Of a DNA stretch of 64,000 nucleotides, positions 1-64,000 are shown one piece after another (the stretch's first letter is position 1; each line of letters begins with the position of its first letter). A model generated the notes under the pieces. The model ran no database searches. It saw only the letters and a list, made by a program, of their open reading frames with translations, and had not been told where the DNA came from. The stretch is taken from NCBI RefSeq assembly GCF_007995095.1, contig NZ_VOPY01000001.1, positions 397,001-461,000 on the forward strand, in the 5' to 3' direction. Source of the DNA: Flavisphingopyxis soli. Its GTDB lineage: Bacteria; Pseudomonadota; Alphaproteobacteria; Sphingomonadales; Sphingomonadaceae. The position numbers were made by a program, and so were the translations under genes.

Positions 1-38
1 ATGCCGACGCCGGTCAGGAATTTGGTGGTATTCTTCAT
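1..38 (-). CDS. N-terminal fragment of an unidentified protein, cut by the window edge
   Basis: On the minus strand an ATG at 38-36 follows an AAAGGG ribosome-binding site about 7 nt upstream. Only 12 complete codons are visible (MKNTTKFLTGVG). The two lysines followed by a more hydrophobic stretch could be the start of a signal peptide, but this cannot be decided from so little. The gene would be divergent from the CorC-type gene at 249. The gap between them, 39-248, shows no other gene. Confidence 0.5.
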   Translation of the reverse strand, partial: MKNTTKFLTGVG

Positions 39-248
39 GATATATCCCTTTCGTCTGGGTGCTTGTTCGCTTCCCACAACTGGCTGATCCAACGGTGCAC
101 GCGCGCGATTGTTCCGCCTGCGCATCATATCGCGACGATTGCGCAGTTGTCTGGCGAGCCGCTAGCCGCTTATAGGCCATAGCGTGGCCAATTTCTCGCT
201 CCTCGTACGATCTGACAGCGCCGCCGGGACGCCCGCAGCGGTGACGCG

Positions 249-1583
249 GTGACGCCCTTTCCGTGGACCGATGCGCTCGTCATCCTGGCGCTCGTCGCGC
301 TCAACGGCATCTTCGCGATGTCCGAACTGGCGATCGTTTCGGCCCGCCGTCCGCGGCTCCAGGCGATGGAAAAAGCGGGCCATCGCGGTGCACGCGTCGC
401 ACTCGCGCTGGCCGCCGATCCGGGCAAGTTCCTCTCAATCGTCCAGGTCGGCATCACGCTGATCGGAATCATTGCCGGCGCCTATTCGGGCGCCAGCCTC
501 GGCGGTCCGGTCGGCGAACGGTTCGTCGCCTGGTTCGGACTTGCGCCGGACACCGCCGCGACGCTCGGCTTCGCGCTCGTCATCGGGCTGACCACTTACG
601 CCTCGCTGATCGTCGGCGAGCTTGTCCCCAAGCAGTTCGCGCTGCGCAATCCCGAACCGATCGCCGCGGCGATGGCGCGGCCGATGCTGTGGCTGTCGGT
701 CATCTCTGCGCCGATCGTCTGGCTGCTCGACGGCAGCAGCGCGCTGATCTTCCGCCTGCTGCGCCTTAACCGCGAATCGAAGGAACACGTCACCGCCGAG
801 GAAATCCACCTGGTGATGATCGAGGCCGCGCGCGCCGGGGTGATCGAGGAAAGCGAGCGCGCGATCATTTCGGGCGTCGTCCGTCTCGGCGATCGCCCGG
901 TCCGCGAAGTGATGACCCCGCGGCCCGAAATCGACTGGCTCGACATCGACGCCGATCCCGCCACGACGCGCGCGCAGATCCTCGCCTCGCCGCACACGCG
1001 ACTGCCCGTCGCGCGCGGCTCGGTCGACGACATCGTCGGTGTCGTCGGCTTGCGCGATATCGTCCGCGTCCTGCTCGAAGGCGGCGAGCCCGATCTTGCC
1101 GCGCTGATGCGCCCGGCCGAAATCCTGCCCGACCAGCTCGACGCGATGGATGCGCTCGGGCGGCTGCGTACGGTCGAGGTGCCGATGGCGCTGGTCCACG
1201 ACGAATACGGCCATTTCGAAGGGATCGTGACGCCGTCGGACATCCTCGCGGCGATCGCGGGCGAATTCGTCTCGGACAAGGACATCGGCACCGACCCCGC
1301 CCTGGTCGAGCGCGAAGACGGTTCGGTGCTGATCTCGGGCGGGACCTCGGCCGAGATCCTGGTCGAACGGCTCGGTATCACGCTGCCCGAGGATCGCGAT
1401 TACGCGACCGTCGCGGGCCATGCCTTGTGGGTGCTCAAGCGACTTCCTCAAACCGGCGAGCATTTCACCGACCAGGGCTGGCGGTTCGAGGTTGTCGACA
1501 TGGACGGCCGCCGGATCGACAAGCTGCTCGTCAGCGCGATCGAGCGCAAGCCGCCGCCGCGCGAGGATGACGGCGAGGTCTAG
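249..1583 (+). CDS. HlyC/CorC (CNNM-type) family membrane protein with CBS pair
   Basis: 444 aa, GTG start. It has the three-part layout of the UPF0053/CorC-HlyC family: an N-terminal DUF21/CNNM membrane domain (residues about 1-190, beginning TDALVILALVALNGIFAMSE), a CBS-domain pair (about 205-325, beginning at the family's REVMTPR motif) and a C-terminal CorC_HlyC transporter-associated domain (about 335-435). Family members sit in the inner membrane and are linked to Mg2+/Co2+ efflux or regulation; older 'hemolysin' names are not evidence of toxicity. Length is normal for the family. It stands alone, so context adds nothing about its ion specificity. Confidence 0.9.
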   Translation: MTPFPWTDALVILALVALNGIFAMSELAIVSARRPRLQAMEKAGHRGARVALALAADPGKFLSIVQVGITLIGIIAGAYSGASLGGPVGERFVAWFGLAPDTAATLGFALVIGLTTYASLIVGELVPKQFALRNPEPIAAAMARPMLWLSVISAPIVWLLDGSSALIFRLLRLNRESKEHVTAEEIHLVMIEAARAGVIEESERAIISGVVRLGDRPVREVMTPRPEIDWLDIDADPATTRAQILASPHTRLPVARGSVDDIVGVVGLRDIVRVLLEGGEPDLAALMRPAEILPDQLDAMDALGRLRTVEVPMALVHDEYGHFEGIVTPSDILAAIAGEFVSDKDIGTDPALVEREDGSVLISGGTSAEILVERLGITLPEDRDYATVAGHALWVLKRLPQTGEHFTDQGWRFEVVDMDGRRIDKLLVSAIERKPPPREDDGEV

Positions 1584-1644
1584 GCGCCAGCGATACGTTC
1601 GCTTGTCCCGTTGGCCCGAGACCTTTGACCAGGCTCGGGACCCC

Positions 1645-1690
1645 ATAACGCTTCGATACGGACCTGCGGTCCTACACAGGGCAAACGGGG
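1645..1690. repeat. Partial copy of a dispersed CTTCGATACG...GGGCAAACGG repeat
   Basis: Between the CorC gene and the HhH gene lies CTTCGATACG, a short GC-rich hairpin (GGACCTGCGGTCC), then CTACACAGGGCAAACGGGG. It matches the repeat found three times at 28.99-29.16 kb in both overall form and flanking words. The rest of the gap (1584-1644) holds a second imperfect stem with the arms CCCGAGACC and GGCTCGGGA. Confidence 0.6.
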
Positions 1691-1700
1691 AGCTTGCCGC

Positions 1701-2249
1701 TCAGCCGAGCGCGCCGAACTTCGCTTCGAAGCCGGCACGGTCGCCCGCGGCGAGCAGGCGCGCCTGCTGGGTCCAGTCGTCGCGCCGGATGCGGCCGGCG
1801 AAATTGCCGATCTCGCCGTCGATCCGGTCGATATCGGCCTCGCTCCACGCGGCGATTTGGTCGAAGCGGGTCACGCCGAGCGCGGCGAGCCTTGCCACCA
1901 GCTTGGGCCCGACCCCCTTCATCACCGACAGGTCGTCGCCGCCAACTTCTGCGGTCGGGGCGGCGGCAGGGACCGGATCGGGCGCGGCAGGCAGCGGGTC
2001 GATCGTCGGCGGCGGCGCGGTCGTCGGCTGAATCCGCTCAGCGGGGGAAGGGGCAGGCGGATCGGCAAAGGCATTGCGCTTGGCCGCGACGATATCGGGC
2101 TTGCGCGGTTCGAGCGGCGCGCGCGGTTCGTCGCTGGCGACCCGCCCGGCACGCGGGTCGCGGCGCGGCACGAAAAACACCACCGCTGCCAGCACCAGCA
2201 GCAGCGCGATGACGAGGACGATCCAGTATTGATTGAGAATATCGGCCAT
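1701..2249 (-). CDS. Membrane-anchored helix-hairpin-helix protein, function unknown
   Basis: 182 aa. One N-terminal transmembrane helix (about residues 8-28) is followed by a proline/alanine-rich linker (about 40-120) and a C-terminal helix-hairpin-helix type domain. That domain contains MKGVGPKLVARLAALGV, the hallmark of the predicted 5' flap-endonuclease-like HhH domains attached to many small bacterial proteins. The HhH fold often contacts DNA nonspecifically, but in this family neither nuclease activity nor a role is established. The gene lies downstream of purD on the same strand, 86 nt after its stop, so co-transcription is possible. I would not call it a nuclease. Confidence 0.75.
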   Translation of the reverse strand: MADILNQYWIVLVIALLLVLAAVVFFVPRRDPRAGRVASDEPRAPLEPRKPDIVAAKRNAFADPPAPSPAERIQPTTAPPPTIDPLPAAPDPVPAAAPTAEVGGDDLSVMKGVGPKLVARLAALGVTRFDQIAAWSEADIDRIDGEIGNFAGRIRRDDWTQQARLLAAGDRAGFEAKFGALG

Positions 2250-2335
2250 CTGGTGGCTCCTTCGCAGTTAGCGTCAGTGGCTGTCCGCCGGCGGGAGACT
2301 AACGCCGCGATCGTGCGCGCGTCCAGCCCCGTCGG

Positions 2336-3610
2336 TCAGCGTTTGCGCTCCAGTTCGCGCCAGCCGATATCGCTGCGGTTGAAGCCTTCGGGATAGTCGA
2401 TTGCATCGACACCTTTATAGGCCGCCTCGCGCGCCGACTTGACCCCGCGCCCCGTTGCGACGACGTTGAGAACGCGCCCGCCGCTCGCCACGAGCTGCTC
2501 GTCGATGAGCGCGGTGCCGGCGTGGAAGACCGTCGCGCCGGTTGCTTCGGCGGCGTCGATGCCGCCGATCGCGCCACCTTTCCTGGGCTCGTCGGGATAG
2601 CCCTTGGCCGCGATCACGACCGCCAGTGCGGTACGGTTGGCAAAGCTCGGCGGCGCCATCGTGCCGAGTTCGCCGTTGGCCACCGCGAGCATCAGCGCGA
2701 GCAGGTCGTCGTCGAACCGCGCCATCAGCACCTGGCATTCGGGGTCGCCGAAGCGGACATTGTATTCGACCAGCTTGGGACCCTCGTCGGTCAGCATCAG
2801 CCCGGCATAGAGCACGCCTATGTAAGGCGTGCCGTCCTGCGCCAGCGCCTGGACCGTCGGGCGGACGATCGTGTCGATCGCCTGCGCCTCGAGTTCGGGG
2901 GTCAGCACGCTGGCCGGGCTGTACGCGCCCATCCCGCCGGTGTTGGGGCCGGTGTCGCCGTCGAACGCGCGCTTGTGGTCCTGCGCGCTGCCGAACGCGA
3001 CGAAATGCTTGCCGTCGGTCAGCGCAAACAGGCTGACCTCCTCGCCGGTCATGAATTCCTCGATGACAACCGCCGCGCCCTTTTTACCGAAGCGGCCGCT
3101 GAAGATGTCCTCGATCGCGGCTGTCGCCTCTGCCTCGGTCTCGGCGATTGTCACGCCCTTGCCCGCGGCGAGTCCGTCGGCCTTGATCACCACCGGCAGG
3201 TCGAACGCCTTCAATGCGCGCAATGCGCTGCCCAGCGCACGGGCATGGCGGAATTTCGCGGTCGGGATGCCGACGCGCTCGCACAGTTTTTTCGTAAACG
3301 CCTTCGAGCCTTCGAGGCGCGCGGCCTTCTTGTCGGGGCCGAAGACCGCGATCCCGACCGCGCGCAGGTTGTCGGCGAGGCCGTCGACCAGCGGCGCCTC
3401 GGGCCCGACGACGACGAGCTCGATCGAGTTGCGAAAACAGAAATCGACGATCCCGCGATGGTCCTCGAGCTTGAGCGGCGCGATCGTCGCGATGGCGGCA
3501 ATCCCGGGGTTGCCTGGCGCGGCATAGAGGGTATCGAGAGCGGAAGATTGCACCAGCTTCCACGCCAGCGCATGTTCGCGCCCACCGGAACCGAGCAGAA
3601 GGACGTTCAT
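2336..3610 (-). CDS. purD: Phosphoribosylamine--glycine ligase (GAR synthetase)
   Basis: 424 aa, full length. The protein opens with MNVLLLGSGGREHALAWKL, the PurD N-terminal nucleotide-fold signature. It carries the ATP-grasp region (VVIKADGLAAGKGV, then GDPECQVLMAR near residue 290). It catalyses ATP-dependent joining of glycine to phosphoribosylamine, the second step of de novo purine synthesis in the cytoplasm. Its start codon at 3610-3608 overlaps the start codon of xseA on the opposite strand within a single CATG, so the two promoters must lie inside each other's coding regions unless a start is misplaced. Confidence 0.96.
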   Translation of the reverse strand: MNVLLLGSGGREHALAWKLVQSSALDTLYAAPGNPGIAAIATIAPLKLEDHRGIVDFCFRNSIELVVVGPEAPLVDGLADNLRAVGIAVFGPDKKAARLEGSKAFTKKLCERVGIPTAKFRHARALGSALRALKAFDLPVVIKADGLAAGKGVTIAETEAEATAAIEDIFSGRFGKKGAAVVIEEFMTGEEVSLFALTDGKHFVAFGSAQDHKRAFDGDTGPNTGGMGAYSPASVLTPELEAQAIDTIVRPTVQALAQDGTPYIGVLYAGLMLTDEGPKLVEYNVRFGDPECQVLMARFDDDLLALMLAVANGELGTMAPPSFANRTALAVVIAAKGYPDEPRKGGAIGGIDAAEATGATVFHAGTALIDEQLVASGGRVLNVVATGRGVKSAREAAYKGVDAIDYPEGFNRSDIGWRELERKR

Positions 3611-5042
3611 GGATCAGGCCCCCGATCAGGATGACAATAACGGCAACGCGCCGTTTTCGGCGTCTGGTCGGCTGGTAGCGCAGGACCGCGCGGGGGACAA
3701 TGCGCCGCCGCTCAGCGTCAGCGAAATCTCTGGCGCCTTGAAGCGCGCGGTCGAGGAACGCTTTGGCCATGTCCGCGTCCGTGGCGAGATATCGGGCTTC
3801 AAGCGCGCCGGCTCGGGCCATGTCTATATGAGCCTCAAGGACGACAGTGCTGTGATCGACGCGGTCATGTGGAAGGGCTCGGCCGGCCGCCTCGCCTTCG
3901 CGCCGCAGGACGGTGTCGAGGTGATCGCGACGGGGCGGCTGACGACCTATCCGGGCCGATCGAAATACCAGATCGTGATCGATTCGCTCGAACTGGCGGG
4001 CGAGGGCGCGTTGATGGCGCTGTTCGAGAAGCTCAAGGCCAGGCTCGCCGGCGAAGGCCTGTTCGCGCCCGACCGCAAGCAGCGACTGCCCTTCCTCCCG
4101 CGCACGATCGGCGTCGTCACCTCGCCGACCGGCGCGGTCATCCGCGATATCCTCCACCGGCTCGCCGATCGCTGCCCGACGCACGTCCTCGTCTGGCCGG
4201 TCCGCGTCCAGGGCGACGGCGCGGCAGCCGAGATCGCCGCGGCGGTGCGTGGCTTCGATGCCATCGAACCCGGCGGCGCGATCGCGCGGCCCGATCTCGT
4301 CATCGTCGCGCGGGGCGGCGGCTCGATCGAGGACCTGTGGGCATTCAACGAAGAGGTCGTCGTGCGCGCCATCGCCGACTGCCGCATTCCGACAATCTCT
4401 GCGGTCGGGCACGAAACCGACACCAGCCTTGCCGACTATGCCGCCGACGCGCGCGCGCCGACCCCGACGGCTGCGGCCGAAATGGCGGTGCCGGTTCGCG
4501 CCGAATGGCTCGGCACCGTGCGCGAGCTCGGCCTGCGCGCGCAGCGTGGCCTCGTCCGCCAGCTTGAACGCGCGGGCGAACGACTGCGTGCGCTCGCCCG
4601 CGTCATCCCCAGCCTCGATCGCCTCGTCGCGCCGCAGCGCCAGCGGCTCGACGACCAGGGCGAACGCCTCGCCCGCGCGCTCGGCCAGCGGCTGCTGCTC
4701 GCACGCCAGGTTTATGCGCGCTCGGGTGATCGTCTCGCGCCCGTCCTGCTCGACCGCCTGCTGCGCCGCGACCGCGACCGTCTCGCGAGCGGTGCGCGCG
4801 TCCTCGCCTCGCTCAATCCGCGCGCGATCCTCTCGCGCGGCTATGCAATGGTCACCGATGCAGCGGGCAAGGTTGTCGCCAGCGCGGCGCGCGCCCGCGC
4901 CGCTGGCGCACTGACGCTCCAGTTCGACGACGGATCGGTCGCTGCGCACACCGGCGAGGGCGATCCGCCTCGCGCCGCACCCGCCCGCGCGCCGCGCGCC
5001 GCCAAGCCTGCGCCCAAGGGGCAGGTCGACCTGTTCGATTAG
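3609..5042 (+). CDS. xseA: Exodeoxyribonuclease VII large subunit
   Basis: 477 aa. An N-terminal OB-fold DNA-binding domain begins around residue 35 (LSVSEISGALKRAVEERFG, VRGEISG). The catalytic region follows, with GRGGGSIEDLW at about residue 235 and AVGHETDTSLADYAADARAPTP at about 265 (two abutting family motifs). The C-terminal tail is rich in Arg/Leu helices, typical of the large subunit. With XseB it degrades single-stranded DNA during repair. No xseB is in this window. The first 30 residues are low-complexity, and a later start cannot be excluded; ATG 3609 is the first available. Confidence 0.94.
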   Translation: MDQAPDQDDNNGNAPFSASGRLVAQDRAGDNAPPLSVSEISGALKRAVEERFGHVRVRGEISGFKRAGSGHVYMSLKDDSAVIDAVMWKGSAGRLAFAPQDGVEVIATGRLTTYPGRSKYQIVIDSLELAGEGALMALFEKLKARLAGEGLFAPDRKQRLPFLPRTIGVVTSPTGAVIRDILHRLADRCPTHVLVWPVRVQGDGAAAEIAAAVRGFDAIEPGGAIARPDLVIVARGGGSIEDLWAFNEEVVVRAIADCRIPTISAVGHETDTSLADYAADARAPTPTAAAEMAVPVRAEWLGTVRELGLRAQRGLVRQLERAGERLRALARVIPSLDRLVAPQRQRLDDQGERLARALGQRLLLARQVYARSGDRLAPVLLDRLLRRDRDRLASGARVLASLNPRAILSRGYAMVTDAAGKVVASAARARAAGALTLQFDDGSVAAHTGEGDPPRAAPARAPRAAKPAPKGQVDLFD

Positions 5043-5130
5043 GGCGACGAGGAGGCGCGGCAGCGTTTGCATGGCGCGCGCGCATCTGCGATAAACGCTG
5101 CAGAACGACCCTGAAACTGGACAGACACCG

Positions 5131-5340
5131 ATGTTGATGAGCAACCGGGGCCGCGTTGCGCGGCTTCATTATATGGGCAGCCACTATCGCGTCCTGACCG
5201 CGGGCGACCACGTCCTGTGCGCCGCAACGGGCGAGCCGATCCCGCTCGACGAACTCAAATACTGGTCGGTCGCGCGGCAGGAACCCTATGCCACCGCGCG
5301 CGCATCGGTCGAGGCCGAGCTCGCCGCGCAGCGCGCGTGA
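5131..5340 (+). CDS. DUF2093 domain-containing small protein
   Basis: 69 aa. The sequence, with RVARLHYMGSHYRVLTAGDHV and the following CAATGEPIPLDELKYWSVARQE, fits the DUF2093 family, a short alphaproteobacterial family of unknown function often found next to xseA. Here it lies 88 nt after xseA. Its TGA stop overlaps the GTG start of the downstream M23 peptidase (GTGA), which suggests translational coupling and one transcript xseA-DUF2093-M23. No catalytic residues can be named. Confidence 0.88.
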   Translation: MLMSNRGRVARLHYMGSHYRVLTAGDHVLCAATGEPIPLDELKYWSVARQEPYATARASVEAELAAQRA

Positions 5341-6263
5341 ACGCCCTGCCAAGATCTGCCACTGTCACGGCGCGCATCGTTGCCGGGTTCGCGACGCTGC
5401 TGCTGACGACGACCTGCACCGTCGTGCCCAGGCCGGCAGCCGAAGCGCCGCCGCCGGTGGCGGTTTCCCGACCGACACCCGCCATCCCCATCATCCAGCC
5501 GCCCGCCCGCCCGTGGACCATTGCCTCGGCGAGTGAGCAGGGCGCGGTGCTGCGCGGCGTCGCGCCGTCGGGCACCGTCGCGCTCAGCCTTGAAGGCAAC
5601 GCAGTGCCGATCGCCGACGACGGCGCGTTCATCATCGCGTTCGATCGTGACGCTCCGTCCTCCGAAACGCTCACTGCGACCTTCGCCGACGGTCATAGCG
5701 ACAGCCGCACGATCGCGATTGCGCCGGGCCGCTGGGATATCCAGAATATCGACGCGTCGCTGACCGGCGGCGTATCGAGCGCCGAGTTCCAGCGCCGCCG
5801 CGCACCCGAGCTTGCGCGGATCAATGCCGCGCGCGCGCAGGCCAACGCCGTCGACGGCTGGCGGCAGGCCTTCATCTGGCCAACCGACGGCCGCATCACC
5901 GGCGTGTTCGGTTCACAACGGATCTATCGCGGCACCCCGGCCAGCTATCACAGCGGCGTCGATATGGCGGGCGCCACCGGCACGGTGTTTCGCGCGCCCG
6001 CCGACGGCGTCGTCATCCTCGCCGCCGACGAACCCTTCACGCTCGAAGGCCGCCTGCTGATGATCGACCACGGCCACGGCCTCAACAGCGCCTTCCTCCA
6101 TTGCTCGAAGCTCTACGTGACCGAGGGGCAACAGGTCCGCCAGGGGCAGCCGCTAGGTGAAATCGGCTCGACCGGCCGCGCCACCGGTCCGCACCTCCAC
6201 TGGAGCATGAAGCTCGCCGGCGCCCGAATCGACCCGCGCAAGCTTGCCCGCCCCGCGCGATAG
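5337..6263 (+). CDS. M23-family (LytM-like) metallopeptidase, exported
   Basis: 308 aa from a GTG start that overlaps the DUF2093 stop; the frame is open further upstream, but that part lies inside the DUF2093 gene. A hydrophobic N-terminus ends near TTTC, a weak possible lipobox. The C-terminal domain (about 195-300) has the M23 zinc site: H205 and D209 in YHSGVDMAG, and H286/H288 in GPHLHW. M23 enzymes cut peptidoglycan peptide cross-links; members with all ligands present, as here, are usually active. The middle region (about 60-180) resembles a beta-rich ligand-binding segment. Likely role: cell-wall remodelling in the periplasm. Confidence 0.88.
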   Translation: MNALPRSATVTARIVAGFATLLLTTTCTVVPRPAAEAPPPVAVSRPTPAIPIIQPPARPWTIASASEQGAVLRGVAPSGTVALSLEGNAVPIADDGAFIIAFDRDAPSSETLTATFADGHSDSRTIAIAPGRWDIQNIDASLTGGVSSAEFQRRRAPELARINAARAQANAVDGWRQAFIWPTDGRITGVFGSQRIYRGTPASYHSGVDMAGATGTVFRAPADGVVILAADEPFTLEGRLLMIDHGHGLNSAFLHCSKLYVTEGQQVRQGQPLGEIGSTGRATGPHLHWSMKLAGARIDPRKLARPAR

Positions 6264-6545
6264 GCGGCTTGCCGTACCGTAAGGCTCCGTTCGCGCGGCT
6301 CACGCGGCAAGGCGATTTGGGCTGCCCCACCCTCGCCGAACCAATTTGCCTAATGGATTCAATGGAAACGGCAGATGCCTGCACCCTAGGCGAAGCGTGA
6401 CAATTTTGAGACAGTACCGAAAGAAATAGGTTTCCGGCCCCCGGCTCCATTTACGCCACTGGGATAAATTGGCAGATAGCGCGGTAATTCACATGGCTTG
6501 GTGTGATCCGCATTTACCCAATTGAATTCTAGCAAGGGGATGAAC

Positions 6546-9500
6546 ATGAATACCATTACGCAACGCAAGGCGGCCTTTAAGGCGGGCTCGGCGCTCCAGG
6601 CGCTCTCGCTCCTCGGTGCCGGCATCTTCGCCGCAACCGCATTTGCCGCCCCCGCCATGGCGCAGGATACGCAGGACGCCAGCGTCGGACCGATCGAAAG
6701 CCAGGACGCTTCCACGACGGACGCATCGGGTTCCGCTTCGACGGGCCAGGGTATCGTTGTTACCGGTTCGCGCATCCGCCAGCCCAATCTCGAATCGGCC
6801 AGCCCGATCACGGTGATCAGCAGCGAAGAGTTCGCTCAGACGGGCACGACGCGCGTTGAGGATCTCGTCAACTCGCTGCCTCAGGTTTTCGCCGGCCAGG
6901 GTTCGAATATCTCGAACGGCGCCAGCGGTACCGCGACGCTCAACCTTCGCGGCCTCGGTTCGGAGCGCACTCTGGTGCTCGTCAACGGCCGTCGTCTCGT
7001 CCCGGGTGACCCGAGCACGTCGGCTGCCGACATCAACGTCATTCCCGCCGCGCTGATCAAGCGCGTCGACGTTCTGACTGGCGGCGCATCGTCGGTTTAC
7101 GGTGCCGATGCCGTTGCCGGCGTCGTCAACTTCGTGATGGACACGACCTTTGAAGGCTTCAAGCTCGACACGCAGTATTCGGTCTACAGCCACAACAACC
7201 GCAACACCAAGCAGATCACCGATCCGCTCGACCAGCGCGGCTTTGGCTATCCGCGTGGTCTGTCGACCAATGGCGGCACCTTCGACGCCACGCTCGCATT
7301 CGGCGCTGGTTTCGATGACGGTCGTGGCCATGCCACCGCCTATGTCGGCTATCGTAAGATCAATCCGGTCAACCAGGCCACTCGTGACTATTCGTCTTGC
7401 GCGCTCTCGGCTCGCACTGCGGCCCAGGTTACCGCGAACGGTCAGCTTTACACCTGCGGTGGCTCGGCAACGTCGCCCCAGGGCACGCTGTTCGCTTACG
7501 ACAGCAACGATCCACGCACGGCGACCTTCACTTCGCTGACCTATCAGTTCGGCCCCAACCGCACGCTGGCGCCAGGCTTCACTCCGTTCAACTACGCGCC
7601 GACGAACTATTTCCAGCGTCCTGACGAGCGTTACACGGCCGGCGTCTTCGCCGACTACGAAATCTCGCCTGCGCTCCATCCCTATATGGAGTTCATGTTC
7701 ATGGACGACCGCACGGTCGCCCAGATCGCTCCATCGGGGGACTTCGGCAACACGCTTTCGCTGAACTGCGACAACCCGCTGCTTGGCGCGAGCCAGCTTG
7801 CAACGATCTGCGATAACGAGAACCTTCTCGTCAGCCCTGCGCCGGGTGATGCCTTCACCGTCGTCGGCAATGTGGCCGCCGAAAATGCTGCGCGCATCGC
7901 ACGTGGCCAGGGTGAGCCGCTTCTCCCAACGACGGCGTTCAACTTCATCGATCCGTCGACGGGCACCACCTACAACCGTGGCTTCGCTCAGATCCTGCGC
8001 CGCAACGTCGAAGGCGGCTCGCGTCGCGACGATTTGCAGCACACGAGCTATCGTGCGGTGCTTGGTACCAAGGGTGAGCTGGGCTCGGCATGGTCGTACG
8101 ACGCCTATTATCAGTATGGTCGTACCAACTTCGCTGAAACCTACAGCAATGACTTCTCGGTCACGCGTCTCAACCGCGCGCTCGACGTTGTCACCGGACC
8201 CGGCGGTGCGCCCGTTTGCCGTTCGACGCTCGACGGTACTGACCCGAACTGCGTGCCTTGGGATATCTTCTCGCCCGGCACGGTGCAGCCTTCGCAGGCC
8301 TCGATTGCCTACCTGCAGACCCCTGGTCTTCAGCGCGGTATCGTGAGTGAGCAGGTCGCATCGGCTTATGTTGCCGGTTCGCTCGGCGAATATGGCATCC
8401 AGTCGCCTTGGGCCGACGAAGGTGTCAGCATCGTTCTCGGCGGCGAATATCGCAACGAACGTCTTGAGTTCTATGCCGATACCGCGTTCCAGACGGGCGA
8501 TCTCGCCGGTCAGGGCGCGCCGACGCTTCCTGTTGCCGGTTCGTTCAACGTGAAGGAATTCTTCACCGAAATCAGCATTCCGATCGCACATGACAGCTGG
8601 GTTTACGATCTCTCGCTGACCGGCGGTTATCGTTATTCGGATTACAGCACGGGTGCGAAGACCGATACGTACAAGATCGAAGGCGAGTTCGCTCCGATCC
8701 GCGACATTCGTTTCCGCGGTGGTTACAACCGGGCCGTTCGTGCACCGACCGTCCAGGATCTGTTCGCACCGCAGCGCGTCGCGCTTGACGGTTCGACCGA
8801 TCCCTGCTCGGGCGCTGCCATCGCGGCTTCGGACGTTGGCTGCTTGGCGCAGGGCCTGACCGTTGGTCAGGTGGTCGCACCTAACCCGGCTGCTCAGTAT
8901 AACGGGCTGATCGGTGGTAACCCCAACCTGGTGCCCGAAGTTGCCGACACTTACACGGCAGGCGTGGTGCTCACCCCGACCTTCCTGCCCGGCTTCTCGG
9001 CGAGTGTTGATTATTTCAACATCAAGGTTAAGGGCGCGATCCAGGGCATTGGTGCCGACACGATCCTGCAGAATTGCAACCGTACGACGGCTGATCCGTT
9101 CTTCTGCGGCCTGATTACGCGTGACGGTTCGGGTTCGCTGTGGCGGACTTCGAACGGCTACGTGAACGATCTGTCGCAGAACATCGGTCGCCTTGAAACG
9201 GCCGGTATCGACATCAATGCGGCTTACAGCCGTCAGATTGGTGGCGCGGGTCGTCTGGGCCTCAGCTTCGTCGGGACCTACCTCGACAAGTTGGTGACCA
9301 ACCCGGGTGTTGGTCCGGACATCGAGTGCGTTGGTAAGGCCGGCAACGTCTGTGGCACGCCGAACCCGAAATGGCGCCACCAGGCCCGTGTCAGCTTCGA
9401 CATGCCCAACGGCTTCGGTACGTCGCTGCGCTGGCGTTATTTCGACCCCGTCGATCTCGACGGTGGCCGTCCGGGCGCTTCGCACTTCGACGCGGTCAGC

Positions 9501-9698
9501 TACTTCGATCTGGCTTTGACGATGGCGGTTGGCGATCACTACAAGTTCCGTCTCGGCGCGAACAACCTGCTCGACAAGTCGCCGCCGGTCACTGGCGGTC
9601 AGGCTTGCCCCGCCGGCTTCTGTAACGGCAACGTCTTCGCGCAGGTCTATGACGCGCTCGGCCGTTACATCTACGCCGGTGTCACGCTCGAATTCTAA
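6546..9698 (+). CDS. TonB-dependent outer-membrane receptor
   Basis: 1050 aa. ATG 6546 is chosen because AAGGGG lies 6 nt upstream and a classic signal peptide follows, with cleavage after APAMA at residue 39; a TTG-initiated frame from 6522 has no such support. After the signal comes GIVVTGSRIRQPNLESASP. The plug domain has the signature IKRVDVLTGGASSVYGADAVAGVVNF. A long beta-barrel ends in an aromatic C-terminus (VTLEF). The size is at the large end for the family and typical of sphingomonad receptors. The substrate cannot be told from sequence. It is followed by a strong terminator, so the downstream 2OG/sulfotransferase genes may be transcribed separately or by read-through. Confidence 0.95.
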   Translation: MNTITQRKAAFKAGSALQALSLLGAGIFAATAFAAPAMAQDTQDASVGPIESQDASTTDASGSASTGQGIVVTGSRIRQPNLESASPITVISSEEFAQTGTTRVEDLVNSLPQVFAGQGSNISNGASGTATLNLRGLGSERTLVLVNGRRLVPGDPSTSAADINVIPAALIKRVDVLTGGASSVYGADAVAGVVNFVMDTTFEGFKLDTQYSVYSHNNRNTKQITDPLDQRGFGYPRGLSTNGGTFDATLAFGAGFDDGRGHATAYVGYRKINPVNQATRDYSSCALSARTAAQVTANGQLYTCGGSATSPQGTLFAYDSNDPRTATFTSLTYQFGPNRTLAPGFTPFNYAPTNYFQRPDERYTAGVFADYEISPALHPYMEFMFMDDRTVAQIAPSGDFGNTLSLNCDNPLLGASQLATICDNENLLVSPAPGDAFTVVGNVAAENAARIARGQGEPLLPTTAFNFIDPSTGTTYNRGFAQILRRNVEGGSRRDDLQHTSYRAVLGTKGELGSAWSYDAYYQYGRTNFAETYSNDFSVTRLNRALDVVTGPGGAPVCRSTLDGTDPNCVPWDIFSPGTVQPSQASIAYLQTPGLQRGIVSEQVASAYVAGSLGEYGIQSPWADEGVSIVLGGEYRNERLEFYADTAFQTGDLAGQGAPTLPVAGSFNVKEFFTEISIPIAHDSWVYDLSLTGGYRYSDYSTGAKTDTYKIEGEFAPIRDIRFRGGYNRAVRAPTVQDLFAPQRVALDGSTDPCSGAAIAASDVGCLAQGLTVGQVVAPNPAAQYNGLIGGNPNLVPEVADTYTAGVVLTPTFLPGFSASVDYFNIKVKGAIQGIGADTILQNCNRTTADPFFCGLITRDGSGSLWRTSNGYVNDLSQNIGRLETAGIDINAAYSRQIGGAGRLGLSFVGTYLDKLVTNPGVGPDIECVGKAGNVCGTPNPKWRHQARVSFDMPNGFGTSLRWRYFDPVDLDGGRPGASHFDAVSYFDLALTMAVGDHYKFRLGANNLLDKSPPVTGGQACPAGFCNGNVFAQVYDALGRYIYAGVTLEF

Positions 9699-9720
9699 GC
9701 GTCGACATGATGAACTTGAG

Positions 9721-9750
9721 AATGGCGGGCCGTTTCGGCCCGCCATTTTC
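9721..9750 (+). terminator. Rho-independent terminator after the TonB receptor
   Basis: A perfect 12-bp stem (AATGGCGGGCCG / CGGCCCGCCATT) with a TTT loop and a short T run, 22 nt after the receptor stop codon. It is symmetric enough to work on both strands, but only the plus-strand gene ends here. Confidence 0.88.
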
Positions 9751-9801
9751 ATTTGTGCCGACCAACCAGCCGTCGGAATTCCCTGATAGCGTTGTCATAC
9801 C

Positions 9802-11322
9802 GTGACCCACGAGGAAGCCCAGGCTGCCCTAAGTGGTTTATCGCTCGACGATCCGGCGACATTGTTTCGGGTCGGTATCGGTTTGCTCAACGCCGATCGT
9901 CCTGAGGAACTGCTTGAGACCGCGAGAGCGGCCGCATTGCGCCACCGCGACAACCCCAGGCTTCAACAACTGCTTGGCCTCGCCGCGCGTGCCACCGGGA
10001 ACAGCAGGCTGGCGCTCGATGCCTTTGATCGCGCGGCACGACTTGCGCCGGCCGATCCGCTGATTGCCCACAGCCATGCCCGCGCAGCGCTCGAAGCGGG
10101 GGAGCCGGCAACGGCCTTGTTCGATCGTGCGGCACGGTTATCGCCGCAGGACGCGTCGGTTGTTCTGGGGCGTATTGCCGCCATCGCGGCCGCCCATTCG
10201 GTCGATGCAGCGATCGATGTGCTGGCCCCGATCGTCGGGAAGAATGCGCTGTGGTTCGAGGGTCATCGCACGCTGGCTCGGCTGAAGGGTCAACAAGGCC
10301 TCGATCCTGCTGAAAGCGTCATCCAAGCGCTATCGCAGCATCCGGACCAAATAGATTTGCACCGCGAACTCATCGCAATCCGGCTTGAGGCGCGCGACCT
10401 CGACGGGGCCGACAACGCAGCAAGCATCGCATTCGATCAGTTTGGGGACCAGCCTTGGCTCGCCGAATTGTGTGCGCACATTGCTTCCGAACGCGGCGCA
10501 TTCGACCAGGCCGACAAGCTTTTTATGGCATTGGGCCCGGGCCGTTCTCTTGGTCTGGTGGCGCAGCGCGCGCGTCATCTGATCCGGGCCAATCGGCCCG
10601 AACGCGCAATCGAATTGATCGAACCATGGATTGAAAACGACGACGACCGGCTGCTTTGGCCCTATCTGGCGCTGGCCTGGCGGATGACAGGCGACCATCG
10701 CTGGACCTGGCTTGCCGGCGATGAGCGACTGATCGGCGTTTACGACCTGGGCGATCAGGTGGGCGATCTAGCTGTGTTGGCGGATCACCTCCGCGGGCTG
10801 CATAACGCCAAGGGCGCTCCACTTGATCAGTCGGTCCGTGGTGGGACGCAGACCGACGGAAATCTCCTCCTGCGCGACGAGGCCCCGATCACGGGTCTGC
10901 GTTCAAGGATCCTCGAAGCGGTCGCGGATTATATCGCGCAACTGCCGCCACCCGAGAGCGGCCATCCCTTCCTGATCGCGACGCGTTCGCCGGTGCGCAT
11001 CGCCGGATCGTGGTCTGTTCGGCTGGTCGATGACGGGTTTCACGCAGATCACATCCACAGCCAGGGCTGGATCAGTTCGGCCTTTTATGTCTCGCTGCCT
11101 GGCGGGCATGATTCGGCGCAATGCCAGGGCAGTGAAGAGGGTTGGCTCAGTCTTGGTGAAGCGCGGGACCTCGTGCCCGAACTTGCCCCGGTTCGCCTGG
11201 TCGAGCCCAAACCCGGTCGGTTGGTGCTATTTCCATCGATCATGTGGCATGGTACGCGCCCATTTCCTGCGGGCGAGCGGCTGACCGTCGCGTTCGATAT
11301 CGCCCGTCCCCAGCAAGGTTGA
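9802..11322 (+). CDS. TPR protein with C-terminal 2OG-Fe(II) oxygenase domain
   Basis: 506 aa, GTG start; no clear Shine-Dalgarno, so the start is moderately sure. Residues about 1-300 are tetratricopeptide-like helices (repeated ALxAxP and LDAFDRAARLAPADP patterns). The C-terminal part (about 370-500) resembles the putative 2OG-Fe(II) oxygenase family PF13759: ADHIHSQGWISSAFYVSLP with H419, then LVLFPSIMWHGTRP with H483 and R493 as candidate distal iron ligand and oxoglutarate contact. Such enzymes hydroxylate or oxidise proteins or small molecules; the substrate here is unknown. It lies between a TonB receptor and a TPR-sulfotransferase, 4 nt ahead of the latter. Confidence 0.85.
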   Translation: MTHEEAQAALSGLSLDDPATLFRVGIGLLNADRPEELLETARAAALRHRDNPRLQQLLGLAARATGNSRLALDAFDRAARLAPADPLIAHSHARAALEAGEPATALFDRAARLSPQDASVVLGRIAAIAAAHSVDAAIDVLAPIVGKNALWFEGHRTLARLKGQQGLDPAESVIQALSQHPDQIDLHRELIAIRLEARDLDGADNAASIAFDQFGDQPWLAELCAHIASERGAFDQADKLFMALGPGRSLGLVAQRARHLIRANRPERAIELIEPWIENDDDRLLWPYLALAWRMTGDHRWTWLAGDERLIGVYDLGDQVGDLAVLADHLRGLHNAKGAPLDQSVRGGTQTDGNLLLRDEAPITGLRSRILEAVADYIAQLPPPESGHPFLIATRSPVRIAGSWSVRLVDDGFHADHIHSQGWISSAFYVSLPGGHDSAQCQGSEEGWLSLGEARDLVPELAPVRLVEPKPGRLVLFPSIMWHGTRPFPAGERLTVAFDIARPQQG

Positions 11323-11326
11323 ATTC

Positions 11327-13210
11327 ATGGCTTCACGTCCCGTTTCTCCGAAGGTTCCGCCTCCGGCACTACTCAAAGCGCTGCATACGATGCGTGCGGG
11401 TGACATGGAATCTGTCCTCGACATCGTCGATTCGGCTCTGCCCGACGCGGCCGATCGCGCGCCGTACCTGGCACTTGCCGGACAGGCCGCCTTGCGCCTC
11501 AATCGGGCCGACCGGGCCATCGGTTATCTTGTCGACTTGCTCGCTTTGCATCCTGACGATCGCGCGACCAAAGCCAACCTGGCGAATGCCCTGCTCGGTG
11601 TCGGGGATTTTGCCAGGGCGCTCGAAATTGTCGCGGGCGCTCCCGAAGCGTCGCTCGCGCGTATCGAAGCCTATATCCATCAGCATCAGGATCGGCTCGA
11701 TGAAGCTGTTCCGGCCTATCGGCGTGCGATTGCCGCCGATGCGAATGACCTCGCGAGCTGGAACAACCTCGGCAACGTGTTGGCCCAGCTCGGCGAAGTC
11801 GATGACGCAATTCGCGCCTTCGAGCGCGCGATCACTTTGGCACCCGCAGATATTCCGATTTACCTGAATCTCGCCGACTTGTTGATGCGGTCGGATCTGC
11901 AGGAGGCGCGTCTCAGGACGCTCAAGGACGCTCAAAGCGTTGCTCCCGAAAACCCACAGGTCCTGACCGAACTCGGGCTCGCCTATGCGGCAAATGACGA
12001 TCTCGAGAACGCTATCGCGACGCTTCGCGAGGCGATTGACCGGTCGCCCGATTTTGGTGCCGCTCAGCTCGAACTGGGCCTCATCTTCGAAACGCTCAAT
12101 CGTGTCGACGACCTCGCCGCGCTGGTTGAGCAGAGCAATACAAAGGATGCCCCTCCCGAGCTGTCGTTCCTCCTCGCATGGCAGGCGCGCCGCGAGGGGC
12201 GCTTCGACGATGCCGCGGCGCTCGCGGAGGCGATTCCCGAAACGATCCTGCCGTTGCGCCGTTATCACCTGATCGGTGGCATCGCCGACCGGCGCGGCGA
12301 TGCGGCGACCGCCTTCCCCGCCTTCGAGCAGATGAATCGAGAGGCCGTGGCGCTATCGCCGCCGCTTGCGGGGCCCAGTTTTCGTAGCAAGGTCGAGGCC
12401 GATTTGGCGGTCTGGACCAATGAATGGGCGGGCGGCTGGGTCAATGTCGAATCCGCCGACGAGTTTCGTGATCCGATCTTCCTCGTCGGTTTCCCGCGTT
12501 CGGGCACGACATTGCTCGATACCATGTTGATGGGCCTGCCGACCCTGTCGGTGCTCGAAGAACGGCCGATGGTCGCGCGCACACTCGCGCTCCTTGGCGA
12601 CGACGCATTGCCGACGCTGACGCCCGATCGGATCGGCGAATTGCGCGCGGCCTATTTCGAATATGCCCGCGAATATGGCTGGGCGGATGATCGTTGGCTG
12701 GTCGACAAACATCCGCTCAACATGGCGCGCGTCCCGTTCATCCAGCGACTGTTTCCCAAGGCGCGCTTCATCCTTGCCGAGCGGCATCCCTATGACGTCG
12801 TATTGAGCTGCTTCATGGCGAACTTCCAGCTCAACGTGGCGATGCGCAGCTTCACCTCGCTCGATGAGGCCGCAAAGACGTACGATGCAGTGTTCTCTGC
12901 GTGGCATCGCGCTCAGACGCTTTTACCCTTCCAATCGCACGCGGTTCGCTATGAACGCCTCGTCGTCGACTCGGCCGCCGAGCTCACTCCGCTGGTCGAA
13001 TGGCTTGGCGAAGAATGGCATGACGATCTGCTCGATCATCAGCAGACCGCCAGCGCGCGCGGCCGCGTACGAACCGCCAGTTACTCTCAGATCGGTGAAA
13101 AGCTCTACACCCATGCGAGCGATCGCTGGCGTCGCTACAGTGACCATCTGGCGCCGGTGATGCCGATCCTGCGCCCCTGGGCCGAGCGTATGGGATATGA
13201 GACCGAGTAA
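11327..13210 (+). CDS. TPR-containing sulfotransferase family protein
   Basis: 627 aa. The N-terminal half is a TPR array (for example ASWNNLGNVLAQLGEVDDAI, and LTELGLAYAANDDLENAI). The C-terminal half is a PAPS-dependent sulfotransferase domain: the 5'-phosphosulfate-binding loop GFPRSGTTLLD begins at residue 388, followed by DKHPLNMARVP and a 3'-phosphate-binding region AERHPYDVVLSCF near 485. It would transfer sulfate from PAPS to an unknown acceptor; TPR-fused members are often assumed to act on proteins or peptides, which is inference. The start is 4 nt after the oxygenase stop, so the two are almost certainly one operon. Confidence 0.9.
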   Translation: MASRPVSPKVPPPALLKALHTMRAGDMESVLDIVDSALPDAADRAPYLALAGQAALRLNRADRAIGYLVDLLALHPDDRATKANLANALLGVGDFARALEIVAGAPEASLARIEAYIHQHQDRLDEAVPAYRRAIAADANDLASWNNLGNVLAQLGEVDDAIRAFERAITLAPADIPIYLNLADLLMRSDLQEARLRTLKDAQSVAPENPQVLTELGLAYAANDDLENAIATLREAIDRSPDFGAAQLELGLIFETLNRVDDLAALVEQSNTKDAPPELSFLLAWQARREGRFDDAAALAEAIPETILPLRRYHLIGGIADRRGDAATAFPAFEQMNREAVALSPPLAGPSFRSKVEADLAVWTNEWAGGWVNVESADEFRDPIFLVGFPRSGTTLLDTMLMGLPTLSVLEERPMVARTLALLGDDALPTLTPDRIGELRAAYFEYAREYGWADDRWLVDKHPLNMARVPFIQRLFPKARFILAERHPYDVVLSCFMANFQLNVAMRSFTSLDEAAKTYDAVFSAWHRAQTLLPFQSHAVRYERLVVDSAAELTPLVEWLGEEWHDDLLDHQQTASARGRVRTASYSQIGEKLYTHASDRWRRYSDHLAPVMPILRPWAERMGYETE

Positions 13211-13213
13211 CAG

Positions 13214-13244
13214 CCCGGGGGGTAACGGTGAATAACCCCCCGGG
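13214..13244. terminator. GC-rich hairpin between convergent genes, possible terminator
   Basis: A 10-bp stem (CCCGGGGGGT / ACCCCCCGGG) with an 11-nt loop lies between the sulfotransferase stop and the convergent small-protein gene. There is no T run on either side, so it is not a textbook intrinsic terminator. It could slow polymerase or protect 3' ends. Confidence 0.4.
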
Positions 13245-13266
13245 GTAGTCGAAAGTCCTGGCGGCT

Positions 13267-13590
13267 CTAGTTCGACTTCGACCTCTGGTTTTGGATGCGC
13301 TCGGTTGCCTGTCGCTCATCGGCGTGGATCCGCTCCCATTCGGCTGCGGTCGCGCACACGCGCTTCTTGGCCAATCGGGTGCCGACCACTTCCTGCCGGC
13401 GACAGATCACCCGATCGGGATTATCGCCCTGTTGAGTGGCATCGGGGCTGGCGCGGCTGCTGTCGTCGTTGTCACGTGGAGCGTCGCCCGGGTTCGGTTG
13501 CGTGGACGCCTGAGCCGGGGAAACTTGTTCATTTGCCAAGGCTGGTTGTGTGAGAGTTATCGCCACCGCGGCCATCAATAATGCTTTCAT
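13267..13590 (-). CDS. Small exported protein, paralogue 1 of a tandem pair
   Basis: 107 aa. A signal peptide (MKALLMAAVAITLTQPALA, cleavage after ALA) precedes a Gln/Asp/Ser/Pro-rich linker and a conserved C-terminal block: VICRRQEVVGTRLAKKRVCA, then TAAEWERIHADER. The two cysteines and GTRL...RVCATAAEW recur in the neighbour at 13671. This type of short exported protein is common in sphingomonads and has no known function. The two cysteines could form a disulfide in the periplasm. Its RBS (AAGGAA, 8 nt from ATG) and the 25-nt leader are nearly the same as those of its paralogue, so the pair arose by duplication that included control sequence. Confidence 0.8.
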   Translation of the reverse strand: MKALLMAAVAITLTQPALANEQVSPAQASTQPNPGDAPRDNDDSSRASPDATQQGDNPDRVICRRQEVVGTRLAKKRVCATAAEWERIHADERQATERIQNQRSKSN

Positions 13591-13670
13591 GACTGTATTC
13601 CTTGTCTAATTGGCCAAGCCAGAACTGGCACTTCGCACGCCAATGGTCAATTGGTCGCAGCGTGCTATGC

Positions 13671-14030
13671 CTACTCTCCGTCGAAGGTGAACTTGCCGTT
13701 CTGCACCTGCTCGGTCGATTGTTGGTGTTCTGCGCGCATCCGGGCCCATTCGGCTGCTGTCGCGCAAACCCGCTTCTGGTGCAGTCGCGTTCCAAGCACT
13801 TCCTGCTTGCGGCAGATCTTGCGATTGGGATCCTTGGTGTCGCCTGCAGCATTGGGGTTGGCGCTGGCGCTGGCGAGGTCATCGTCGCCTGCCTGGGCAT
13901 CGCCCTGTACACCGCTATCCTGCTGTGCCTGAGCGGCGTCGGCTTGCGTTTGGACAGGGGCGGCCTGTTCCACCGCCCAAGCCGGATTTGCCAGAGTAAC
14001 CGCGACGGCCGCTATCAAAAAAGCTTTCAT
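13671..14030 (-). CDS. Small exported protein, paralogue 2 of a tandem pair
   Basis: 119 aa. Signal peptide MKAFLIAAVAVTLANPAWA, a longer Gln/Ala/Asp-rich linker, then KICRKQEVLGTRLHQKRVCA followed by TAAEWARMRAEHQ: the same conserved block as the gene at 13267. The tail differs (VQNGKFTFDGE). It sits 80 nt upstream of paralogue 1 and 95 nt downstream of clpB, all on the minus strand. The leader (14031-14055) matches that of paralogue 1 at 22 of 25 positions, which argues that each copy is expressed with its own signals. Function unknown. Confidence 0.8.
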   Translation of the reverse strand: MKAFLIAAVAVTLANPAWAVEQAAPVQTQADAAQAQQDSGVQGDAQAGDDDLASASANPNAAGDTKDPNRKICRKQEVLGTRLHQKRVCATAAEWARMRAEHQQSTEQVQNGKFTFDGE

Positions 14031-14125
14031 GGCTGTTTTCCTTGCCTAATTGGCCTGAACACAGTGTCACCAGAAGCGCAAAAAGTCAATTTGCCGGACC
14101 GCCAGGACCATAAGCACGGACCCGC

Positions 14126-16705
14126 TCAGCTGACCTTAAGCTCAAGCGCCCCGTCGCCCTCGTCGACCTTGATCGTCGATCCGTCGGGAACTTCGCCGCG
14201 CAGGATCATGTCGGCGAGCGGGTCCTGGACGTATTTCTGCACTGCGCGCTTGAGCGGCCTTGCACCGTAAACGGGATCGTAGCCGACGCGACCGAGCCAG
14301 GCGCGTGCCGCCTCGGTCAGGTCGAGCGTCACCTTGCGATCGGCGAGCAGTTTCTGCACCCGTCCGACCTGGATATCGACGATCCCCGCCATGTGCTCCT
14401 GCGCGAGGCGGTGGAACAGGATGATCTCGTCGAGCCGGTTGAGGAATTCGGGCCGGAAATGTGCGCGCACGACCTCCATCACCTGCGGTTCGACGCTTTC
14501 GACGTCCTCGCCGTCCTTGAGGCCGGTGAGATACTGGCTGCCGAGGTTGCTGGTGAGGATGATCAGCGTGTTCGAGAAATCGACCGTGCGGCCCTGGCCG
14601 TCGGTCAGCCGGCCGTCATCGAGCACCTGGAGCAGGATGTTGAAGACGTCGCCGTGCGCTTTTTCGACCTCGTCGAACAATACGACCTGGTACGGGCGGC
14701 GCCGTACCGCCTCGGTCAGCACGCCGCCTTCTTCATAGCCGACATAGCCCGGAGGCGCGCCGATCAGGCGCGCGACCGCGTGCTTTTCCATGAACTCGCT
14801 CATGTCGATGCGGACCATCGCGCTGTCGTCGTCGAACAGGAATCCCGCGAGCGCCTTGGTCAGCTCGGTCTTGCCGACGCCGGTGGGGCCGAGCATCAGG
14901 AAGCTGCCCAAGGGCCGGTTGGGATCCTGCAATCCGGCGCGTGACCGCCGCACTGCGGTCGCGACTGCCTTGACCGCCTCGGCCTGGCCGATCACGCGCT
15001 TGCCGATCGCGGCTTCCATGCCGAGCAGCTTCTCGCGCTCGCCCTCCATCATCCGGTCGACCGGGATACCGGTCCAGCGCGACACGACGCCGGCGATGTC
15101 GTCGGCGGTGACCTCTTCGCGCAGCATCGCGCCTTCGGAAGCAACGCCCGCATCGGCGAGCTTGCGCTCGAGCTCGGGGATCGTGCCGTAGGACAGCTCG
15201 CCGGCCTTGGCGAGGTCGCCGCCGCGCTGCGCCTGATCGAGCTCGATGCGCGCAGCGTCGAGCTGTTCCTTCAGTCGCGATTCGGCGTGGATCTTGTCCT
15301 TTTCGCCCTTCCAGCGCGCCGTCAGTTCGCTCGACTGCTGCTCGAGATTGGCGAGCTCGTCCTCGAGGCTGGCGAGCCGGTCCTGCGACGGCTTGTCGGT
15401 TTCCTTCTTCAGTGCCTCGCGCTCGATCTTCAATTGGATGATCCGCCGGTCGAGCGCCTCAATCTCTTCGGGCTTCGATTCGACCTCCATGCGGATGCGG
15501 CTGGCCGCCTCGTCCATCAGGTCGATTGCCTTGTCGGGCAGGAAGCGGTCGGAAATGTACCGGTGCGACAGCGTCGCCGCGCTGACCAGCGCGCCGTCGG
15601 TGATGCGGATGCCGTGGTGCAGCTCGTATTTTTCCTTGAGCCCGCGCAGGATGCTGATCGTGTCCTCGACCGTCGGTTCGCCGATGAAGACGGGCTGGAA
15701 ACGCCGCTGGAGGGCAGGGTCCTTCTCGACATGCTTGCGATATTCGTCGAGCGTGGTCGCGCCGATGCAGTGCAGGTCGCCGCGCGCGAGCGCCGGCTTC
15801 AAGAGGTTCGACGCGTCCATCGACCCTTCGGACTTGCCCGCCCCGATCAGCGTGTGCATCTCGTCGATGAACAGGACGATCTGGCCGTCGGCGCCCTTGA
15901 CCTCGTCGAGCACGCCTTTCAACCGCTCCTCGAACTCGCCGCGATATTTGGCCCCCGCAATCAGCGAGCCCATGTCGAGCGCCATCAGCGTGCGGTCTTT
16001 GAGCGTATCGGGCACGTCACCGTTGACGATGCGCAGCGCGAGGCCTTCGGCGATCGCGGTCTTGCCGACACCGGGTTCGCCGATCAGCACGGGGTTGTTC
16101 TTGGTCCGCCGGGCCAGGATCTGGATCGTCCGGCGGATTTCCTCGTCGCGCCCGATGACGGGGTCGAGCTCACCGTCGCGCGCCGCCTGCGTCAGGTCGC
16201 GGGCGAATTTCTTGAGCGCATCGTACCGGTCCTCGGCGCTCGCGGTGTCGGCGGTGCGGCCGCCGCGCAGCTCGTTGATTGCGCTGTTGAGTGCCTCGGG
16301 GGTCAGCCTGGCGTCGGCCAGCGCCTTGCCCGCGGTCGTCGTCTTGGCGAGTGTCAGCGCGAGCAGCAGCCGTTCGACCGTGACATAGCTGTCGCCCGCC
16401 TTGTCGGCGACCTGTTCGGCCTGGTCGAGGACGCGCACCGTGTCGTTGTCGAGCCCCGGCGTCTGCTGCGCGCCCGATCCCGATACTGCGGGCACCTTGG
16501 CGAGCGCCGCGTCGACCGCGGTCACCGCGACCTTCGGATCACCGCCGGCACGCGCGATCAGCCCGGCGGCCATGCCCTCATTGTCCTCGAGCAGCGCCTT
16601 CAACAGGTGCTCGGGCGAAATCCGCTGGTGGTTCATGCGGATCGCAACCGTCTGGGCTGATTGCAGAAAACCCTTGGCGCGGTCGGTAAATTTTTCGAGA
16701 TTCAT
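14126..16705 (-). CDS. clpB: ATP-dependent chaperone ClpB
   Basis: 859 aa. The frame is open further upstream, but ATG 16705 starts the family's [18 protein letters not shown] and has GGGGA 5-6 nt upstream. Order: Clp-N repeats (to about 145), NBD1 with Walker A GEPGVGKT at 209-216, coiled-coil middle domain (about 410-530, Glu/Lys/Leu-rich), NBD2 with Walker A GPTGVGKT near residue 605, and a D2-small C-terminal domain. ClpB works with DnaK to pull apart protein aggregates after heat stress. The middle domain separates it from ClpA/ClpC. A possible heat-shock promoter is 30-60 nt upstream. Confidence 0.97.
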
Positions 16706-16739
16706 GGATTGTCCCCGGAGATCTTGATCCACTTGAAGA

Positions 16740-16764
16740 TAATGCGGCAAAAACCGCGCGCAAG
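16740..16764 (-). promoter_or_regulatory. Possible heat-shock (sigma-32 type) promoter of clpB
   Basis: Reading the minus strand, CTTGCG is followed after 11 nt by CCGCATTA, close to the RpoH patterns CTTGAA and CCCCATNT. Transcription would start about 25-30 nt before the clpB ATG. The spacer is on the short side and two positions deviate, so this is a plausible but unproven site. Confidence 0.4.
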
Positions 16765-16868
16765 ACCTGTCATAGCATTGCAATACAGCCGCGTGACGAT
16801 ATGGTCGCTGGCAAGACACGGAACCGTCCGAGTTCCGCACGATGTTTATCTTCAGGAGAATGAATGCC

Positions 16869-19796
16869 ATGCTGACCCGTTCGTCCCGTCTTGCCCGTAT
16901 CCTGCTGGCCGCATCGCCCGCCGCGCTGATCGCCGGCTGCGCCACGATGCCCGCCGCCGACATGGCGGCAACGCCCGCCGCGCCCGCTGCGCCGGCCGCG
17001 TTCGAACCCGCCCCGGTCAGCACGCTCGTCGATGCGGTCAATATTCCATACGAGAAGTTCACCCTGTCCAACGGTCTCACCGTCCTCGTCCACGAGGATC
17101 GCAAGGCGCCCGTCGTCGCGGTGTCGGTGTGGTACAATGTCGGCTCGAAGGACGAACCCAAGGGCAAGACGGGCTTTGCCCATCTGTTCGAGCATCTGAT
17201 GTTCAACGGCAGCGAGAATTCGCCGGGCGATTTCTTCGAACCGCTGCAGCAGGTCGGCGCGACCGATTTCAACGGCACGACCAACGTCGACCGGACGAAC
17301 TATTTCGAAACCGTCCCGACCGGCGCGCTCGAACGCGCGCTGATGCTCGAAAGCGATCGCATGGGCCATCTGCTCGGCGCGGTGACGCAGGAGAAGCTCG
17401 ATAACCAGCGCGGCGTCGTCCAGAACGAAAAGCGCCAGGGCGACAACCAGCCCTACGGGCTGTTGCGCTACGAAGTGCAGGAAAACCTCTTTCCTGCGGG
17501 CCACCCCTATCATCACTCGACGATCGGCTCGATGGCCGACCTCAACGCCGCCAGCCTCGACGACGTCAAGAACTGGTTCCGCGCGAACTACGGTCCCAAC
17601 AATTCGGTCCTCGTCCTTGCCGGCGATATCGATACCGCGACCGCGCGCACCCTCGTCACCAAGTGGTTCGGCGACATTCCGCGCGGACCCACGGTCACCC
17701 ATCCCGACGCGCCGGTAACGCCGCTCGCCGCGCCGATCGACAAGACGGTCACCGACCAGATCGCGACGACGCGGCTCTATCGCATGTGGCCGATCCCCGG
17801 CTTCACCTCGACCGAATCGATTCCGCTGCAGCTCGCCGCGTCGGTTCTCGGTGGCCTGTCGAGTTCGCGGCTCGACAACGCGCTCGTGCGCAAGGACCCG
17901 GTCGCGGTGTCGGTTTCGACCTCGACCTGGGATTTCATGGAAGGCGGCGCGTTCATCGTCCAGGCCGACGTCAAGCCGGGCGAGGATGCCGCGGTCGTCG
18001 CACAGAAGCTCGATGCGCAGATCGCCGACTATCTCGCCACCGGCCCCTCGGCCGATGAACTCCAGCGTGCCAAGACCTCGATGGTGTCGGGCATCATCGG
18101 CGGGCTCGAATCGGTCGGCGGCTTCGGCGGCAAGGCGGTCGCGCTGGCCGAAGGCGAACTCTATTCGGACAATCCCGATTACTACAAGGTCCAGCTCGAC
18201 CAGATGGCCGCCGCGACACCCGAACAGGTGACCGAAACGATGCGCAAATGGCTGACCAAGCCGCGCTTCACGCTTGTCATGAAACCCGGCGAACGGACCG
18301 AGGGCGGCGAAAATCGCGGCGGGGCGGCAATCGGCAACTATCTCGACCAGGCCGAGGTCGCGCCCGCACCGCTCGATTATTATTGCGATCCCAAGACCTG
18401 CGATGCTGCCGCGCTGACGCTGTCGTATGATGGTGATCGCTCGAAACTTCCCTCGGTCGGCCAGCTGCAGGAACTCGACTTCCCCGATATCGAGCGCGCC
18501 AGGCTCGCCAACGGCATGGAGATCTATTTCGCGCGCCGCACGACGGTGCCCAAGGTTACCGTTCGCGTCGCCTTCGATGCGGGCTATGCCGCCGATCCAA
18601 AGTCGGCGCTCGGCACCCAGTCGCTGATGCTCGGGATGATGGACGAGGGCACCAGGAACCTCGATTCGATCGCGCTCGCCGAGGCGCAGGAACGGCTTGG
18701 CGCGAACATCAACGGGTTCGCCGATGCCGACTGGACCTCGTTCCAGCTGTCGGCCCTCGCGCCCAACCTTGCCCCCTCGCTCGCCTTGCTGGCCGATTAC
18801 GTCCGCAACCCGGCGTTCGACGCCAAGGTGATGGAGCGCGTTCGCGCGCAGCAGCTCAACCGGCTCAATGCCGAACTGAAGAATCCGCAGGGGATCGCCG
18901 CGCGCGCGCTCGCGCCACTGCTCTACGGTCCCGACCATCCCTATGGCATCCCGCCCTCGGGTCTTGGCAATGCAAGCGCGGTCGCCGCGCTCACCCCCGC
19001 CGATCTTGCCGCCTTCCACGATGCCTGGCTGCGTCCCGACGATGCCAGGATCTTCGTCGTCGGCGACACCACGCTCGCCGAAGTTACCGCCTTGCTCAAT
19101 CGCAGCTTCGGCAACTGGACGGCGACCGGCGCGGCACATCCGGTCAAGAACTTCGCGGTCGCCACGCCCGAGCCGCAACCGCGTATCGTCCTCATCGACC
19201 GGCCCAATTCGCCGCAGTCGATCATTACGGCGGGTCGCGTGCTCGATCTCAAGGGGGCTGACGATCTCGTCCCGCTGATGGCCGCGAACGAGGTGTTCGG
19301 CGGATCCTTCCTGTCGCGGATCAACATGAACCTGCGCGAGACAAAGGGCTGGTCATACGGCGTGCGCAGCGGTGTCCAGGGCGTCGTCGACCGCACCGCC
19401 TTCACCATTTCGGCCCCGGTCCAGGCCGATCGCACCGGCGATTCGATCCGCGAGCTGCGCAAGGAGCTGACCGGCTATACGAGCGACAAGGGGATCACCG
19501 CCGACGAGCTTGAACGCACGATCAACGGCAATGTCCGCGAGCTCCCGGGCCAGTTCGAAACCTCGGGCGCGGTGCTCGGCGGGATGGTCAACATCGTCAA
19601 ATACGGCCGGCCCGACAATTTCTACGAAACGCTCGCCGCCCGCTATCGCACGATGACTGCGGCGGGCCTCGACGCGGTCGCGCGCAAGGAATTCCTCGAC
19701 AACGAGCTCGTCTTCGTCGTCGTCGGCGATGCCAAGGTCGTGCGGCCACAGCTTGACGGCCTCGGCCTGACGGTGGAAGAAGCGACCGCGAAATAA
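16869..19796 (+). CDS. M16-family zinc metalloprotease, predicted lipoprotein
   Basis: 975 aa. ATG 16869 is chosen because AGGAG lies 10 nt upstream and the protein then starts with a perfect lipoprotein signal (ASPAALIAGC). The N-terminal M16 domain holds the inverted zinc site H105-LFE-H109 in GFAHLFEHLMFNGSEN and the distal E187 in VVQNEKRQG, so it should be active. The second M16 half (from about residue 540) lacks HxxEH and is the usual inactive partner that closes the chamber. Such exported pitrilysin-like enzymes degrade peptides in the periplasm. It is divergent from clpB, 163 nt apart. Confidence 0.92.
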   Translation: MLTRSSRLARILLAASPAALIAGCATMPAADMAATPAAPAAPAAFEPAPVSTLVDAVNIPYEKFTLSNGLTVLVHEDRKAPVVAVSVWYNVGSKDEPKGKTGFAHLFEHLMFNGSENSPGDFFEPLQQVGATDFNGTTNVDRTNYFETVPTGALERALMLESDRMGHLLGAVTQEKLDNQRGVVQNEKRQGDNQPYGLLRYEVQENLFPAGHPYHHSTIGSMADLNAASLDDVKNWFRANYGPNNSVLVLAGDIDTATARTLVTKWFGDIPRGPTVTHPDAPVTPLAAPIDKTVTDQIATTRLYRMWPIPGFTSTESIPLQLAASVLGGLSSSRLDNALVRKDPVAVSVSTSTWDFMEGGAFIVQADVKPGEDAAVVAQKLDAQIADYLATGPSADELQRAKTSMVSGIIGGLESVGGFGGKAVALAEGELYSDNPDYYKVQLDQMAAATPEQVTETMRKWLTKPRFTLVMKPGERTEGGENRGGAAIGNYLDQAEVAPAPLDYYCDPKTCDAAALTLSYDGDRSKLPSVGQLQELDFPDIERARLANGMEIYFARRTTVPKVTVRVAFDAGYAADPKSALGTQSLMLGMMDEGTRNLDSIALAEAQERLGANINGFADADWTSFQLSALAPNLAPSLALLADYVRNPAFDAKVMERVRAQQLNRLNAELKNPQGIAARALAPLLYGPDHPYGIPPSGLGNASAVAALTPADLAAFHDAWLRPDDARIFVVGDTTLAEVTALLNRSFGNWTATGAAHPVKNFAVATPEPQPRIVLIDRPNSPQSIITAGRVLDLKGADDLVPLMAANEVFGGSFLSRINMNLRETKGWSYGVRSGVQGVVDRTAFTISAPVQADRTGDSIRELRKELTGYTSDKGITADELERTINGNVRELPGQFETSGAVLGGMVNIVKYGRPDNFYETLAARYRTMTAAGLDAVARKEFLDNELVFVVVGDAKVVRPQLDGLGLTVEEATAK

Positions 19797-19825
19797 CTGA
19801 CACCGCTGTTAAGGAGAATATCATC

Positions 19826-20125
19826 ATGTCGCTCGATGGAAGCTACGACTGCCTGACCAAGACGCCGATGGGCGATCAGAAATCGGTCTTCACCGTGAAG
19901 ACCGACGGCGATTCGTTCACCGGCAGCAATGTCGGCGCGATGGGTTCGCTCGACGTTGTCGACGGCAAGGTCGACGGCAACACGCTGACCTGGAAAATGA
20001 ACATGGTCGTGCCGATGCCGATGACGCTCGATTGCACCGCGACGATCGACGGCGACACGCTGACCGGCACGATCAACGCCGGCGCCTTCGGTCAGATGCC
20101 GATGACGGGCACGCGCCAGGGCTGA
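19826..20125 (+). CDS. Small conserved beta-rich protein, function unknown
   Basis: 99 aa, AAGGAG RBS 10 nt before the ATG. Short repeated words such as GDSFTG, GNTLTW and GDTLTG, spaced by glycines and charged residues, point to a small antiparallel beta structure. There is no signal peptide, no cysteine pair of note and no recognised catalytic motif. It begins 29 nt after the M16 protease stop and is probably co-transcribed with it. It ends before a strong bidirectional terminator. Confidence 0.8.
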   Translation: MSLDGSYDCLTKTPMGDQKSVFTVKTDGDSFTGSNVGAMGSLDVVDGKVDGNTLTWKMNMVVPMPMTLDCTATIDGDTLTGTINAGAFGQMPMTGTRQG

Positions 20126-20161
20126 GCCCCAGGCAAGCTCGAACACAGGGCCCAGGCAAAC

Positions 20162-20195
20162 AAAAAGGGCCGTCCCTCGCGGGGCGGCCCTTTTT
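20162..20195. terminator. Bidirectional intrinsic terminator
   Basis: AAAAAGGGCCG pairs with CGGCCCTTTTT; three further G-C pairs and a G-T wobble close onto a TCGC loop. T runs are present on both strands, so it can end both the plus-strand small gene and the minus-strand tol-pal operon, which converge here. Confidence 0.92.
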
Positions 20196-20215
20196 CGTGT
20201 CTGGCGATGAGGCCG

Positions 20216-20728
20216 TTAGTTGACCGTGACGGTCACCGCACGGCGGTTCTGCGCCCAGGCGCTCTCGTTCGATCCCAGCGCGACGGGGCGTTCCTTGCCG
20301 TACGACACGGTCGAGATACGCGACGGGTCGACGCCGAGCGAGGCGAGGTAGTTCTTGGCCGAATTGGCGCGCCGTTCGCCGAGCGCGATATTGTAATCGC
20401 GCGTGCCGCGCTCGTCGGTATGGCCTTCGAGCGTGACGCGAACGTTGGGATACTGGCGCAGCCACTCGGCCTGGCTCATCAGCACCGCGCGGTCTTCGCC
20501 GTCGATGTCATAGCGATCGGTGTCGAAATAGACGGTGTCGCTGCTCACGCGGGCGAGGAAGTCGGCCTGGCTGCCGGGAACGACTGCACCTGACATGTTG
20601 TCATAACCGCTATTGTCCGCGCTGGTATCGACCGGCGTTGGGGGAAGGACTTCGGGCGCCTTCTTGGCGCAGCCCGCGAGCGCCAGGCTGGCGGTCGCGA
20701 CGCTGAGGAATAGGCTATTACGGATCAT
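20216..20728 (-). CDS. pal: Peptidoglycan-associated lipoprotein Pal
   Basis: 170 aa. Lipoprotein signal with SLALAGC, mature Cys at residue 20. The C-terminal OmpA-like domain carries VTLEGHTDERGTRDYNIALG, which contacts diaminopimelate of peptidoglycan. Pal anchors the outer membrane to the wall and is pulled by the TolQRAB motor at division sites. It is the last gene of the ybgC-tolQ-tolR-tolA-tolB-pal series, 109 nt after tolB, and is followed by the bidirectional terminator at 20162. Confidence 0.97.
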   Translation of the reverse strand: MIRNSLFLSVATASLALAGCAKKAPEVLPPTPVDTSADNSGYDNMSGAVVPGSQADFLARVSSDTVYFDTDRYDIDGEDRAVLMSQAEWLRQYPNVRVTLEGHTDERGTRDYNIALGERRANSAKNYLASLGVDPSRISTVSYGKERPVALGSNESAWAQNRRAVTVTVN

Positions 20729-20837
20729 GATCGGCTCCTTGTTGGATGACTCTCGTTACGCTCTCGCAACGGATGCTTAAAGCTCTCGACTGCTGTCTCA
20801 ACGCTGAACAGGGCCATCTGGTTGCGCGCCGGCTTGC

Positions 20838-22214
20838 TCACGGCAGTACCGGGCCCCAGCTGGGGTCCGACCCGTCGACGCCGCCCGGCGTCGGCAGGCG
20901 CCGTTCGTTGACCCCGGTCAGGTCGACCTGCCACAGCGTCGAAGTGCCCTTCGCGCCCTGTGTCGTGCGGAAAAACTGCAGCACGCGGCCGTTGGGCGAC
21001 CAGCTCGGTGCCTCGTCCTGCCAGCTGTCGGTAAGCAGTTTCTCGCCGCGCCCTTCGGGGGTCATCACGCCGATGCGGAAATTGCCCGCGATCCTGGTGA
21101 AGGCGATCAGATCGCCGCGCGGGCTCCATTCGGGCGTGGCATATCGTCCACCGCCGAAGCTGATCCGCCGCTGGTCCGATCCGTCGGCGTTCATGATATA
21201 GAGCTGCTGCGTTCCCGAACGGTCGCTTTCGAAGACGATCTTGCTGCCGTCGGGCGAATAGCTTCCGCCAACGTCGATCCCGGGGCTCGTCGTCAGCTTG
21301 CGCGGGCTGCCGCCCTCGCGCGGGATCCGATAGATGTCGGTGTTGCCCGCGATCGCCATCGAGAACAGGATGAAACGGCCGTCGGGCGACCAGCGCGGGG
21401 CAAAGGTCGGTGCGCTGTTTTCGGTCACCAGCGTCTGCTTGCCGCTGCCGACGTCGTAAATATAGACGCGCGCGCGGCTGCCGACGTAGCTGACATAGAC
21501 GATCGACTTGTAATCGGGCGAATAGCGCGGCGTCAGCGCGAGCGACTGGCCGTTGGTGATGAATCGGTGGTTGGCGCCATCCGAATCCATGATCGCGAGC
21601 TGCTTGCGGCGATTTCCCTTGGGTCCGGTCTCGGCGATATAGGCGACGCGGCTGTCGAAGAACGGTGCTTCGCCCGACAGGCGCGAATAGATCGCATCGG
21701 CGCATTTGTGCGCGGCGCGGCGCCAGTCGGCGGGCTGGACGACATAGCCCTGGCGGACCAGCTCGCTGCCCAAGGCGACGTCATAGAGATAGCAGCCGAC
21801 GGTCAGGTTGCCGGCATTGTCGGCGCGGACAAAGCCCTGGACGAGCATTTCGGCGCTGCTGCCGCGCCAATAGGGCAATTGCGGTGCGGTGACCTCGCCA
21901 AAGCTGATCGCGCGGACGCTCCCGGGCCCGAGCGGGCGATAAAGCCCGCTGCGCTCGAGATCGCTCGAGATGACTTCGCCGATCTGGCGACCCAGCGTGG
22001 CGGTATTGCCTGCCGCGGTCGGCAGCGATTGCGGCGTGGCGAGCGCGGGGACCGCAATCACCGATCGCTCGTTGCCGATGCTGCCAGTGACGGTTTCGCG
22101 CGGCGTCGTCTGCTGCGGCAGCGTCGACGGCGCGGGCGGCAGCTGCTGCGCCATGGCGGCGGCGGGCATCGCGCCGAGCGCGGCGGCGAGAAGCAGGAGG
22201 GAACGTAGGGACAT
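20838..22214 (-). CDS. tolB: Tol-Pal system periplasmic protein TolB
   Basis: 458 aa. ATG 22214 has AGGTAG upstream and begins the signal peptide MSLRSLLLLAAALGAMPAAA (cleavage after AMA); the frame is open further upstream only because it runs through tolA. After an N-terminal domain come WD/PD40-type beta-propeller blades, seen as repeated SPDG/SPNG words (SYSPDGSKIVFESDRSGTQQ, EWSPRGDLIAF). TolB binds Pal and is released through TolA when the motor is energised. Start lies 5 nt after the tolA stop. Confidence 0.96.
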   Translation of the reverse strand: MSLRSLLLLAAALGAMPAAAMAQQLPPAPSTLPQQTTPRETVTGSIGNERSVIAVPALATPQSLPTAAGNTATLGRQIGEVISSDLERSGLYRPLGPGSVRAISFGEVTAPQLPYWRGSSAEMLVQGFVRADNAGNLTVGCYLYDVALGSELVRQGYVVQPADWRRAAHKCADAIYSRLSGEAPFFDSRVAYIAETGPKGNRRKQLAIMDSDGANHRFITNGQSLALTPRYSPDYKSIVYVSYVGSRARVYIYDVGSGKQTLVTENSAPTFAPRWSPDGRFILFSMAIAGNTDIYRIPREGGSPRKLTTSPGIDVGGSYSPDGSKIVFESDRSGTQQLYIMNADGSDQRRISFGGGRYATPEWSPRGDLIAFTRIAGNFRIGVMTPEGRGEKLLTDSWQDEAPSWSPNGRVLQFFRTTQGAKGTSTLWQVDLTGVNERRLPTPGGVDGSDPSWGPVLP

Positions 22215-22219
22215 GGCAG

Positions 22220-23026
22220 CTACCTTTTTTCGAAATCGAGTGTGTAGGTCTTCCAGTAATCGTAATTCTCGGCCGGCAGGTCGAACGGCGCGGCAAGCTG
22301 GATCGCGCGCTTGGCGCATTCCTCGAAGCGGGCGATCTGCGTCGCGTTGCTCGGCGTTTCGCCGCTGGTCGAAACGCGATCGAAGCCGGCGAGCGCGCCC
22401 GACTTGCTCAGGCGAAAGACGATCGTCGTCTTGAGCTCGTCGACGTCGATACCACTGACCGAACAGCGGTTCCAAGGGCCGCGCACCTCGGCGTTGATAC
22501 TGACCGAGATCGATCGCTTGATCTCGCCGACGCTTTGCGCAGGAGCGGCGTTCGATTTCGACGGGCTCGGATCCTTGCCGATGCCGTCGAGCAGGCCCTT
22601 CAAATTGCCCGTCGGGCGCTTGGCCTTGGCCGCGCTCGGGGCGGGCGTTGGCGAGGGTTTCGATCGTGCGGGCGGGGCAGGCTTGGGCGCCGCCTTGGGG
22701 GTCGGTCGCGGCGCGGGCGTCGGGCGTTCGACGCGCGGCACGGGAACGGGATCGACGCGCGGCAGCGGCACCGGGTCAGGTTCGGCGATCATCGCGTCCT
22801 CGACCGGGCCGTCCTCGGCGGCGAGGCGGGCCGCGGGCGGCGATGCACTGAGTTCGGGCGCCGCGCTGGTAATCGCGCTCTCGGCGATCAGGTCGACCTC
22901 CATCGGCGGATTGTCGAACCGCATCGGCGGCTTGGCGAACAGGTTGACCGACAGCGCCGCGAACAGCGCGAGATGCGCCGCGACCACGACGGTCAGGCTG
23001 ATCGTATCGGTGCGGTCTAAAGCCAT
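22220..23026 (-). CDS. tolA: TolA-like energy-transducing protein
   Basis: 268 aa. One N-terminal transmembrane helix (about 10-30, SLTVVVAAHLALFAAL), then a long Pro/Ala/Lys-rich periplasmic arm (about 70-150), and a C-terminal TolA/TonB-like domain (about 165-268, with two cysteines). It spans the periplasm and transmits proton-motive-force energy from TolQR to TolB/Pal. Identification rests on position between tolR and tolB plus architecture; TolA sequences vary widely. It starts 11 nt after tolR. Confidence 0.9.
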   Translation of the reverse strand: MALDRTDTISLTVVVAAHLALFAALSVNLFAKPPMRFDNPPMEVDLIAESAITSAAPELSASPPAARLAAEDGPVEDAMIAEPDPVPLPRVDPVPVPRVERPTPAPRPTPKAAPKPAPPARSKPSPTPAPSAAKAKRPTGNLKGLLDGIGKDPSPSKSNAAPAQSVGEIKRSISVSINAEVRGPWNRCSVSGIDVDELKTTIVFRLSKSGALAGFDRVSTSGETPSNATQIARFEECAKRAIQLAAPFDLPAENYDYWKTYTLDFEKR

Positions 23027-23037
23027 CGGACCATGGG

Positions 23038-23490
23038 CTATGGCGCCCCCGCTGAACCTGTCGTGACCAGTGATACGCGGTTGAGGCCGACGCGGTTGAG
23101 CTCGCCCATCACCCGCATCACCGCCCCATAATCGAGGCTGCGGTCGGCGCGCAGCAGGATCTGCGGCGGGCTATCGCCCAGCTCGCGGGCCAGCGCCTCG
23201 ATCTTCGTCGTCATCTCGCCGCGCGCGATTCTGTCTTCGCCGATATAGATCGACCCGTCTTCGACGACCGAAATCTGCACCGGCTCACGGTCTTCCTGGC
23301 CAATCGGTTTTGCCCGGCTGTCGGGCAGGTCGACCGGCACGCCCGCGACCAAGAGCGGCGCGGTGATCATGAAGATGATCAGCAGGACGAGCATGACGTC
23401 GACCAGCGGCGTGACGTTGATCTCGGCCATCGGCGCGCGCCGTCCCGCGCCGCGTCCGCGCCCGCCCGGCCGATGGATACCCATCGCCAT
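23038..23490 (-). CDS. tolR: Tol-Pal motor protein TolR (ExbD family)
   Basis: 150 aa. The ExbD/TolR signature INVTPLVDVMLVLLIIFMIT includes the key aspartate in the single transmembrane helix (about 25-48) that conducts protons. A periplasmic domain follows (ILLRADRSLDYGAVMRVM). The N-terminus is rich in Gly/Arg. TolR works with TolQ as stator. The 149-nt gap to tolQ is unusually long for this operon and is filled by a repeat element. Confidence 0.96.
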   Translation of the reverse strand: MAMGIHRPGGRGRGAGRRAPMAEINVTPLVDVMLVLLIIFMITAPLLVAGVPVDLPDSRAKPIGQEDREPVQISVVEDGSIYIGEDRIARGEMTTKIEALARELGDSPPQILLRADRSLDYGAVMRVMGELNRVGLNRVSLVTTGSAGAP

Positions 23491-23639
23491 CTAAAATTCC
23501 TCCCCGAACCGGCGAGGGGGACCGGCGTAGCCGGTGGAGGGTGCGGCGGCGCAGCCGACGCTGGTGCGCCGGCCCCCTCCGTCAGCCCTGCGGGCTGCCA
23601 CCTCCCCATGAAATGGGGAGGAGACGGGTGGCGCCACCC
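23491..23639. repeat. Palindromic intergenic repeat cluster between tolQ and tolR
   Basis: The whole gap is made of short GC-rich stems: GACCGGCGTAGCCGGT, GGCGGCGCAGCCGACG, GCCCTGCGGGCTGCC, and CCTCCCCAT...ATGGGGAGG. This mosaic of hairpins looks like the dispersed intergenic repeats common in sphingomonads. On the minus strand it would be transcribed between tolQ and tolR and fold strongly, which could change the tolQ:tolR ratio. Only one full copy is in this window. Confidence 0.6.
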
Positions 23640-24341
23640 TCACGCTTCGCTCTCGAGCTCGCGGCTCAGCGTCGCGTGGAAGCCGTCGGCAAAGCGATAG
23701 AGCCGCGCTTCGAAGCGCCCGATGCGGTGCGAAAACCGGTTATAGGCGATCACCGCGGGGATGGCGGCGAACAGGCCCAGTGCGGTCGCGAACAGCGCCT
23801 CGGCAATGCCCGGCGCGACGACCGCGAGCGAGCTGTTCTGCTCGGCGGCGATCGCGGTGAAGCTGCGCATGATGCCCCAGACTGTCCCGAACAGGCCGAC
23901 GAACGGCGCGACCGACCCGATCGTCGCGAGGATGTTGAGTCGGTCGGACAAGGTATCGATCTCACCCGACGTCGCGCTTTGCATCGCGCTTGCCAGCCGT
24001 TCGCGCACTGCCGCGCGATCGACCACCTTGGCCTTGGTCGAGCGGCGCCATTCGCTCACCCCGGCGGTCATCACGCGCGCGGTCGGCAGCGCCGACTTGG
24101 CGTGTTCGCGGTGAAACGAATCGATGTCGGGGGTGCGCCAGAAATCCTGCTCGAACGCCTCCGATTTGCGGTTCACGCCGCGCAGGCGGAGGAAGAACGA
24201 GACGATGATCAGCCAGGTCCAGATGCTGGCGGCGATCAGCCCGACCATGACGATCCTGACGACGATGTCGGCCTGGATGAACAGCGCGATCGGCGACAGC
24301 GTGGCGGCATCGGTGGCGAGCGAGATATCGGGCATGGTCAT
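23640..24341 (-). CDS. tolQ: Tol-Pal motor protein TolQ (ExbB family)
   Basis: 233 aa from ATG 24341, which overlaps the ybgC stop as ATGA; a longer frame upstream lies inside ybgC. Three transmembrane segments: about 18-42, about 125-150 (ILATIGSVAPFVGLFGTVWG) and about 160-190 (APGIAEALFATALGLFAAIP). TolQ forms the proton channel with TolR. The length matches the family. Confidence 0.96.
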   Translation of the reverse strand: MTMPDISLATDAATLSPIALFIQADIVVRIVMVGLIAASIWTWLIIVSFFLRLRGVNRKSEAFEQDFWRTPDIDSFHREHAKSALPTARVMTAGVSEWRRSTKAKVVDRAAVRERLASAMQSATSGEIDTLSDRLNILATIGSVAPFVGLFGTVWGIMRSFTAIAAEQNSSLAVVAPGIAEALFATALGLFAAIPAVIAYNRFSHRIGRFEARLYRFADGFHATLSRELESEA

Positions 24342-24805
24342 GAGTGGGCGGCGTTTCCTGTTCTGATCGCCTCGAACGCGGCGATCCATGGTTTCGGCTG
24401 GCGGCGCGGACGGCCGGCGGGGTCGAGCAATGCGGCGGTGACGACCGCATCGGTCAGCACTGTATCGCCGCGCCTGATCGTCTGATGAATGACGCACGAC
24501 GCGCCGCGCACCGTTTCGACCGTGCTGGTGATGATCAGCTCGTCGTCGAGCCGCGCGGGCGCGCGGTATCGGATGTGGAGGTCGGTCACGGCATAGGCGC
24601 CGAGGCCCTGCTCGACGCCTGCGCGCTGGTCGATCCCGACGAGCCGCAGCATGTCCGATCGCGCGCGCTCCATGTAGCGCAGATAATTGGCATGATAGAC
24701 GATCCCGCTCAAATCGGTGTCTTCGTAGTAGATGCGCACCGCGAAGTGGTGCTCGGCACCGACGAAACGGCCCGAAATCGGGGCAAGGGGAGCATGATCG
24801 GCCAT
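24338..24805 (-). CDS. ybgC: Tol-Pal associated acyl-CoA thioesterase YbgC
   Basis: 155 aa from ATG 24805 (MADHAPLAP). Hot-dog fold 4-hydroxybenzoyl-CoA thioesterase type, with VRIYYEDTDLSGIVYHANYL, including the catalytic aspartate of the family and the HANYLRYMERAR motif. YbgC hydrolyses acyl-CoA esters and has been tied to phospholipid metabolism; it is the usual first gene of tol-pal operons. It is coupled to tolQ by an ATGA overlap. Confidence 0.93.
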   Translation of the reverse strand: MADHAPLAPISGRFVGAEHHFAVRIYYEDTDLSGIVYHANYLRYMERARSDMLRLVGIDQRAGVEQGLGAYAVTDLHIRYRAPARLDDELIITSTVETVRGASCVIHQTIRRGDTVLTDAVVTAALLDPAGRPRRQPKPWIAAFEAIRTGNAAHS

Positions 24806-24857
24806 ATCGCGATCCTTAACGGCGCGACGAATCGAGGGGAAGCGTGATTTATCGGTT

Positions 24858-24893
24858 ATCCTTGCGAGGAGCGGAAGGCGACGCGGCAATCGA
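24858..24893. repeat. Copy of the TTGCGAGGAGCG...CGCGGCAATC repeat
   Basis: CCTTGCGAGGAGCGGAAGG followed by CGACGCGGCAATCG is nearly the same as the left arm of the element at 27158. It lies in the 150-nt gap between ruvB and ybgC. Confidence 0.7.
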
Positions 24894-24955
24894 TCGCAAG
24901 GCAGGAGAGATGGCTTCGCTACGCCCACAACGATGTGAAGCACTCAACCATGCGC

Positions 24956-25993
24956 CTATTTCGCGTCGAATAGTCCGTCCTGCGCGGCGCGCCCTTCGTT
25001 CGGGGGCACCAGCCCGAGGTGCTTCCACGCCAGCGCATTCAAACACCGCCCGCGTGCAGTCCGGGCGACGAGGCCGAGCTGGATCAGGTACGGTTCGATC
25101 ACCTCTTCGATCGTGTCGCGCGGCTCGCTCAGCCCCGCGGCGAGCGTCTCGACCCCGACCGGCCCGCCGCCATAGAGGTTGGCGATCATGCCGAGATAGC
25201 GCCGGTCCATCGCGTCGAGACCCATCGAGTCGACCTCGAGCCGGTTCAGTGCGGCATCGGCGATCTTCGCATCGACCGTTCCGTCGCCCGCGACATGGGC
25301 AAAATCGCGCACCCGGCGCAGCAGCCGGCCGGCGATGCGGGGCGTGCCGCGTGACCGCTTGGCGACCTCGTGCCCGCCATCGTCGGTTAGGTCGAGGCCG
25401 AGCAGCCCGGCGGCGCGCCGGACGACCTGTTCGAGCTCCTCGACGGTGTAGAAATTCAATCGCAGCGGGATGCCGAAGCGGTCGCGCAGCGGCGTCGTCA
25501 GCAGGCCCTGCCGCGTCGTCGCACCGACCAGGGTGAACTGCGGCAGGTCGATCCGCACGCTGCGCGCCGACGGCCCCTCGCCGATCATGATGTCGAGCGC
25601 GCGGTCCTCCATCGCCGGATAGAGGATCTCCTCGACCGCGGGCGCGAGCCGGTGGATCTCGTCGATGAACAATACGTCGCCGTCCTCGAGATTGGTCAGC
25701 AGTGCGGCAAGGTCGCCCGACTTGGCGATCACCGGCCCAGATGTCGCGCGAAACCCGACGCCGAGCTCGCGCGCAACGATCTGCGCCAGCGTCGTCTTGC
25801 CCAGCCCCGGCGGGCCGAAGAACAGGACATGGTCCATCGCCTCCTCGCGGCGCTTGGCCGCCTCGATGAACACGCGCAGATTCTCGCGCGCCGCCTTCTG
25901 CCCGACGAACTCGTCGAGGCTCTTTGGCCGCAGCGCGGCATCGATATCATCGGCCTTGCGCATCGGCGCGGCGAGGCGGTCGGTGTCGGTCAT
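24956..25993 (-). CDS. ruvB: Holliday junction branch migration helicase RuvB
   Basis: 345 aa. AAA+ ATPase with Walker [12 protein letters not shown] (about residue 60), Walker [12 protein letters not shown], sensor 1 VGATTRQG and a C-terminal winged helix (YIGL-type region near 290-330). RuvB hexamers pump DNA through the RuvA-bound junction. Its ATG overlaps the stop of a small membrane-protein gene (ATGA), which separates it from ruvA; in most bacteria ruvA and ruvB are adjacent. Confidence 0.97.
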
Positions 25994-26469
25994 GTAATGC
26001 CGATCAGTGCGACAAACGACCCGACAACGAACAGAACGAGGGACACGACTGCCAAAACTAGACCGAGGATAGCTGCCCTCTCACCCTTGCGCTCGTAGCT
26101 ACTCGAATCGAAAGACTGGCTAACTCCAGCGAGATCGCTCTCAGCCTGTTTCGACTGATTAAAAGCAGCATTCATATGAAATGACTGGGCTAAAAATCCC
26201 GCGACGTATGACGCTAAAGCCAAAGCCAGACCGGTGCTAAACCATACAAATGCCCAGAAGAGCGCGCGAGGGTTGTTCGAAACATTAGTGTTGCCAATAA
26301 AAGTCAGCAGCGAAACCATAGCCCCGCCATTTGCCAGAAATAGTCCTTTCAGTCCCGATTGCGCAAACTCGTGTGAGAAGCGAAGATGGGTGTTTGCCTC
26401 GTCACGACGTCGGCCAACTTCGTCGCCGAACCAGTCACTGGCCGCTATTCGTCGGTGTGCGCCACTCAT
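25990..26469 (-). CDS. Predicted membrane protein inserted between ruvA and ruvB
   Basis: 159 aa, not recognised. N-terminus is hydrophilic and charged ([20 protein letters not shown]). Then [22 protein letters not shown] (residues about 38-58) and [20 protein letters not shown] (about 73-93) make two membrane segments. A Gln/Ser/Glu-rich loop follows and a last membrane segment (about 133-157). The 'LxNGGAxxxLLxFIGN' pattern occurs in small membrane proteins of unknown role in other proteobacteria. The DNA is visibly richer in A+T than ruvA and ruvB. Both junctions are ATGA overlaps, so it is translated as part of the ruv operon. Confidence 0.82.
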
Positions 26470-27065
26470 TTTGCCACCTTCTTCAGCGCCAACCGCACGA
26501 GCGCATCGAGCCCTGCGCCCGCGCCGAGTTCGTCGTTTGCGGCCTTGACCGCGCCGCTCGCCTCATTGGGCTTGAAGCCCAACCCGGTCAGTGCGGCGAC
26601 CGCGTCGGCCTGGAGTGATCCGGCGGGCGGGGCGCTGCCGCCGCCGAGTGCGCCGAGCGCGACTCCGCCGACCTTGTCCTTCAACTCATTGACGATCCGC
26701 GTCGCGAGCTTGGGCCCGACCCCGTTGGCGCGCGCGACCATCGCCGCGTCGCCATGCGCCACCGCGATGGTCAAATCGTCGGGTTCGAGCGCCGAGAGGA
26801 TCGCCAGCGCGACCTTCGATCCCACCCCCTGCACCTGCGTCAGCGCGCGGTACCAGTCGCGCTCTTCGGCGCTGGCGAAACCGACCAGCCGCTGGTCGTT
26901 CTCGCTGACCTGCATCTGCGTGAAGATCGTCGCGACCTGCCCGACCGCGCCGATGGCGCCGATCGTCCGGCTCGACGCGAAGACCAGATAGCCGACCCCG
27001 CCGACGTCGATCACCAATGTGTCGGCCGCCGCCTCGTCGATCGTCCCGGTCAGTTTCGCGATCAT
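26466..27065 (-). CDS. ruvA: Holliday junction DNA helicase subunit RuvA
   Basis: 199 aa. OB-fold N-terminus ([20 protein letters not shown]), central tandem HhH motifs ([32 protein letters not shown]) and a short C-terminal domain III that binds RuvB ([16 protein letters not shown]). Its TGA overlaps the ATG of the downstream membrane-protein gene. A 252-nt gap containing a palindromic element separates it from ruvC upstream. Confidence 0.97.
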
Positions 27066-27157
27066 GGCTCAGCTCTTCCCCTTTTGTTCCTGCCTAAAGC
27101 AAGCTCCGCGCTTCGACAAGCGCGGGGAGCGGCGGAGGTCGACGGCCGTCCCAATTT

Positions 27158-27311
27158 CGTCATTGCGAGGAGCGAAGCGACGCGGCAATCTGGGCGTCAG
27201 CTGGTTGCTCGCCTCATGCGCGATCAGGTCGAATGATCCTCAGCCCATCGTTGCATACGACAAGTCACTCTTGCGGTAGATTGCCGCGCGGCTGCGCCGC
27301 TCGCAATGACG
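27158..27311. repeat. MITE-like palindromic element in the ruvC-ruvA gap
   Basis: The ends are 34-nt inverted repeats. Left: CGTCATTGCGAG, 11 nt, CGCGGCAATCT. Right, read on the other strand: CGTCATTGCGAG, 11 nt, CGCGGCAATCT. The outer 12 and inner 11 nt match perfectly. The middle carries no gene. Total about 154 bp. A related single unit lies at 24858. No transposase is nearby, so it resembles a non-autonomous element or REP pair. Confidence 0.75.
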
Positions 27312-27317
27312 GATAGG

Positions 27318-27788
27318 TTACCTCCGCGCATGGTGCGCATGGCAGATCGCGACCGCGAGCGCATCGGCGGCGTCGGGCCCGGCGAGCTTCACGCCGGGCA
27401 ACAGTATGCCGAGCATCGCCTGGACCTGTTTCTTGTCGGCCGCGCCGGTGCCGACGATCGCCTTCTTGACCAGCCGCGCGGCATATTCGCCGACCACCGC
27501 CCCGCTGCGCGCCGCGCACAGCAGGACGACGCCGCGTGCCTGGCCCAGCTTCAATGTCGATTGCGCGTTGGCGTTGACGAACACCTCCTCGACCGCCGCG
27601 CCGTCGGGGCGATGCTCGGCGATCACTGCCGCCAGCGCACTGTCGAGCGTCACCAGCCGGCTCGCCAGCGGCGCCTTGGCATCGGTCCTGATCTGGCCGT
27701 TGGCGACATGCGTCAGCCGGCTGCCCTCGACGCGGATCACGCCCCAGCCGGTCGTCCCGAGTCCGGGATCGAGGCCGAGGACGATCAT
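27318..27788 (-). CDS. ruvC: Crossover junction endodeoxyribonuclease RuvC
   Basis: 156 aa. RNase-H-like fold with [18 protein letters not shown] (catalytic D7), [20 protein letters not shown] (acidic Glu about residue 68) and the C-terminal acidic pair in [16 protein letters not shown]. It resolves Holliday junctions made mobile by RuvAB. It starts immediately after the yebC stop with no spacing and is slightly shorter than the E. coli enzyme (173 aa). Confidence 0.96.
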
Positions 27789-28538
27789 TCAGTCCTGGCC
27801 AAGCTTCTCGGCAATTTCGTCCGACACGTCGTAATTGCCCCAGACGGTCTGGACATCGTCGTCGTCGTCGAGCGCGTCGAGCAGCTTGAACAATGTCCCC
27901 GCCTGCGCCTCGTCGACTTCGACGGTGACCTGCGGCTTCCACGCCAGCTTGACCGTCTCGGCCTCGCCAAGCGCCTTTTCGAGCGCGCCTGCGACTTCGT
28001 GCAAATCGTCGGGAGCGGTCCAGATCTCGTGGTTGTCGTCGTCCGACTGGATGTCGTCGGCGCCGGCTTCCATCGCCGCGTCGAGCACCTTTTCCTCGTC
28101 GCCGACGCTGGCCGGATAGACGATCAGGCCCAATCGGTCGAAACCGTGCGCGACCGATCCCGATGCGCCCAGATTGCCGCCGTTCTTGCTGAATGCCGTG
28201 CGGACGTTGGTCGCGGTGCGGTTGCGGTTGTCGGTCAGCGCCTCGACGATCAGCGCGACGCCGGCGGGGCCATAGCCCTCGTAGCGCAGCTCTTCATATT
28301 CATCGCCTTCGTTGGCGGTTGCCTTGTCGATCGCGCGCTGGATATTGTCCTTGGGCATCGACTGGCCCTTGGCCGCATTGACCGCGAGCCGCAGCCGCGG
28401 GTTCATGTCGACGTCGGGCATGCCCATTTTCGCCGCGACGGTGATTTCGCGGCTGAGCTTGGAAAACATCGCCGAGCGCTTTTTGTCCTGCGCGCCCTTG
28501 CGGTGCATGATATTCTTGAACTTGCTATGGCCGGCCAT
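27789..28538 (-). CDS. YebC/PmpR (TACO1) family protein
   Basis: 249 aa, starting [20 protein letters not shown], the family's invariant N-terminus. Three-domain YebC fold; [20 protein letters not shown] is another conserved block. The family was long called a transcriptional regulator; recent work on YebC/TACO1 links members to translation of proline-rich stretches. Both are family knowledge, and the sequence does not choose between them. It heads the ruvC-ruvA-ruvB run. Confidence 0.94.
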
Positions 28539-28604
28539 ACGGGCGGAACCCCTGCATTGAGTGGATGGGACAGGCGCGCGGCTTAGCGCGAGACCCCGTC
28601 TCGC

Positions 28605-28925
28605 TCAAGCCAGCTTTACCGCGGTCCCGCTGATCGACACCATCAGCATCGATCCCGTCTTGCCGAGCACCTCGTAATCGAGGTCGCAACCGACCAGCGC
28701 GTCGCCGCCGAGCTGCTTGCACTTGTCGACCATCTCGGTGATCGCTTCCTTGCGCGCACGCTCGAGGACGCGCTCGTAACTGCCCGCGCGGCCGCCGACG
28801 AGATCGGTGATCGACGCGAAGATGTCGCGAAACAGGTTCGCCCCGACGATCACTTCGCCGGTCACGATGCCCAGGTAATCGGCGACGGTCCGACCATCGA
28901 TTGAAGGCGTGGTGGTAACGATCAT
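28605..28925 (-). CDS. YbjQ family (UPF0145) protein
   Basis: 106 aa, full length for UPF0145/DUF74. Conserved words: [38 protein letters not shown] and [13 protein letters not shown]. The family forms small pentameric rings in solved structures; its physiological role is unknown. It is 66 nt upstream of the yebC start region on the same strand. Confidence 0.92.
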
Positions 28926-28991
28926 ACGCTTTCTCCTTTGCCCGTCAGGCTAACGGCTCGCGCGGCCCTTGTCGAACCAAGCTCCCCCAGA

Positions 28992-29162
28992 CCCGTTCGC
29001 CCTGAGTAGGCCCGCAGGGCCGTATCGAAGGGGCTGCGCTATCGCCCCGCACCCGCCCTTCGATACGCGCCTTCGGCGCTACTCAGGACAAACGGAGGAG
29101 GGTTTCGCTGATTAGTCCAAGCCCCGTTTGCCCTGAGTAGGCCCAAGGGCCGTATCGAAGGG
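28992..29162. repeat. Three copies of a CCTGAGTAG...CGTATCGAAGGG repeat, middle copy inverted
   Basis: Units: 28992-29032 (CCCGTTCGCCCTGAGTAGG...GGGCCGTATCGAAGGG), 29056-29095 in the opposite direction (CCCTTCGATACGCGCC...CTACTCAGGACAAACGG) and 29123-29162 (CCCGTTTGCCCTGAGTAGG...GGGCCGTATCGAAGGG). Each has a variable hairpin core between fixed ends. They fill the gap between the ybjQ-like gene and gapR. A degenerate copy is at 1645. Confidence 0.82.
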
Positions 29163-29183
29163 TCGATGCGCAACGTCTCGGGT

Positions 29184-29441
29184 CTATTCCAGCCCGAGCG
29201 CCGACTTGTACGTGTCGAGGATCGCTTCCATTTCCGCCCGGTCGTGCGGCTGCATTTTACGCAAGCGGACGATCTGGCGCATGATCTTGGGATCGTATCC
29301 CTGTCCCTTGGCCTCGGCATAGACATCGCGGATATCGTCGGCGATGCCCTTCTTTTCCTCTTCGAGCCGCTCGACGCGCTCGATGAACAGGCGCAGCTGG
29401 TCGGCGGCGACATTGCCTGATGAACCCGGGCCTTCGGACAT
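29184..29441 (-). CDS. gapR: GapR (DUF2312) nucleoid-associated protein
   Basis: 85 aa from ATG 29441 (MSEGPGSSG), which has GGAG 9 nt upstream; an ATG 5 codons earlier has no good RBS. The helical body ([39 protein letters not shown]) matches DUF2312/GapR. In Caulobacter GapR is a tetramer that encircles overtwisted DNA ahead of polymerases and helps topoisomerases. The same role is inferred here. Confidence 0.92.
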
Positions 29442-29597
29442 AATCGTAATCTCCATGATGTGGGGACGCGCGCCGGCGGCGCGCGAAAGAATCGGTCGGC
29501 GGCCGCTCTAGCGGGGCAGCGCCGACAAGCCAACGGCCTTGCCATCGCGCTGGGGCTGCGTCATGGCTGGCCGCGTTCAGACTGAGGAAAACCGCCG

Positions 29598-31079
29598 GTG
29601 ACAGAGAAATTTTCCCCCCGCAATCGCAAGGTCCGCATCCTCGCGACGCTCGGCCCCGCCAGCGACACGCCCGAAAGGATCGCCGCGCTCTACCGCGCCG
29701 GCGCCGACGCCTTTCGCGTCAACATGAGCCACGGCGAACACGCCCGCCATGCCGAGGTCATCGCCGCGATCCGCAGCCTGGAAAAACAGTTCGGCCGCCC
29801 GACGACGATCCTTGTCGATCTCCAGGGACCCAAATTGCGCGTCGGCAAGTTCGCCGATGGCCCGGTGATGCTCGAAGAGGGTGCGACCTTCGTCCTCGAC
29901 CGCGATTCCGCGCCGGGCGACGTCACGCGCGTCGAGCTGCCGCACCGCGAAATCTACGAAGCGCTCGAAGTCGGCTCGCGGCTGCTGCTCGATGACGGCA
30001 AGCTCGTCCTCAGCGTCGTCGCGCTGACCGCCGACCGCATCGAAACGCGCGTCGAGGTCGGCGGCAAGCTGTCCGACCGCAAGGGCCTCAACGTCCCCGA
30101 TGTCGTCATTCCGGTCGCCGCGCTGACCGAAAAGGACCGCAAGGATCTCGCCTTCGCGCTCGACCAGGGGGTCGACTGGATCGCGATGTCGTTCGTCCAG
30201 CGGCCCGAGGACGTCGCCGAGGGCCGCCGCCTGATCGGCGGCCGCGCCTCGCTGCTCGCCAAGATCGAAAAACCCGCCGCGATCCGCCGGCTCGAGGAAA
30301 TCATCGAGCTGTCCGACGGAGTCATGGTCGCGCGCGGCGATCTCGGCGTCGAACTGCCGCCGCAGAACGTGCCGCCGATCCAGAAACAGATCGTCGCCAC
30401 CGCGCGCCGCCTTGGTCGCCCCGTCGTCGTCGCGACGCAGATGCTCGAATCGATGATCACTTCGCCCAGCCCGACGCGCGCCGAAGTCAGCGACGTTGCC
30501 ACCGCGGTCTATGACGGTGCCGACGCGATCATGCTCTCGGCCGAGACGGCTGCCGGAGACTGGCCGGTCGAGGCGGTCGCGATGATGGACAAGATCGCGA
30601 CCGCGGTCGAAGCCGACACCGGCTATAGTGCGCGCCTCCATTTTACCGAGACCTTGCCCGATGCGACCACCGCCGACGCCCTGTCGGCCGCGGCCGGGGG
30701 GATCATCGGGACGATCTCGGCCGACGCGATCATCTGCTTCACCTCGTCGGGTTCGACCGCGCGGCGCATTTCACGCGAACGGCCATCCGTACCGCTGCTC
30801 GTTCTGACTCCAAAGCTCAAGACCGCGCGCCGCTCGGGCCTGTTGTGGGGCGCGCACGCCGTCTCGACGCGCGATATCGGCAGCTTCGAAGAGATGATCG
30901 CCAAGGGCAAGCGCATGGCGCTGCGCCACGGCGTCGCCAGCGCGGGCTCGAAACTGATCATGATGGCGGGGGTCCCGTTCGGCACGCCGGGTTCGACCAA
31001 CGTCCTCCACGTCGCGACGCTGACCGGCGACGAGCTCAAGGGCTTCGGCGAAGAGGGAAAGGCCGATGGGACTTCCTGA
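29598..31079 (+). CDS. pyk: Pyruvate kinase
   Basis: 493 aa, GTG start with GAGGAA upstream. N-terminal barrel opens with RKVRILATLGPASDTPERI and ADAFRVNMSHG. LLAKIEKPAAIRRLEEI carries the catalytic Lys, MVARGDLGVELP the Mg site, and VATQMLESMITSPSPTRAEV the family signature. The C-terminal regulatory domain ends with a hydrophobic/glycine-rich region. It converts phosphoenolpyruvate and ADP to pyruvate and ATP. Its end overlaps the next gene by 14 nt. Confidence 0.97.
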   Translation: MTEKFSPRNRKVRILATLGPASDTPERIAALYRAGADAFRVNMSHGEHARHAEVIAAIRSLEKQFGRPTTILVDLQGPKLRVGKFADGPVMLEEGATFVLDRDSAPGDVTRVELPHREIYEALEVGSRLLLDDGKLVLSVVALTADRIETRVEVGGKLSDRKGLNVPDVVIPVAALTEKDRKDLAFALDQGVDWIAMSFVQRPEDVAEGRRLIGGRASLLAKIEKPAAIRRLEEIIELSDGVMVARGDLGVELPPQNVPPIQKQIVATARRLGRPVVVATQMLESMITSPSPTRAEVSDVATAVYDGADAIMLSAETAAGDWPVEAVAMMDKIATAVEADTGYSARLHFTETLPDATTADALSAAAGGIIGTISADAIICFTSSGSTARRISRERPSVPLLVLTPKLKTARRSGLLWGAHAVSTRDIGSFEEMIAKGKRMALRHGVASAGSKLIMMAGVPFGTPGSTNVLHVATLTGDELKGFGEEGKADGTS

Positions 31080-31464
31080 ATACAGCGCCCGATTGACCGC
31101 CGGCCCCGAACACATTGACGAGCTCGGCCACGTCAACAACGCCGTCTGGGTCGAATGGATTCAGCAGGTCGCGGTCGCGCACTGGCGTGCCGCCGCGCCG
31201 CCCGACCTCGTCGATAGCTATGTCTGGGTCGTGATCCGCCACGAGATCGATTACCTGCGCAGCCTAGGACCCGGCGAGAGCGTCACCGCGCGGACATGGG
31301 TCGGCGATGCGCCCAAGGGCGCGCGCTTCGACCGCCACATGGAACTGACCGGCGACGACGGCAAAGTCCGCGTCCGCGCCAAGACGCAATGGGCGATGCT
31401 CGACAAGACCACCGGCCGCCCGCAGCGCGTCCCGCCCGAAATCGTCGCGGCATTCAGCGCTTAG
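31066..31464 (+). CDS. Acyl-CoA thioesterase, hot-dog fold
   Basis: 132 aa. Hot-dog 4-HBT type: HIDELGHVNNAVWVEWIQQV contains the conserved Asp and the HVNN helix of YbgC/FadM-like thioesterases. Its ATG lies inside the last codons of pyk (14-nt overlap, different frame), so the two are translationally linked. Substrate unknown, likely medium or long acyl-CoA by family. Its TAG stop shares four bases with the stop of the convergent hydrolase gene. Confidence 0.87.
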   Translation: MGLPEYSARLTAGPEHIDELGHVNNAVWVEWIQQVAVAHWRAAAPPDLVDSYVWVVIRHEIDYLRSLGPGESVTARTWVGDAPKGARFDRHMELTGDDGKVRVRAKTQWAMLDKTTGRPQRVPPEIVAAFSA

Positions 31465-32147
31465 GGCGAGGGCGACTCGTCGCGTAACGGAACATTCTCG
31501 ACCAGCGCCCGCTTGATCGCCTCGATCGCTTCGGGGGCGCAGATGAAGCCCATGTGCGGGCACGAGAGTTCGATTTCGCGGTCGCGTTCGTCGGGGGTAC
31601 CGCGGGCGCTTTCGGGCGAGATCAGCCCGTCCCGTGGCGACCACAGGGCAATCGTCGGCACCGGCGGCTTGGCCGCGGGATGCATTTCGATCGGCGGCGC
31701 ATCGACCGGGTGGCGGGCGATCAGTTCGTAGATGCGCCAAACGTTGTTCGCCCGGGGATTGCCCGAAAAGGGCGATCCCATCGTTACCACGCGACTGACC
31801 TTGGCAGGAAAGCGCTTGGCATATTCGCGCGCGTAGATGCCGCCGAGGCTCCAGCCGACCAGCGCGATCGGCCCGCCCGACTTGGCGATCAGATGGTCGA
31901 TCCGCGCATCGATCCGCTCGATGACGTCGGCGGTCGCGCCCATGTTGCGCCCGTGCTTCCAGCGGTGCGCGCGAAACCCGGCGGCGTTGAGCGCCATGCG
32001 CAGCAGGCGCAGGCGATTGTCGGCAACCATGAAGCCGGGGACGATCATCACGTGCATGCCGCCGCCGACCTTGTGGCGCGGACCGCGCTTGAGGTGCAGC
32101 GCGCCGCGGATCCAGTCGGCGAGGACACCGACCTCGCGCAGCAGCAA
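31461..32147 (-). CDS. Alpha/beta hydrolase, lipase-like
   Basis: About 228 aa if the TTG at 32147 is used. Nucleophile elbow GWSLGG, preceded by IALV, and an HGRNMG oxyanion-side motif. The catalytic acid is probably in WSPRDGLIS, and the His in CPHMGF. Relatives begin with a LLLxExxVLxxW segment, which is present here upstream of the first ATG (32057), so initiation at a TTG or CTG near 32147 is likely; ATG 32057 would give 198 aa. No other gene function is implied by context; it follows ribA closely. Confidence 0.82.
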   Translation of the reverse strand: MLLREVGVLADWIRGALHLKRGPRHKVGGGMHVMIVPGFMVADNRLRLLRMALNAAGFRAHRWKHGRNMGATADVIERIDARIDHLIAKSGGPIALVGWSLGGIYAREYAKRFPAKVSRVVTMGSPFSGNPRANNVWRIYELIARHPVDAPPIEMHPAAKPPVPTIALWSPRDGLISPESARGTPDERDREIELSCPHMGFICAPEAIEAIKRALVENVPLRDESPSP

Positions 32148-32191
32148 CGGCAGCGCCGGACCGCGCTCAATCGTTGCGCGGTCGCGCGCGG

Positions 32192-33259
32192 TCAGAGCTG
32201 GTGCCCCGTGCGGTCGCGCTTGGTTGCGAGATAGCGTTCGTTGTGCGCATTGCCCGCCAGCGCCAGCGGCAGCCGTTCGACCACCGCGATCCCCGCGGCT
32301 TCGAGCCGCGCGACCTTGTCGGGATTGTTGGTCAGCAGCCGCACCGACGGTATTTCGAGCAGGTCGAGCATCCGCGCGGCAATCGCGAAATCGCGCGCCT
32401 CGACGGGAAAGCCGAGGCGGATATTGGCGTCGACCGTGTCGAACCCCTGGTCCTGCAACTCGTATGCGCGCAGCTTGTTTATGAGGCCGATCCCGCGTCC
32501 TTCCTGGCGCAAATAGAGCAACACCCCCCAGCCGGCATCGGCGATCCGGTCGAGCGCGCCGTGAAGCTGCGGTCCGCAATCGCATTTGAGGCTGCCCAAT
32601 ACATCGCCGGTCAGGCACTCGCTGTGCAACCGGACGAGCGGCGGCGAGGTGTCAGGCGTGCCGACGATCAGCGCGACATGCTCGTGCGGATCGTCGATGC
32701 TGCGAAACGCAACGATCTCGCTGTCGACACTGGCGGACACCGGCAGGCGCGCGCGCGCTGCGATGACCAGCGCCGCCGGATCGGCAAACGCCGCGACCGC
32801 ATCGTGATCGGTGTGGACCAGCTCGTCGTCGTCGCGGCTCGCCCGCACGAACAGCGCCGGCAGCAATCCGGCATGGCGCGCCAGCGCGACGGCGGCCGTG
32901 GCGGCGTCGGGTACCCTGACGACCAGCGTGTCGAACGGGCCCTTGAACGGGGTGGCAAGGTCGCGCGCCGGGTCGGCCACCGCGATTGCCTTCGATAAGT
33001 CGGGCGCCTCGCCGAGCGCAATCACCACCGGGCCCGGTTGGGCTGCGGCGAGCTGGCTGACCAGCTTGAGCGTGATCGCGCGTTCGAACGAGATCATCAG
33101 GTCGCAGCCGCCGCCGCGCGCGAACTGCGTCAGGCTCGCGTCGCTCGCGGTCTCGACCGCAAGCACGTCGATCGCGCTCGTCGCGCCCGCGATGCGCACC
33201 GGCCAGCCGCGCCGCAGCGCGTCGATCGCCTGCGCCGCGCTCCTGCCCGGCGAGGTCAT
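32192..33259 (-). CDS. ribA: GTP cyclohydrolase II with N-terminal extension
   Basis: 355 aa from ATG 33259 (MTSPGRSAAQ). The C-terminal about 200 residues are GTP cyclohydrolase II: the zinc cysteines in SECLTGDVLGSLKCDCGPQ, then YLRQEGRGIGLINKLRAYEL and SVRLLTNNPDKVARL. This is the first committed step from GTP to riboflavin. The first about 150 residues (AIDALRRGWPVRIAGATSAI onwards) look like a worn DHBP-synthase-type domain without its acidic active-site motif, so it is probably not a working RibBA bifunctional enzyme. That would need a structure search. Confidence 0.92.
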   Translation of the reverse strand: MTSPGRSAAQAIDALRRGWPVRIAGATSAIDVLAVETASDASLTQFARGGGCDLMISFERAITLKLVSQLAAAQPGPVVIALGEAPDLSKAIAVADPARDLATPFKGPFDTLVVRVPDAATAAVALARHAGLLPALFVRASRDDDELVHTDHDAVAAFADPAALVIAARARLPVSASVDSEIVAFRSIDDPHEHVALIVGTPDTSPPLVRLHSECLTGDVLGSLKCDCGPQLHGALDRIADAGWGVLLYLRQEGRGIGLINKLRAYELQDQGFDTVDANIRLGFPVEARDFAIAARMLDLLEIPSVRLLTNNPDKVARLEAAGIAVVERLPLALAGNAHNERYLATKRDRTGHQL

Positions 33260-33287
33260 CCCCGCGGGTCCATCAGCCAGCCCGCCA

Positions 33288-34091
33288 TCAGAACGCGAAC
33301 TCGGTGACGATCGGGACATGGTCCGATGGCTTGCCCCAGCCGCGGCACGGCTCGTGGACGACATGGCTGACCGCCTTGCCGGCAAGGTCGGGGGTCACCC
33401 ACATATGGTCGAGCCGGCGGCCGCGGTCGGAATCGGACCAGTCGCGCGCGCGATAGCTCCACCAGGTGAACAGGCGGTCGGGGGCGGGGACGAACTCGCG
33501 CCCGACATCGACCCAGTCGGCCGCCGCCTTCAGCCGGTCGAGCGTTTCGATCTCGACCTCGGTATGGCTCACCGTCGTGCGCAGCTGCTTGTGGCTCCAG
33601 ACGTCGCTATCGAGCGGCGCGACGTTGAAATCGCCGGTCAGGATCGTCGGGCATTTCAGATCACTCGACCAGTCGATCATGCGCTCGAGGAAGTCGAGCT
33701 TCTGCCCGAACTTGGGATTGGCGACGCGGTCGGCAACCTCGCCGCCGGCGGGGACGTAGACGTTCTCGATCCGCACGCCGTTGTCGAGCGCGACGCCGAT
33801 ATGGCGCGCCTCCTTGTTGGCTTGCCAGTCGAGCCGGTTGTCCTCGCGAATCGGGATGCGGCTGATGATCGCGACGCCGTGGTGCATCGGCTGGCCGTGG
33901 AGCAGCTGGTGGTTATAGCCGAGCTGGCGAAACGGGCCCGCCGGGAACAGGTCGTCGGTGACCTTGGTCTCCTGCAGGCACAGCACGTCGGGCTGGTGTT
34001 CGCGGAGGAATCGTTCGACGATCTCGATCCGGAAACGCACCGAATTGATGTTCCACGAGGCGACCTTGATCGTTTTGGGAGTATCGGAAAT
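33288..34091 (-). CDS. xth: Exodeoxyribonuclease III
   Basis: 267 aa if translation starts at the ATT at 34091; no ATG, GTG or TTG lies close to the conserved start KVASWNINSVRFR. TTG codons at 34199 and 34154 are in frame, but 34199 lies directly beyond the lolA terminator and encodes an Arg/His-rich leader unlike the family. Catalytic motifs are present: LCLQETK (Glu), GVAIISR, TGDFNVAPLD and the final SDHVPIV (Asp-His). It is a Mg-dependent AP endonuclease/3'-5' exonuclease in base excision repair. ExoIII in E. coli has 268 residues, which agrees with the short form. Confidence 0.92.
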   Translation of the reverse strand: MSDTPKTIKVASWNINSVRFRIEIVERFLREHQPDVLCLQETKVTDDLFPAGPFRQLGYNHQLLHGQPMHHGVAIISRIPIREDNRLDWQANKEARHIGVALDNGVRIENVYVPAGGEVADRVANPKFGQKLDFLERMIDWSSDLKCPTILTGDFNVAPLDSDVWSHKQLRTTVSHTEVEIETLDRLKAAADWVDVGREFVPAPDRLFTWWSYRARDWSDSDRGRRLDHMWVTPDLAGKAVSHVVHEPCRGWGKPSDHVPIVTEFAF

Positions 34092-34201
34092 GGAACTGAC
34101 TTTCTCTGCCGGATGATATGCCCCGGCCCTAACCAGACGCTCGGCGCAACGCAAATGCGCATGCGGATGACGGCGCGTTCGGATCAGGCGGCGCGACAAC
34201 G

Positions 34202-34234
34202 AAAAACCCCCGCTCCGGGGGCATGGAGCGGGGG
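34202..34234 (-). terminator. Intrinsic terminator downstream of lolA
   Basis: On the minus strand a 10-bp stem (CCCCCGCTCC / GGAGCGGGGG) with an 8-nt loop is followed by TTTTTC. It lies 170 nt after the lolA stop. The intergenic stretch 34235-34403 shows nothing else recognisable. Since xth starts after it, xth needs its own promoter in roughly 34095-34200; CATATCAT near 34118 is a weak -10 candidate. Confidence 0.88.
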
Positions 34235-34403
34235 TCCGTATCAGCGTTCGTCACGCTTTATTCGAAACCGCGGGTTCGACGCGGAGTAACAGGGGGGAAA
34301 ATCCGGCGACCGACCCGTTCTGCGGCTTCGGACTCGCTTTTACGACCACGTGCCTGTCGCGAAGATGAACAGACAGCCCGATTAGCGGTCAGACCGTGGT
34401 TTC

Positions 34404-35045
34404 TTAGCGGCCACGCGATTTTGCGCGCGGGTCGGTCCAGCGGAAGCTCGAATCGGCGACCGCGACGTTGAAGCGCTGGTTGCTCAGCCGGATGCTCGTG
34501 CGGTTGTTCTGCGCGTCGAGCGCGACCCAGCCGCGCAGCATCAGCCCGCCGGGCGCCGAGGCCTGCTTGACGAAGACCATGTTGATCACGCCATATTCGG
34601 GTTTCTTGGGATCCTTGACCTCGACGCTGACGACGTTGGGATCACCCGTCTCGACGATCTTGCCATAGCGCGACATGTCGTGATTGGGGTCGAGCAGGAC
34701 CGACAACGGCGAATTCTTGATCGGCCAGCGCTGGACCTGCTTGACGTCGTAATCGATCATCGTCAGCGACTTGCCGTCGGCGACGATCAGCATCGGCACG
34801 TCCTTGCCGTAGGCAAAGCGGATCTTGCCGGGCTTCTTGAGCAGCAGGTTGCCGCTTACCGTCTGGCCCTTGCGGTCGGTCTGGGTGAAGTCGGCGGTCA
34901 TCGAGCTGACCGCCTTGAGATGCGCCTGGACCATGGCCAGCTGCGCGGCCGACGTATTGCCTTGCGCCACGGCGGGCGCGGCGGGGAGGAAGCCTGCGCC
35001 GACCAGCGGCGCGGTGAGGAGGGCGAGAGCCAGGGTCTTGTTCAT
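34404..35045 (-). CDS. lolA: LolA-like outer-membrane lipoprotein carrier protein
   Basis: 213 aa. Signal peptide ending AAPAVAQ, then the LolA fold: VQAHLKAVSSMTADFTQTDR, GNLLLKKPGKIRFAYGKDV and the hydrophobic half-barrel strands. LolA shuttles lipoproteins through the periplasm from LolCDE to LolB. It stands downstream of ftsK on the same strand, 110 nt apart. An alternative label is the wider 'LolA-related' group; full-length match to the fold favours LolA. Confidence 0.9.
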   Translation of the reverse strand: MNKTLALALLTAPLVGAGFLPAAPAVAQGNTSAAQLAMVQAHLKAVSSMTADFTQTDRKGQTVSGNLLLKKPGKIRFAYGKDVPMLIVADGKSLTMIDYDVKQVQRWPIKNSPLSVLLDPNHDMSRYGKIVETGDPNVVSVEVKDPKKPEYGVINMVFVKQASAPGGLMLRGWVALDAQNNRTSIRLSNQRFNVAVADSSFRWTDPRAKSRGR

Positions 35046-35155
35046 ATTTGGTCTTCCTGTGCGTAAAATCTATGCGCCGTTATGGCGGTCCGGGTTTGAA
35101 TGCCCCGTGAACCCGCAAGTTCCCTGCCGTTCAGTATAGCACGACGAAGCGGGGC

Positions 35156-37468
35156 CTAAAGCGGCTGGCCGTTCTGGTCGACCAGCACCTCGCGCCGACC
35201 GACATGGTTGGGCGCGCTGACCAACCCTTCTTCCTCCATCCGTTCGATCAGGCGTGCCGCGCTGTTATAGCCGACGCGCAATTGGCGCTGCAGCCAGCTG
35301 GTCGATGCCTTCTGGCTGTCGAACACGGTCTGGCACGCCTTGCGGTACAGGCGTCCCTCGGGCGTGTCGTCGCCGGCGGGCGCCCCGTCGAGCGCGAAGC
35401 CGCCATCCTCGGGCTCCTCGGTGACCTCCATGACATATTCGGGCCGCCCCTGGCCGCGCCAGTGGTCGGCGACCGCGCGGACCTCGTCGTCGCTGACGAA
35501 GGGGCCGTGGACGCGCACGACGCTCTTGCCGCCGGGCATGTAGAGCATGTCGCCCTTGCCGAGCAGCTGTTCGGCGCCGCCTTCGCCCAGGATCGTGCGC
35601 GAATCGATTTTCGAGGTAACGTGAAAGCTGATCCGCGTCGGCAGGTTGGCCTTGATCACGCCGGTGATGACGTCGACCGACGGGCGCTGCGTCGCCATGA
35701 TCAGGTGGATGCCCGCCGCGCGCGCCTTTTGCGCCAGCCGCTGGATCAGGAACTCGACCTCTTTCCCTGCAGTCATCATCAAATCGGCGAGCTCGTCGAC
35801 GATGACGACGATCTGGGGCAGCGGGCGGAAATCGAGCTGCTCTTCCTCGTACACCGGCTGGCCGGTATCGGCATCATAGCCCGTCTGGACGCGCCGCCCG
35901 AGCGGCTTGCCCTTGGCCAGTGCGCCGCGCACCTTTTCGTTGAAACTGGCGAGGTTGCGGACCGAAATCCCCGACATCATGCGATAGCGGTCTTCCATCT
36001 GCTCGACCGCCCATTTGAGCGCGCGGACCGCCTTTTGCGGCTCGGTGACGACGGGGGCGAGGAGGTGCGGGATGTTCTCGTAGGCCGACAGCTCGAGCAT
36101 CTTGGGATCGATCAGGATCATCCGGCAATCGTCGGGGGTCAGGCGATAGAGTAGCGAGACGAGCATCGCGTTCAATCCGACCGACTTGCCCGACCCGGTC
36201 GTACCCGCGACGAGCAGGTGCGGCATCGGCGCGAGATCGGCGATCACCGCGTCGCCCGCGATATTCTTGCCGAGCACGATCGGTAGCGACCCGTCGTGAC
36301 CCGAATAGGCGTCCGAGGCGATCATCTCGTGCAGCACGACAGGGTCGCGGTGGGCGTTGGGCAGCTCGATGCCGATCACCGTCCGCCCCGGAATCGGCGC
36401 GATACGGGCCGACAGTGCCGACATGTTGCGCGCAATGTCCTCGGCGAGGTTGGCGACGCGGCTCGCCTTGGTCCCCGGCGCGGGTTCGAGCTCGTACATC
36501 GTCACGACCGGGCCGGGCCGGACCGAGACGATCTCGCCCTTGACCGAGAAATCCTCGAGCACCGCCTCGAGCAGCCGCGCATTGCGTTCGAGCGCGGCCT
36601 TGTCGATCACCTGGTGCGAACTGTCCGCCGCCGGGGTCAGCAGGTCGACCGACGGCAGCGTGTAATTGGAAAACATTTCCGATTGCAGCGCCCTGGGCTG
36701 TTTCGACCGCGCGGGCGATGCGGCGGGATCGGAAATCGCCGGCGGCTTCCGGCCGTCGGGTCGCGCCGCCTTGCGCGGCAGGATCGTGCGCTGTGCCTCG
36801 TTGTCGGCATCGTCCCTGGCCGGGACGACGATCCGCTCGCTGCCAGTGGTTTCGTCGCGTCCGCTGCGCAGCGACAGTCCGGCGAAGGGCAATCGCTCGA
36901 GCCGCAGGCTGCGGTACCAGATAACGATTCCCCCGGTCAGCAGGACGATGATCGCGCCAGCGACGACCCACTTGCCGACGTCGCCTGAAAGTGCGGCGAG
37001 CCGCTCGATGCCGCTCGCCAGCGCATAGCCCGCGACGCCGCCGCGCCCGGCGGGCAGGTCCCAGCCCGACCCCGCGCCCTGGCTCAGCGCCAGCGCGGTC
37101 CCGGCCAGCACGATCCCGACCAGTGCGACGATTGTCTGGCGTTTCCAGTGCGGTTGCGCCGCGCCGCGCCACAGCCGCCACGCGAACACGCCGAGCAAGG
37201 GCACGAGCAATCCTGCCCCGGCACCGAGCAACAGATAGGCAGCGTCCGACGCATAGGCACCCCAGCTGCCCGCCCAGTTGCTGGCATGGTCGCCCGCCGC
37301 GGTCGACAGCGACCGGTCGCTGCCGCGATGAGTCGCCAGCGCGATGGCGAGGAAGATGGTGATGCTGGCGAGCACCAGCCCGCCGAGCAACGTCCCCGAC
37401 CGCGCGACGCTCTCGCGAAAGATCGCTCGCCATTCGCTGTCTTTACGGGCGCCAACGCGGCTCGCCAT
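35156..37468 (-). CDS. ftsK: DNA translocase FtsK
   Basis: 770 aa from ATG 37468 (MASRVGARKD), supported by AGGA 7 nt upstream; the frame extends back to 37555 but no signals support that. Four N-terminal membrane segments within about 1-200, a proline-rich linker, then the motor: VAGTTGSGKSVGLNAMLVSL (Walker A), MILIDPKMLELSAYENIPHL and a RecA-like core. The C-terminal gamma winged helix (WLQRQLRVGYNSAARLIERM) reads KOPS-type DNA signals. FtsK sorts chromosome ends at the division septum. Compact linker compared with E. coli (1329 aa), as usual in alphaproteobacteria. Confidence 0.96.
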   Translation of the reverse strand: MASRVGARKDSEWRAIFRESVARSGTLLGGLVLASITIFLAIALATHRGSDRSLSTAAGDHASNWAGSWGAYASDAAYLLLGAGAGLLVPLLGVFAWRLWRGAAQPHWKRQTIVALVGIVLAGTALALSQGAGSGWDLPAGRGGVAGYALASGIERLAALSGDVGKWVVAGAIIVLLTGGIVIWYRSLRLERLPFAGLSLRSGRDETTGSERIVVPARDDADNEAQRTILPRKAARPDGRKPPAISDPAASPARSKQPRALQSEMFSNYTLPSVDLLTPAADSSHQVIDKAALERNARLLEAVLEDFSVKGEIVSVRPGPVVTMYELEPAPGTKASRVANLAEDIARNMSALSARIAPIPGRTVIGIELPNAHRDPVVLHEMIASDAYSGHDGSLPIVLGKNIAGDAVIADLAPMPHLLVAGTTGSGKSVGLNAMLVSLLYRLTPDDCRMILIDPKMLELSAYENIPHLLAPVVTEPQKAVRALKWAVEQMEDRYRMMSGISVRNLASFNEKVRGALAKGKPLGRRVQTGYDADTGQPVYEEEQLDFRPLPQIVVIVDELADLMMTAGKEVEFLIQRLAQKARAAGIHLIMATQRPSVDVITGVIKANLPTRISFHVTSKIDSRTILGEGGAEQLLGKGDMLYMPGGKSVVRVHGPFVSDDEVRAVADHWRGQGRPEYVMEVTEEPEDGGFALDGAPAGDDTPEGRLYRKACQTVFDSQKASTSWLQRQLRVGYNSAARLIERMEEEGLVSAPNHVGRREVLVDQNGQPL

Positions 37469-37693
37469 GATGCTGTCCTGTTTCCCCGGCGCAGGCGTCT
37501 TGCCCGCGATTACACTCTCGCGATTCACCATGAATCCGCACGCGCGCGGGGTCAAGCGATGCGCGCGGGCGGCGCAGGGTCGAGGCTGCTTGTGACGTCA
37601 GCGATCATGGGTCGGATGGGACCAGGCTCAATCGCGCGCTCCATGTCACGCCGCCACTGGCATAGGCTGCCGCCACCCGCTAAACCCCTTGCC

Positions 37694-38923
37694 ATGACCG
37701 ACATCCACACCAGCGACGTGATCATCTCGGGCGGCGGGCTCGTCGGGCAGACGCTCGCGCTCGCGCTCGCCGCGCACGGCCTTTCGAGCTGCATCATCGA
37801 TCCGGCCGATCCGGCCAAGGTCATTGCGCCCGATTTTGACGGACGCGCCTCGGCGATCGCCAGCGCCAGTTACAAGATGCTCGACGCGATCGGCGTGGCC
37901 GAGCGGCTGGCGGGCAAGGGCTGCGACATCCGCAAGATCTGGGTCAGCGATGGGCTGAAACCCGGCGAGCTCGATTTCACCGCGGCCGACGACGACGGCC
38001 CGCTCGGCACGATGTACGAAAACCGCGATCTCAGGATCGCGCTGCGCGATGCGGTTGCCGAAAGCGATCGAATAGCGCTCCACATGCCTGCGCGTGCCGT
38101 CACGACGACGCGCGGACCGCACGGCGTCGAAGTCACGCTCGACGACGGCGCGCGGATCGCGGCGCCGCTGCTGATCGCCGCCGAGGGGCGCCGTTCGCCG
38201 ACGCGCGACGCGGCGGGCTTTCACATGGCGAACTGGTCGTACGATCACAGCGCGATCATCGGCGGCATCGCGCACGAATTGCCGCACGATTCGGTCGCCT
38301 ACGAGATTTTCTATCCGGCCGGCCCGTTTGCGCTGCTGCCGCTGCCTGATCTTGCGGATGGCCGCCATCGTTCGGCGTTCGTCTGGTCGGTCGCGCGCGC
38401 CGATGCCGCCGGCCTGCTCAAGCTCGGGACACGCGGTTTCACCCGCGAACTTGAAAAGCGCATGGGTGGGTTGCTCGGCAATGTGACGATGATCGCGCCG
38501 CGCATGGCCTATCCGCTCGGCTTCCATCACAGCGCGAAGATTACCGGCGAACGCCTCGCGCTGGTCGGCGACGCCGCGCACGGCATCCACCCGATCGCCG
38601 GGCAGGGGCTCAATCTCGGGCTGCGCGATGTCGCGGCTTTGACCGAAGTGCTCGTCGACGGTGCGCGGCTCGGCCTCGACCTCGGCGATGCGCAGCTGAT
38701 GGACCGCTACGAACGCTGGCGCGGGCTCGATTCGCTGTCGGTCTCGGTCGCCACCGACGTCCTGACGCGCCTGTTCGGGATTCGCGGCAAGGCCGCCTCG
38801 GCGGTCCGCCGCTTCGGCCTCGGCGCGGTCCAGGCGACGCCGCCATTGAAATCGCTGTTCATGTCCGAAGCGCGGGGCGAATCGGGCGACCTGCCCAAAT
38901 TGCTGACCGGGATGACGGTCTAG
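37694..38923 (+). CDS. UbiH/UbiF/Coq6-family FAD-dependent hydroxylase
   Basis: 409 aa from ATG 37694 (MTDIHTSDVI). N-terminal FAD-binding GGGLVGQTLALALAAHG, the DG-type motif region and the second FAD motif LVGDAAHGIHPIAGQGLN at about residue 295. This family hydroxylates the aromatic ring of ubiquinone precursors. Which ring position it acts on (UbiH, UbiF or a broad UbiL-type enzyme) cannot be read from sequence. It is divergent from ftsK. Confidence 0.9.
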   Translation: MTDIHTSDVIISGGGLVGQTLALALAAHGLSSCIIDPADPAKVIAPDFDGRASAIASASYKMLDAIGVAERLAGKGCDIRKIWVSDGLKPGELDFTAADDDGPLGTMYENRDLRIALRDAVAESDRIALHMPARAVTTTRGPHGVEVTLDDGARIAAPLLIAAEGRRSPTRDAAGFHMANWSYDHSAIIGGIAHELPHDSVAYEIFYPAGPFALLPLPDLADGRHRSAFVWSVARADAAGLLKLGTRGFTRELEKRMGGLLGNVTMIAPRMAYPLGFHHSAKITGERLALVGDAAHGIHPIAGQGLNLGLRDVAALTEVLVDGARLGLDLGDAQLMDRYERWRGLDSLSVSVATDVLTRLFGIRGKAASAVRRFGLGAVQATPPLKSLFMSEARGESGDLPKLLTGMTV

Positions 38924-38941
38924 GCGGGTCGATTCTGACAA

Positions 38942-39091
38942 TCATCGAATTAACCAATAGATCAGGCCGACCATGATCGCAGTTCCGAGGAATATGATGC
39001 TCACGGCTGCCACCCAAGCTGTGAAGCGGCCAAAGCGGCTGTCGACCCATGTGATTGCGGCTTCCAGGACCTCGTAAAACACAAACTCCAT
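38942..39091 (-). CDS. Small single-pass membrane protein (49 aa)
   Basis: 49 aa, starting MEFVFYEVLEAAITWVDSRF, with the membrane segment AAVSIIFLGTAIMVGLIYWL at residues 28-47. A GGGGGAGAGG ribosome-binding region lies just upstream of the ATG. It begins 13 nt after the stop of the Lon-N-domain gene and so likely forms the tail of the ybbN - Lon-N operon. Not recognised. The good RBS, tight spacing and clear helix support it as a real gene despite its size. Confidence 0.65.
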   Translation of the reverse strand: MEFVFYEVLEAAITWVDSRFGRFTAWVAAVSIIFLGTAIMVGLIYWLIR

Positions 39092-39103
39092 CGGCCTCTC
39101 CCC

Positions 39104-39751
39104 CTATTGCAGCGTCACCAGCTTATCGTCGCCGTCGTGGCGGCCAAAGAACTGCATCAGCTGGATCGCCAGCTCGCTGCGATCGCGCAGCGTCTCGGCC
39201 TCGAGCAGCGCCTGTTTCGCCGCCGCGTCGAACGGAGCGACCTGCGAGATGCCGTTGACCAAAGTGCGATCGTCGAGATTGGCGACCGAGTCCCAGTCGA
39301 CGACATAGCCCTGCGCCATCGCAAAGGTCCGCGCGGCGTGTTCGAGCGCAGCCCGCTCGCTCGATGCCAGCGCCGCTTCGCCTTGCGCCTCTGCCTCGAT
39401 CGCCGCCTCGACGACGCGGTACGGCGTGTCGCGCGTCACCTCGCGTTCGACGCGAAAGCGCGCCTCGCCCGAAAGGACGATATTGAAACAGCCGTCGTCG
39501 AGCGCCTCGACATCGGTGATCTTGCCGATGCAGCCCATGTCGAACAGGGCCGGGCGGTCGGGGTCGCGGTTGGTCGCGCCGGTGCGCGGCTGGACCAGCC
39601 CGATCAGCCGGTCGCTCGCCAGCGCCTTCGACACCATCGCGCGATAGCGTGGCTCGAAGATGTGCAAGGGCAGCTGCAGCCCGGGGAACAGGATCGCCCC
39701 GCCGAGCGGGAAGATCGCGATTCGCTTGGTCTTGTCGACGGGCGTGCTCAT
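39104..39751 (-). CDS. Lon N-terminal (substrate-binding) domain protein
   Basis: 215 aa from ATG 39751, overlapping the ybbN stop as ATGA. The whole protein is the Lon N-terminal domain: IAIFPLGGAILFPGLQLPLH, IFEPRYRAMV, and a C-terminal helical bundle. It has no ATPase or protease domain. Proteins of this kind are widespread and unassigned; a role in protein quality control is inferred from the Lon domain and from coupling to the thioredoxin-TPR chaperone gene upstream. Confidence 0.9.
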   Translation of the reverse strand: MSTPVDKTKRIAIFPLGGAILFPGLQLPLHIFEPRYRAMVSKALASDRLIGLVQPRTGATNRDPDRPALFDMGCIGKITDVEALDDGCFNIVLSGEARFRVEREVTRDTPYRVVEAAIEAEAQGEAALASSERAALEHAARTFAMAQGYVVDWDSVANLDDRTLVNGISQVAPFDAAAKQALLEAETLRDRSELAIQLMQFFGRHDGDDKLVTLQ

Positions 39752-40659
39752 CCGAACAGGATCGCCGACAGCCGTCGCCGCGTCGCCGCAACCCACGGAT
39801 CCTCGAGCCCGATCGCCTGGAACAGGTCGAGCAGCCTGGCCTTGGCCGCACCGTCGTTCCAGTCGCGGTCGGCCTCGATCATCGCGAGCAAATGCTCGGA
39901 CGGCGCGTCGCGCTCGCCCGCCGCGATCTGCGCTGCGGCGAGGTCGAATCGCGCCTGCATGTCGTCGCGATTGGCCTCGAATGCGGCGTTGAGCGCTGCC
40001 AGCGCGCCCTCGTCGGGCCGATCGCGGACCAGGGCGATCGCGGCGCGTGCGCGCTCGACCGCGGGATCCTTGGCCGCTTCCTCGTCCAACGCGGCGAGAA
40101 CCTCGTCGGCGGCATCTACCTGTCCGTCGGCCGCCAGCGCCCGCGCCAGTCCCGCCTGCGCCGCGACCGTGTCGGGGGCGAGTTCGATGATCTGGCTGAA
40201 TATGCCGATCGCGCGCGCGGCGTCGCCGCCGGTGAGCACCTCTTCGCCCATCGCGAGCAAGGGTGCGACATCCTGCGTCGGCGCACTATCGCCTGCCTCG
40301 ATCGGCAGCTTGGCGAGGATTTCGTCGAGCATGGCCTTGAGCTGGCTCTCGCTGCGCGCCTGGGTGAGATCGGCAACCGGCTGGCCCTGGAAGATCGCAT
40401 AGACCGTCGGGATCGACCGCACCTGGAACTGCGCCGCGATGAACTTGTCTTCATCAACGTTGATCTTGGCGAGGACGACGCCCTTGTCGGCATAATCGGC
40501 CGCGACCTTTTCGAGCACCGGAGTCAGCGCCTTGCACGGCCCGCACCACTCGGCCCAGAAATCGACGATGACGAGCCCCGTCATCGATGGCTCGACGACC
40601 TGACGACGAAATGCGTCGACGGCCTTTTGTTCTTCCAGATTCAGTCCCTGCGTCGCCAC
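39748..40659 (-). CDS. Thioredoxin-TPR co-chaperone (YbbN/CnoX type)
   Basis: 303 aa from GTG 40659, with GGAG 6 nt upstream; the frame continues to a TTG at 40689 with no support. N-terminal thioredoxin domain with an intact WCGPC site (C39, C42), then a TPR-like domain (about 120-300). E. coli CnoX/YbbN lacks the active CxxC and acts as a chlorine-activated holdase; here CGPC is kept, so redox activity is also possible. ATGA overlap with the downstream Lon-N gene implies joint expression. Confidence 0.9.
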   Translation of the reverse strand: MATQGLNLEEQKAVDAFRRQVVEPSMTGLVIVDFWAEWCGPCKALTPVLEKVAADYADKGVVLAKINVDEDKFIAAQFQVRSIPTVYAIFQGQPVADLTQARSESQLKAMLDEILAKLPIEAGDSAPTQDVAPLLAMGEEVLTGGDAARAIGIFSQIIELAPDTVAAQAGLARALAADGQVDAADEVLAALDEEAAKDPAVERARAAIALVRDRPDEGALAALNAAFEANRDDMQARFDLAAAQIAAGERDAPSEHLLAMIEADRDWNDGAAKARLLDLFQAIGLEDPWVAATRRRLSAILFG

Positions 40660-40867
40660 GCGTGTCTCCAATTCATGATAAAAATCCAAGGCCCGCCGGG
40701 TGTTTTCCGCGACGGCGCCTGCTTGAAAGCCATATGGGGGTGAAGACCATACTATGCCAAGCCCTAGAACTATGGCGAAGGGGCTTGTCGGCCTGACGAA
40801 TCGATGCTAGCTGCCCGCTCCACCCACCCGGACCGCGGCTTTCGCTTGTGTCCGGGACGGCGCCAGA

Positions 40868-40942
40868 GCGGGCGTAGCTCAGGGGTAGAGCACAACCTTG
40901 CCAAGGTTGGGGTCGGGCGTTCGAATCGCCTCGCCCGCTCCA
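40868..40942 (+). tRNA. tRNA-Gly (anticodon GCC)
   Basis: Full cloverleaf: acceptor GCGGGCG pairs with CGCCCGC, D-arm GCTCAGGGGTAGAGC, anticodon stem-loop AACCTTGCCAAGGTT with GCC at the centre, T-arm with GTTCGAATC. CCA is encoded (40940-40942). It lies alone in 470 nt between ybbN and the 31-codon ORF; 40660-40867 and 40943-41073 hold nothing else I can support. Confidence 0.96.
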
Positions 40943-41073
40943 GTTGCCATTCGGGCTTTCAACACGATTTCCGTAACCCGGTGAATGGGAGCACGACCCC
41001 TCGGGGGCGATTGGTGCGCTGCCTTGCATCGGCGCGTCGCGCCGCCGCGATTGTCGGACCATATGCTCAGGAC

Positions 41074-41111
41074 AACAAAAAAGGCCCCGGAATTCCGGGG
41101 CCTTTTTTGTT
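41074..41111. terminator. Bidirectional terminator, perfect 38-nt palindrome
   Basis: AACAAAAAAGGCCCCGG then AATTCCGGGGCCTTTTTTGTT reads the same on both strands, centred on AATT. It has long A and T tracts on either side. It can stop the tRNA-Gly transcript from the left and the minus-strand 31-codon ORF from the right. Confidence 0.92.
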
Positions 41112-41126
41112 TGTTTGGAAGCTGGG

Positions 41127-41222
41127 TTAGCCTTGGCCGCCAGCATTGTCCTTGCCTGAGCCGCCGAGCAGCCACGACCAGAAATCGATCGACGTTTCAG
41201 CCAGCTTAGTTGATTTAGCCAT
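41127..41222 (-). CDS. Very small ORF (31 aa) just before a terminator
   Basis: 31 aa: begins MAKSTKLAETSIDFWSWLLG and ends GSGKDNAGGQG. It has a GGGAGA ribosome-binding site about 6 nt before the ATG and ends 16 nt before the palindromic terminator. An amphipathic or membrane-touching centre (DFWSWLL) with a Gly-rich tail. It has no homologue known to me. A possible -10 (TATAAC near 41272) lies upstream, so it may have its own promoter rather than depending on the EAL gene 94 nt upstream. Confidence 0.55.
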   Translation of the reverse strand: MAKSTKLAETSIDFWSWLLGGSGKDNAGGQG

Positions 41223-41315
41223 ATTCGGTCTCCCTTTTATGCCGTTGACAAAACAGCGGTCTTGGAGACAGTTATAGCTTAATCGAACTGGTTAATAAAG
41301 GGGTAACCTTATTTG

Positions 41316-43631
41316 CTAACCAGTGGCCCTGCCGGACGATGGTTGGGCGCTTGTTACGGCGATCATGAAATTGTCGAATCGCATTGGTTTTCCAATTAGA
41401 TATCCCTGGATTACGTCGCAGCCCAGATCGCTCAAAATGGTCAAAGTACGCTCGTCCTCGACGCCTTCGGCAACGGTCGTCGCGCCAAGGCGATGGGCCA
41501 TTTCGATCGTCGAAGTCACCACTTCGCGGTTGCGTTTCGAATCGAGGATATTGTCGACAAAGCGCTTGTCGATCTTGATCTCGTCGGCCTCGAATCGCGT
41601 GAGGTAATCGAGATTGGACTGGCCCGTGCCGTAATCGTCGATCGACAGGCGGCAGCCCATCTCGCGCAGCATCGCCAGGGTATAGCGGACCGCGTCGCTA
41701 TCCTCGATTTCGGCGGTTTCGGTGATCTCGATCGTCAGGTGCTGCGCGGCGACACCGTGGGCCGTCAGCAGGGCGCGGATTTGTCCGGCAAGATCGTGCC
41801 GATGGAGCAACAGCGCCGACATGTTGACCGACATCGTAAAGCCGGGAATGTGGTTTAGCATCTCGGCTGCCCGGCCAATCGCTTCGTTCAGGACATAGAG
41901 GGTCAGCCGTTCAATGCGCTGATGCTTTTCGGCCTGGCTAATGAACTCGGTGGGAGAGATGTTGCCGAGCTTGGGATGCGACCAGCGCGCCAAAGCTTCG
42001 GCGCCGACGATCCGGTTGGTCTTGAGATCGAGCTGCGGCTGGTAGGCGACCCAGATTTCGCCGTTGAGCAAGGCGTCGCTCAGTTGCGACTGGAAACTGT
42101 GCTGCCAGCGCGCCTCCTGAACCTGCGGCGCTTCATAGGCGCTCCAGGTCTTGCGCTTGCGCTGCGAATCTTCAGCGGCGACCATCGCGGCGGCGAGCTG
42201 TTGGCTCGCTGTGCCCTGCGAATTCGGCTCGACGCCAAAGGCGAGTTCGACATCGATCTGCTCGCTGCCGATTGCGATCGGGTTGATGAACAGCGCCGAC
42301 AGTCCGGCGAGCTGGCTATCGATCGTCACCGATTGCTTGGCTTGTGTTACCCATGCGAAAAAGCCGTTCTCGTCATGATAGAGTGGCATGTCGCCCGCGG
42401 CGACGCGCAAGCGGCGGATCACCTCTCGGCTCAACTGGTCGGCCTGGTCAGGCGTGAGGTAGATCGACAGGGCATCGAATCCGACCAGCTTGGCAGCGAC
42501 GATCACGGCGTCCGCCGGCAAGCGCGAATCACGTAGCGCCTCGAAGTTGGGCAAGCCCGACGCATGGTGACGGCTCTGCACCCGCCGTTGTCGGCGACGA
42601 CGCGCCGCGGCGATGCCGACGATGACCGATGTCACGAGCGCTGGGCCGATCGCTATCACGGCGATATATGTTGGCACCGCCAGCACCGTCAGGATAGCCG
42701 CTATCGGGCTTCCCATTATCAAGATGCTGCTGACGGCTTTGCGCGGCCATTGCCTGCCGACCAGCAGGGCGACGGTTATCAAGGCCCAGGCGGGAATCCA
42801 GCCGAAATCCAATGGCGTCCCGGCTCTTAGCGTTTCGCCCCCAATGACATGGAAAAAGACTCCGGGAACTTTCAATGGATTGTGACCGGGCATGAAATGC
42901 ATGTCGAGCAAGGATGGTGACAAGGGTGCAAAGACAACGTCCTTTCCCGCCAAGGCGCTGGAGGGAATTTTTCCGGACGTCAAATCGCTCGCGCCATAAG
43001 TGGGTATGGTGCTGTAATCAAATGCGTAATCAGGCCAGAACTTTTGCGCCTTGGTTGGCTCGAGATCGGCGAGACGGCTCGAAAACGTAGGGAGAATTTC
43101 GTCCGCGATACTGTCTGCATAGGGTATCTGCCACACACCCCAGAGCTGATAATTTATGCCAATGCTCGCCCGCCCGGCTCGTTCGATGCCGGTGAGTTTC
43201 GAAGCGCGCACTTCCGAATTATCCGCAGCATTATCGCTCGAAAACATAACCGCCATGGTGATGCGATCGCCCCAGCCGGCGATCGCCTTCTCGAGCGTTT
43301 CGGTCATGCTTGCGGGTGCAGGCTGATCATAGACGAAATCGACGAAAAGCCGCTTGGCACCTGCTTTGCGTATGGCGTTGATCGTTCGAGCGGCATCGGC
43401 CCGCGTAAAGCCGTCGGCGCCTGATTGCGCGAGCGTCGCGTCATCGACGCCAACCACGACGATATCGCCCGATACGGGCCGCGAATGCAATTTGAACTCG
43501 ACCCCGCGAACAATAAAGTCGATCGGCAGGCTGAGCGCTGTGATGCCGCACAACAGCCCCGCCAGCACGGCAATCAGCCATGCGCGCCAGCTATAGGGGT
43601 GTTGCAAACGTTCAGCCATGAGCCTCGCCAC
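41316..43631 (-). CDS. CHASE2 sensor - EAL domain c-di-GMP phosphodiesterase
   Basis: 771 aa. An N-terminal membrane helix is followed by an extracytoplasmic CHASE2 sensor (about 35-260) and two or three transmembrane helices (about 265-345). A GGDEF-like domain lacking the GGDEF motif spans about 365-490, and an EAL domain runs from about 515 to 757. The EAL site looks intact: E545 in AEALARW, D665/D666 in DDYGTG, K686 in EIKIDK and E722 in AEGVEDE. It should hydrolyse cyclic di-GMP in response to a periplasmic signal. The degenerate GGDEF may bind GTP as a regulator. The gene stands alone. Confidence 0.92.
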   Translation of the reverse strand: MARLMAERLQHPYSWRAWLIAVLAGLLCGITALSLPIDFIVRGVEFKLHSRPVSGDIVVVGVDDATLAQSGADGFTRADAARTINAIRKAGAKRLFVDFVYDQPAPASMTETLEKAIAGWGDRITMAVMFSSDNAADNSEVRASKLTGIERAGRASIGINYQLWGVWQIPYADSIADEILPTFSSRLADLEPTKAQKFWPDYAFDYSTIPTYGASDLTSGKIPSSALAGKDVVFAPLSPSLLDMHFMPGHNPLKVPGVFFHVIGGETLRAGTPLDFGWIPAWALITVALLVGRQWPRKAVSSILIMGSPIAAILTVLAVPTYIAVIAIGPALVTSVIVGIAAARRRRQRRVQSRHHASGLPNFEALRDSRLPADAVIVAAKLVGFDALSIYLTPDQADQLSREVIRRLRVAAGDMPLYHDENGFFAWVTQAKQSVTIDSQLAGLSALFINPIAIGSEQIDVELAFGVEPNSQGTASQQLAAAMVAAEDSQRKRKTWSAYEAPQVQEARWQHSFQSQLSDALLNGEIWVAYQPQLDLKTNRIVGAEALARWSHPKLGNISPTEFISQAEKHQRIERLTLYVLNEAIGRAAEMLNHIPGFTMSVNMSALLLHRHDLAGQIRALLTAHGVAAQHLTIEITETAEIEDSDAVRYTLAMLREMGCRLSIDDYGTGQSNLDYLTRFEADEIKIDKRFVDNILDSKRNREVVTSTIEMAHRLGATTVAEGVEDERTLTILSDLGCDVIQGYLIGKPMRFDNFMIAVTSAQPSSGRATG

Positions 43632-43792
43632 ATCGTCCGATCAGGCTTCACCCTAGGCGTGCGATGGTTAGAGAGGTGTTAATACACGGGCTCGCAGCCC
43701 CATTAATCGGCTAAGCTGCTGTCCGAGGCGGCAATTCCGCTTTGGCAATTCCGGGCGGCGGTCAGATTCCTCCAAATGTCAGAGGTTACCAG

Positions 43793-43803
43793 CCCCCCCC
43801 CCC
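43793..43803. repeat. Run of 11 C residues
   Basis: Eleven consecutive C bases (G on the minus strand) lie 6 nt downstream of the stop codon of the acyl-CoA dehydrogenase gene. Outside the CDS, so length change would not shift the frame. The rest of the gap 43632-43809 shows no gene. Confidence 0.9.
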
Positions 43804-43809
43804 AGCGGC

Positions 43810-45585
43810 TCAATCGCGTCCGATCAGCGTCGCTGCATCGACCGCGTAAAGCGGCGCTGCTCCCGCCATCGCCGCGGCCTTCAATCCCGCTGCCTGCGGC
43901 ACGATCTGGTCGATATAGAAGCTTGCCGCCTGACGTTTCGCGGCGACGAAATCGGGCGATACCGTGCTGTCGCCGTCGAGCGCTGCGACCTCGATCGTCA
44001 TCAACCAGCCGCACGTCGCGACCGAGAGCATCGTGAGGAACGGCGTGCTGCCCGCGAGCCGGTCGTCGCTGCTCGCATTGGCCTGCATCCACGCCGCGAC
44101 TTCGGCGCAATCGTCGGCCAGCAGGGCGAGCGGTGCCGCGCCTTTCGCGCCGCTGCGGATATCGTCGATCAACTGCTTGATCGCCGCGCCGCCGTCGATC
44201 GTCATCTTGCGCCCGACAAGGTCGGCGGCCTGGATGCCGTTGGTGCCTTCGTAGATCGGCGCGATGCGCGCATCGCGATAATGCTGTGCGGCGCCGGTTT
44301 CCTCGACATAGCCCATGCCGCCGTGGACCTGGACCCCCAGGCTGGCGACTTCGCAGCCGATATCGGTGCCATAGGCCTTGACCAGCGGTGTCAGGATATC
44401 GACGCGTGCCTGCGCCCCGTCGAGGCCGAGCGACGCGCGATCGGCCTGTCCGGCGGCATAATAGGTTAGCGCGCGCGCCGCCTGCGTCAGCGCCTTCATC
44501 CGGATCAGCATGCGGCGGACGTCGGGATGTTCGATGATCGCGACCGGCCCGACATCGGCCCTCGGCGTGTCGGCGATCGGCCCCAGCCGCGTGCGCGACC
44601 CCTGGATGCGTTCGGCAGCATAAGCGAGCGCGCTTTGGGTCGCGCGTTCGGCGATCTGCATGCCCTGGTTGCCGACGTTGAGCCGCGCATTGTTCATCAT
44701 CGTGAACATCGCGCGCATCCCGCCATGCAGGTCGCCGACCAGCTCGCCATAGCAGGCGTCGTGGTCGCCAAAGCTCATCACACAGGTCGGCGAGGCGTGG
44801 ATGCCCAGCTTGTGCTCGATCGAAACGCACGCGACGTCGTTGGCCTCGTCGATCGCGCCGTCGGCGTCGAGCCGGTATTTGGGTACGAGGAACAGCGAAA
44901 TGCCGCGCGTTCCCGGCGGCGCATCGGGTGTCCGGGCGAGGACCAGGTGGACGATGTTGTCGGTCAGATCGTGCTCGCCGAAGGTGATGAAGATCTTGGT
45001 GCCCTTGACCCGCCACTGGCCGGCATGGTCGCCGCTCTCGACCGGGGTCGCCATCGTTTTCAGGGCGCCGACGTCGGATCCCGCCTGCGGCTCGGTCAGG
45101 TTCATCGTGCCGGTCCATTCGCCGCTGATCAGCTTTGGCAGATAGGTCGTCTTCTGCGCCTCGCTGCCGTGCGCATGGAGCGCCTCGATCGCGGCGGGGG
45201 TCAGCATGTTGACGAGGCTGAAGCCCATGTTCGCGGTGCCGAGATCCTCCATCATCACGCTGAACAGCGAAAAGGGCAGGCCCTGGCCGCCATAGGCGAC
45301 GGGCCCGTCGAGGCTTCCCCAGCCGCTCGCGACGAACGCGGCATAGGCTTCGCGAAAGCCCGGCGGCATCGTCACCTGGCCCGCGTCCCAGCGCGCGCCG
45401 ACCTGGTCGCCGACGCGGTTGAGCGGGGCATATTCGCCGCTGGCAAAGTCGCCGACGCCGCTGACGATCGCCTCGACCATGTCGGGGGTCGCCTCGGTGA
45501 AGCGCTCGTGCGCCGCCAGTTCGTCGATCAATGCGACATGCTTGAGGACGAACAGCTGCTCGGCAACGGGCGGGGCATAGGTCAT
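43810..45585 (-). CDS. Acyl-CoA dehydrogenase, DmdC-like
   Basis: 591 aa from ATG 45585 (MTYAPPVAEQ), longer than the 380-aa short-chain enzymes. It matches the long subfamily with extra N- and C-terminal domains that includes 3-methylmercaptopropionyl-CoA dehydrogenase (DmdC). FAD-binding words: TGTMNLTEPQAGSDVGALKT and KGTKIFITFGEHDL; the C-terminal Acyl-CoA_dh_C domain starts about 470. Oxidises acyl-CoA to enoyl-CoA. Whether the true substrate is methylmercaptopropionyl-CoA or a fatty acyl-CoA is not decidable; no other dmd gene is nearby. Confidence 0.88.
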   Translation of the reverse strand: MTYAPPVAEQLFVLKHVALIDELAAHERFTEATPDMVEAIVSGVGDFASGEYAPLNRVGDQVGARWDAGQVTMPPGFREAYAAFVASGWGSLDGPVAYGGQGLPFSLFSVMMEDLGTANMGFSLVNMLTPAAIEALHAHGSEAQKTTYLPKLISGEWTGTMNLTEPQAGSDVGALKTMATPVESGDHAGQWRVKGTKIFITFGEHDLTDNIVHLVLARTPDAPPGTRGISLFLVPKYRLDADGAIDEANDVACVSIEHKLGIHASPTCVMSFGDHDACYGELVGDLHGGMRAMFTMMNNARLNVGNQGMQIAERATQSALAYAAERIQGSRTRLGPIADTPRADVGPVAIIEHPDVRRMLIRMKALTQAARALTYYAAGQADRASLGLDGAQARVDILTPLVKAYGTDIGCEVASLGVQVHGGMGYVEETGAAQHYRDARIAPIYEGTNGIQAADLVGRKMTIDGGAAIKQLIDDIRSGAKGAAPLALLADDCAEVAAWMQANASSDDRLAGSTPFLTMLSVATCGWLMTIEVAALDGDSTVSPDFVAAKRQAASFYIDQIVPQAAGLKAAAMAGAAPLYAVDAATLIGRD

Positions 45586-45655
45586 CGGTCTGGGTCTTTC
45601 GGCAAAGCGTGGGGATGGGCTAGAAAACGACGCGCGAACGCGCCTATAGCGCGCC

Positions 45656-46618
45656 ATGCCGAACGCGACAAACACGACCGCCACCAAAGTCCTCGCCGCA
45701 GGGGACGCTGCGCTGATTGCGGCGGCTGAGCTGATTGCCCAGGGCCAGCCGGTCGCGGTGCCGACCGAGACGGTTTACGGCCTCGCGGCCGATGCCACCA
45801 ACCCCGAAGCCGTCGCGCGGATCTATGCGGCCAAGGACCGTCCCGCGTTCAATCCGCTGATCGTCCATGTCGCCGATCTCGCGGCGGCCGAGCGGCTGGC
45901 GCATTTCGACAAGACCGCGCTGCTCCTCGCCGAGCGATTCTGGCCCGGCCCGCTGACGCTCGTTGTGCCAAAGCGCGCCGATGCCCCGGTTGCCGGTATC
46001 GCGACCGCGGGGCTCGACACGATCGCGATCCGGGTGCCGGCCCATCCGGTAATGCGCGCGCTGCTCGCGGCCTGCAATCGTCCGCTCGCCGCGCCGTCGG
46101 CCAATGCCAGCGGATCGATCAGCCCGACCACCGCGGCGCATGTCTTCGCCAGCCTCGGCGGGCGCATCGCGCTCGTGATCGATGGCGGCGCGTGCAAGGC
46201 CGGTCTCGAATCGACCATCGTGCGCTCGGGCGATCGAGGTATCGCGATCCTGCGGCCGGGTCCGGTCACGCGCGAAATGTTGGCGCAGGCGACGGGCCTT
46301 GATGTCGCCCTGGCATACGAGAGTCCGGCTGCGGCGATCAGCGCACCGGGCCAGCTCGCCAGCCACTACGCTCCGCGAAAGCCGTTGACGTTCGACGAAG
46401 TCGATCCTCCTGCCGACGCCTATGTCATCGGATTCGGCGCTGCCGAGGGCGATTTCAATCTCAGCGCGAGCGGCGATCTTGTTGAGGCGGCGGCGCGATT
46501 GTTCGATGCGCTCCATGCCGCCGATGCGAGCGATAGGCTGCGCATTGCAGTCGCGCCGATTCCCGACAAGGGGGTCGGGCGCGCGATCAACGACCGGTTG
46601 CGCCGCGCGGCTGTTTAG
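45656..46618 (+). CDS. L-threonylcarbamoyladenylate synthase, Sua5 type
   Basis: 320 aa. YrdC/Sua5 domain first: PVAVPTETVYGLAADATNPE, IYAAKDRPAFNPLIVH and SANASGSISPTTAAHV. A C-terminal Sua5 domain follows (about 215-320), which separates it from short TsaC. Makes threonylcarbamoyl-AMP for the t6A37 modification of ANN-decoding tRNAs. Its stop overlaps that of the convergent lipoprotein by four bases. Confidence 0.93.
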   Translation: MPNATNTTATKVLAAGDAALIAAAELIAQGQPVAVPTETVYGLAADATNPEAVARIYAAKDRPAFNPLIVHVADLAAAERLAHFDKTALLLAERFWPGPLTLVVPKRADAPVAGIATAGLDTIAIRVPAHPVMRALLAACNRPLAAPSANASGSISPTTAAHVFASLGGRIALVIDGGACKAGLESTIVRSGDRGIAILRPGPVTREMLAQATGLDVALAYESPAAAISAPGQLASHYAPRKPLTFDEVDPPADAYVIGFGAAEGDFNLSASGDLVEAAARLFDALHAADASDRLRIAVAPIPDKGVGRAINDRLRRAAV

Positions 46619-46944
46619 ATCGGCCGCGCCTGCTCTTCGGAAATCTCGGCATCAATCGCCTCGACCTTTGCGCAGGCATCGGCATCACCGCGGTCGCACC
46701 GCGTCTCGTATTTGTCGCGTTGGCGCGCCAGCTTGCCGAGCCGTTGTTCGCGTTCGCGCAGTTTGCGCCCGCGATTGCGGTCGGCTTCGTCCTGGCTCGT
46801 CGTCGTCCAGTCGGCCACCTTGCCGACCGCCTTGACCGGCGCGGTAACGACCGATCCGATCGTGCTGACACAACCGCCAAGCGACAGCGTGACCGCCGCC
46901 AGCGATACGATAATGAAATCTCGGTTCGACATCGCCGCATTCAT
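46615..46944 (-). CDS. Small predicted lipoprotein, function unknown
   Basis: 109 aa from ATG 46944. Signal with lipobox (TLSLGGC), then VSTIGSVVTAPVKAVGKVAD and a charged coiled-coil-like tail (RGRKLREREQRLGKLARQRD) containing CDRGDADAC. Two tail cysteines may pair. It is not recognised beyond 'short envelope lipoprotein'. ATG 46932 (MSNRDF) is an alternative start. The gene follows galU's start region by 23 nt on the minus strand. Confidence 0.75.
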   Translation of the reverse strand: MNAAMSNRDFIIVSLAAVTLSLGGCVSTIGSVVTAPVKAVGKVADWTTTSQDEADRNRGRKLREREQRLGKLARQRDKYETRCDRGDADACAKVEAIDAEISEEQARPI

Positions 46945-46967
46945 AGCGCGCAATTCTGGACCGGCAG

Positions 46968-47831
46968 TTAACCGAGCAGGTCGAGCGCAAAGGCGCGCAG
47001 CTCCTGGGCCATGTCGGCGCGTTCCATCGCGAGCGCAAAATTCGCCTGGGCAAAGCCGATCTTTGATCCGCAGTCGAACCGCCGTCCGTCGAAGGTGACC
47101 GCGTGGAACGGCTGATCGCCGATCATCCGCGCCATCGCGTCGGTCAGCTGGATCTCGCCGCCGGCGCCCTTTTCCTGGTCCTCGAGCACACGCATGACTT
47201 CGGGCTGGAGGATGTAGCGGCCCGAGATGATCAGGTTCGACGGTGCCGCATCGATGCTTGGTTTCTCGACCAGGCCGCGCACCTCGGTAATCGCGCCGTC
47301 GCTCTTGCCCGGATCGATCACGCCATAACTCGACACCTGCTCGTGCGGCACTTCGAGGACGCTGATCAGATTGCCGCCGACGCGATCATAGGCGTCGACC
47401 ATCTGCTTCATGCAGCCGGGCGAGCCGACCATGAACTCGTCGGGCAGGAAGATCGCAAATGGCTCGTCGCCGACCAGCCCGCGCGCGCACCAGATCGCGT
47501 GGCCGAGGCCCATTGGCTCCTGCTGGCGGACATAGGCGCAATTGCCCGGGCCGAGCCGCGTCGCCTCCAGCACGCTCATGTCCTTGCCGCGCTCGGCCAT
47601 CGTCTTTTCGAGCTCGAAGGCGATGTCGAAATGGTCCTCGATCGCGCTCTTGCCGCGACCGGTGACGAAGATCATCTGCTCGATCCCCGCCTCGCGCGCC
47701 TCGTCGACCGCATACTGGATCAGCGGCCGGTCGACGACGGGCAGCATCTCCTTGGGGATCGCCTTGGTCGCGGGCAGGAAGCGCGTGCCGAGCCCGGCAA
47801 CGGGAAAGACCGCTTTGCGGATCGGTTTCAT
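46968..47831 (-). CDS. galU: UTP--glucose-1-phosphate uridylyltransferase
   Basis: 287 aa. Begins MKPIRKAVFPVAGLGTRFLP (nucleotide-binding loop). QYAVDEAREAGIEQMIFVTG, FAIFLPDEFM and GLVEKPSIDAAPSNLIISGR are family blocks. Makes UDP-glucose for polysaccharides and glycolipids. Full length. Confidence 0.96.
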   Translation of the reverse strand: MKPIRKAVFPVAGLGTRFLPATKAIPKEMLPVVDRPLIQYAVDEAREAGIEQMIFVTGRGKSAIEDHFDIAFELEKTMAERGKDMSVLEATRLGPGNCAYVRQQEPMGLGHAIWCARGLVGDEPFAIFLPDEFMVGSPGCMKQMVDAYDRVGGNLISVLEVPHEQVSSYGVIDPGKSDGAITEVRGLVEKPSIDAAPSNLIISGRYILQPEVMRVLEDQEKGAGGEIQLTDAMARMIGDQPFHAVTFDGRRFDCGSKIGFAQANFALAMERADMAQELRAFALDLLG

Positions 47832-47864
47832 GTCTACGAGCTCCCCCAGCGAAACGATGCCAGC

Positions 47865-48404
47865 CTAGCTGGCAGCTTTCAGCCTGTCAGCAAAGCCCTT
47901 GCGCAATTTCTGCAGTTTGGGCGGGATGACCGACACGCAATACGGATTGCGCGTGCCCTGGCGCGCCCAGTAATCCTGGTGCTCGACCTCGGCCTTGTAC
48001 CACGGACCGAGCGGCTCGATCGCGGTGACGACCTCGTCCGACTGTTCGGCCTGCGCGCGCGCGATGGCGGCGCGTGCCGCCTGCTCCTGCGCTTCGTCGT
48101 GGGGGAAGATGGCGCTGCGATACTGGGTGCCGATATCGTTGCCCTGGCGGTTGAGCGTCGTCGGGTCGTGCGTCGCGAAGAAGATGTCGAGCATCGTCGC
48201 ATAGCTGATCGCATCGGGATCGTAGGTGATGCGGATCGCCTCGGCATGGCCGGTGTCGCCGCTGCACACGTCGCGATAGCTGGGGTTTTCGGTCGTGCCG
48301 CCGATATAGCCACTCTCGACCGATTCGACGCCGTCGATCTGGAGGAACACCGCCTCGGTGCACCAGAAACATCCGCCGGCCAGCGTTGCGGTTTCACTTG
48401 TCAT
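47865..48404 (-). CDS. msrA: Peptide-methionine (S)-S-oxide reductase, cytoplasmic
   Basis: 179 aa from ATG 48404; longer frames upstream run through the M48 gene. Active site GCFWC, with catalytic C12 and a second Cys at 15. Other conserved words: GYIGGTTENPSYRDVCSGDT and HAEAIRITYD. No signal peptide, so it repairs methionine sulfoxide in the cytoplasm. A second, exported MsrA is at 55091. Confidence 0.95.
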   Translation of the reverse strand: MTSETATLAGGCFWCTEAVFLQIDGVESVESGYIGGTTENPSYRDVCSGDTGHAEAIRITYDPDAISYATMLDIFFATHDPTTLNRQGNDIGTQYRSAIFPHDEAQEQAARAAIARAQAEQSDEVVTAIEPLGPWYKAEVEHQDYWARQGTRNPYCVSVIPPKLQKLRKGFADRLKAAS

Positions 48405-48466
48405 AATCGCACTCTCCAAAATCACGTGTCTAGCAGATAGGGTCGCAGCCAACGCCGACAAGGGCG

Positions 48467-49474
48467 TCAGTTGCGCGGCAGCCCGGCGATGAGGGCAGGG
48501 CGGGCGGCGGGATCGGCGGCCTTGGCAGCGGTCATCGTCGCGATCTCGTCCTCGATTGCGGCGATACGCGTCGAACTGCGGCCATGGGTCGCGCTGGCGA
48601 TCAGCGGCTTGCCGCGTTCCTTGTCCCAGCGCGTCCAGAAACGCACCGCCGCCATCGGGTCGTATCCGGCCCCGGCGAGGAGCCAGACCGAAAGCCGGTC
48701 GGCTTCGGTTTCGGTGGCGCGGGTCAGCCGGGCGCTGCGACCGAATTCCTGCAACAGGCCCCGATCTATATCGGCGGCGTCGAGCCGTTCGCGATGGCGC
48801 AGGATATTGTGCGCCAGTTCGTGCGCCAGGACGGCGGCAAGCTCTTCGTCCTCGCGCGCGAAATCGACCAGCGGCGCGGTAACCTGGACATAGCGCCCGT
48901 CGGCCGCGGCGCCGAGACTGGCCGACGCCTTGACCTGGAAGATCGTCGCGCATGCGGGCGTGCCATCGAGCGTGACCGCAACCGTCTTCGTCGGCGATGC
49001 GACCGAGACGACCAGTTCGCCGTCGGCGAGCCAGCGCCCCATCGCGCCATCGATCGCCGCCATGCGCGCATAGTCGCCGTCGCCGTGGCGCGCGATCGTC
49101 GCCAGCGGTTCGCCATCGATCGCGGCGATCGCATGGCCGGTGCGCAGGCCCGCGGCATAGGCCGGGCTCGCCTCGGCGACCGCGGCGACGAACACCGGTG
49201 GCGCGGCGTCACCGAGCGAATAGGCACGCGCTGCCGCCGCGCGCTGTTTTGCAGGATAAAGTGCGACATCGCTCAGCACGAGCCCGGTCGCCGGCTGGCG
49301 CTGGTCGCACAGGCCGACATTGGTTGTCGCAAGCCGATAGCCGATCGTCGCAACGCGCGCGTCCATTGCGCGGAACGCGCCATAGACGGCGAGATCGTGC
49401 GCCTCGTCGGCGCGTGCGGCGGGCGCGCAGAGCAGCGCGAATGCGGCGAGCGCGAGGGAGAGCGACCGTGTCAT
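48467..49474 (-). CDS. Exported M48-family metallopeptidase with PDZ-like segment
   Basis: 335 aa from ATG 49474 (MTRSLSLALAAFALLCAPAA, signal peptide ending ARA). A PDZ-like middle region (AEASPAYAAGLRTGHAIAAI, residues about 115-150) is followed by zinc site HELAH with the downstream Glu in ATETEADRLS. M48 proteases of this kind act in the periplasm on envelope proteins. The order, PDZ before the protease site, is less common than in BepA. Substrate unknown. Confidence 0.85.
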   Translation of the reverse strand: MTRSLSLALAAFALLCAPAARADEAHDLAVYGAFRAMDARVATIGYRLATTNVGLCDQRQPATGLVLSDVALYPAKQRAAAARAYSLGDAAPPVFVAAVAEASPAYAAGLRTGHAIAAIDGEPLATIARHGDGDYARMAAIDGAMGRWLADGELVVSVASPTKTVAVTLDGTPACATIFQVKASASLGAAADGRYVQVTAPLVDFAREDEELAAVLAHELAHNILRHRERLDAADIDRGLLQEFGRSARLTRATETEADRLSVWLLAGAGYDPMAAVRFWTRWDKERGKPLIASATHGRSSTRIAAIEDEIATMTAAKAADPAARPALIAGLPRN

Positions 49475-49517
49475 TGTTGATCGTGTCGCATCGCGCGGCT
49501 GAACCGGCGCTGGCCGA

Positions 49518-51218
49518 TCAGGCCGCGGTGCCGGCATCGCCGATTTCCGCTCTCAGCGCCTTGCGGTCGAGCTTGCCGATCATCGTCTTGGGCAGCGTGT
49601 CGCGGATGACGACGCTTTCAACGCGTTCGTGCTTGCCGAGCTGCGGGTTGAGCCACGCCATGAGCTGCCCTGCGGCGATATCGGCGTCGGGTTCGAGCGT
49701 GACATAAGCGCGCGGACGTTCGCCCAGATAGGCGTCGGGCACGCCGATCACGAGCGCTTCGCGGACGGCCGTGTTGGTATAGAGGATATCCTCGACCTGG
49801 CTCGGGAAGACCTTGAATCCACCGACCGCGATCATGTCCTTCAGCCGGTCGACGACGCTGATATAGCCGTCGACGTCGATTTCGCCGACATCGCCGGTGC
49901 GCAGATAGCGCTCCCCGTCGATGGTGATGAAGGTTTCGCCGTCAGCATCGGGGCGCTGCCAATAGCCCTTCATGACCTGCGGCCCGGAAACGACCATCTC
50001 GCCGGGCTCGCCTTCGGGTGCCGGCTGGCCGGGATGTTCCTTGTCGACGAGGCGGACGTTGGTCGCAGGGAGCGGCTGGCCGATCGTGCCGGGCTTGTTG
50101 AGCCCTTCATAGGGGTTGGTCGAAACCACCCCCGAACTTTCGGTCAGGCCATAGCCTTCGACCAGCCGCGCGCCGGTCGCCGCCTCGAACTTGCGCTGCA
50201 GCTCGGCGGGCATCGGCGCGCCGCCCGATATGCAGACGCGCAGCGAAGAGAAATCGGTCTTGGCGAGCGCGGGATGGTCGAGCAGCGCCTGGTACATCGT
50301 CGGCACGCCGGGCATTGATCGCGGCTGGGTGCGCGTGATCGCGGCGAGGCACTGCGCTGCGTCGAAACGCGGCAGCATGACGATCTCGCCGCCATTGGCG
50401 ACAGTGCGGTTCAAGACGCAGGTATTGGCGAAGACGTGGAAGAAGGGCAGCACCCCCATGATCCGGTCGACCTCGTCGATGCGCGGATCGATCGCGTTGA
50501 CCTGGCGGGCATTGGCACTGAGGTTCTGGTGCGTCAGCATCGCGCCCTTGGGCACGCCGGTCGTGCCACCGGTATACTGGATCAGCGCAACGTCGTCGGC
50601 ACTCGGGTCGGCGGCCGCGAATCTCCCGTCATTGGCGATCAGTTTTGAAAATGCGGAAATGCGCGGATCGTCGGGCCTCTCGCTGACCTCGCCGCGCTTG
50701 AACAGGCGATAGAGCACCGATTTCGCGCGCGGCAGCGCGCCTGCCACCGATCCGACGATCAGCGCCTCGAGCGACGAGCGTTCGAGCACCGCGAGCGCAT
50801 TGGGAAGCAGCGCCCTGGCCGACAAGGTGAACAGGAAGCGCGTACCCGAATCCTCGACCTGGTGGCGCAATTCGTCGACCGTATAGAGCGGCGAGAAATT
50901 GACCACCGTGGCCCCGGCGAGCATCGCGCCGTAATAGGCGGCGACGTAATGCGGCACGTTGGGCAGGAACAGGCCGACGCGATCGCCGCGTTTCAGCCCC
51001 ATGTCCTGCAAGCCTTTGGCGACCCGCCGGACACCGCTCAGCGTCTCCGAATAGCTGTATTTGCGGCCAAGGAAATCGAGCATCGGTGCGTCGCCGCGCT
51101 CCTTGGCCATCGCGACGAACATGTCGGGCAGCGTCAACGGCGGCAGGTCGAGTTCCCATTGGCCCGGATGCTGATATGCTGAAATCCAGGCGGGATGCGG
51201 GGGCGCTACGCTCGTCAT
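49518..51218 (-). CDS. fadD: Long-chain fatty acid--CoA ligase
   Basis: 566 aa. ATP/AMP signature YTGGTTGVPKGAMLTH, then VEGYGLTESSGVVSTNP, YLRTGDVGEID and DRLKDMIAVGGFKVFPSQVE; C-terminal catalytic Lys in LPKTMIGKLDRKALR. Activates fatty acids with CoA for beta-oxidation or lipid synthesis. The strong match of all five core motifs leaves little doubt on activity; chain length is assumed by family. Confidence 0.93.
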   Translation of the reverse strand: MTSVAPPHPAWISAYQHPGQWELDLPPLTLPDMFVAMAKERGDAPMLDFLGRKYSYSETLSGVRRVAKGLQDMGLKRGDRVGLFLPNVPHYVAAYYGAMLAGATVVNFSPLYTVDELRHQVEDSGTRFLFTLSARALLPNALAVLERSSLEALIVGSVAGALPRAKSVLYRLFKRGEVSERPDDPRISAFSKLIANDGRFAAADPSADDVALIQYTGGTTGVPKGAMLTHQNLSANARQVNAIDPRIDEVDRIMGVLPFFHVFANTCVLNRTVANGGEIVMLPRFDAAQCLAAITRTQPRSMPGVPTMYQALLDHPALAKTDFSSLRVCISGGAPMPAELQRKFEAATGARLVEGYGLTESSGVVSTNPYEGLNKPGTIGQPLPATNVRLVDKEHPGQPAPEGEPGEMVVSGPQVMKGYWQRPDADGETFITIDGERYLRTGDVGEIDVDGYISVVDRLKDMIAVGGFKVFPSQVEDILYTNTAVREALVIGVPDAYLGERPRAYVTLEPDADIAAGQLMAWLNPQLGKHERVESVVIRDTLPKTMIGKLDRKALRAEIGDAGTAA

Positions 51219-51335
51219 TCCTTCTGCCTATCCGAAGGCCGCAGCGGCGGCAATCATTGCCGCGCGCGCTGCGGCAGTTTATTGGTAGGCACCTGACGTC
51301 CGTTGGCGAATCAATCGAGTAAGGGGATTAAGATC

Positions 51336-51872
51336 ATGTCCGCACGCAAGACGATTGCGAAACTGGTCGGCGGCGCCGCCGTCATTGCATTGGGCGCGTC
51401 GGCGGCGATCGCGACCGATGTCCCTCCGCCCCGCCCCGCTGTGGTCGATGCAATCTATCAGTGTCGTGATATCGTCGACAACCAGGCGCGGCTCGCCTGC
51501 TTCGACGCGCGTGTCGGCGAAATGGCCGCGGCGGACCAACGTCGCGATATCATGTTCGCCGATCGCGAGCAGGTCAAAGAGACTCGCAGAGGCCTGTTCG
51601 GTTTTTCAGGCATCAAGATATTCGGCGGCGGCGGCGACGGCGACGATGAACAGATCGAGGAAATTACCGCCAAGATTGCAGCGGTACGCTACATCGGCCG
51701 CAACATGTCGATCCTGCTCGATGACGGTGCCCGCTGGGTGCAGACCGATGACCGCACCCTGCCGCTCGACGCCAAGGCTGGGATGGAGATCAAGATCCGG
51801 CGCGCCGCATTGGGAAGCTATTTCGCCAACATCAACGGCATGCGGGCAATCCGGGTGAAGCGCGCCGACTGA
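51336..51872 (+). CDS. Small exported protein with paired cysteines, function unknown
   Basis: 178 aa from ATG 51336, with AAGGGG 10 nt upstream. Signal peptide (KLVGGAAVIALGASAAIATD), then the short motif YQCRDIVDNQARLACFDARV, in which two cysteines sit in a 'C...R..CFD' pattern shared by several exported proteobacterial proteins. A Gly/Asp loop (GGGGDGDDEQ) and a beta-rich C-terminus (VQTDDRTLPLDAKAGMEIKI) complete it. Not assigned to a named family with confidence. Confidence 0.75.
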   Translation: MSARKTIAKLVGGAAVIALGASAAIATDVPPPRPAVVDAIYQCRDIVDNQARLACFDARVGEMAAADQRRDIMFADREQVKETRRGLFGFSGIKIFGGGGDGDDEQIEEITAKIAAVRYIGRNMSILLDDGARWVQTDDRTLPLDAKAGMEIKIRRAALGSYFANINGMRAIRVKRAD

Positions 51873-51906
51873 TAGCGCGCAGCACGCTGCGGCGGAACTT
51901 GGCGTC

Positions 51907-53760
51907 ATGTCCCGGCCGCCGGCCCAGGCCAGCCCGATTGGATCGGACGCGCCGTTCGTGCTGCTCGACGATGCGCGAGCCCACGGTGCCGCCGATGCGC
52001 GCCTGTATCGCGATCCGGTCGCCATCTTCACCGCCGATGGAATTGACCAGCTCGAGACGCTTTTTGCCCAGATGGAGCGCGCGCGCGCCAATGGCCTCTA
52101 CCTGGCGGGATATCTCGATTACGAGGCGGGGCTCGGCCTCGAAGCGCGGCTCGCCCCGCTGGCACGCCTTAGACCGCAATCGCCGATCGCCTGGTTCGGG
52201 GCGTTCGAGCAGGTCGAACGGATCGCTCCCGACGCCGTTCCCGCCTTGCTCGGCGATCCGGCAGGCGCATGGATCGGGGCACCACAGCCGCGCATCGACG
52301 CTGCCACCTATGTCGCGCGCGTCGAGGCAATCCTCGATCACATTCGCGCCGGCGACATCTACCAGGCCAACCTGACCTTCACCTGCGACGTCGCGATCGA
52401 CGGCGATCCGCTCGCCGCTTACGCCCGCCTGCGCCAGCGCGCGCGCGCCGGCTATGGCGGGATCGTCCACACCGGCGACGACTGGCTGCTCAGCCTGTCG
52501 CCCGAGCTGTTCTTCGCGCTCGACGGCGATCGGGTAACTGCGCGGCCGATGAAGGGTACCGCGACGCGCGGCGCCGATCCCGCGACCGACCTTGACCAGC
52601 GCACGACGCTCGCCAGCGATGCCAAGCAGCGCGCCGAGAACCTGATGATCGTCGATCTGATGCGCAACGACCTGTCGCGCGTTGCGCGGCCCGGCAGCGT
52701 CAAGGTGCCGAGCCTGTTCGCGGTCGAAACCTATCCGACCGTCCACCAGCTCGTCTCGACGATCACCGCGCGGCTGGAGCAGGGCAAGGATGCGCTCGAC
52801 CTCCTGCGTGTCGCCTATCCGTGCGGATCGATCACCGGTGCGCCGAAGATCCGCGCGATGGAGATCATCGCCGCGATCGAGGACGCGCCGCGCGGCGTCT
52901 ATACCGGTTCGATCGGCTTCATCGCGCCCGATGGCGAAGCGGCGTTCAACGTCGCGATTCGCACGCTCCATGTCGCTCGCCATGGCCAAGGTGAAATCGG
53001 TGAAGCGAACCCCTTGCACCCGACTCGCAAAACCGCCACGCTTGGCCTCGGCGCTGGGATCGTGGCGGATTCCGATCCGCACGCGGAGTGGCGCGAATGT
53101 TTGGCCAAGGGAGCGTTCGTGGGAGAGACTGGGGCAGGCTTCGATCTCGTCGAGACGATGGCGTTCGATCCGCTTGAGGGACTGCTCAGGCTCGACCGGC
53201 ATCTGGCGCGGATGAAGGCGAGCGCGGCGGCGTTCGGCTTCGCGTTCGATCGTCACCGCGCGCGCAACGAGCTGCAGGCTGCGACCTTCCGCCTGCGCCA
53301 TGCCAGCAAGGTCCGCTTGCTCGCGTCGCCCGGCGGCGCGCTGGCGATCGAGATTCGCGACATGCCGCGGCTGCCCGACGTGCCGGTATCGGTCGGCCTC
53401 GTCGCGCGAAGCGTCTCGCGCGACGATGTCCGCCTGCGCCACAAGACGACCGACCGCGGTTTCTACGATGATGCGCGCGCCGCGACTTCGGGCTGGGAGG
53501 CAGTTCTGGTCGACGATGCCGGCTTCGTCACCGAAGGCAGCTTCACCAACATCTTCGTCGATCGCGACGGCACGCTGCTGACCCCGCCGGCCGAACTCGG
53601 CCTGCTGCCCGGTGTCCTGCGCGAAGAGCTGATCGAACAGCATCGCGCGGTCGAATCGCGGCTGCGCGTCGCCGACCTCGGCGACGGCTTTTATCTCGGC
53701 AATTCGCTGCGCGGCCTCATCCCCGCGCGCCTCGTTGAACAAGGAACGCTCGATGGATGA
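51907..53760 (+). CDS. pabB: Fused aminodeoxychorismate synthase component I / lyase (PabB-PabC)
   Basis: 617 aa. Residues about 1-380 are chorismate-binding PabB (IYQANLTFTCDVAIDGDPLA, SPELFFALDGDRVTARPMKG, PCGSITGAPKIRAMEII). Residues about 400-617 are a class IV PLP fold (DLVETMAFDP, LRLDRHLARM, EGSFTNIFVDRDG), like 4-amino-4-deoxychorismate lyase. Together they give p-aminobenzoate for folate from chorismate, with a PabA glutaminase not found in this window. Its TGA overlaps the next start by 8 nt. Confidence 0.93.
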   Translation: MSRPPAQASPIGSDAPFVLLDDARAHGAADARLYRDPVAIFTADGIDQLETLFAQMERARANGLYLAGYLDYEAGLGLEARLAPLARLRPQSPIAWFGAFEQVERIAPDAVPALLGDPAGAWIGAPQPRIDAATYVARVEAILDHIRAGDIYQANLTFTCDVAIDGDPLAAYARLRQRARAGYGGIVHTGDDWLLSLSPELFFALDGDRVTARPMKGTATRGADPATDLDQRTTLASDAKQRAENLMIVDLMRNDLSRVARPGSVKVPSLFAVETYPTVHQLVSTITARLEQGKDALDLLRVAYPCGSITGAPKIRAMEIIAAIEDAPRGVYTGSIGFIAPDGEAAFNVAIRTLHVARHGQGEIGEANPLHPTRKTATLGLGAGIVADSDPHAEWRECLAKGAFVGETGAGFDLVETMAFDPLEGLLRLDRHLARMKASAAAFGFAFDRHRARNELQAATFRLRHASKVRLLASPGGALAIEIRDMPRLPDVPVSVGLVARSVSRDDVRLRHKTTDRGFYDDARAATSGWEAVLVDDAGFVTEGSFTNIFVDRDGTLLTPPAELGLLPGVLREELIEQHRAVESRLRVADLGDGFYLGNSLRGLIPARLVEQGTLDG

Positions 53761-54961
53761 TCATCGCCTGTCGGCCGCCATCGGGCGGATCGAACCATCG
53801 CCGACGCTGGCGATCACCGCGCGCGCCGCGGCGATGAAGGCCGACGGCATCGACGTCATCTCGCTGTCGGCCGGCGAACCCGATTTCGATACGCCCGATT
53901 TCGTCAAGCAAGCGGCGATCGCGGCGATCGAGGCGGGGCAGACCAAATACACCGCGGTCGGCGGTACGCCGGCGCTCAAGGCGGCGGTCGTCGCCAAGTT
54001 CGCGCGCGAAAACCGGATCGATTATTCCCCGCCCGAGGTGATCGTCGGGGTCGGCGGCAAGCAGGTCCTTTTCAACGCGATCCTCGCCACCGTCGGACCG
54101 GGCGACGAGGTTATCGTGCCCGCGCCCTATTGGGTCAGCTATCCCGACATCGTCCGCTTTGCCGGCGGCAGCGTCGTTGCCGTGCCCGCCGGACGCGAGC
54201 AGGGCTACAAGGTGACCCCGGAGCAGATCGCCGCGGCGATCACCCCGGCGACGCGCTGGGTGATCTTCAATTCGCCGTCGAACCCGACCGGCGCTGCCTA
54301 TAGCGGCGAAGAGCTTGCGGCGCTCGGCGCGGTGCTGCGCGACCATCCGCACGTCATGGCGATCACCGACGATATGTACGAACATATCTGGTATGCCGAC
54401 ACGCCGTTCGCCACGCTTGCCGAGGTCTGTCCCGACCTCAAGGACCGGATTTTGACGGTCAATGGCTGCTCGAAGGCCTATGCGATGACCGGCTGGCGGA
54501 TCGGCTTTGCCGGGGGGCCGCGCTGGTTGATCGCGGCGATGACCAAGCTGCAGTCGCAATCGACCTCGAACGCCTGTTCGATCGCGCAGGCGGCCGCGCT
54601 CGCCGCGCTCGACGGCCCCAAGGATTTCCTCGCCGAACGCAACGCGGCATTTCGCGCACGCCGCGATCTCGTCGTCGAACGACTCGACGCGATCGACGGC
54701 CTCGCCTGTCCCAGCCCCGAAGGTGCGTTCTACGTCTATCCCGATGCGAGCGGCCTGATCGGGCGGGCGACCCCCGAAGGCGTTATGCTGTCGAACGACG
54801 CCGATCTCGCCGAATATCTTCTCGCCGAAGCGCGCGTCGCGGTCGTCCCCGGCGCCGCCTTCGGCCTGTCGCCAGCATTTCGCGTGTCGTACGCGACGTC
54901 GCGCGAAATTCTCGAAACCGCGTGCGAGCGCATTGCCCGGGCGTGCGCCAAGCTCGGCTAA
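53753..54961 (+). CDS. Aspartate aminotransferase, class I PLP enzyme
   Basis: 402 aa from ATG 53753 with AAGGA 8 nt upstream; overlaps the pabB-C stop. Contains GEPDFDTPDF, the NPTGAAYSGEELAALG block, YDDMYEHI-like region and the PLP lysine in NGCSKAYAMTGWRIGF. Belongs to the Ib subgroup of aspartate/prephenate aminotransferases common in alphaproteobacteria (family knowledge). Likely links aspartate and glutamate pools. Confidence 0.93.
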   Translation: MDDHRLSAAIGRIEPSPTLAITARAAAMKADGIDVISLSAGEPDFDTPDFVKQAAIAAIEAGQTKYTAVGGTPALKAAVVAKFARENRIDYSPPEVIVGVGGKQVLFNAILATVGPGDEVIVPAPYWVSYPDIVRFAGGSVVAVPAGREQGYKVTPEQIAAAITPATRWVIFNSPSNPTGAAYSGEELAALGAVLRDHPHVMAITDDMYEHIWYADTPFATLAEVCPDLKDRILTVNGCSKAYAMTGWRIGFAGGPRWLIAAMTKLQSQSTSNACSIAQAAALAALDGPKDFLAERNAAFRARRDLVVERLDAIDGLACPSPEGAFYVYPDASGLIGRATPEGVMLSNDADLAEYLLAEARVAVVPGAAFGLSPAFRVSYATSREILETACERIARACAKLG

Positions 54962-55021
54962 AGTGCGAACAATTTCGGTCCGGCTGCATCCATTCGGTCG
55001 GTTCGCACGAAGCTTCGTTCA

Positions 55022-55056
55022 GTCGCGGCTCAGCGCCCTCCCGCTAGGGCCGCGAC
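55022..55056. other. Strong hairpin between the aminotransferase and msrA genes
   Basis: GTCGCGGC pairs with GCCGCGAC, and inside it AGCG pairs with CGCT around a short loop. No T run follows, so it could be a transcript-stabilising 3' end or leader structure. Confidence 0.45.
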
Positions 55057-55090
55057 GACCAGTTTCGATTGAACCGCAAAGGAATGAGAG

Positions 55091-55792
55091 ATGAAACCAA
55101 CGTCGGCTATTTGGGCGACCGCGCTGCTGGTAACCGCTGCCGGCGGTCTCGCCGCACTGGGTATCGGAGCGACGAATAAAGCCGAGGCAGCCGAGCAGGC
55201 GGTGCGGATTCCCGCCGCCGCCTACGACCCCGCCGATACGCGCAGTTCGGCCACCGCGATCCTGGCGGGCGGCTGCTTCTGGGGTGTCGAGGGCGTGTTC
55301 AGCCATGTGAAGGGCGTCACGAGCGTCGTCTCGGGCTATGCCGGCGGCAGCAAGGCGACCGCCAATTACGACGCGGTCAGCGGCGGCGACACCGGCGCGG
55401 CTGAGGCGGTGCGGATCGTCTACGACCCGCGCGTCGTCAGCTATGGCGATTTGCTGCGCGTCTATTTCTCGGTCGTCACCGATCCCACCCAGCTCAATCG
55501 CCAGGGTCCCGATCGCGGAACGCAATATCGCAGCGCGATCGTCCCGACCAACGCGGCGCAGGCCAAGGTCGCGCAACGCTATATCGCCCAGCTCGGCAAG
55601 GGCGGCTATTATCCGCGCCCGATCGTCACGCGGATCGAATCCAACAAGGGCTTCTATCGCGCCGAGGCCTATCACCAGGACTTCATGGCGGCCAATCCGC
55701 GCCACGGCTATATCGTGCGCTGGGACGCGCCCAAGCTCGCCAACCTCAAATCGATGTTCCCCGCGCTCTACACGGCAAAAACCGCGCCCTGA
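55091..55792 (+). CDS. msrA: Exported peptide-methionine (S)-S-oxide reductase
   Basis: 233 aa. N-terminal hydrophobic segment (ATALLVTAAGGLAALGIGA) acts as signal anchor or signal peptide. The MsrA domain starts at GGCFWGVEGVFSHVKGV, with catalytic C62, then GYAGGSKATANYDAVSGGDT. Unlike the cytoplasmic copy (GCFWC) it has Gly after GCFW. It repairs oxidised methionine in envelope proteins. Its last codons contain half of the infC terminator from the other strand. Confidence 0.94.
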   Translation: MKPTSAIWATALLVTAAGGLAALGIGATNKAEAAEQAVRIPAAAYDPADTRSSATAILAGGCFWGVEGVFSHVKGVTSVVSGYAGGSKATANYDAVSGGDTGAAEAVRIVYDPRVVSYGDLLRVYFSVVTDPTQLNRQGPDRGTQYRSAIVPTNAAQAKVAQRYIAQLGKGGYYPRPIVTRIESNKGFYRAEAYHQDFMAANPRHGYIVRWDAPKLANLKSMFPALYTAKTAP

Positions 55793-55809
55793 TTTTCACC
55801 GGGCGCGGT
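55777..55809 (-). terminator. Intrinsic terminator of infC, overlapping the end of msrA
   Basis: Minus strand: ACCGCGCCC / GGGCGCGGT, 9-bp stem with 11-nt loop, followed by TTTTG. One arm is inside the last codons and stop of msrA on the plus strand. Confidence 0.8.
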
Positions 55810-55837
55810 CTTGGCAGCGTGACACTCTCGCGAGCGG

Positions 55838-56383
55838 TTATTTAGGCGACAGCACCATCAGCATCTGGCGGCCTTCGAGCCGCGGATAGGCTTCGACCTT
55901 GGCGATCGGGTTGGTCTGTTCGGCGACGCGCTGGAGCAGCGCCATGCCGAGTTCCTGGTGCGACATTTCGCGACCGCGAAAGCGCAGCGTGACCTTCACC
56001 TTGTCGCCGTCCTCGATGAACGAGACGACCTTCTTCATCTTGGTATCGTAATCGTGATCGTCGATGTTCGGACGCATCTTGATCTCTTTGATCTCTTGCG
56101 TCTTCTGCGTCTTGCGCTGGAGGTTCGCCTTTTTCTGCGCCTCGTATTTGAACTTGCCGACGTCGAGATATTTGGCGACCGGCGGATCGGCGTTGGGCGA
56201 GACCTCGACCAGGTCGAGGCCGACCGCAGCCGCCTGCTCCATCGCTTCTTCGGTCAGCATGACACCCAGATTCTCGCCGTTCTCGTCGATGACGCGAACC
56301 TTGGGCGACTGGATGAATTCATTGAATCGGGGGCCGTGCTTGGGCATTTGCTGGCCCATCGGGCGGCGAACTGGCGGGGGTAT
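55838..56383 (-). CDS. infC: Translation initiation factor IF-3, probable ATA start
   Basis: 181 aa if it starts at ATA 56383, or 173 aa from ATG 56359. A strong AAAGGAG (56398-56392) lies 8 nt before ATA; the ATG has no RBS of its own, and its distance from that AAAGGAG is 32 nt. Sequence is IF-3: [40 protein letters not shown] (N- and linker), then the C-terminal domain. IF-3 blocks non-AUG starts and represses its own mRNA through a rare start codon in E. coli (AUU). The ATA proposed here would fit such control. It follows thrS by 81 nt. Confidence 0.93.
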
Positions 56384-56464
56384 AGCGGAGTCTCCTTTAG
56401 CGGCTGCGACGGTGCAGCGGGCGGGCTTTAGCCGATTTGACGGGGCATAGGAAGAGCAGAGCGT

Positions 56465-58498
56465 TCAGCCGCCCTTGCGATCGGGTGGCGTTGCCTCGTC
56501 GCGCAAGGTCGCGATCATCTCGTCGAGGGTCATCACCTTCTGGTGCTCGTCGCTGCCCAGGCGGCGCAACGCGATCGTGCCCTGCTCGGCCTCGCGCTTG
56601 CCGACGACGAGCAAATTGGGGACCTTGGCAAGGCTGTGCTCGCGCACCTTGTAGTTGATCTTCTCGTTGCGCGTGTCGGCCTCGGCGCGGATCCCCGCTG
56701 CCTTGAGTTTCGCGACGACCTCGTCGGCATAATCGTCGGCGTCGGACACGATCGTCGCGACGACTGCCTGGACCGGCGCCAGCCACAGCGGGAACCTGCC
56801 CGCATGGTGCTCGATCAGGATGCCGATGAAACGTTCGAAGGTGCCGAGGATCGCGCGGTGGAGCATCACCGGGCGATGGCGCTCGCCATCCTCGCCGACA
56901 TAGCTCGCGTCGAGCCGCTCGGGCAGCACGGTATCGGCCTGGATCGTGCCGACCTGCCACGTCCGGCCGATCGCATCGGACAGGTGAAACTCGAGCTTGG
57001 GCGCATAGAAGGCGCCTTCGCCGGGCAGCTCTTCCCAGCCATATTCGTCGGTATCGCGCCCGGCGAGTTTGACCGCGTCGCGCAATTGCTGTTCGGCCCG
57101 GTCCCATTCGGCGTCGGAACCGTAGCGCGCGTCGGGGCGCAGCGCCAATTTGATCGCATAGCTGTCGAAACCAAGCTCGTGATAGACCTCGTCGAGCAGG
57201 TCGCAGAAATCGCGCACCTCCTCGATCAGCTGGTCTTCGGTGACGAAGATATGCGCATCGTCCTGGGTGAATTGGCGCACGCGCAGGATGCCGTGGAGCG
57301 CGCCGTGCGGCTCGTTGCGGTGGCAGCAACCGAACTCGGCCATGCGGACCGGCAGGTCGCGATACGACTTGATCCCCTGTTTGAAGATCAGGATATGCGC
57401 GGGGCAGTTCATCGGCTTCAACGCCATCATGTCGGCATCGCCGGTGATCACCGGGGTATCGTCGTCGGCGCCCTCTTCGGGAACATGGGGGATCTCGTCG
57501 GGGACGACGAACATGTTCTCGCGATATTTGCCCCAGTGGCCCGATTGCTCCCACTGCTTGGCATCCATCAGTTGCGGCGTCTTGACCTCGTCATAGCCCG
57601 CCGCGTCGAGCTTGCGGCGCATATAGGCCTCGAGCTCGCGCCAGATCAGATAGCCCTTGGGATGCCAGAAGACGCTGCCTTGCGCCTCGTGCTGGAGGTG
57701 GAACAGGTCCATCTCCTGGCCGATCTTGCGATGGTCGCGCTTGGCCGCTTCCTCGAGCCGCATCAGGTGCGCCGCGAGCTGTTTCTTGTCGAGCCAGCCG
57801 GTGCCGTAGATCCGGCTGAGTTGCGGGTTGTTCTGGTCGCCGCGCCAGTACGCGCCCGCGACCTTGGTCAGCTTGAATGCCTTGGGGTCGAGCCGACCGG
57901 TCGAGGCAAGGTGCGGCCCGCGGCACATGTCGAGCCACGCGTCTTCGCCGGTTCCCGATCGATAGACCGTCAGCGTCTCGTTGTCGGGCAGTTCGGCGGC
58001 CCATTCGGCCTTGAAGCTCTCGCCCTTGGCCTGCCAGCGCGCGATCAGGTCGGCGCGGCTCCACACTTCGCGGACCAGCGGCTGGTCGGCGGCGATGATC
58101 TCGCGCATCTTGTCCTCGATCACCGGCAGGTCGTCCTCGGTGAACGGGCCGCGCTGCGCGCTCGGCGCGAAATCGTAATAGAATCCGTCGTCGGTCGCGG
58201 GACCGAAGGTGATCTGCGTATCGGGCCACAGCGCCTGGACCGCCTCGGCAAGAACATGTGCGTAATCGTGGCGGGCGAGCTCGAGCGCGTCCTTCTCGTC
58301 ACGGCTGGTCACCAGCGCGAACGCGGCGTCGGCCTCGATCGGCCGGCCGATATCGACGAGCTCGCCATCGACGCGCGCGGCGAGCGCCGCCTTGGCCAGG
58401 CCGGGGCCGATCGCCGCGGCGATGTCGGCGGGCGTCGTTCCGCTCTCGACCTCGCGTGCCGAGCCGTCGGGAAGGGTGATCGTTATCATCTTGGTCAT
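56465..58498 (-). CDS. thrS: Threonine--tRNA ligase
   Basis: 677 aa from ATG 58498 ([10 protein letters not shown]). TGS domain (about 1-65), editing domain with [16 protein letters not shown] (about 75), class II core with [20 protein letters not shown] and [14 protein letters not shown], and anticodon-binding C-terminus. thrS-infC is the usual gene order. Full length; all domains present. Confidence 0.97.
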
Positions 58499-58564
58499 GC
58501 GCGAATTCCCTAGAGCATCCGCGCTTCGGGTCAATCGGCACCGTACTTCAGGGCAAGGGCGCGC

Positions 58565-58612
58565 GACATTATGTCTATGACGCTTGACATGAGGGCGAAT
58601 CGTGATGTAAAG
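58565..58612 (+). promoter_or_regulatory. Promoter and operator candidate for the XRE membrane module
   Basis: TTGACA (58584-58589) is a perfect -35; after 17 nt comes GTAAAG, a weak -10. Around it: GACATTATGTC (58565-58575), a perfect palindrome, and a third GACAT overlapping the -35 region. Three half-sites in this spacing suit binding by the small XRE-type protein encoded at 59421. Confidence 0.55.
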
Positions 58613-58644
58613 GACGCCATGCAGTTTGAAAAGGGAGGTTTACT

Positions 58645-58824
58645 ATGACCAGGATCCAGCAAGCCCTGTTATGGGCAACCGCAATTCTCGCCATGGCGAT
58701 CGCGGCACGGTTCGGAGCGATCGAACGCGATCTCGCCACGACGTTGCTCATCGTTCTGCCGCCCCTCGCATGGCTGTCGATCAGCCGGGGCGATCGCGGG
58801 TCCTGCGGCGTGGCGGGGGGCTGA
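58645..58824 (+). CDS. Small membrane protein (59 aa) of an XRE module
   Basis: 59 aa: MTRIQQALLWATAILAMAIA, then a second hydrophobic run LATTLLIVLPPLAWLSI, and a short Gly-rich end. Two membrane segments. AAGGGAGG lies 6 nt before the ATG, an excellent RBS. The next gene starts 3 nt after its stop. Function unknown. Confidence 0.78.
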   Translation: MTRIQQALLWATAILAMAIAARFGAIERDLATTLLIVLPPLAWLSISRGDRGSCGVAGG

Positions 58825-58827
58825 GTT

Positions 58828-59424
58828 ATGGCAACCGTTCAATACAGTCGCCCGGGCCTGTGGATCGGCCTTTTCCTCGCATCGGCGGGCGTGATCGCCG
58901 CGCTGAAGCTGACGGAAGCGATCAACCCGACGACCGCCTTCCTGTGGTTCGCGATCTCGATGCTGCTGCTCGTCCCTATGATCCGGTCGATGAAGGCCGC
59001 AGGGCCGACCGGCAGCAGCAACAGCGCCGCCGCGATCCGCTATACCAAGCGGATCGGGATCAGCTCTGCGCTGTACGTTCTCGGCCTTGGCATCGCGATC
59101 ACGCTCGACCGCAACAGGGGTCTTTCGACCGCTTTGGCCTTTGCCATCGCCATGCTCCCGGTGCTGCCCATCTTCGGGATGATCTGGTCGATGGGACGCT
59201 ATCTCGTCGAGGAAAGGGACGAGTATCTGCGTCATCGCGCCGCGATGGCGTCGCTCGCCGGGCTCGGGTTGCTCCTTGGCGTCGCCTCGTTCTGGGGCTT
59301 TCTTGAAACCTTCGGCATCGTCCCGCATGCCGAAGGCTGGTGGGCGGTGCCGATCTGGGCGGTGGGCATGGGCCTATCGCAAGGCTGGATGAGTTATCGC
59401 GACCGCGCCCGAGACGGCGCATGA
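58828..59424 (+). CDS. Six-helix membrane protein of an XRE module, function unknown
   Basis: 198 aa, about six hydrophobic segments (near residues 12-27, 36-53, 77-94, 102-123, 140-158, 168-185) with short loops; no catalytic motif. Such proteins often sit beside a 60-70 residue XRE regulator in many bacteria. Its TGA overlaps the regulator start (ATGA), so it is made with the regulator. Confidence 0.8.
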   Translation: MATVQYSRPGLWIGLFLASAGVIAALKLTEAINPTTAFLWFAISMLLLVPMIRSMKAAGPTGSSNSAAAIRYTKRIGISSALYVLGLGIAITLDRNRGLSTALAFAIAMLPVLPIFGMIWSMGRYLVEERDEYLRHRAAMASLAGLGLLLGVASFWGFLETFGIVPHAEGWWAVPIWAVGMGLSQGWMSYRDRARDGA

Positions 59425-59612
59425 ACAACAGGCTCAAGGTGCTGCGCGCCGAGCGTAGCTGGAGCCAGGCCGATCTTGCCGAGCGGCTCGAGGTTTCCCG
59501 CCAGAGCGTCAACGCGATCGAGACGGGCAGATACGATCCCTCGCTGCCGCTCGCGTTCAGGATCGCCGATGTTTTCGACATGGCGATCGAAGAGATTTTC
59601 CTGCGCGATTGA
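59421..59612 (+). CDS. Short XRE-family helix-turn-helix regulator
   Basis: 63 aa. All HTH: RLKVLRAERSWSQADLAERL, EVSRQSVNAIETGRYDPSLP, then AFRIADVFDMAIEEIF. No effector domain. The short type (YozG/YgzA-like) commonly represses its own operon; the GACAT sites upstream of 58645 are the obvious target, by inference. Confidence 0.93.
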   Translation: MNNRLKVLRAERSWSQADLAERLEVSRQSVNAIETGRYDPSLPLAFRIADVFDMAIEEIFLRD

Positions 59613-59748
59613 TCGGTGCGCCGCGGCTCGCCAATCGGCCGGGAGGATTTGCGCCTTTCCTACAATTACCGCCCTCTGATAGGGTGCGGGAATGCGCTTT
59701 TGTCAGCTTCCCGGACGTGCCGCTCCCGCGCAATGCGCAGCGGTCGAA

Positions 59749-59807
59749 TTACGGTCACACTTTTGTCGTGACCCGCGTGAAGCGCGATGGGTTACGGTCA
59801 CACTTTT
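59749..59807. repeat. 16-nt direct repeat TTACGGTCACACTTTT, two copies
   Basis: Perfect copies at 59749-59764 and 59792-59807, start-to-start distance 43 nt, each followed by a GTCGTG/CGTGTC-like word. They lie 55-113 nt before the hydrolase start at 59862, in a 249-nt gap otherwise without a gene. Confidence 0.8.
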
Positions 59808-59861
59808 CGTGTCTCGGCATGCAAAGGTCTCGCCCGTGTGCGGCACCGTGAGAGCGCGCCC

Positions 59862-60617
59862 GTGACCGAGCTGAGTTTCCTCGACCGTCCCGGCGGCGCG
59901 CGTCTCGCCTTTCGCCATCTCGACGGCACCGCGCCGACGCTCGTCTTCCTGCCCGGCTATATGTCCGACATGGACGGCGGCAAGGCCGGCGCGGTGTTCG
60001 CCTGGGCGCAGCGCGAGGGCCGCGCCTGCCTGCTGCTCGATTATGCCGGTTGCGGGTCGAGTGGCGGACAGTTCGCCGACCAGACGCTCGACGACTGGCG
60101 CGACGATGTCGCCTTCCTGATCGAGCAATTGGTCGACGGGCCGGTGATCCTTGTCGGATCGTCGATGGGCGGCTGGCTGATGCTGCTCGTTGCATTCCGG
60201 CTCGGCGCGCGCGTCGTCGGTCTCGTCGGCATCGCCGCTGCGCCCGACTTCACCGACTGGGGCTTCAGCGACGCCGATAAGGCGACGATCCGCACGGCCG
60301 GTCGGCTCGAGGAATCGACGCCCTATTCGGACGATCCTTATGTAACGACGCGCGGCTTCTTCGATTCGGGCGAGGCCAACCGTGTCCTCGGTGATACCAT
60401 TGCGATCGACTGCCCCGTCCGCCTGCTGCATGGCCAGCGCGACGCCGACGTGCCGTGGGACGTCTCGCTCCAGCTCGCCGACCGGCTGCGTTCAGACGAT
60501 GTGCAGGTCGTCCTCGTCAAGGACGGCGATCACCGCCTGTCGCGCGAGCGCGATGTCGCGCTGCTGCTCGCGACGCTGGCGCGCCTCGTCGCACCAATCG
60601 AAGGACCGACACTATGA
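59862..60617 (+). CDS. Alpha/beta hydrolase
   Basis: 251 aa from GTG 59862. Serine elbow VGSSMGGWLML; oxyanion region FLPGYMSDMDG; catalytic Asp in LHGQRDADVPW and His in KDGDHRLS. Resembles the ABHD10-like acyl-thioesterase/esterase subgroup, but the substrate is unknown. Its TGA overlaps the start of the TPR gene (ATGA). Confidence 0.85.
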   Translation: MTELSFLDRPGGARLAFRHLDGTAPTLVFLPGYMSDMDGGKAGAVFAWAQREGRACLLLDYAGCGSSGGQFADQTLDDWRDDVAFLIEQLVDGPVILVGSSMGGWLMLLVAFRLGARVVGLVGIAAAPDFTDWGFSDADKATIRTAGRLEESTPYSDDPYVTTRGFFDSGEANRVLGDTIAIDCPVRLLHGQRDADVPWDVSLQLADRLRSDDVQVVLVKDGDHRLSRERDVALLLATLARLVAPIEGPTL

Positions 60618-61480
60618 TCTTCGCAAGCCTGTTGCTGGCGACCGCGATGCAGAGCGCGTCGCCGGGCATTTACGAACCCGCGCCGATCATGATCCCCGGC
60701 CGCGACGACGTGCCCGAAAAGGCATCGGGGGTGGGGCCCACGAAAAGCGCCGTGCTCGACGCCTGCCTGAAACAGGCCAATGACGATCCCGCAGCGGCGA
60801 CCAAAACTGCGCTCGACTGGATCGGTCGCGGCGGCGACTGGAGCGCGCGCCAGTGCCTCGGTTTTGCTTATGCGCAAGGGGGCGATTTTGCCGCCGCTAC
60901 GGGCGTCTTCGCCCGCGCCGCGAGCGAGGCCGACGTTGCCCGCGATCCAGGCGCGGCCAGCGTCTGGGCGCTCGCCGGCAATGCTGCGCTGGCGAACGAT
61001 GAAGCACGCACTGCGACCCAGTATTTCGATGCCGCGCTCGCGCGCGCGACGCTGATCGGTCTCGCGCTCGGCGAGGTCCACCTCGACCGCGCCCGCGCGC
61101 GCGTTGCGACGGGCGATCTTGCCGGTGCGGCCAGCGATCTTGAGCGCGCACGCACCGATGCCGCCGCCGACCCGCTGACCTGGCTGCTGTCGGCGACGCT
61201 CGCGCGGCGCCAGGCGGACCTGTCTGCCGCGGCAACGTATATCGCAGAGGCTGCGCGCCTCGCCCCGACCGATCCGGCGGTCATGCTCGAAGCGGGCAAT
61301 GTCGCGGTCCTGTCGGGCCAGGAATCGGCTGCGCGGGCGAACTGGCAATCGGTCGTCGCCGCCGCGCCGCAGAGTCCCGAAGCCGACAGTGCGCGCGCCA
61401 ACCTGTCGCAGCTCACCGCCGCCGATGGATCGACACCAGCGCCCGCGTCCGAGAGCCCGCCGACACCTCAGTCGAGGTAG
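60614..61480 (+). CDS. Exported TPR protein, function unknown
   Basis: 288 aa from ATG 60614. N-terminal MIFASLLLATAMQSASPG may be a signal peptide. Rest is Ala-rich helical hairpins with TPR character (ATQYFDAALARATLIGLALG, AARLAPTDPAVMLEAGNVAV). Coupled to the hydrolase by ATGA. Its 3' end overlaps the convergent SIMPL gene by 13 nt. Confidence 0.82.
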   Translation: MIFASLLLATAMQSASPGIYEPAPIMIPGRDDVPEKASGVGPTKSAVLDACLKQANDDPAAATKTALDWIGRGGDWSARQCLGFAYAQGGDFAAATGVFARAASEADVARDPGAASVWALAGNAALANDEARTATQYFDAALARATLIGLALGEVHLDRARARVATGDLAGAASDLERARTDAAADPLTWLLSATLARRQADLSAAATYIAEAARLAPTDPAVMLEAGNVAVLSGQESAARANWQSVVAAAPQSPEADSARANLSQLTAADGSTPAPASESPPTPQSR

Positions 61481-62217
61481 AATTCGACCGTCGTGACGAC
61501 GCGGACCTTCTTGTTGGGCGTGTCGCCCGATCCGTAATCGCCTTCGCCGTCGCGCGCCTCGATCGAGAAATAGCCCTGCGTCGCCGACTTGATCCCGCCA
61601 ACTTTGGCGCCCGAATCCTTGGCGAATTGCTGGGCCGATTCGCGCGCGTCGCGCGTCGCCTCGGCGACCATCGCGGGCTTGACCTTGTCGAGCTGGGTAA
61701 AGGTGTAGCTGATATTGCTGTCGGTCAGCGGGACCCCTGCCGCGACCAGCTCGGCCTGCTTGGCAAACGCTGCCTTCATCCGCCCGATATCGTTGCTCTT
61801 CACCCCTATCCGGCGGTTGATGATGATATGTTCGACACTCGAATTATAGTCGCGTTCGCGCGATACGCTGATTCCCGTATCGCTGATCTCGGTCGGCTTG
61901 AATCCGGCCTCGAGGAAGAATTTGCGGACCGCCTGCGCCTGTCGCGCGACCTGCGGCTGGGTCGCGGCGAGCGTCGGCCCCTGTTGCGAGAAACCGATCG
62001 ACCAGGTCGCGGTATTGGCGATGACGTCGCGCTCCGAAACGCCGCGAACGGTGACCGCGCGTTCGGCCGCCTTGGCACGGCGCAGGCCATCGCCGAGCAG
62101 GTAGCCGCTGGTGACGATACCGAGCGAGAAAATCGCGACCGAGCCGAGCACGATGCCCGGCCAGCTCGCGAGAAAACGTCCTCGGTGCGGAGGTAGAGCG
62201 GTTTCGTCGTGGTCCAT
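61468..62217 (-). CDS. SIMPL (DUF541) domain protein
   Basis: 249 aa. One N-terminal membrane segment (WPGIVLGSVAIFSLGIVTSG), then the SIMPL fold (AVTVRGVSERDVIANTATWS onwards, with SRERDYNSSVEHIIINRRIG and YTFTQLDKVKPAMVAEATRD). SIMPL proteins are small envelope or periplasmic proteins, some related to oxidative stress; no enzymatic role is shown. Confidence 0.9.
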   Translation of the reverse strand: MDHDETALPPHRGRFLASWPGIVLGSVAIFSLGIVTSGYLLGDGLRRAKAAERAVTVRGVSERDVIANTATWSIGFSQQGPTLAATQPQVARQAQAVRKFFLEAGFKPTEISDTGISVSRERDYNSSVEHIIINRRIGVKSNDIGRMKAAFAKQAELVAAGVPLTDSNISYTFTQLDKVKPAMVAEATRDARESAQQFAKDSGAKVGGIKSATQGYFSIEARDGEGDYGSGDTPNKKVRVVTTVEFYLD

Positions 62218-62322
62218 CGGTCTGTCCTTTCCTCGTCAGCGCGGTTATCGTCGCTGCGCTAATCTGGGTTAGACCGATTGAACGTGCGATGAACCGTGCA
62301 TTTCCATAGACGAAGCGAGCAA

Positions 62323-62757
62323 ATGGCCAATTATCTCCACACCATGATCCGTGTCACCGACCCCGAGGCGACGGTCGCCTTCTTCAATCTGATCGGGCTC
62401 GAAGAGGTTCGCCGCGTCGACAGCGAAAAGGGACGCTTCACGCTGATCTTCCTCGCCTGTCCGGGTGAGGAGGGCGTCGCCGAGGTCGAGCTGACCTACA
62501 ATTGGCCGGGTGAAGACGGCGGGCACGAGACCTATGACGGCGGGCGCAATTTCGGCCATCTCGCCTATCGCGTCGACAATATCTACGACACCTGCGCGCG
62601 GCTTGCCGCGGCCGGAGTGACGATCAACCGCCCGCCGCGCGACGGTCATATGGCGTTCGTCCGCTCGCCCGACGGGATCTCGGTCGAACTTCTCCAGGAC
62701 GGGGCGCTCGACCCGGCCGAGCCCTGGGCGTCGATGGAAAATACGGGGGAATGGTAG
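62323..62757 (+). CDS. gloA: Lactoylglutathione lyase (glyoxalase I)
   Basis: 144 aa from ATG 62323 (MANYLHTMIRV). Metal and substrate motifs H6, E50-type (VAEVELTYNW), FGHLAYRVDNIYD and SPDGISVELLQ. Turns the methylglyoxal-glutathione adduct into S-lactoylglutathione. The next gene, gloB, completes the pathway. Confidence 0.93.
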   Translation: MANYLHTMIRVTDPEATVAFFNLIGLEEVRRVDSEKGRFTLIFLACPGEEGVAEVELTYNWPGEDGGHETYDGGRNFGHLAYRVDNIYDTCARLAAAGVTINRPPRDGHMAFVRSPDGISVELLQDGALDPAEPWASMENTGEW

Positions 62758-62762
62758 AAACC

Positions 62763-63503
62763 ATGCCGCTCGACATCGTCCGCATCGCCGCGCTCAGCGA
62801 CAACTACATCTGGCTGGTTCACGATCCCGCATCGGGCGACACGACGGTGATCGACCCGGCGGTTGCCGATCCTGTCCTGGCCGAGGCGGCGGCGCGCGGC
62901 TGGATGATCGGGCAGATCTGGAACACCCACTGGCACCCCGACCACACCGGCGGCAACGCCGCGATCAAGGCCGCGGTGGAACAAGCGGGGCGAGCCTGCA
63001 CGATTACCGCACCCGCTGCCGAGGCGGCGCGCATCCCGACCGCCGACCGGCTCGTTGCCGAAGGCGATACAGTCACGCTCGGCGACCATGTCGCGACCGT
63101 CTGGGAAGTGCCGGCGCACACCGCCGGGCACATCGCCTATCACCTGTCCGACGAGCCCGCGATCTTCATCGGCGACACGCTGTTCGCGATGGGCTGCGGC
63201 CGCCTGTTCGAAGGCACCGCGACGCAAATGTTCGCCGCGATGCAGCGCCTTGCCGCGCTGCCACCTGAGACACGCGCCTATTGCGCGCACGAATACACGC
63301 TCGCCAACGGACGCTTTGCCCGTCATGCCGAACCCGACAACGCGGCGATCGCGGCGCGCATGGTCGCAGTCGAGGCCGCGCGCGCGGCGGGCGAGGCAAC
63401 GGTGCCGACGACGATCGGCGAAGAGCGCGCGACCAACCCTTTCATGCGTGCAACCGACGCCGGGCACCTCGCAGAAATGCGCGCGGCCAAGGATTCTTTC
63501 TGA
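62763..63503 (+). CDS. gloB: Hydroxyacylglutathione hydrolase (glyoxalase II)
   Basis: 246 aa from ATG 62763; an ATG at 62751 in the same frame overlaps gloA and has no spacing to its RBS. Metallo-beta-lactamase fold with THWHPDHTGGN and further metal His/Asp in PAHTAGHIAYHL, FIGDTLFAMGCGRLFEG. Hydrolyses S-lactoylglutathione to lactate and glutathione. gloA and gloB together form a methylglyoxal detoxification unit. Confidence 0.94.
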   Translation: MPLDIVRIAALSDNYIWLVHDPASGDTTVIDPAVADPVLAEAAARGWMIGQIWNTHWHPDHTGGNAAIKAAVEQAGRACTITAPAAEAARIPTADRLVAEGDTVTLGDHVATVWEVPAHTAGHIAYHLSDEPAIFIGDTLFAMGCGRLFEGTATQMFAAMQRLAALPPETRAYCAHEYTLANGRFARHAEPDNAAIAARMVAVEAARAAGEATVPTTIGEERATNPFMRATDAGHLAEMRAAKDSF

Positions 63504-63570
63504 TGCCGGCGATTTCATGGTATCATGGCAGCAGGGGCCAGCCACGGCCTTGCTAGACAGAGAGATCGCC

Positions 63571-64000
63571 ATGACCCTTCGATCGAACCTATTGCGCCTC
63601 TCGTGTGCGACTTTCGCCGCGCTGGGCCTTGCCGCCTGCAGCATGGCCGGGGTCGACCGCGAGGCCGCACCGCTCAAGCCGAACCAGCTCGAAAAGCTCG
63701 AAAAGCAATTGGCGGGAAAGGTGGCGGGCGAACCGGTCAACTGCATCCCGCTACGAAGCGCGGACAACACCATCCGGGTAAGCGACGACATCATCCTCTA
63801 TCGGGTGTCGAAACGGCTCGTCTATCGCAACGACCTCCCCAACAGCTGCTTCGGCCTGGGACGCGACGACGACATTATCGTCGTCAAAACCTATGGCTCG
63901 CAGTTGTGCGACGGCGACATCATCCAGCTCGTCGACCGCCATAGCGGCTTCAACAAGGGCGCCTGCTCGCTCGGCCAGTTTGTCCCCTATCGTACGCCGG
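63571..64000 (+). CDS. Predicted lipoprotein, 3' end cut by window
   Basis: 143 codons are visible. Lipobox LGLAAC, then a helical start (LKPNQLEKLEKQLAGKVAGE) and a conserved cysteine-bearing body (NCIPLRSADNTIRVSDDIIL, NSCFGLGRDDDIIV, SQLCDGDIIQLVDRHSGFNK). At least four Cys suggest disulfides in the periplasm. Conserved in sphingomonads as far as I can judge; function unknown. It begins 67 nt after gloB. Confidence 0.8.
   Translation, partial: MTLRSNLLRLSCATFAALGLAACSMAGVDREAAPLKPNQLEKLEKQLAGKVAGEPVNCIPLRSADNTIRVSDDIILYRVSKRLVYRNDLPNSCFGLGRDDDIIVVKTYGSQLCDGDIIQLVDRHSGFNKGACSLGQFVPYRTP

Follow-up and report, generated by a model that had tools for sequence, protein, structure and literature searches.

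The window, meaning the whole 64,000-nt stretch analysed, contains a TonB-dependent receptor (TBDT) gene followed by the genes of a TPR-bearing Fe(II)/2-oxoglutarate (2OG) oxygenase and a TPR-bearing sulfotransferase. Across the genomes compared, TPR-bearing PF13759 and PF05118 oxygenases, PF13640 and PF13661 oxygenases (in which TPR was undetected) and TPR-sulfotransferases were shown to adjoin TBDTs far more often than their control relatives, and this grouping of receptor and enzymes is not chance but far above it. The window locus can be read, with confidence about evenly balanced, as a receptor-linked protein-modification cassette, in which an exported envelope protein, likeliest the receptor, would undergo TPR-guided hydroxylation and sulfation in the cytosol.

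Organization of the locus

The following features were recorded, with positions counted within the window:

6393–6668, + strand: upstream region and signal-peptide coding part, 68.6% similar to the same-genus locus L104 (blastn) and the last such stretch ahead of the exchanged module
6546–9698, + strand: TBDT, 1050 aa, ATG at 6546, with a signal-peptide-like N-terminus, Plug and barrel
6669–14127, no strand: exchangeable receptor and enzyme module between conserved flanks, without nucleotide similarity to L104 (blastn, E 1e-5)
9721–9747, + strand: GC hairpin 3' of the receptor, 12-bp stem and TTT loop, a possible terminator read from the sequence
9802–11322, + strand: TPR array and PF13759 Fe(II)/2OG oxygenase, GTG start, 506 aa (profile search, alignment, model)
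11327–13210, + strand: TPR superhelix and TPST-fold sulfotransferase, 627 aa (profile search, alignment, structure comparison)
13267–13590, − strand: small secreted two-cysteine protein, 107 aa, without Pfam match, a frequent companion of such cassettes
13671–14030, − strand: 119-aa second copy of the protein at 13267–13590, likewise small, secreted and with two cysteines

The open reading frames and profile matches confirm the receptor, TPR-oxygenase and TPR-sulfotransferase where the initial annotation had placed them, including the 4-nt gap between the two enzyme genes, and the receptor carries both domains of a TBDT (Plug E 5e-23, barrel E 1e-27). That the receptor has its own terminator, as had also been claimed, is plausible because the hairpin is visible at 9721–9747, although it is absent from the output of a terminator-consensus scan; such a terminator would count against the cassette reading. 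A reading as a defence system was rejected, PADLOC matching only the oxygenase among these genes, twice and weakly.

Receptor linkage across genomes

Loci from 59 genomes of the family were compared. Of 77 TPR-type sulfotransferases, 54 have a TBDT open reading frame no more than 600 bp away, vs 3 of 22 sulfotransferases of another type (Fisher 3e-6); with the limit at 3 kb, 25 of 32 long PF13759 oxygenases have one, vs 0 of 13 short ones (Fisher 1e-6). These counts of loci are not independent because many loci are orthologous; no TBDT frame lay within 3 kb of 15 of the 77 sulfotransferases and 7 of the 32 oxygenases. The counts were made from open reading frames and profiles, 'TPR-type' denoting a short PF13469 match span in a frame of more than 430 codons; the 77 are what is left of 80 loci once L063–L065, which hold no such frame, were dropped, and L012 was scored as a miss although a split receptor lies upstream. 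The control sulfotransferases are 22 of those with a longer span among the PF13469 matches listed. The long PF13759 set comprises matches with an open frame of at least 460 aa, minus one with a 218-aa gene that was moved to the controls, and for the short controls 13 of the 14 top-scoring matches were used. As background density, 20 Plug matches were counted in the 2.587-Mb genome.

A TBDT is the immediate neighbour of at least 51 of the 73 sulfotransferases in this cluster, lying upstream on the same strand in 18, downstream on the same strand in 20, downstream on the opposite strand in 10 and upstream on the opposite strand in 3, so the linkage survives rearrangement. The neighbour and cassette counts are lower bounds, since some genes in L048, L049, L110, L114 and L029 escaped the simple gene caller. 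Runs of TBDT, TPR-AspH, TPR-PF13759 and TPR-sulfotransferase genes were observed in related loci, such as L173, L194–L196, L199 and L206; L214 holds two sulfotransferases, an AspH and two PF13759 genes, and AspH genes occur in 31 of the 59 genomes. The source genome encodes two TPR-sulfotransferases, each following a TBDT and a 2OG oxygenase, which is PF13759 in the window and PF13640 at the second locus (C2; L006). The link between enzymes and receptor that had been proposed for this locus is thus strongly supported by the neighbourhoods, the two internal controls, the several orientations and the co-divergence described below; in the neighbourhood check named beforehand, the enzyme pair was not mostly far from TonB genes.

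Among the papers listed from the literature searched (outside subscription journals and preprints), no description of receptor-linked TPR-sulfotransferases or TPR-oxygenases was found; the part of PMC10932419 that was available treats other sulfotransferases and mentions one beside a tonB gene, and in the available part of PMC10040529 such gene names appear merely in a co-occurrence table.

Characteristics of the two enzymes

The oxygenase belongs to PF13759 (2OG-FeII_Oxy_5), its match (E 4e-20, 72.5 bits vs a cut-off of 27) being accompanied by the conserved His/Arg set, with H414, H417, H419, H483 and R493 invariant among 46 aligned sequences; its TPR matches are weak, and the predicted structure consists of a helical array and a beta domain. 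It shares the catalytic H-x-x-H-x-H and the distal His and Arg pattern with stand-alone PF13759 proteins of about 200 aa (PDB 3bvc, 2rg4), which differ in lacking the TPR array and were found near a TBDT in none of the 13 sampled. Human AspH structures (PDB 5jqy and others) are the top Foldseek matches of the model, with a loose superposition (TM about 0.33–0.38, rmsd about 16); AspH likewise joins a TPR array and a 2OG oxygenase in one chain, and TPR-PF05118 proteins are present in sister cassettes, but the window enzyme is PF13759 and did not match PF05118 (profile search, E up to 0.001).

The sulfotransferase matches PF13469 (Sulfotransfer_3; E 2e-30, 107 bits vs a cut-off of 27) and has strong TPR matches and the phosphosulfate-binding motif PRSGTTL, which, together with E411/E412, D460/K461, R486 and S494, is invariant among 36 aligned sequences. 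Among solved structures its catalytic domain is closest to TPSTs, followed by the polyketide sulfotransferase CurM, and its superposition on human TPST1 with PAP and peptide gave Z 21.4 and rmsd 3.0 over 244 aligned residues, the cosubstrate and catalytic motifs aligning with those of TPST. The domain thus has the fold of a tyrosylprotein sulfotransferase with the Glu, Lys, Arg and Ser that we take to be catalytic. TPST is a Golgi membrane enzyme that is not known to carry a TPR array. The window enzyme resembles human TPST1/TPST2 (PDB 5wrj, 3ap1) in catalytic fold and motifs and differs in its N-terminal TPR superhelix, its adjoining receptor gene and its N-terminus, in which nothing hydrophobic or signal-like, and so no TPST-type membrane anchor, was found. 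O-GlcNAc transferase and SPINDLY transfer a sugar, with a catalytic domain different from that of a sulfotransferase. The TPR half of the window enzyme resembles the superhelix placed ahead of the transferase in these proteins, and Asn residues are conserved in the window family (N84 in 31 of 36, N147 in 36 of 36, N181 in 34 of 36). The TPST fold and the O-GlcNAc-transferase-like superhelix make protein sulfation more likely. An APS kinase is encoded in the same genome.

Proposed modification of the receptor

PAPS and 2-oxoglutarate are cytosolic cosubstrates. Both enzymes probably act in the cytosol, since their cosubstrates are found there and neither has a signal-like N-terminus (none was found in the window oxygenase either). 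The TPR superhelices would hold an unfolded exported chain ahead of Sec export, and the catalytic domains would hydroxylate and sulfate the chain so held, the co-encoded receptor being its likeliest identity. Once modified, the protein would go to the outer membrane; groups carried there on its exposed parts might tune the binding of ligands or change recognition by phages and bacteriocins.

The repeated pairing of receptors and modifying enzymes in sphingomonad-type bacteria suggests an undescribed chemical decoration of cell-surface proteins. A general form of this proposal, tentative and on the doubtful side, is that in Alphaproteobacteria, or in sphingomonads at the least, outer-membrane TonB receptors are hydroxylated and sulfated in the cytoplasm, ahead of export, by TPR-guided enzymes exchanged with each receptor as a cassette, which would amount to a combinatorial post-translational code of the surface written by analogues of eukaryotic AspH and TPST. 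If this were true, sulfated or hydroxylated outer-membrane receptors would add a new level to the surface chemistry of bacteria, which would bear on nutrient uptake, on recognition by phages and bacteriocins and on the sensing of hosts, and TPR-PF13759 oxygenases and TPR-sulfotransferases would gain a testable substrate.

Tyrosine signatures were sought in the receptors. Columns enriched for tyrosine in sulfotransferase-linked receptors (141 receptors; 34 pairs of at least 35% identity) arose mainly from contrasts between deep clades and were rejected as a signature, and tyrosine columns were not outstanding in 19 receptor pairs (at least 45% identity) differing in the linked sulfotransferase. 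Acidic-tyrosine sites were fewer in sulfotransferase-linked receptors of about 1000 aa (1.41 vs 2.45 per receptor, n = 99 vs 49, p 1.5e-4), did not differ significantly for receptors of about 800 aa, and numbered zero in the window receptor at the threshold used. The hydroxylation and sulfation of a surface protein or secreted peptide put forward in the initial annotation therefore stands in part: protein sulfation has become likelier from the TPST fold and the superhelix, whereas the receptor tyrosine tests gave no support and the small secreted protein described below has no conserved tyrosine. Signal-peptide leader motifs are common to some cassette receptors among those listed, such as the window receptor and the Oar-like receptor of L104; a leader as shared recognition element is not claimed, since similar motifs are also present in receptors beside which no enzyme gene was called.

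Alternative substrates and chemistry

It is unlikely, though to be taken seriously, that the target of the enzymes is the ligand. The receptor would then handle a peptide or small molecule that undergoes hydroxylation or sulfation in the cytoplasm, for detoxification, activation or signalling. Some linked loci also hold permease-, ABC-transporter- or Rieske-oxygenase-like genes, named from their sequences alone, which fits such a role. However, the receptors linked to the enzymes vary in kind (Plug/barrel types and Oar-like receptors with CarboxypepD_reg) and L047 has an autotransporter as the enzyme neighbour instead, a diversity more in keeping with an envelope-protein substrate than with a single shared ligand; the nearest solved structures are TPSTs before CurM, and small substrates would presumably not need an O-GlcNAc-transferase-like superhelix.

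A substrate role of the small secreted two-cysteine protein, acting with the receptor at the cell surface, is distinctly unlikely. A motif scan found 36 copies in 34 of 223 loci, some loci being the same place twice, and at least 12 of 56 profile matches in the 59 genomes start within 1.6 kb of the AspH, PF13759 or PF13469 matches listed; both copies of the source genome sit at this locus, and in the alignment two Cys are invariant and several polar residues conserved. Against this, up to 44 of the 56 matches are not within 1.6 kb of the enzyme matches listed, of the 80 sulfotransferase loci in the family set only 3 were found to contain the motif, and the protein lies on the strand opposite the oxygenase in 23 of 32 copies of named loci. 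The shared small acidic Tyr-containing frame that had been suggested as a check was thus found only as a shared small secreted frame, with no conserved tyrosine, 18 of 36 copies, and both of those beside the window cassette, containing no Tyr. A comparable arrangement is RaxST–RaxX of Xanthomonas, in which a bacterial sulfotransferase is clustered with the gene of its secreted protein substrate, RaxX being, in the available part of PMC6637879, a 60-residue precursor of a sulfated tyrosine peptide; the window sulfotransferase adjoins a large outer-membrane receptor gene instead, and no tyrosine peptide was found alongside in a search systematic only above open reading frames of 60–100 aa.

Sequential chemistry, in which the oxygenase adds a side-chain hydroxyl that the sulfotransferase then sulfates without need of tyrosine, is improbable. 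The two genes overlap by 4 nt or sit a few nt apart in many loci, and the tyrosine signatures failed in the receptor tests, both in its favour; yet 42 receptors of about 800 aa have a sulfotransferase but, within four genes, no oxygenase of any of the three types (gene-caller count), and PF13759 with a receptor also occurs without a sulfotransferase.

Co-divergence and the clpB flank

The enzymes and receptors were shown to diverge together beyond the flanking clpB. With clpB distance removed, the correlation of oxygenase and receptor divergence was r 0.53 (0 of 2000 permutations, 49 loci), and that of sulfotransferase and receptor was weak (r 0.23, 38 of 2000 permutations, 38 loci). Many cassette loci adjoin clpB, and at these sites the variation of receptors and enzymes much exceeds that of clpB (median distances about 0.6–0.7 vs 0.18–0.19), as they would if this flank were a hot spot of gene exchange in which receptor and enzymes merely land together; such hitch-hiking is highly improbable, since the TBDT association does not extend to short PF13759 or to the other type of sulfotransferase and is also observed away from clpB at the second locus of the source genome, at loci with receptors of about 800 aa and in genomes of other families (G062, G327 and G232).

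Cassette Organization and Linkage to TonB-Dependent Receptors

Open reading frames and profile matches confirmed the three genes of the initial annotation, together with their coordinates and the 4-nt spacing claimed between the oxygenase and sulfotransferase genes, as listed below.

6546-9698, TonB-dependent receptor (TBDT)
9802-11322, TPR-PF13759 2OG oxygenase
11327-13210, TPR-PF13469 sulfotransferase

DUF2093 and M23 peptidase genes lie 5' of the cassette, and two small secreted proteins and clpB (named from its sequence) lie 3' on the opposite strand. A strong hairpin was read from the sequence 3' of the receptor (9721-9747), and a consensus scan returned neither this hairpin nor a sigma-70-like promoter.

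The PF13469 profile was positive in 56 of 59 genomes of the family, and loci were drawn from among the matches listed, with every locus of the short span typical of the window enzyme forming the test set and 22 longer-span loci, mostly encoding ~400-aa proteins without TPR, forming the control set. Judged by ORFs and profiles, a TBDT ORF was located within 600 bp of 54/77 TPR-type sulfotransferases versus 3/22 controls (Fisher 3e-6), and within 3 kb of 62/77 versus 6/22 (6e-6), among the PF13469 matches listed. PF13759 was detected in 43/59 genomes, and its long forms had a TBDT ORF within 3 kb in 25/32 cases (1e-6) and within 600 bp in 14/32, versus 0/13 short stand-alone forms at either distance. 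The gene-neighbourhood search proposed in the initial annotation showed the TPR forms to be enriched beside TBDTs relative to controls, and the linkage is real and specific to TPR forms among those sampled; no description of it was found in the literature searched.

By gene order, the immediate neighbour was a TBDT for 51 of the 73 sulfotransferases in the window's cluster among the matches listed, versus 2/20 in the control cluster and 101/1395 for the remaining genes of the same loci, the surveyed loci being partly orthologous, so that these counts represent non-independent events. The 51 receptors were placed upstream on the same strand (18), downstream on the same strand (20), downstream on the opposite strand (10) or upstream on the opposite strand (3), and these four arrangements, together with several different flanks, argue for repeated selection.

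Exchange, Co-Divergence and Possible Repeated Assembly

The one same-genus genome searched (locus L104) is 80-82% identical to the window on both flanks of the cassette, and 68.6% similarity continues over 6393-6668, covering the upstream region and the signal-peptide coding part, while no nucleotide similarity was found from 6669 to 14127. At the exchanged stretch, the receptor of L104 is of the Oar-like type and two TPR-sulfotransferases are fused into one protein; the window's module is present in a Sphingopyxis locus, L148 (76.5% and 68.7%). Among clpB loci, with the clpB distance removed, oxygenase distances correlated with receptor distances (r 0.53, 0/2000 permutations, 49 loci), and the correlation was weaker for the sulfotransferase (r 0.23, 38/2000 permutations, 38 loci).

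Profile searches of the 2.587-Mb genome, in which the window occupies C1:397001-461000, gave four matches to PF13469 and one to PF13759. The genome's sole other TPR-sulfotransferase (L006, on contig C2) overlaps by 4 nt a PF13640 2OG-Fe(II) oxygenase gene, which comes after a TBDT on the same strand. Both TPR-sulfotransferases are therefore preceded by a TBDT and a 2OG oxygenase, and because the oxygenase family differs between the two loci, the cassette order seems to have been put together more than once. The other two PF13469 matches fall in a lasso-peptide-like cluster elsewhere in the genome (L007:2588-10590; C1 ~97.6-105.6 kb), with PqqD, asparagine synthase, an AspH-like oxygenase, a GT8 glycosyltransferase and four genes with sulfotransferase-family matches, which looks like a pathway for a hydroxylated, sulfated and glycosylated peptide. 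PMC10040529 gives a similar run of gene names.

Enzyme Models and Conserved Residues

In the model of the sulfotransferase (pLDDT 91.6), the TPR superhelix resembles that of O-GlcNAc transferase, and the catalytic domain superposes on the human TPST1 structure containing PAP and a peptide, with Z 21.4 and rmsd 3.0 over 244 residues; sequence search alone likewise ranks TPSTs first. All 36 aligned sequences share PRSGTTL, E411-E412, D460-K461, R486 and S494. Within the TPRs, Asn recurs (N84 31/36, N147 36/36, N181 34/36) at what we take to be the position through which O-GlcNAc transferase contacts the peptide backbone. For the oxygenase model (pLDDT 95.1), human AspH TPR-oxygenase entries head the structure-match list with loose superposition, and H414, H417, H419, H483 and R493, invariant in 46 sequences, agree with solved PF13759 proteins. 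The cassette is partly similar to AspH and TPST but is classed as a member of neither.

A signal-like N-terminus was found in neither window enzyme, and the threshold was reached by 1/36 sulfotransferase relatives, 1/46 oxygenase relatives and 0/44 AspH; APS kinase, for PAPS, is encoded in the genome. The mechanism we infer would place the window enzymes in the cytosol, where the TPR part would hold an unfolded envelope protein, most likely the receptor, to be hydroxylated and sulfated before export.

Substrate Candidates

In close receptor pairs, tyrosine columns do not track sulfotransferase presence. Acidic-tyrosine sites are rarer in linked receptors of ~1000 aa (1.41 vs. 2.45; n = 99 and 49), and the difference is reversed, not significantly, in those of ~800 aa (2.90 vs. 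2.06; n = 42 and 17; p 0.14).

Small secreted two-cysteine proteins adjoin many cassettes (36 copies in 34/223 loci by motif scan), including two tandem copies at window 13267-14030, the only ones in that genome. C63, G70, R72, C79, T81 and W85 are invariant in 27 members, which gave no convincing match in Pfam or NCBIfam. Their profile yielded 56 matches in 39/59 genomes, 12 of which, hand-picked among the matches listed, start within 1.6 kb of an AspH, PF13759 or PF13469 match. This family has no conserved tyrosine, and 18/36 copies lack any; the protein is a candidate client or partner.

Distribution and Diversity of Cassettes

When the TPR-oxygenase model was searched over 289 genomes of the class, where many weak matches cover the TPR part only, the seven strongest extra-family matches came from five genomes. 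A Plug domain adjoins three of them (genome:contig G062:C14, G327:C23 and G232:C2) and lies 4.4 kb from a fourth (G198:C15); none was found near G330:C1, in a genome with one Plug match, or, among the matches listed, near G062:C15 or G198:C13. The triad is repeated at G062:C14, where a sulfotransferase flanks the receptor on the side away from the oxygenase.

Named oxygenase loci were the best 80 of 147, ranked by how closely they resembled three window-like sequences. The 76 of them with a called oxygenase gene gave lower-bound neighbour counts: a TBDT was the immediate neighbour in at least 48/76, within two genes in at least 62/76 and within three in at least 68/76, with a sulfotransferase within three genes in at least 58/76 and AspH in at least 30/76. 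Across these loci and those of the family survey, the order TBDT, TPR-AspH (PF05118), TPR-PF13759, TPR-sulfotransferase was observed in L173, L194, L195, L196, L199 and L206, and in L048 after gene-call correction, the AspH and PF13759 genes mostly overlapping by 4 nt. Further arrangements include L131, with a PF13661/PF13640-type oxygenase ahead of TPR-PF13759, and L214, with the order TBDT, sulfotransferase, AspH, PF13759, PF13759, sulfotransferase, that is, five modifying enzymes in a single run after the receptor.

The linked receptors are of several kinds, such as Plug/barrel types of ~800 and ~1000 aa and Oar-like types with an N-terminal CarboxypepD_reg domain; two Oar-like receptors showed no Plug or barrel against Pfam, and an iterated profile seeded with one of them retrieved 146 proteins of the TBDT set. 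In L047 (11585-17761), the TPR-sulfotransferase directly follows a ~2000-aa autotransporter with a beta-domain and an OmpA domain instead of a TBDT, and L097 reads similarly by sequence, with a ~2000-aa autotransporter directly ahead of the enzyme. One group of TPR-sulfotransferases, ~520 aa long (L009, L013, L022, L025, L030 and others), closes gene runs that include ABC-transporter-like and urea-amidolyase-associated-like genes, as named from sequence, and some of these face a TBDT. The fused pair of L104 (4140-7130) is a 996-aa protein with two PF13469 stretches behind the Oar-like receptor, and a 974-aa gene in L100 resembles it.
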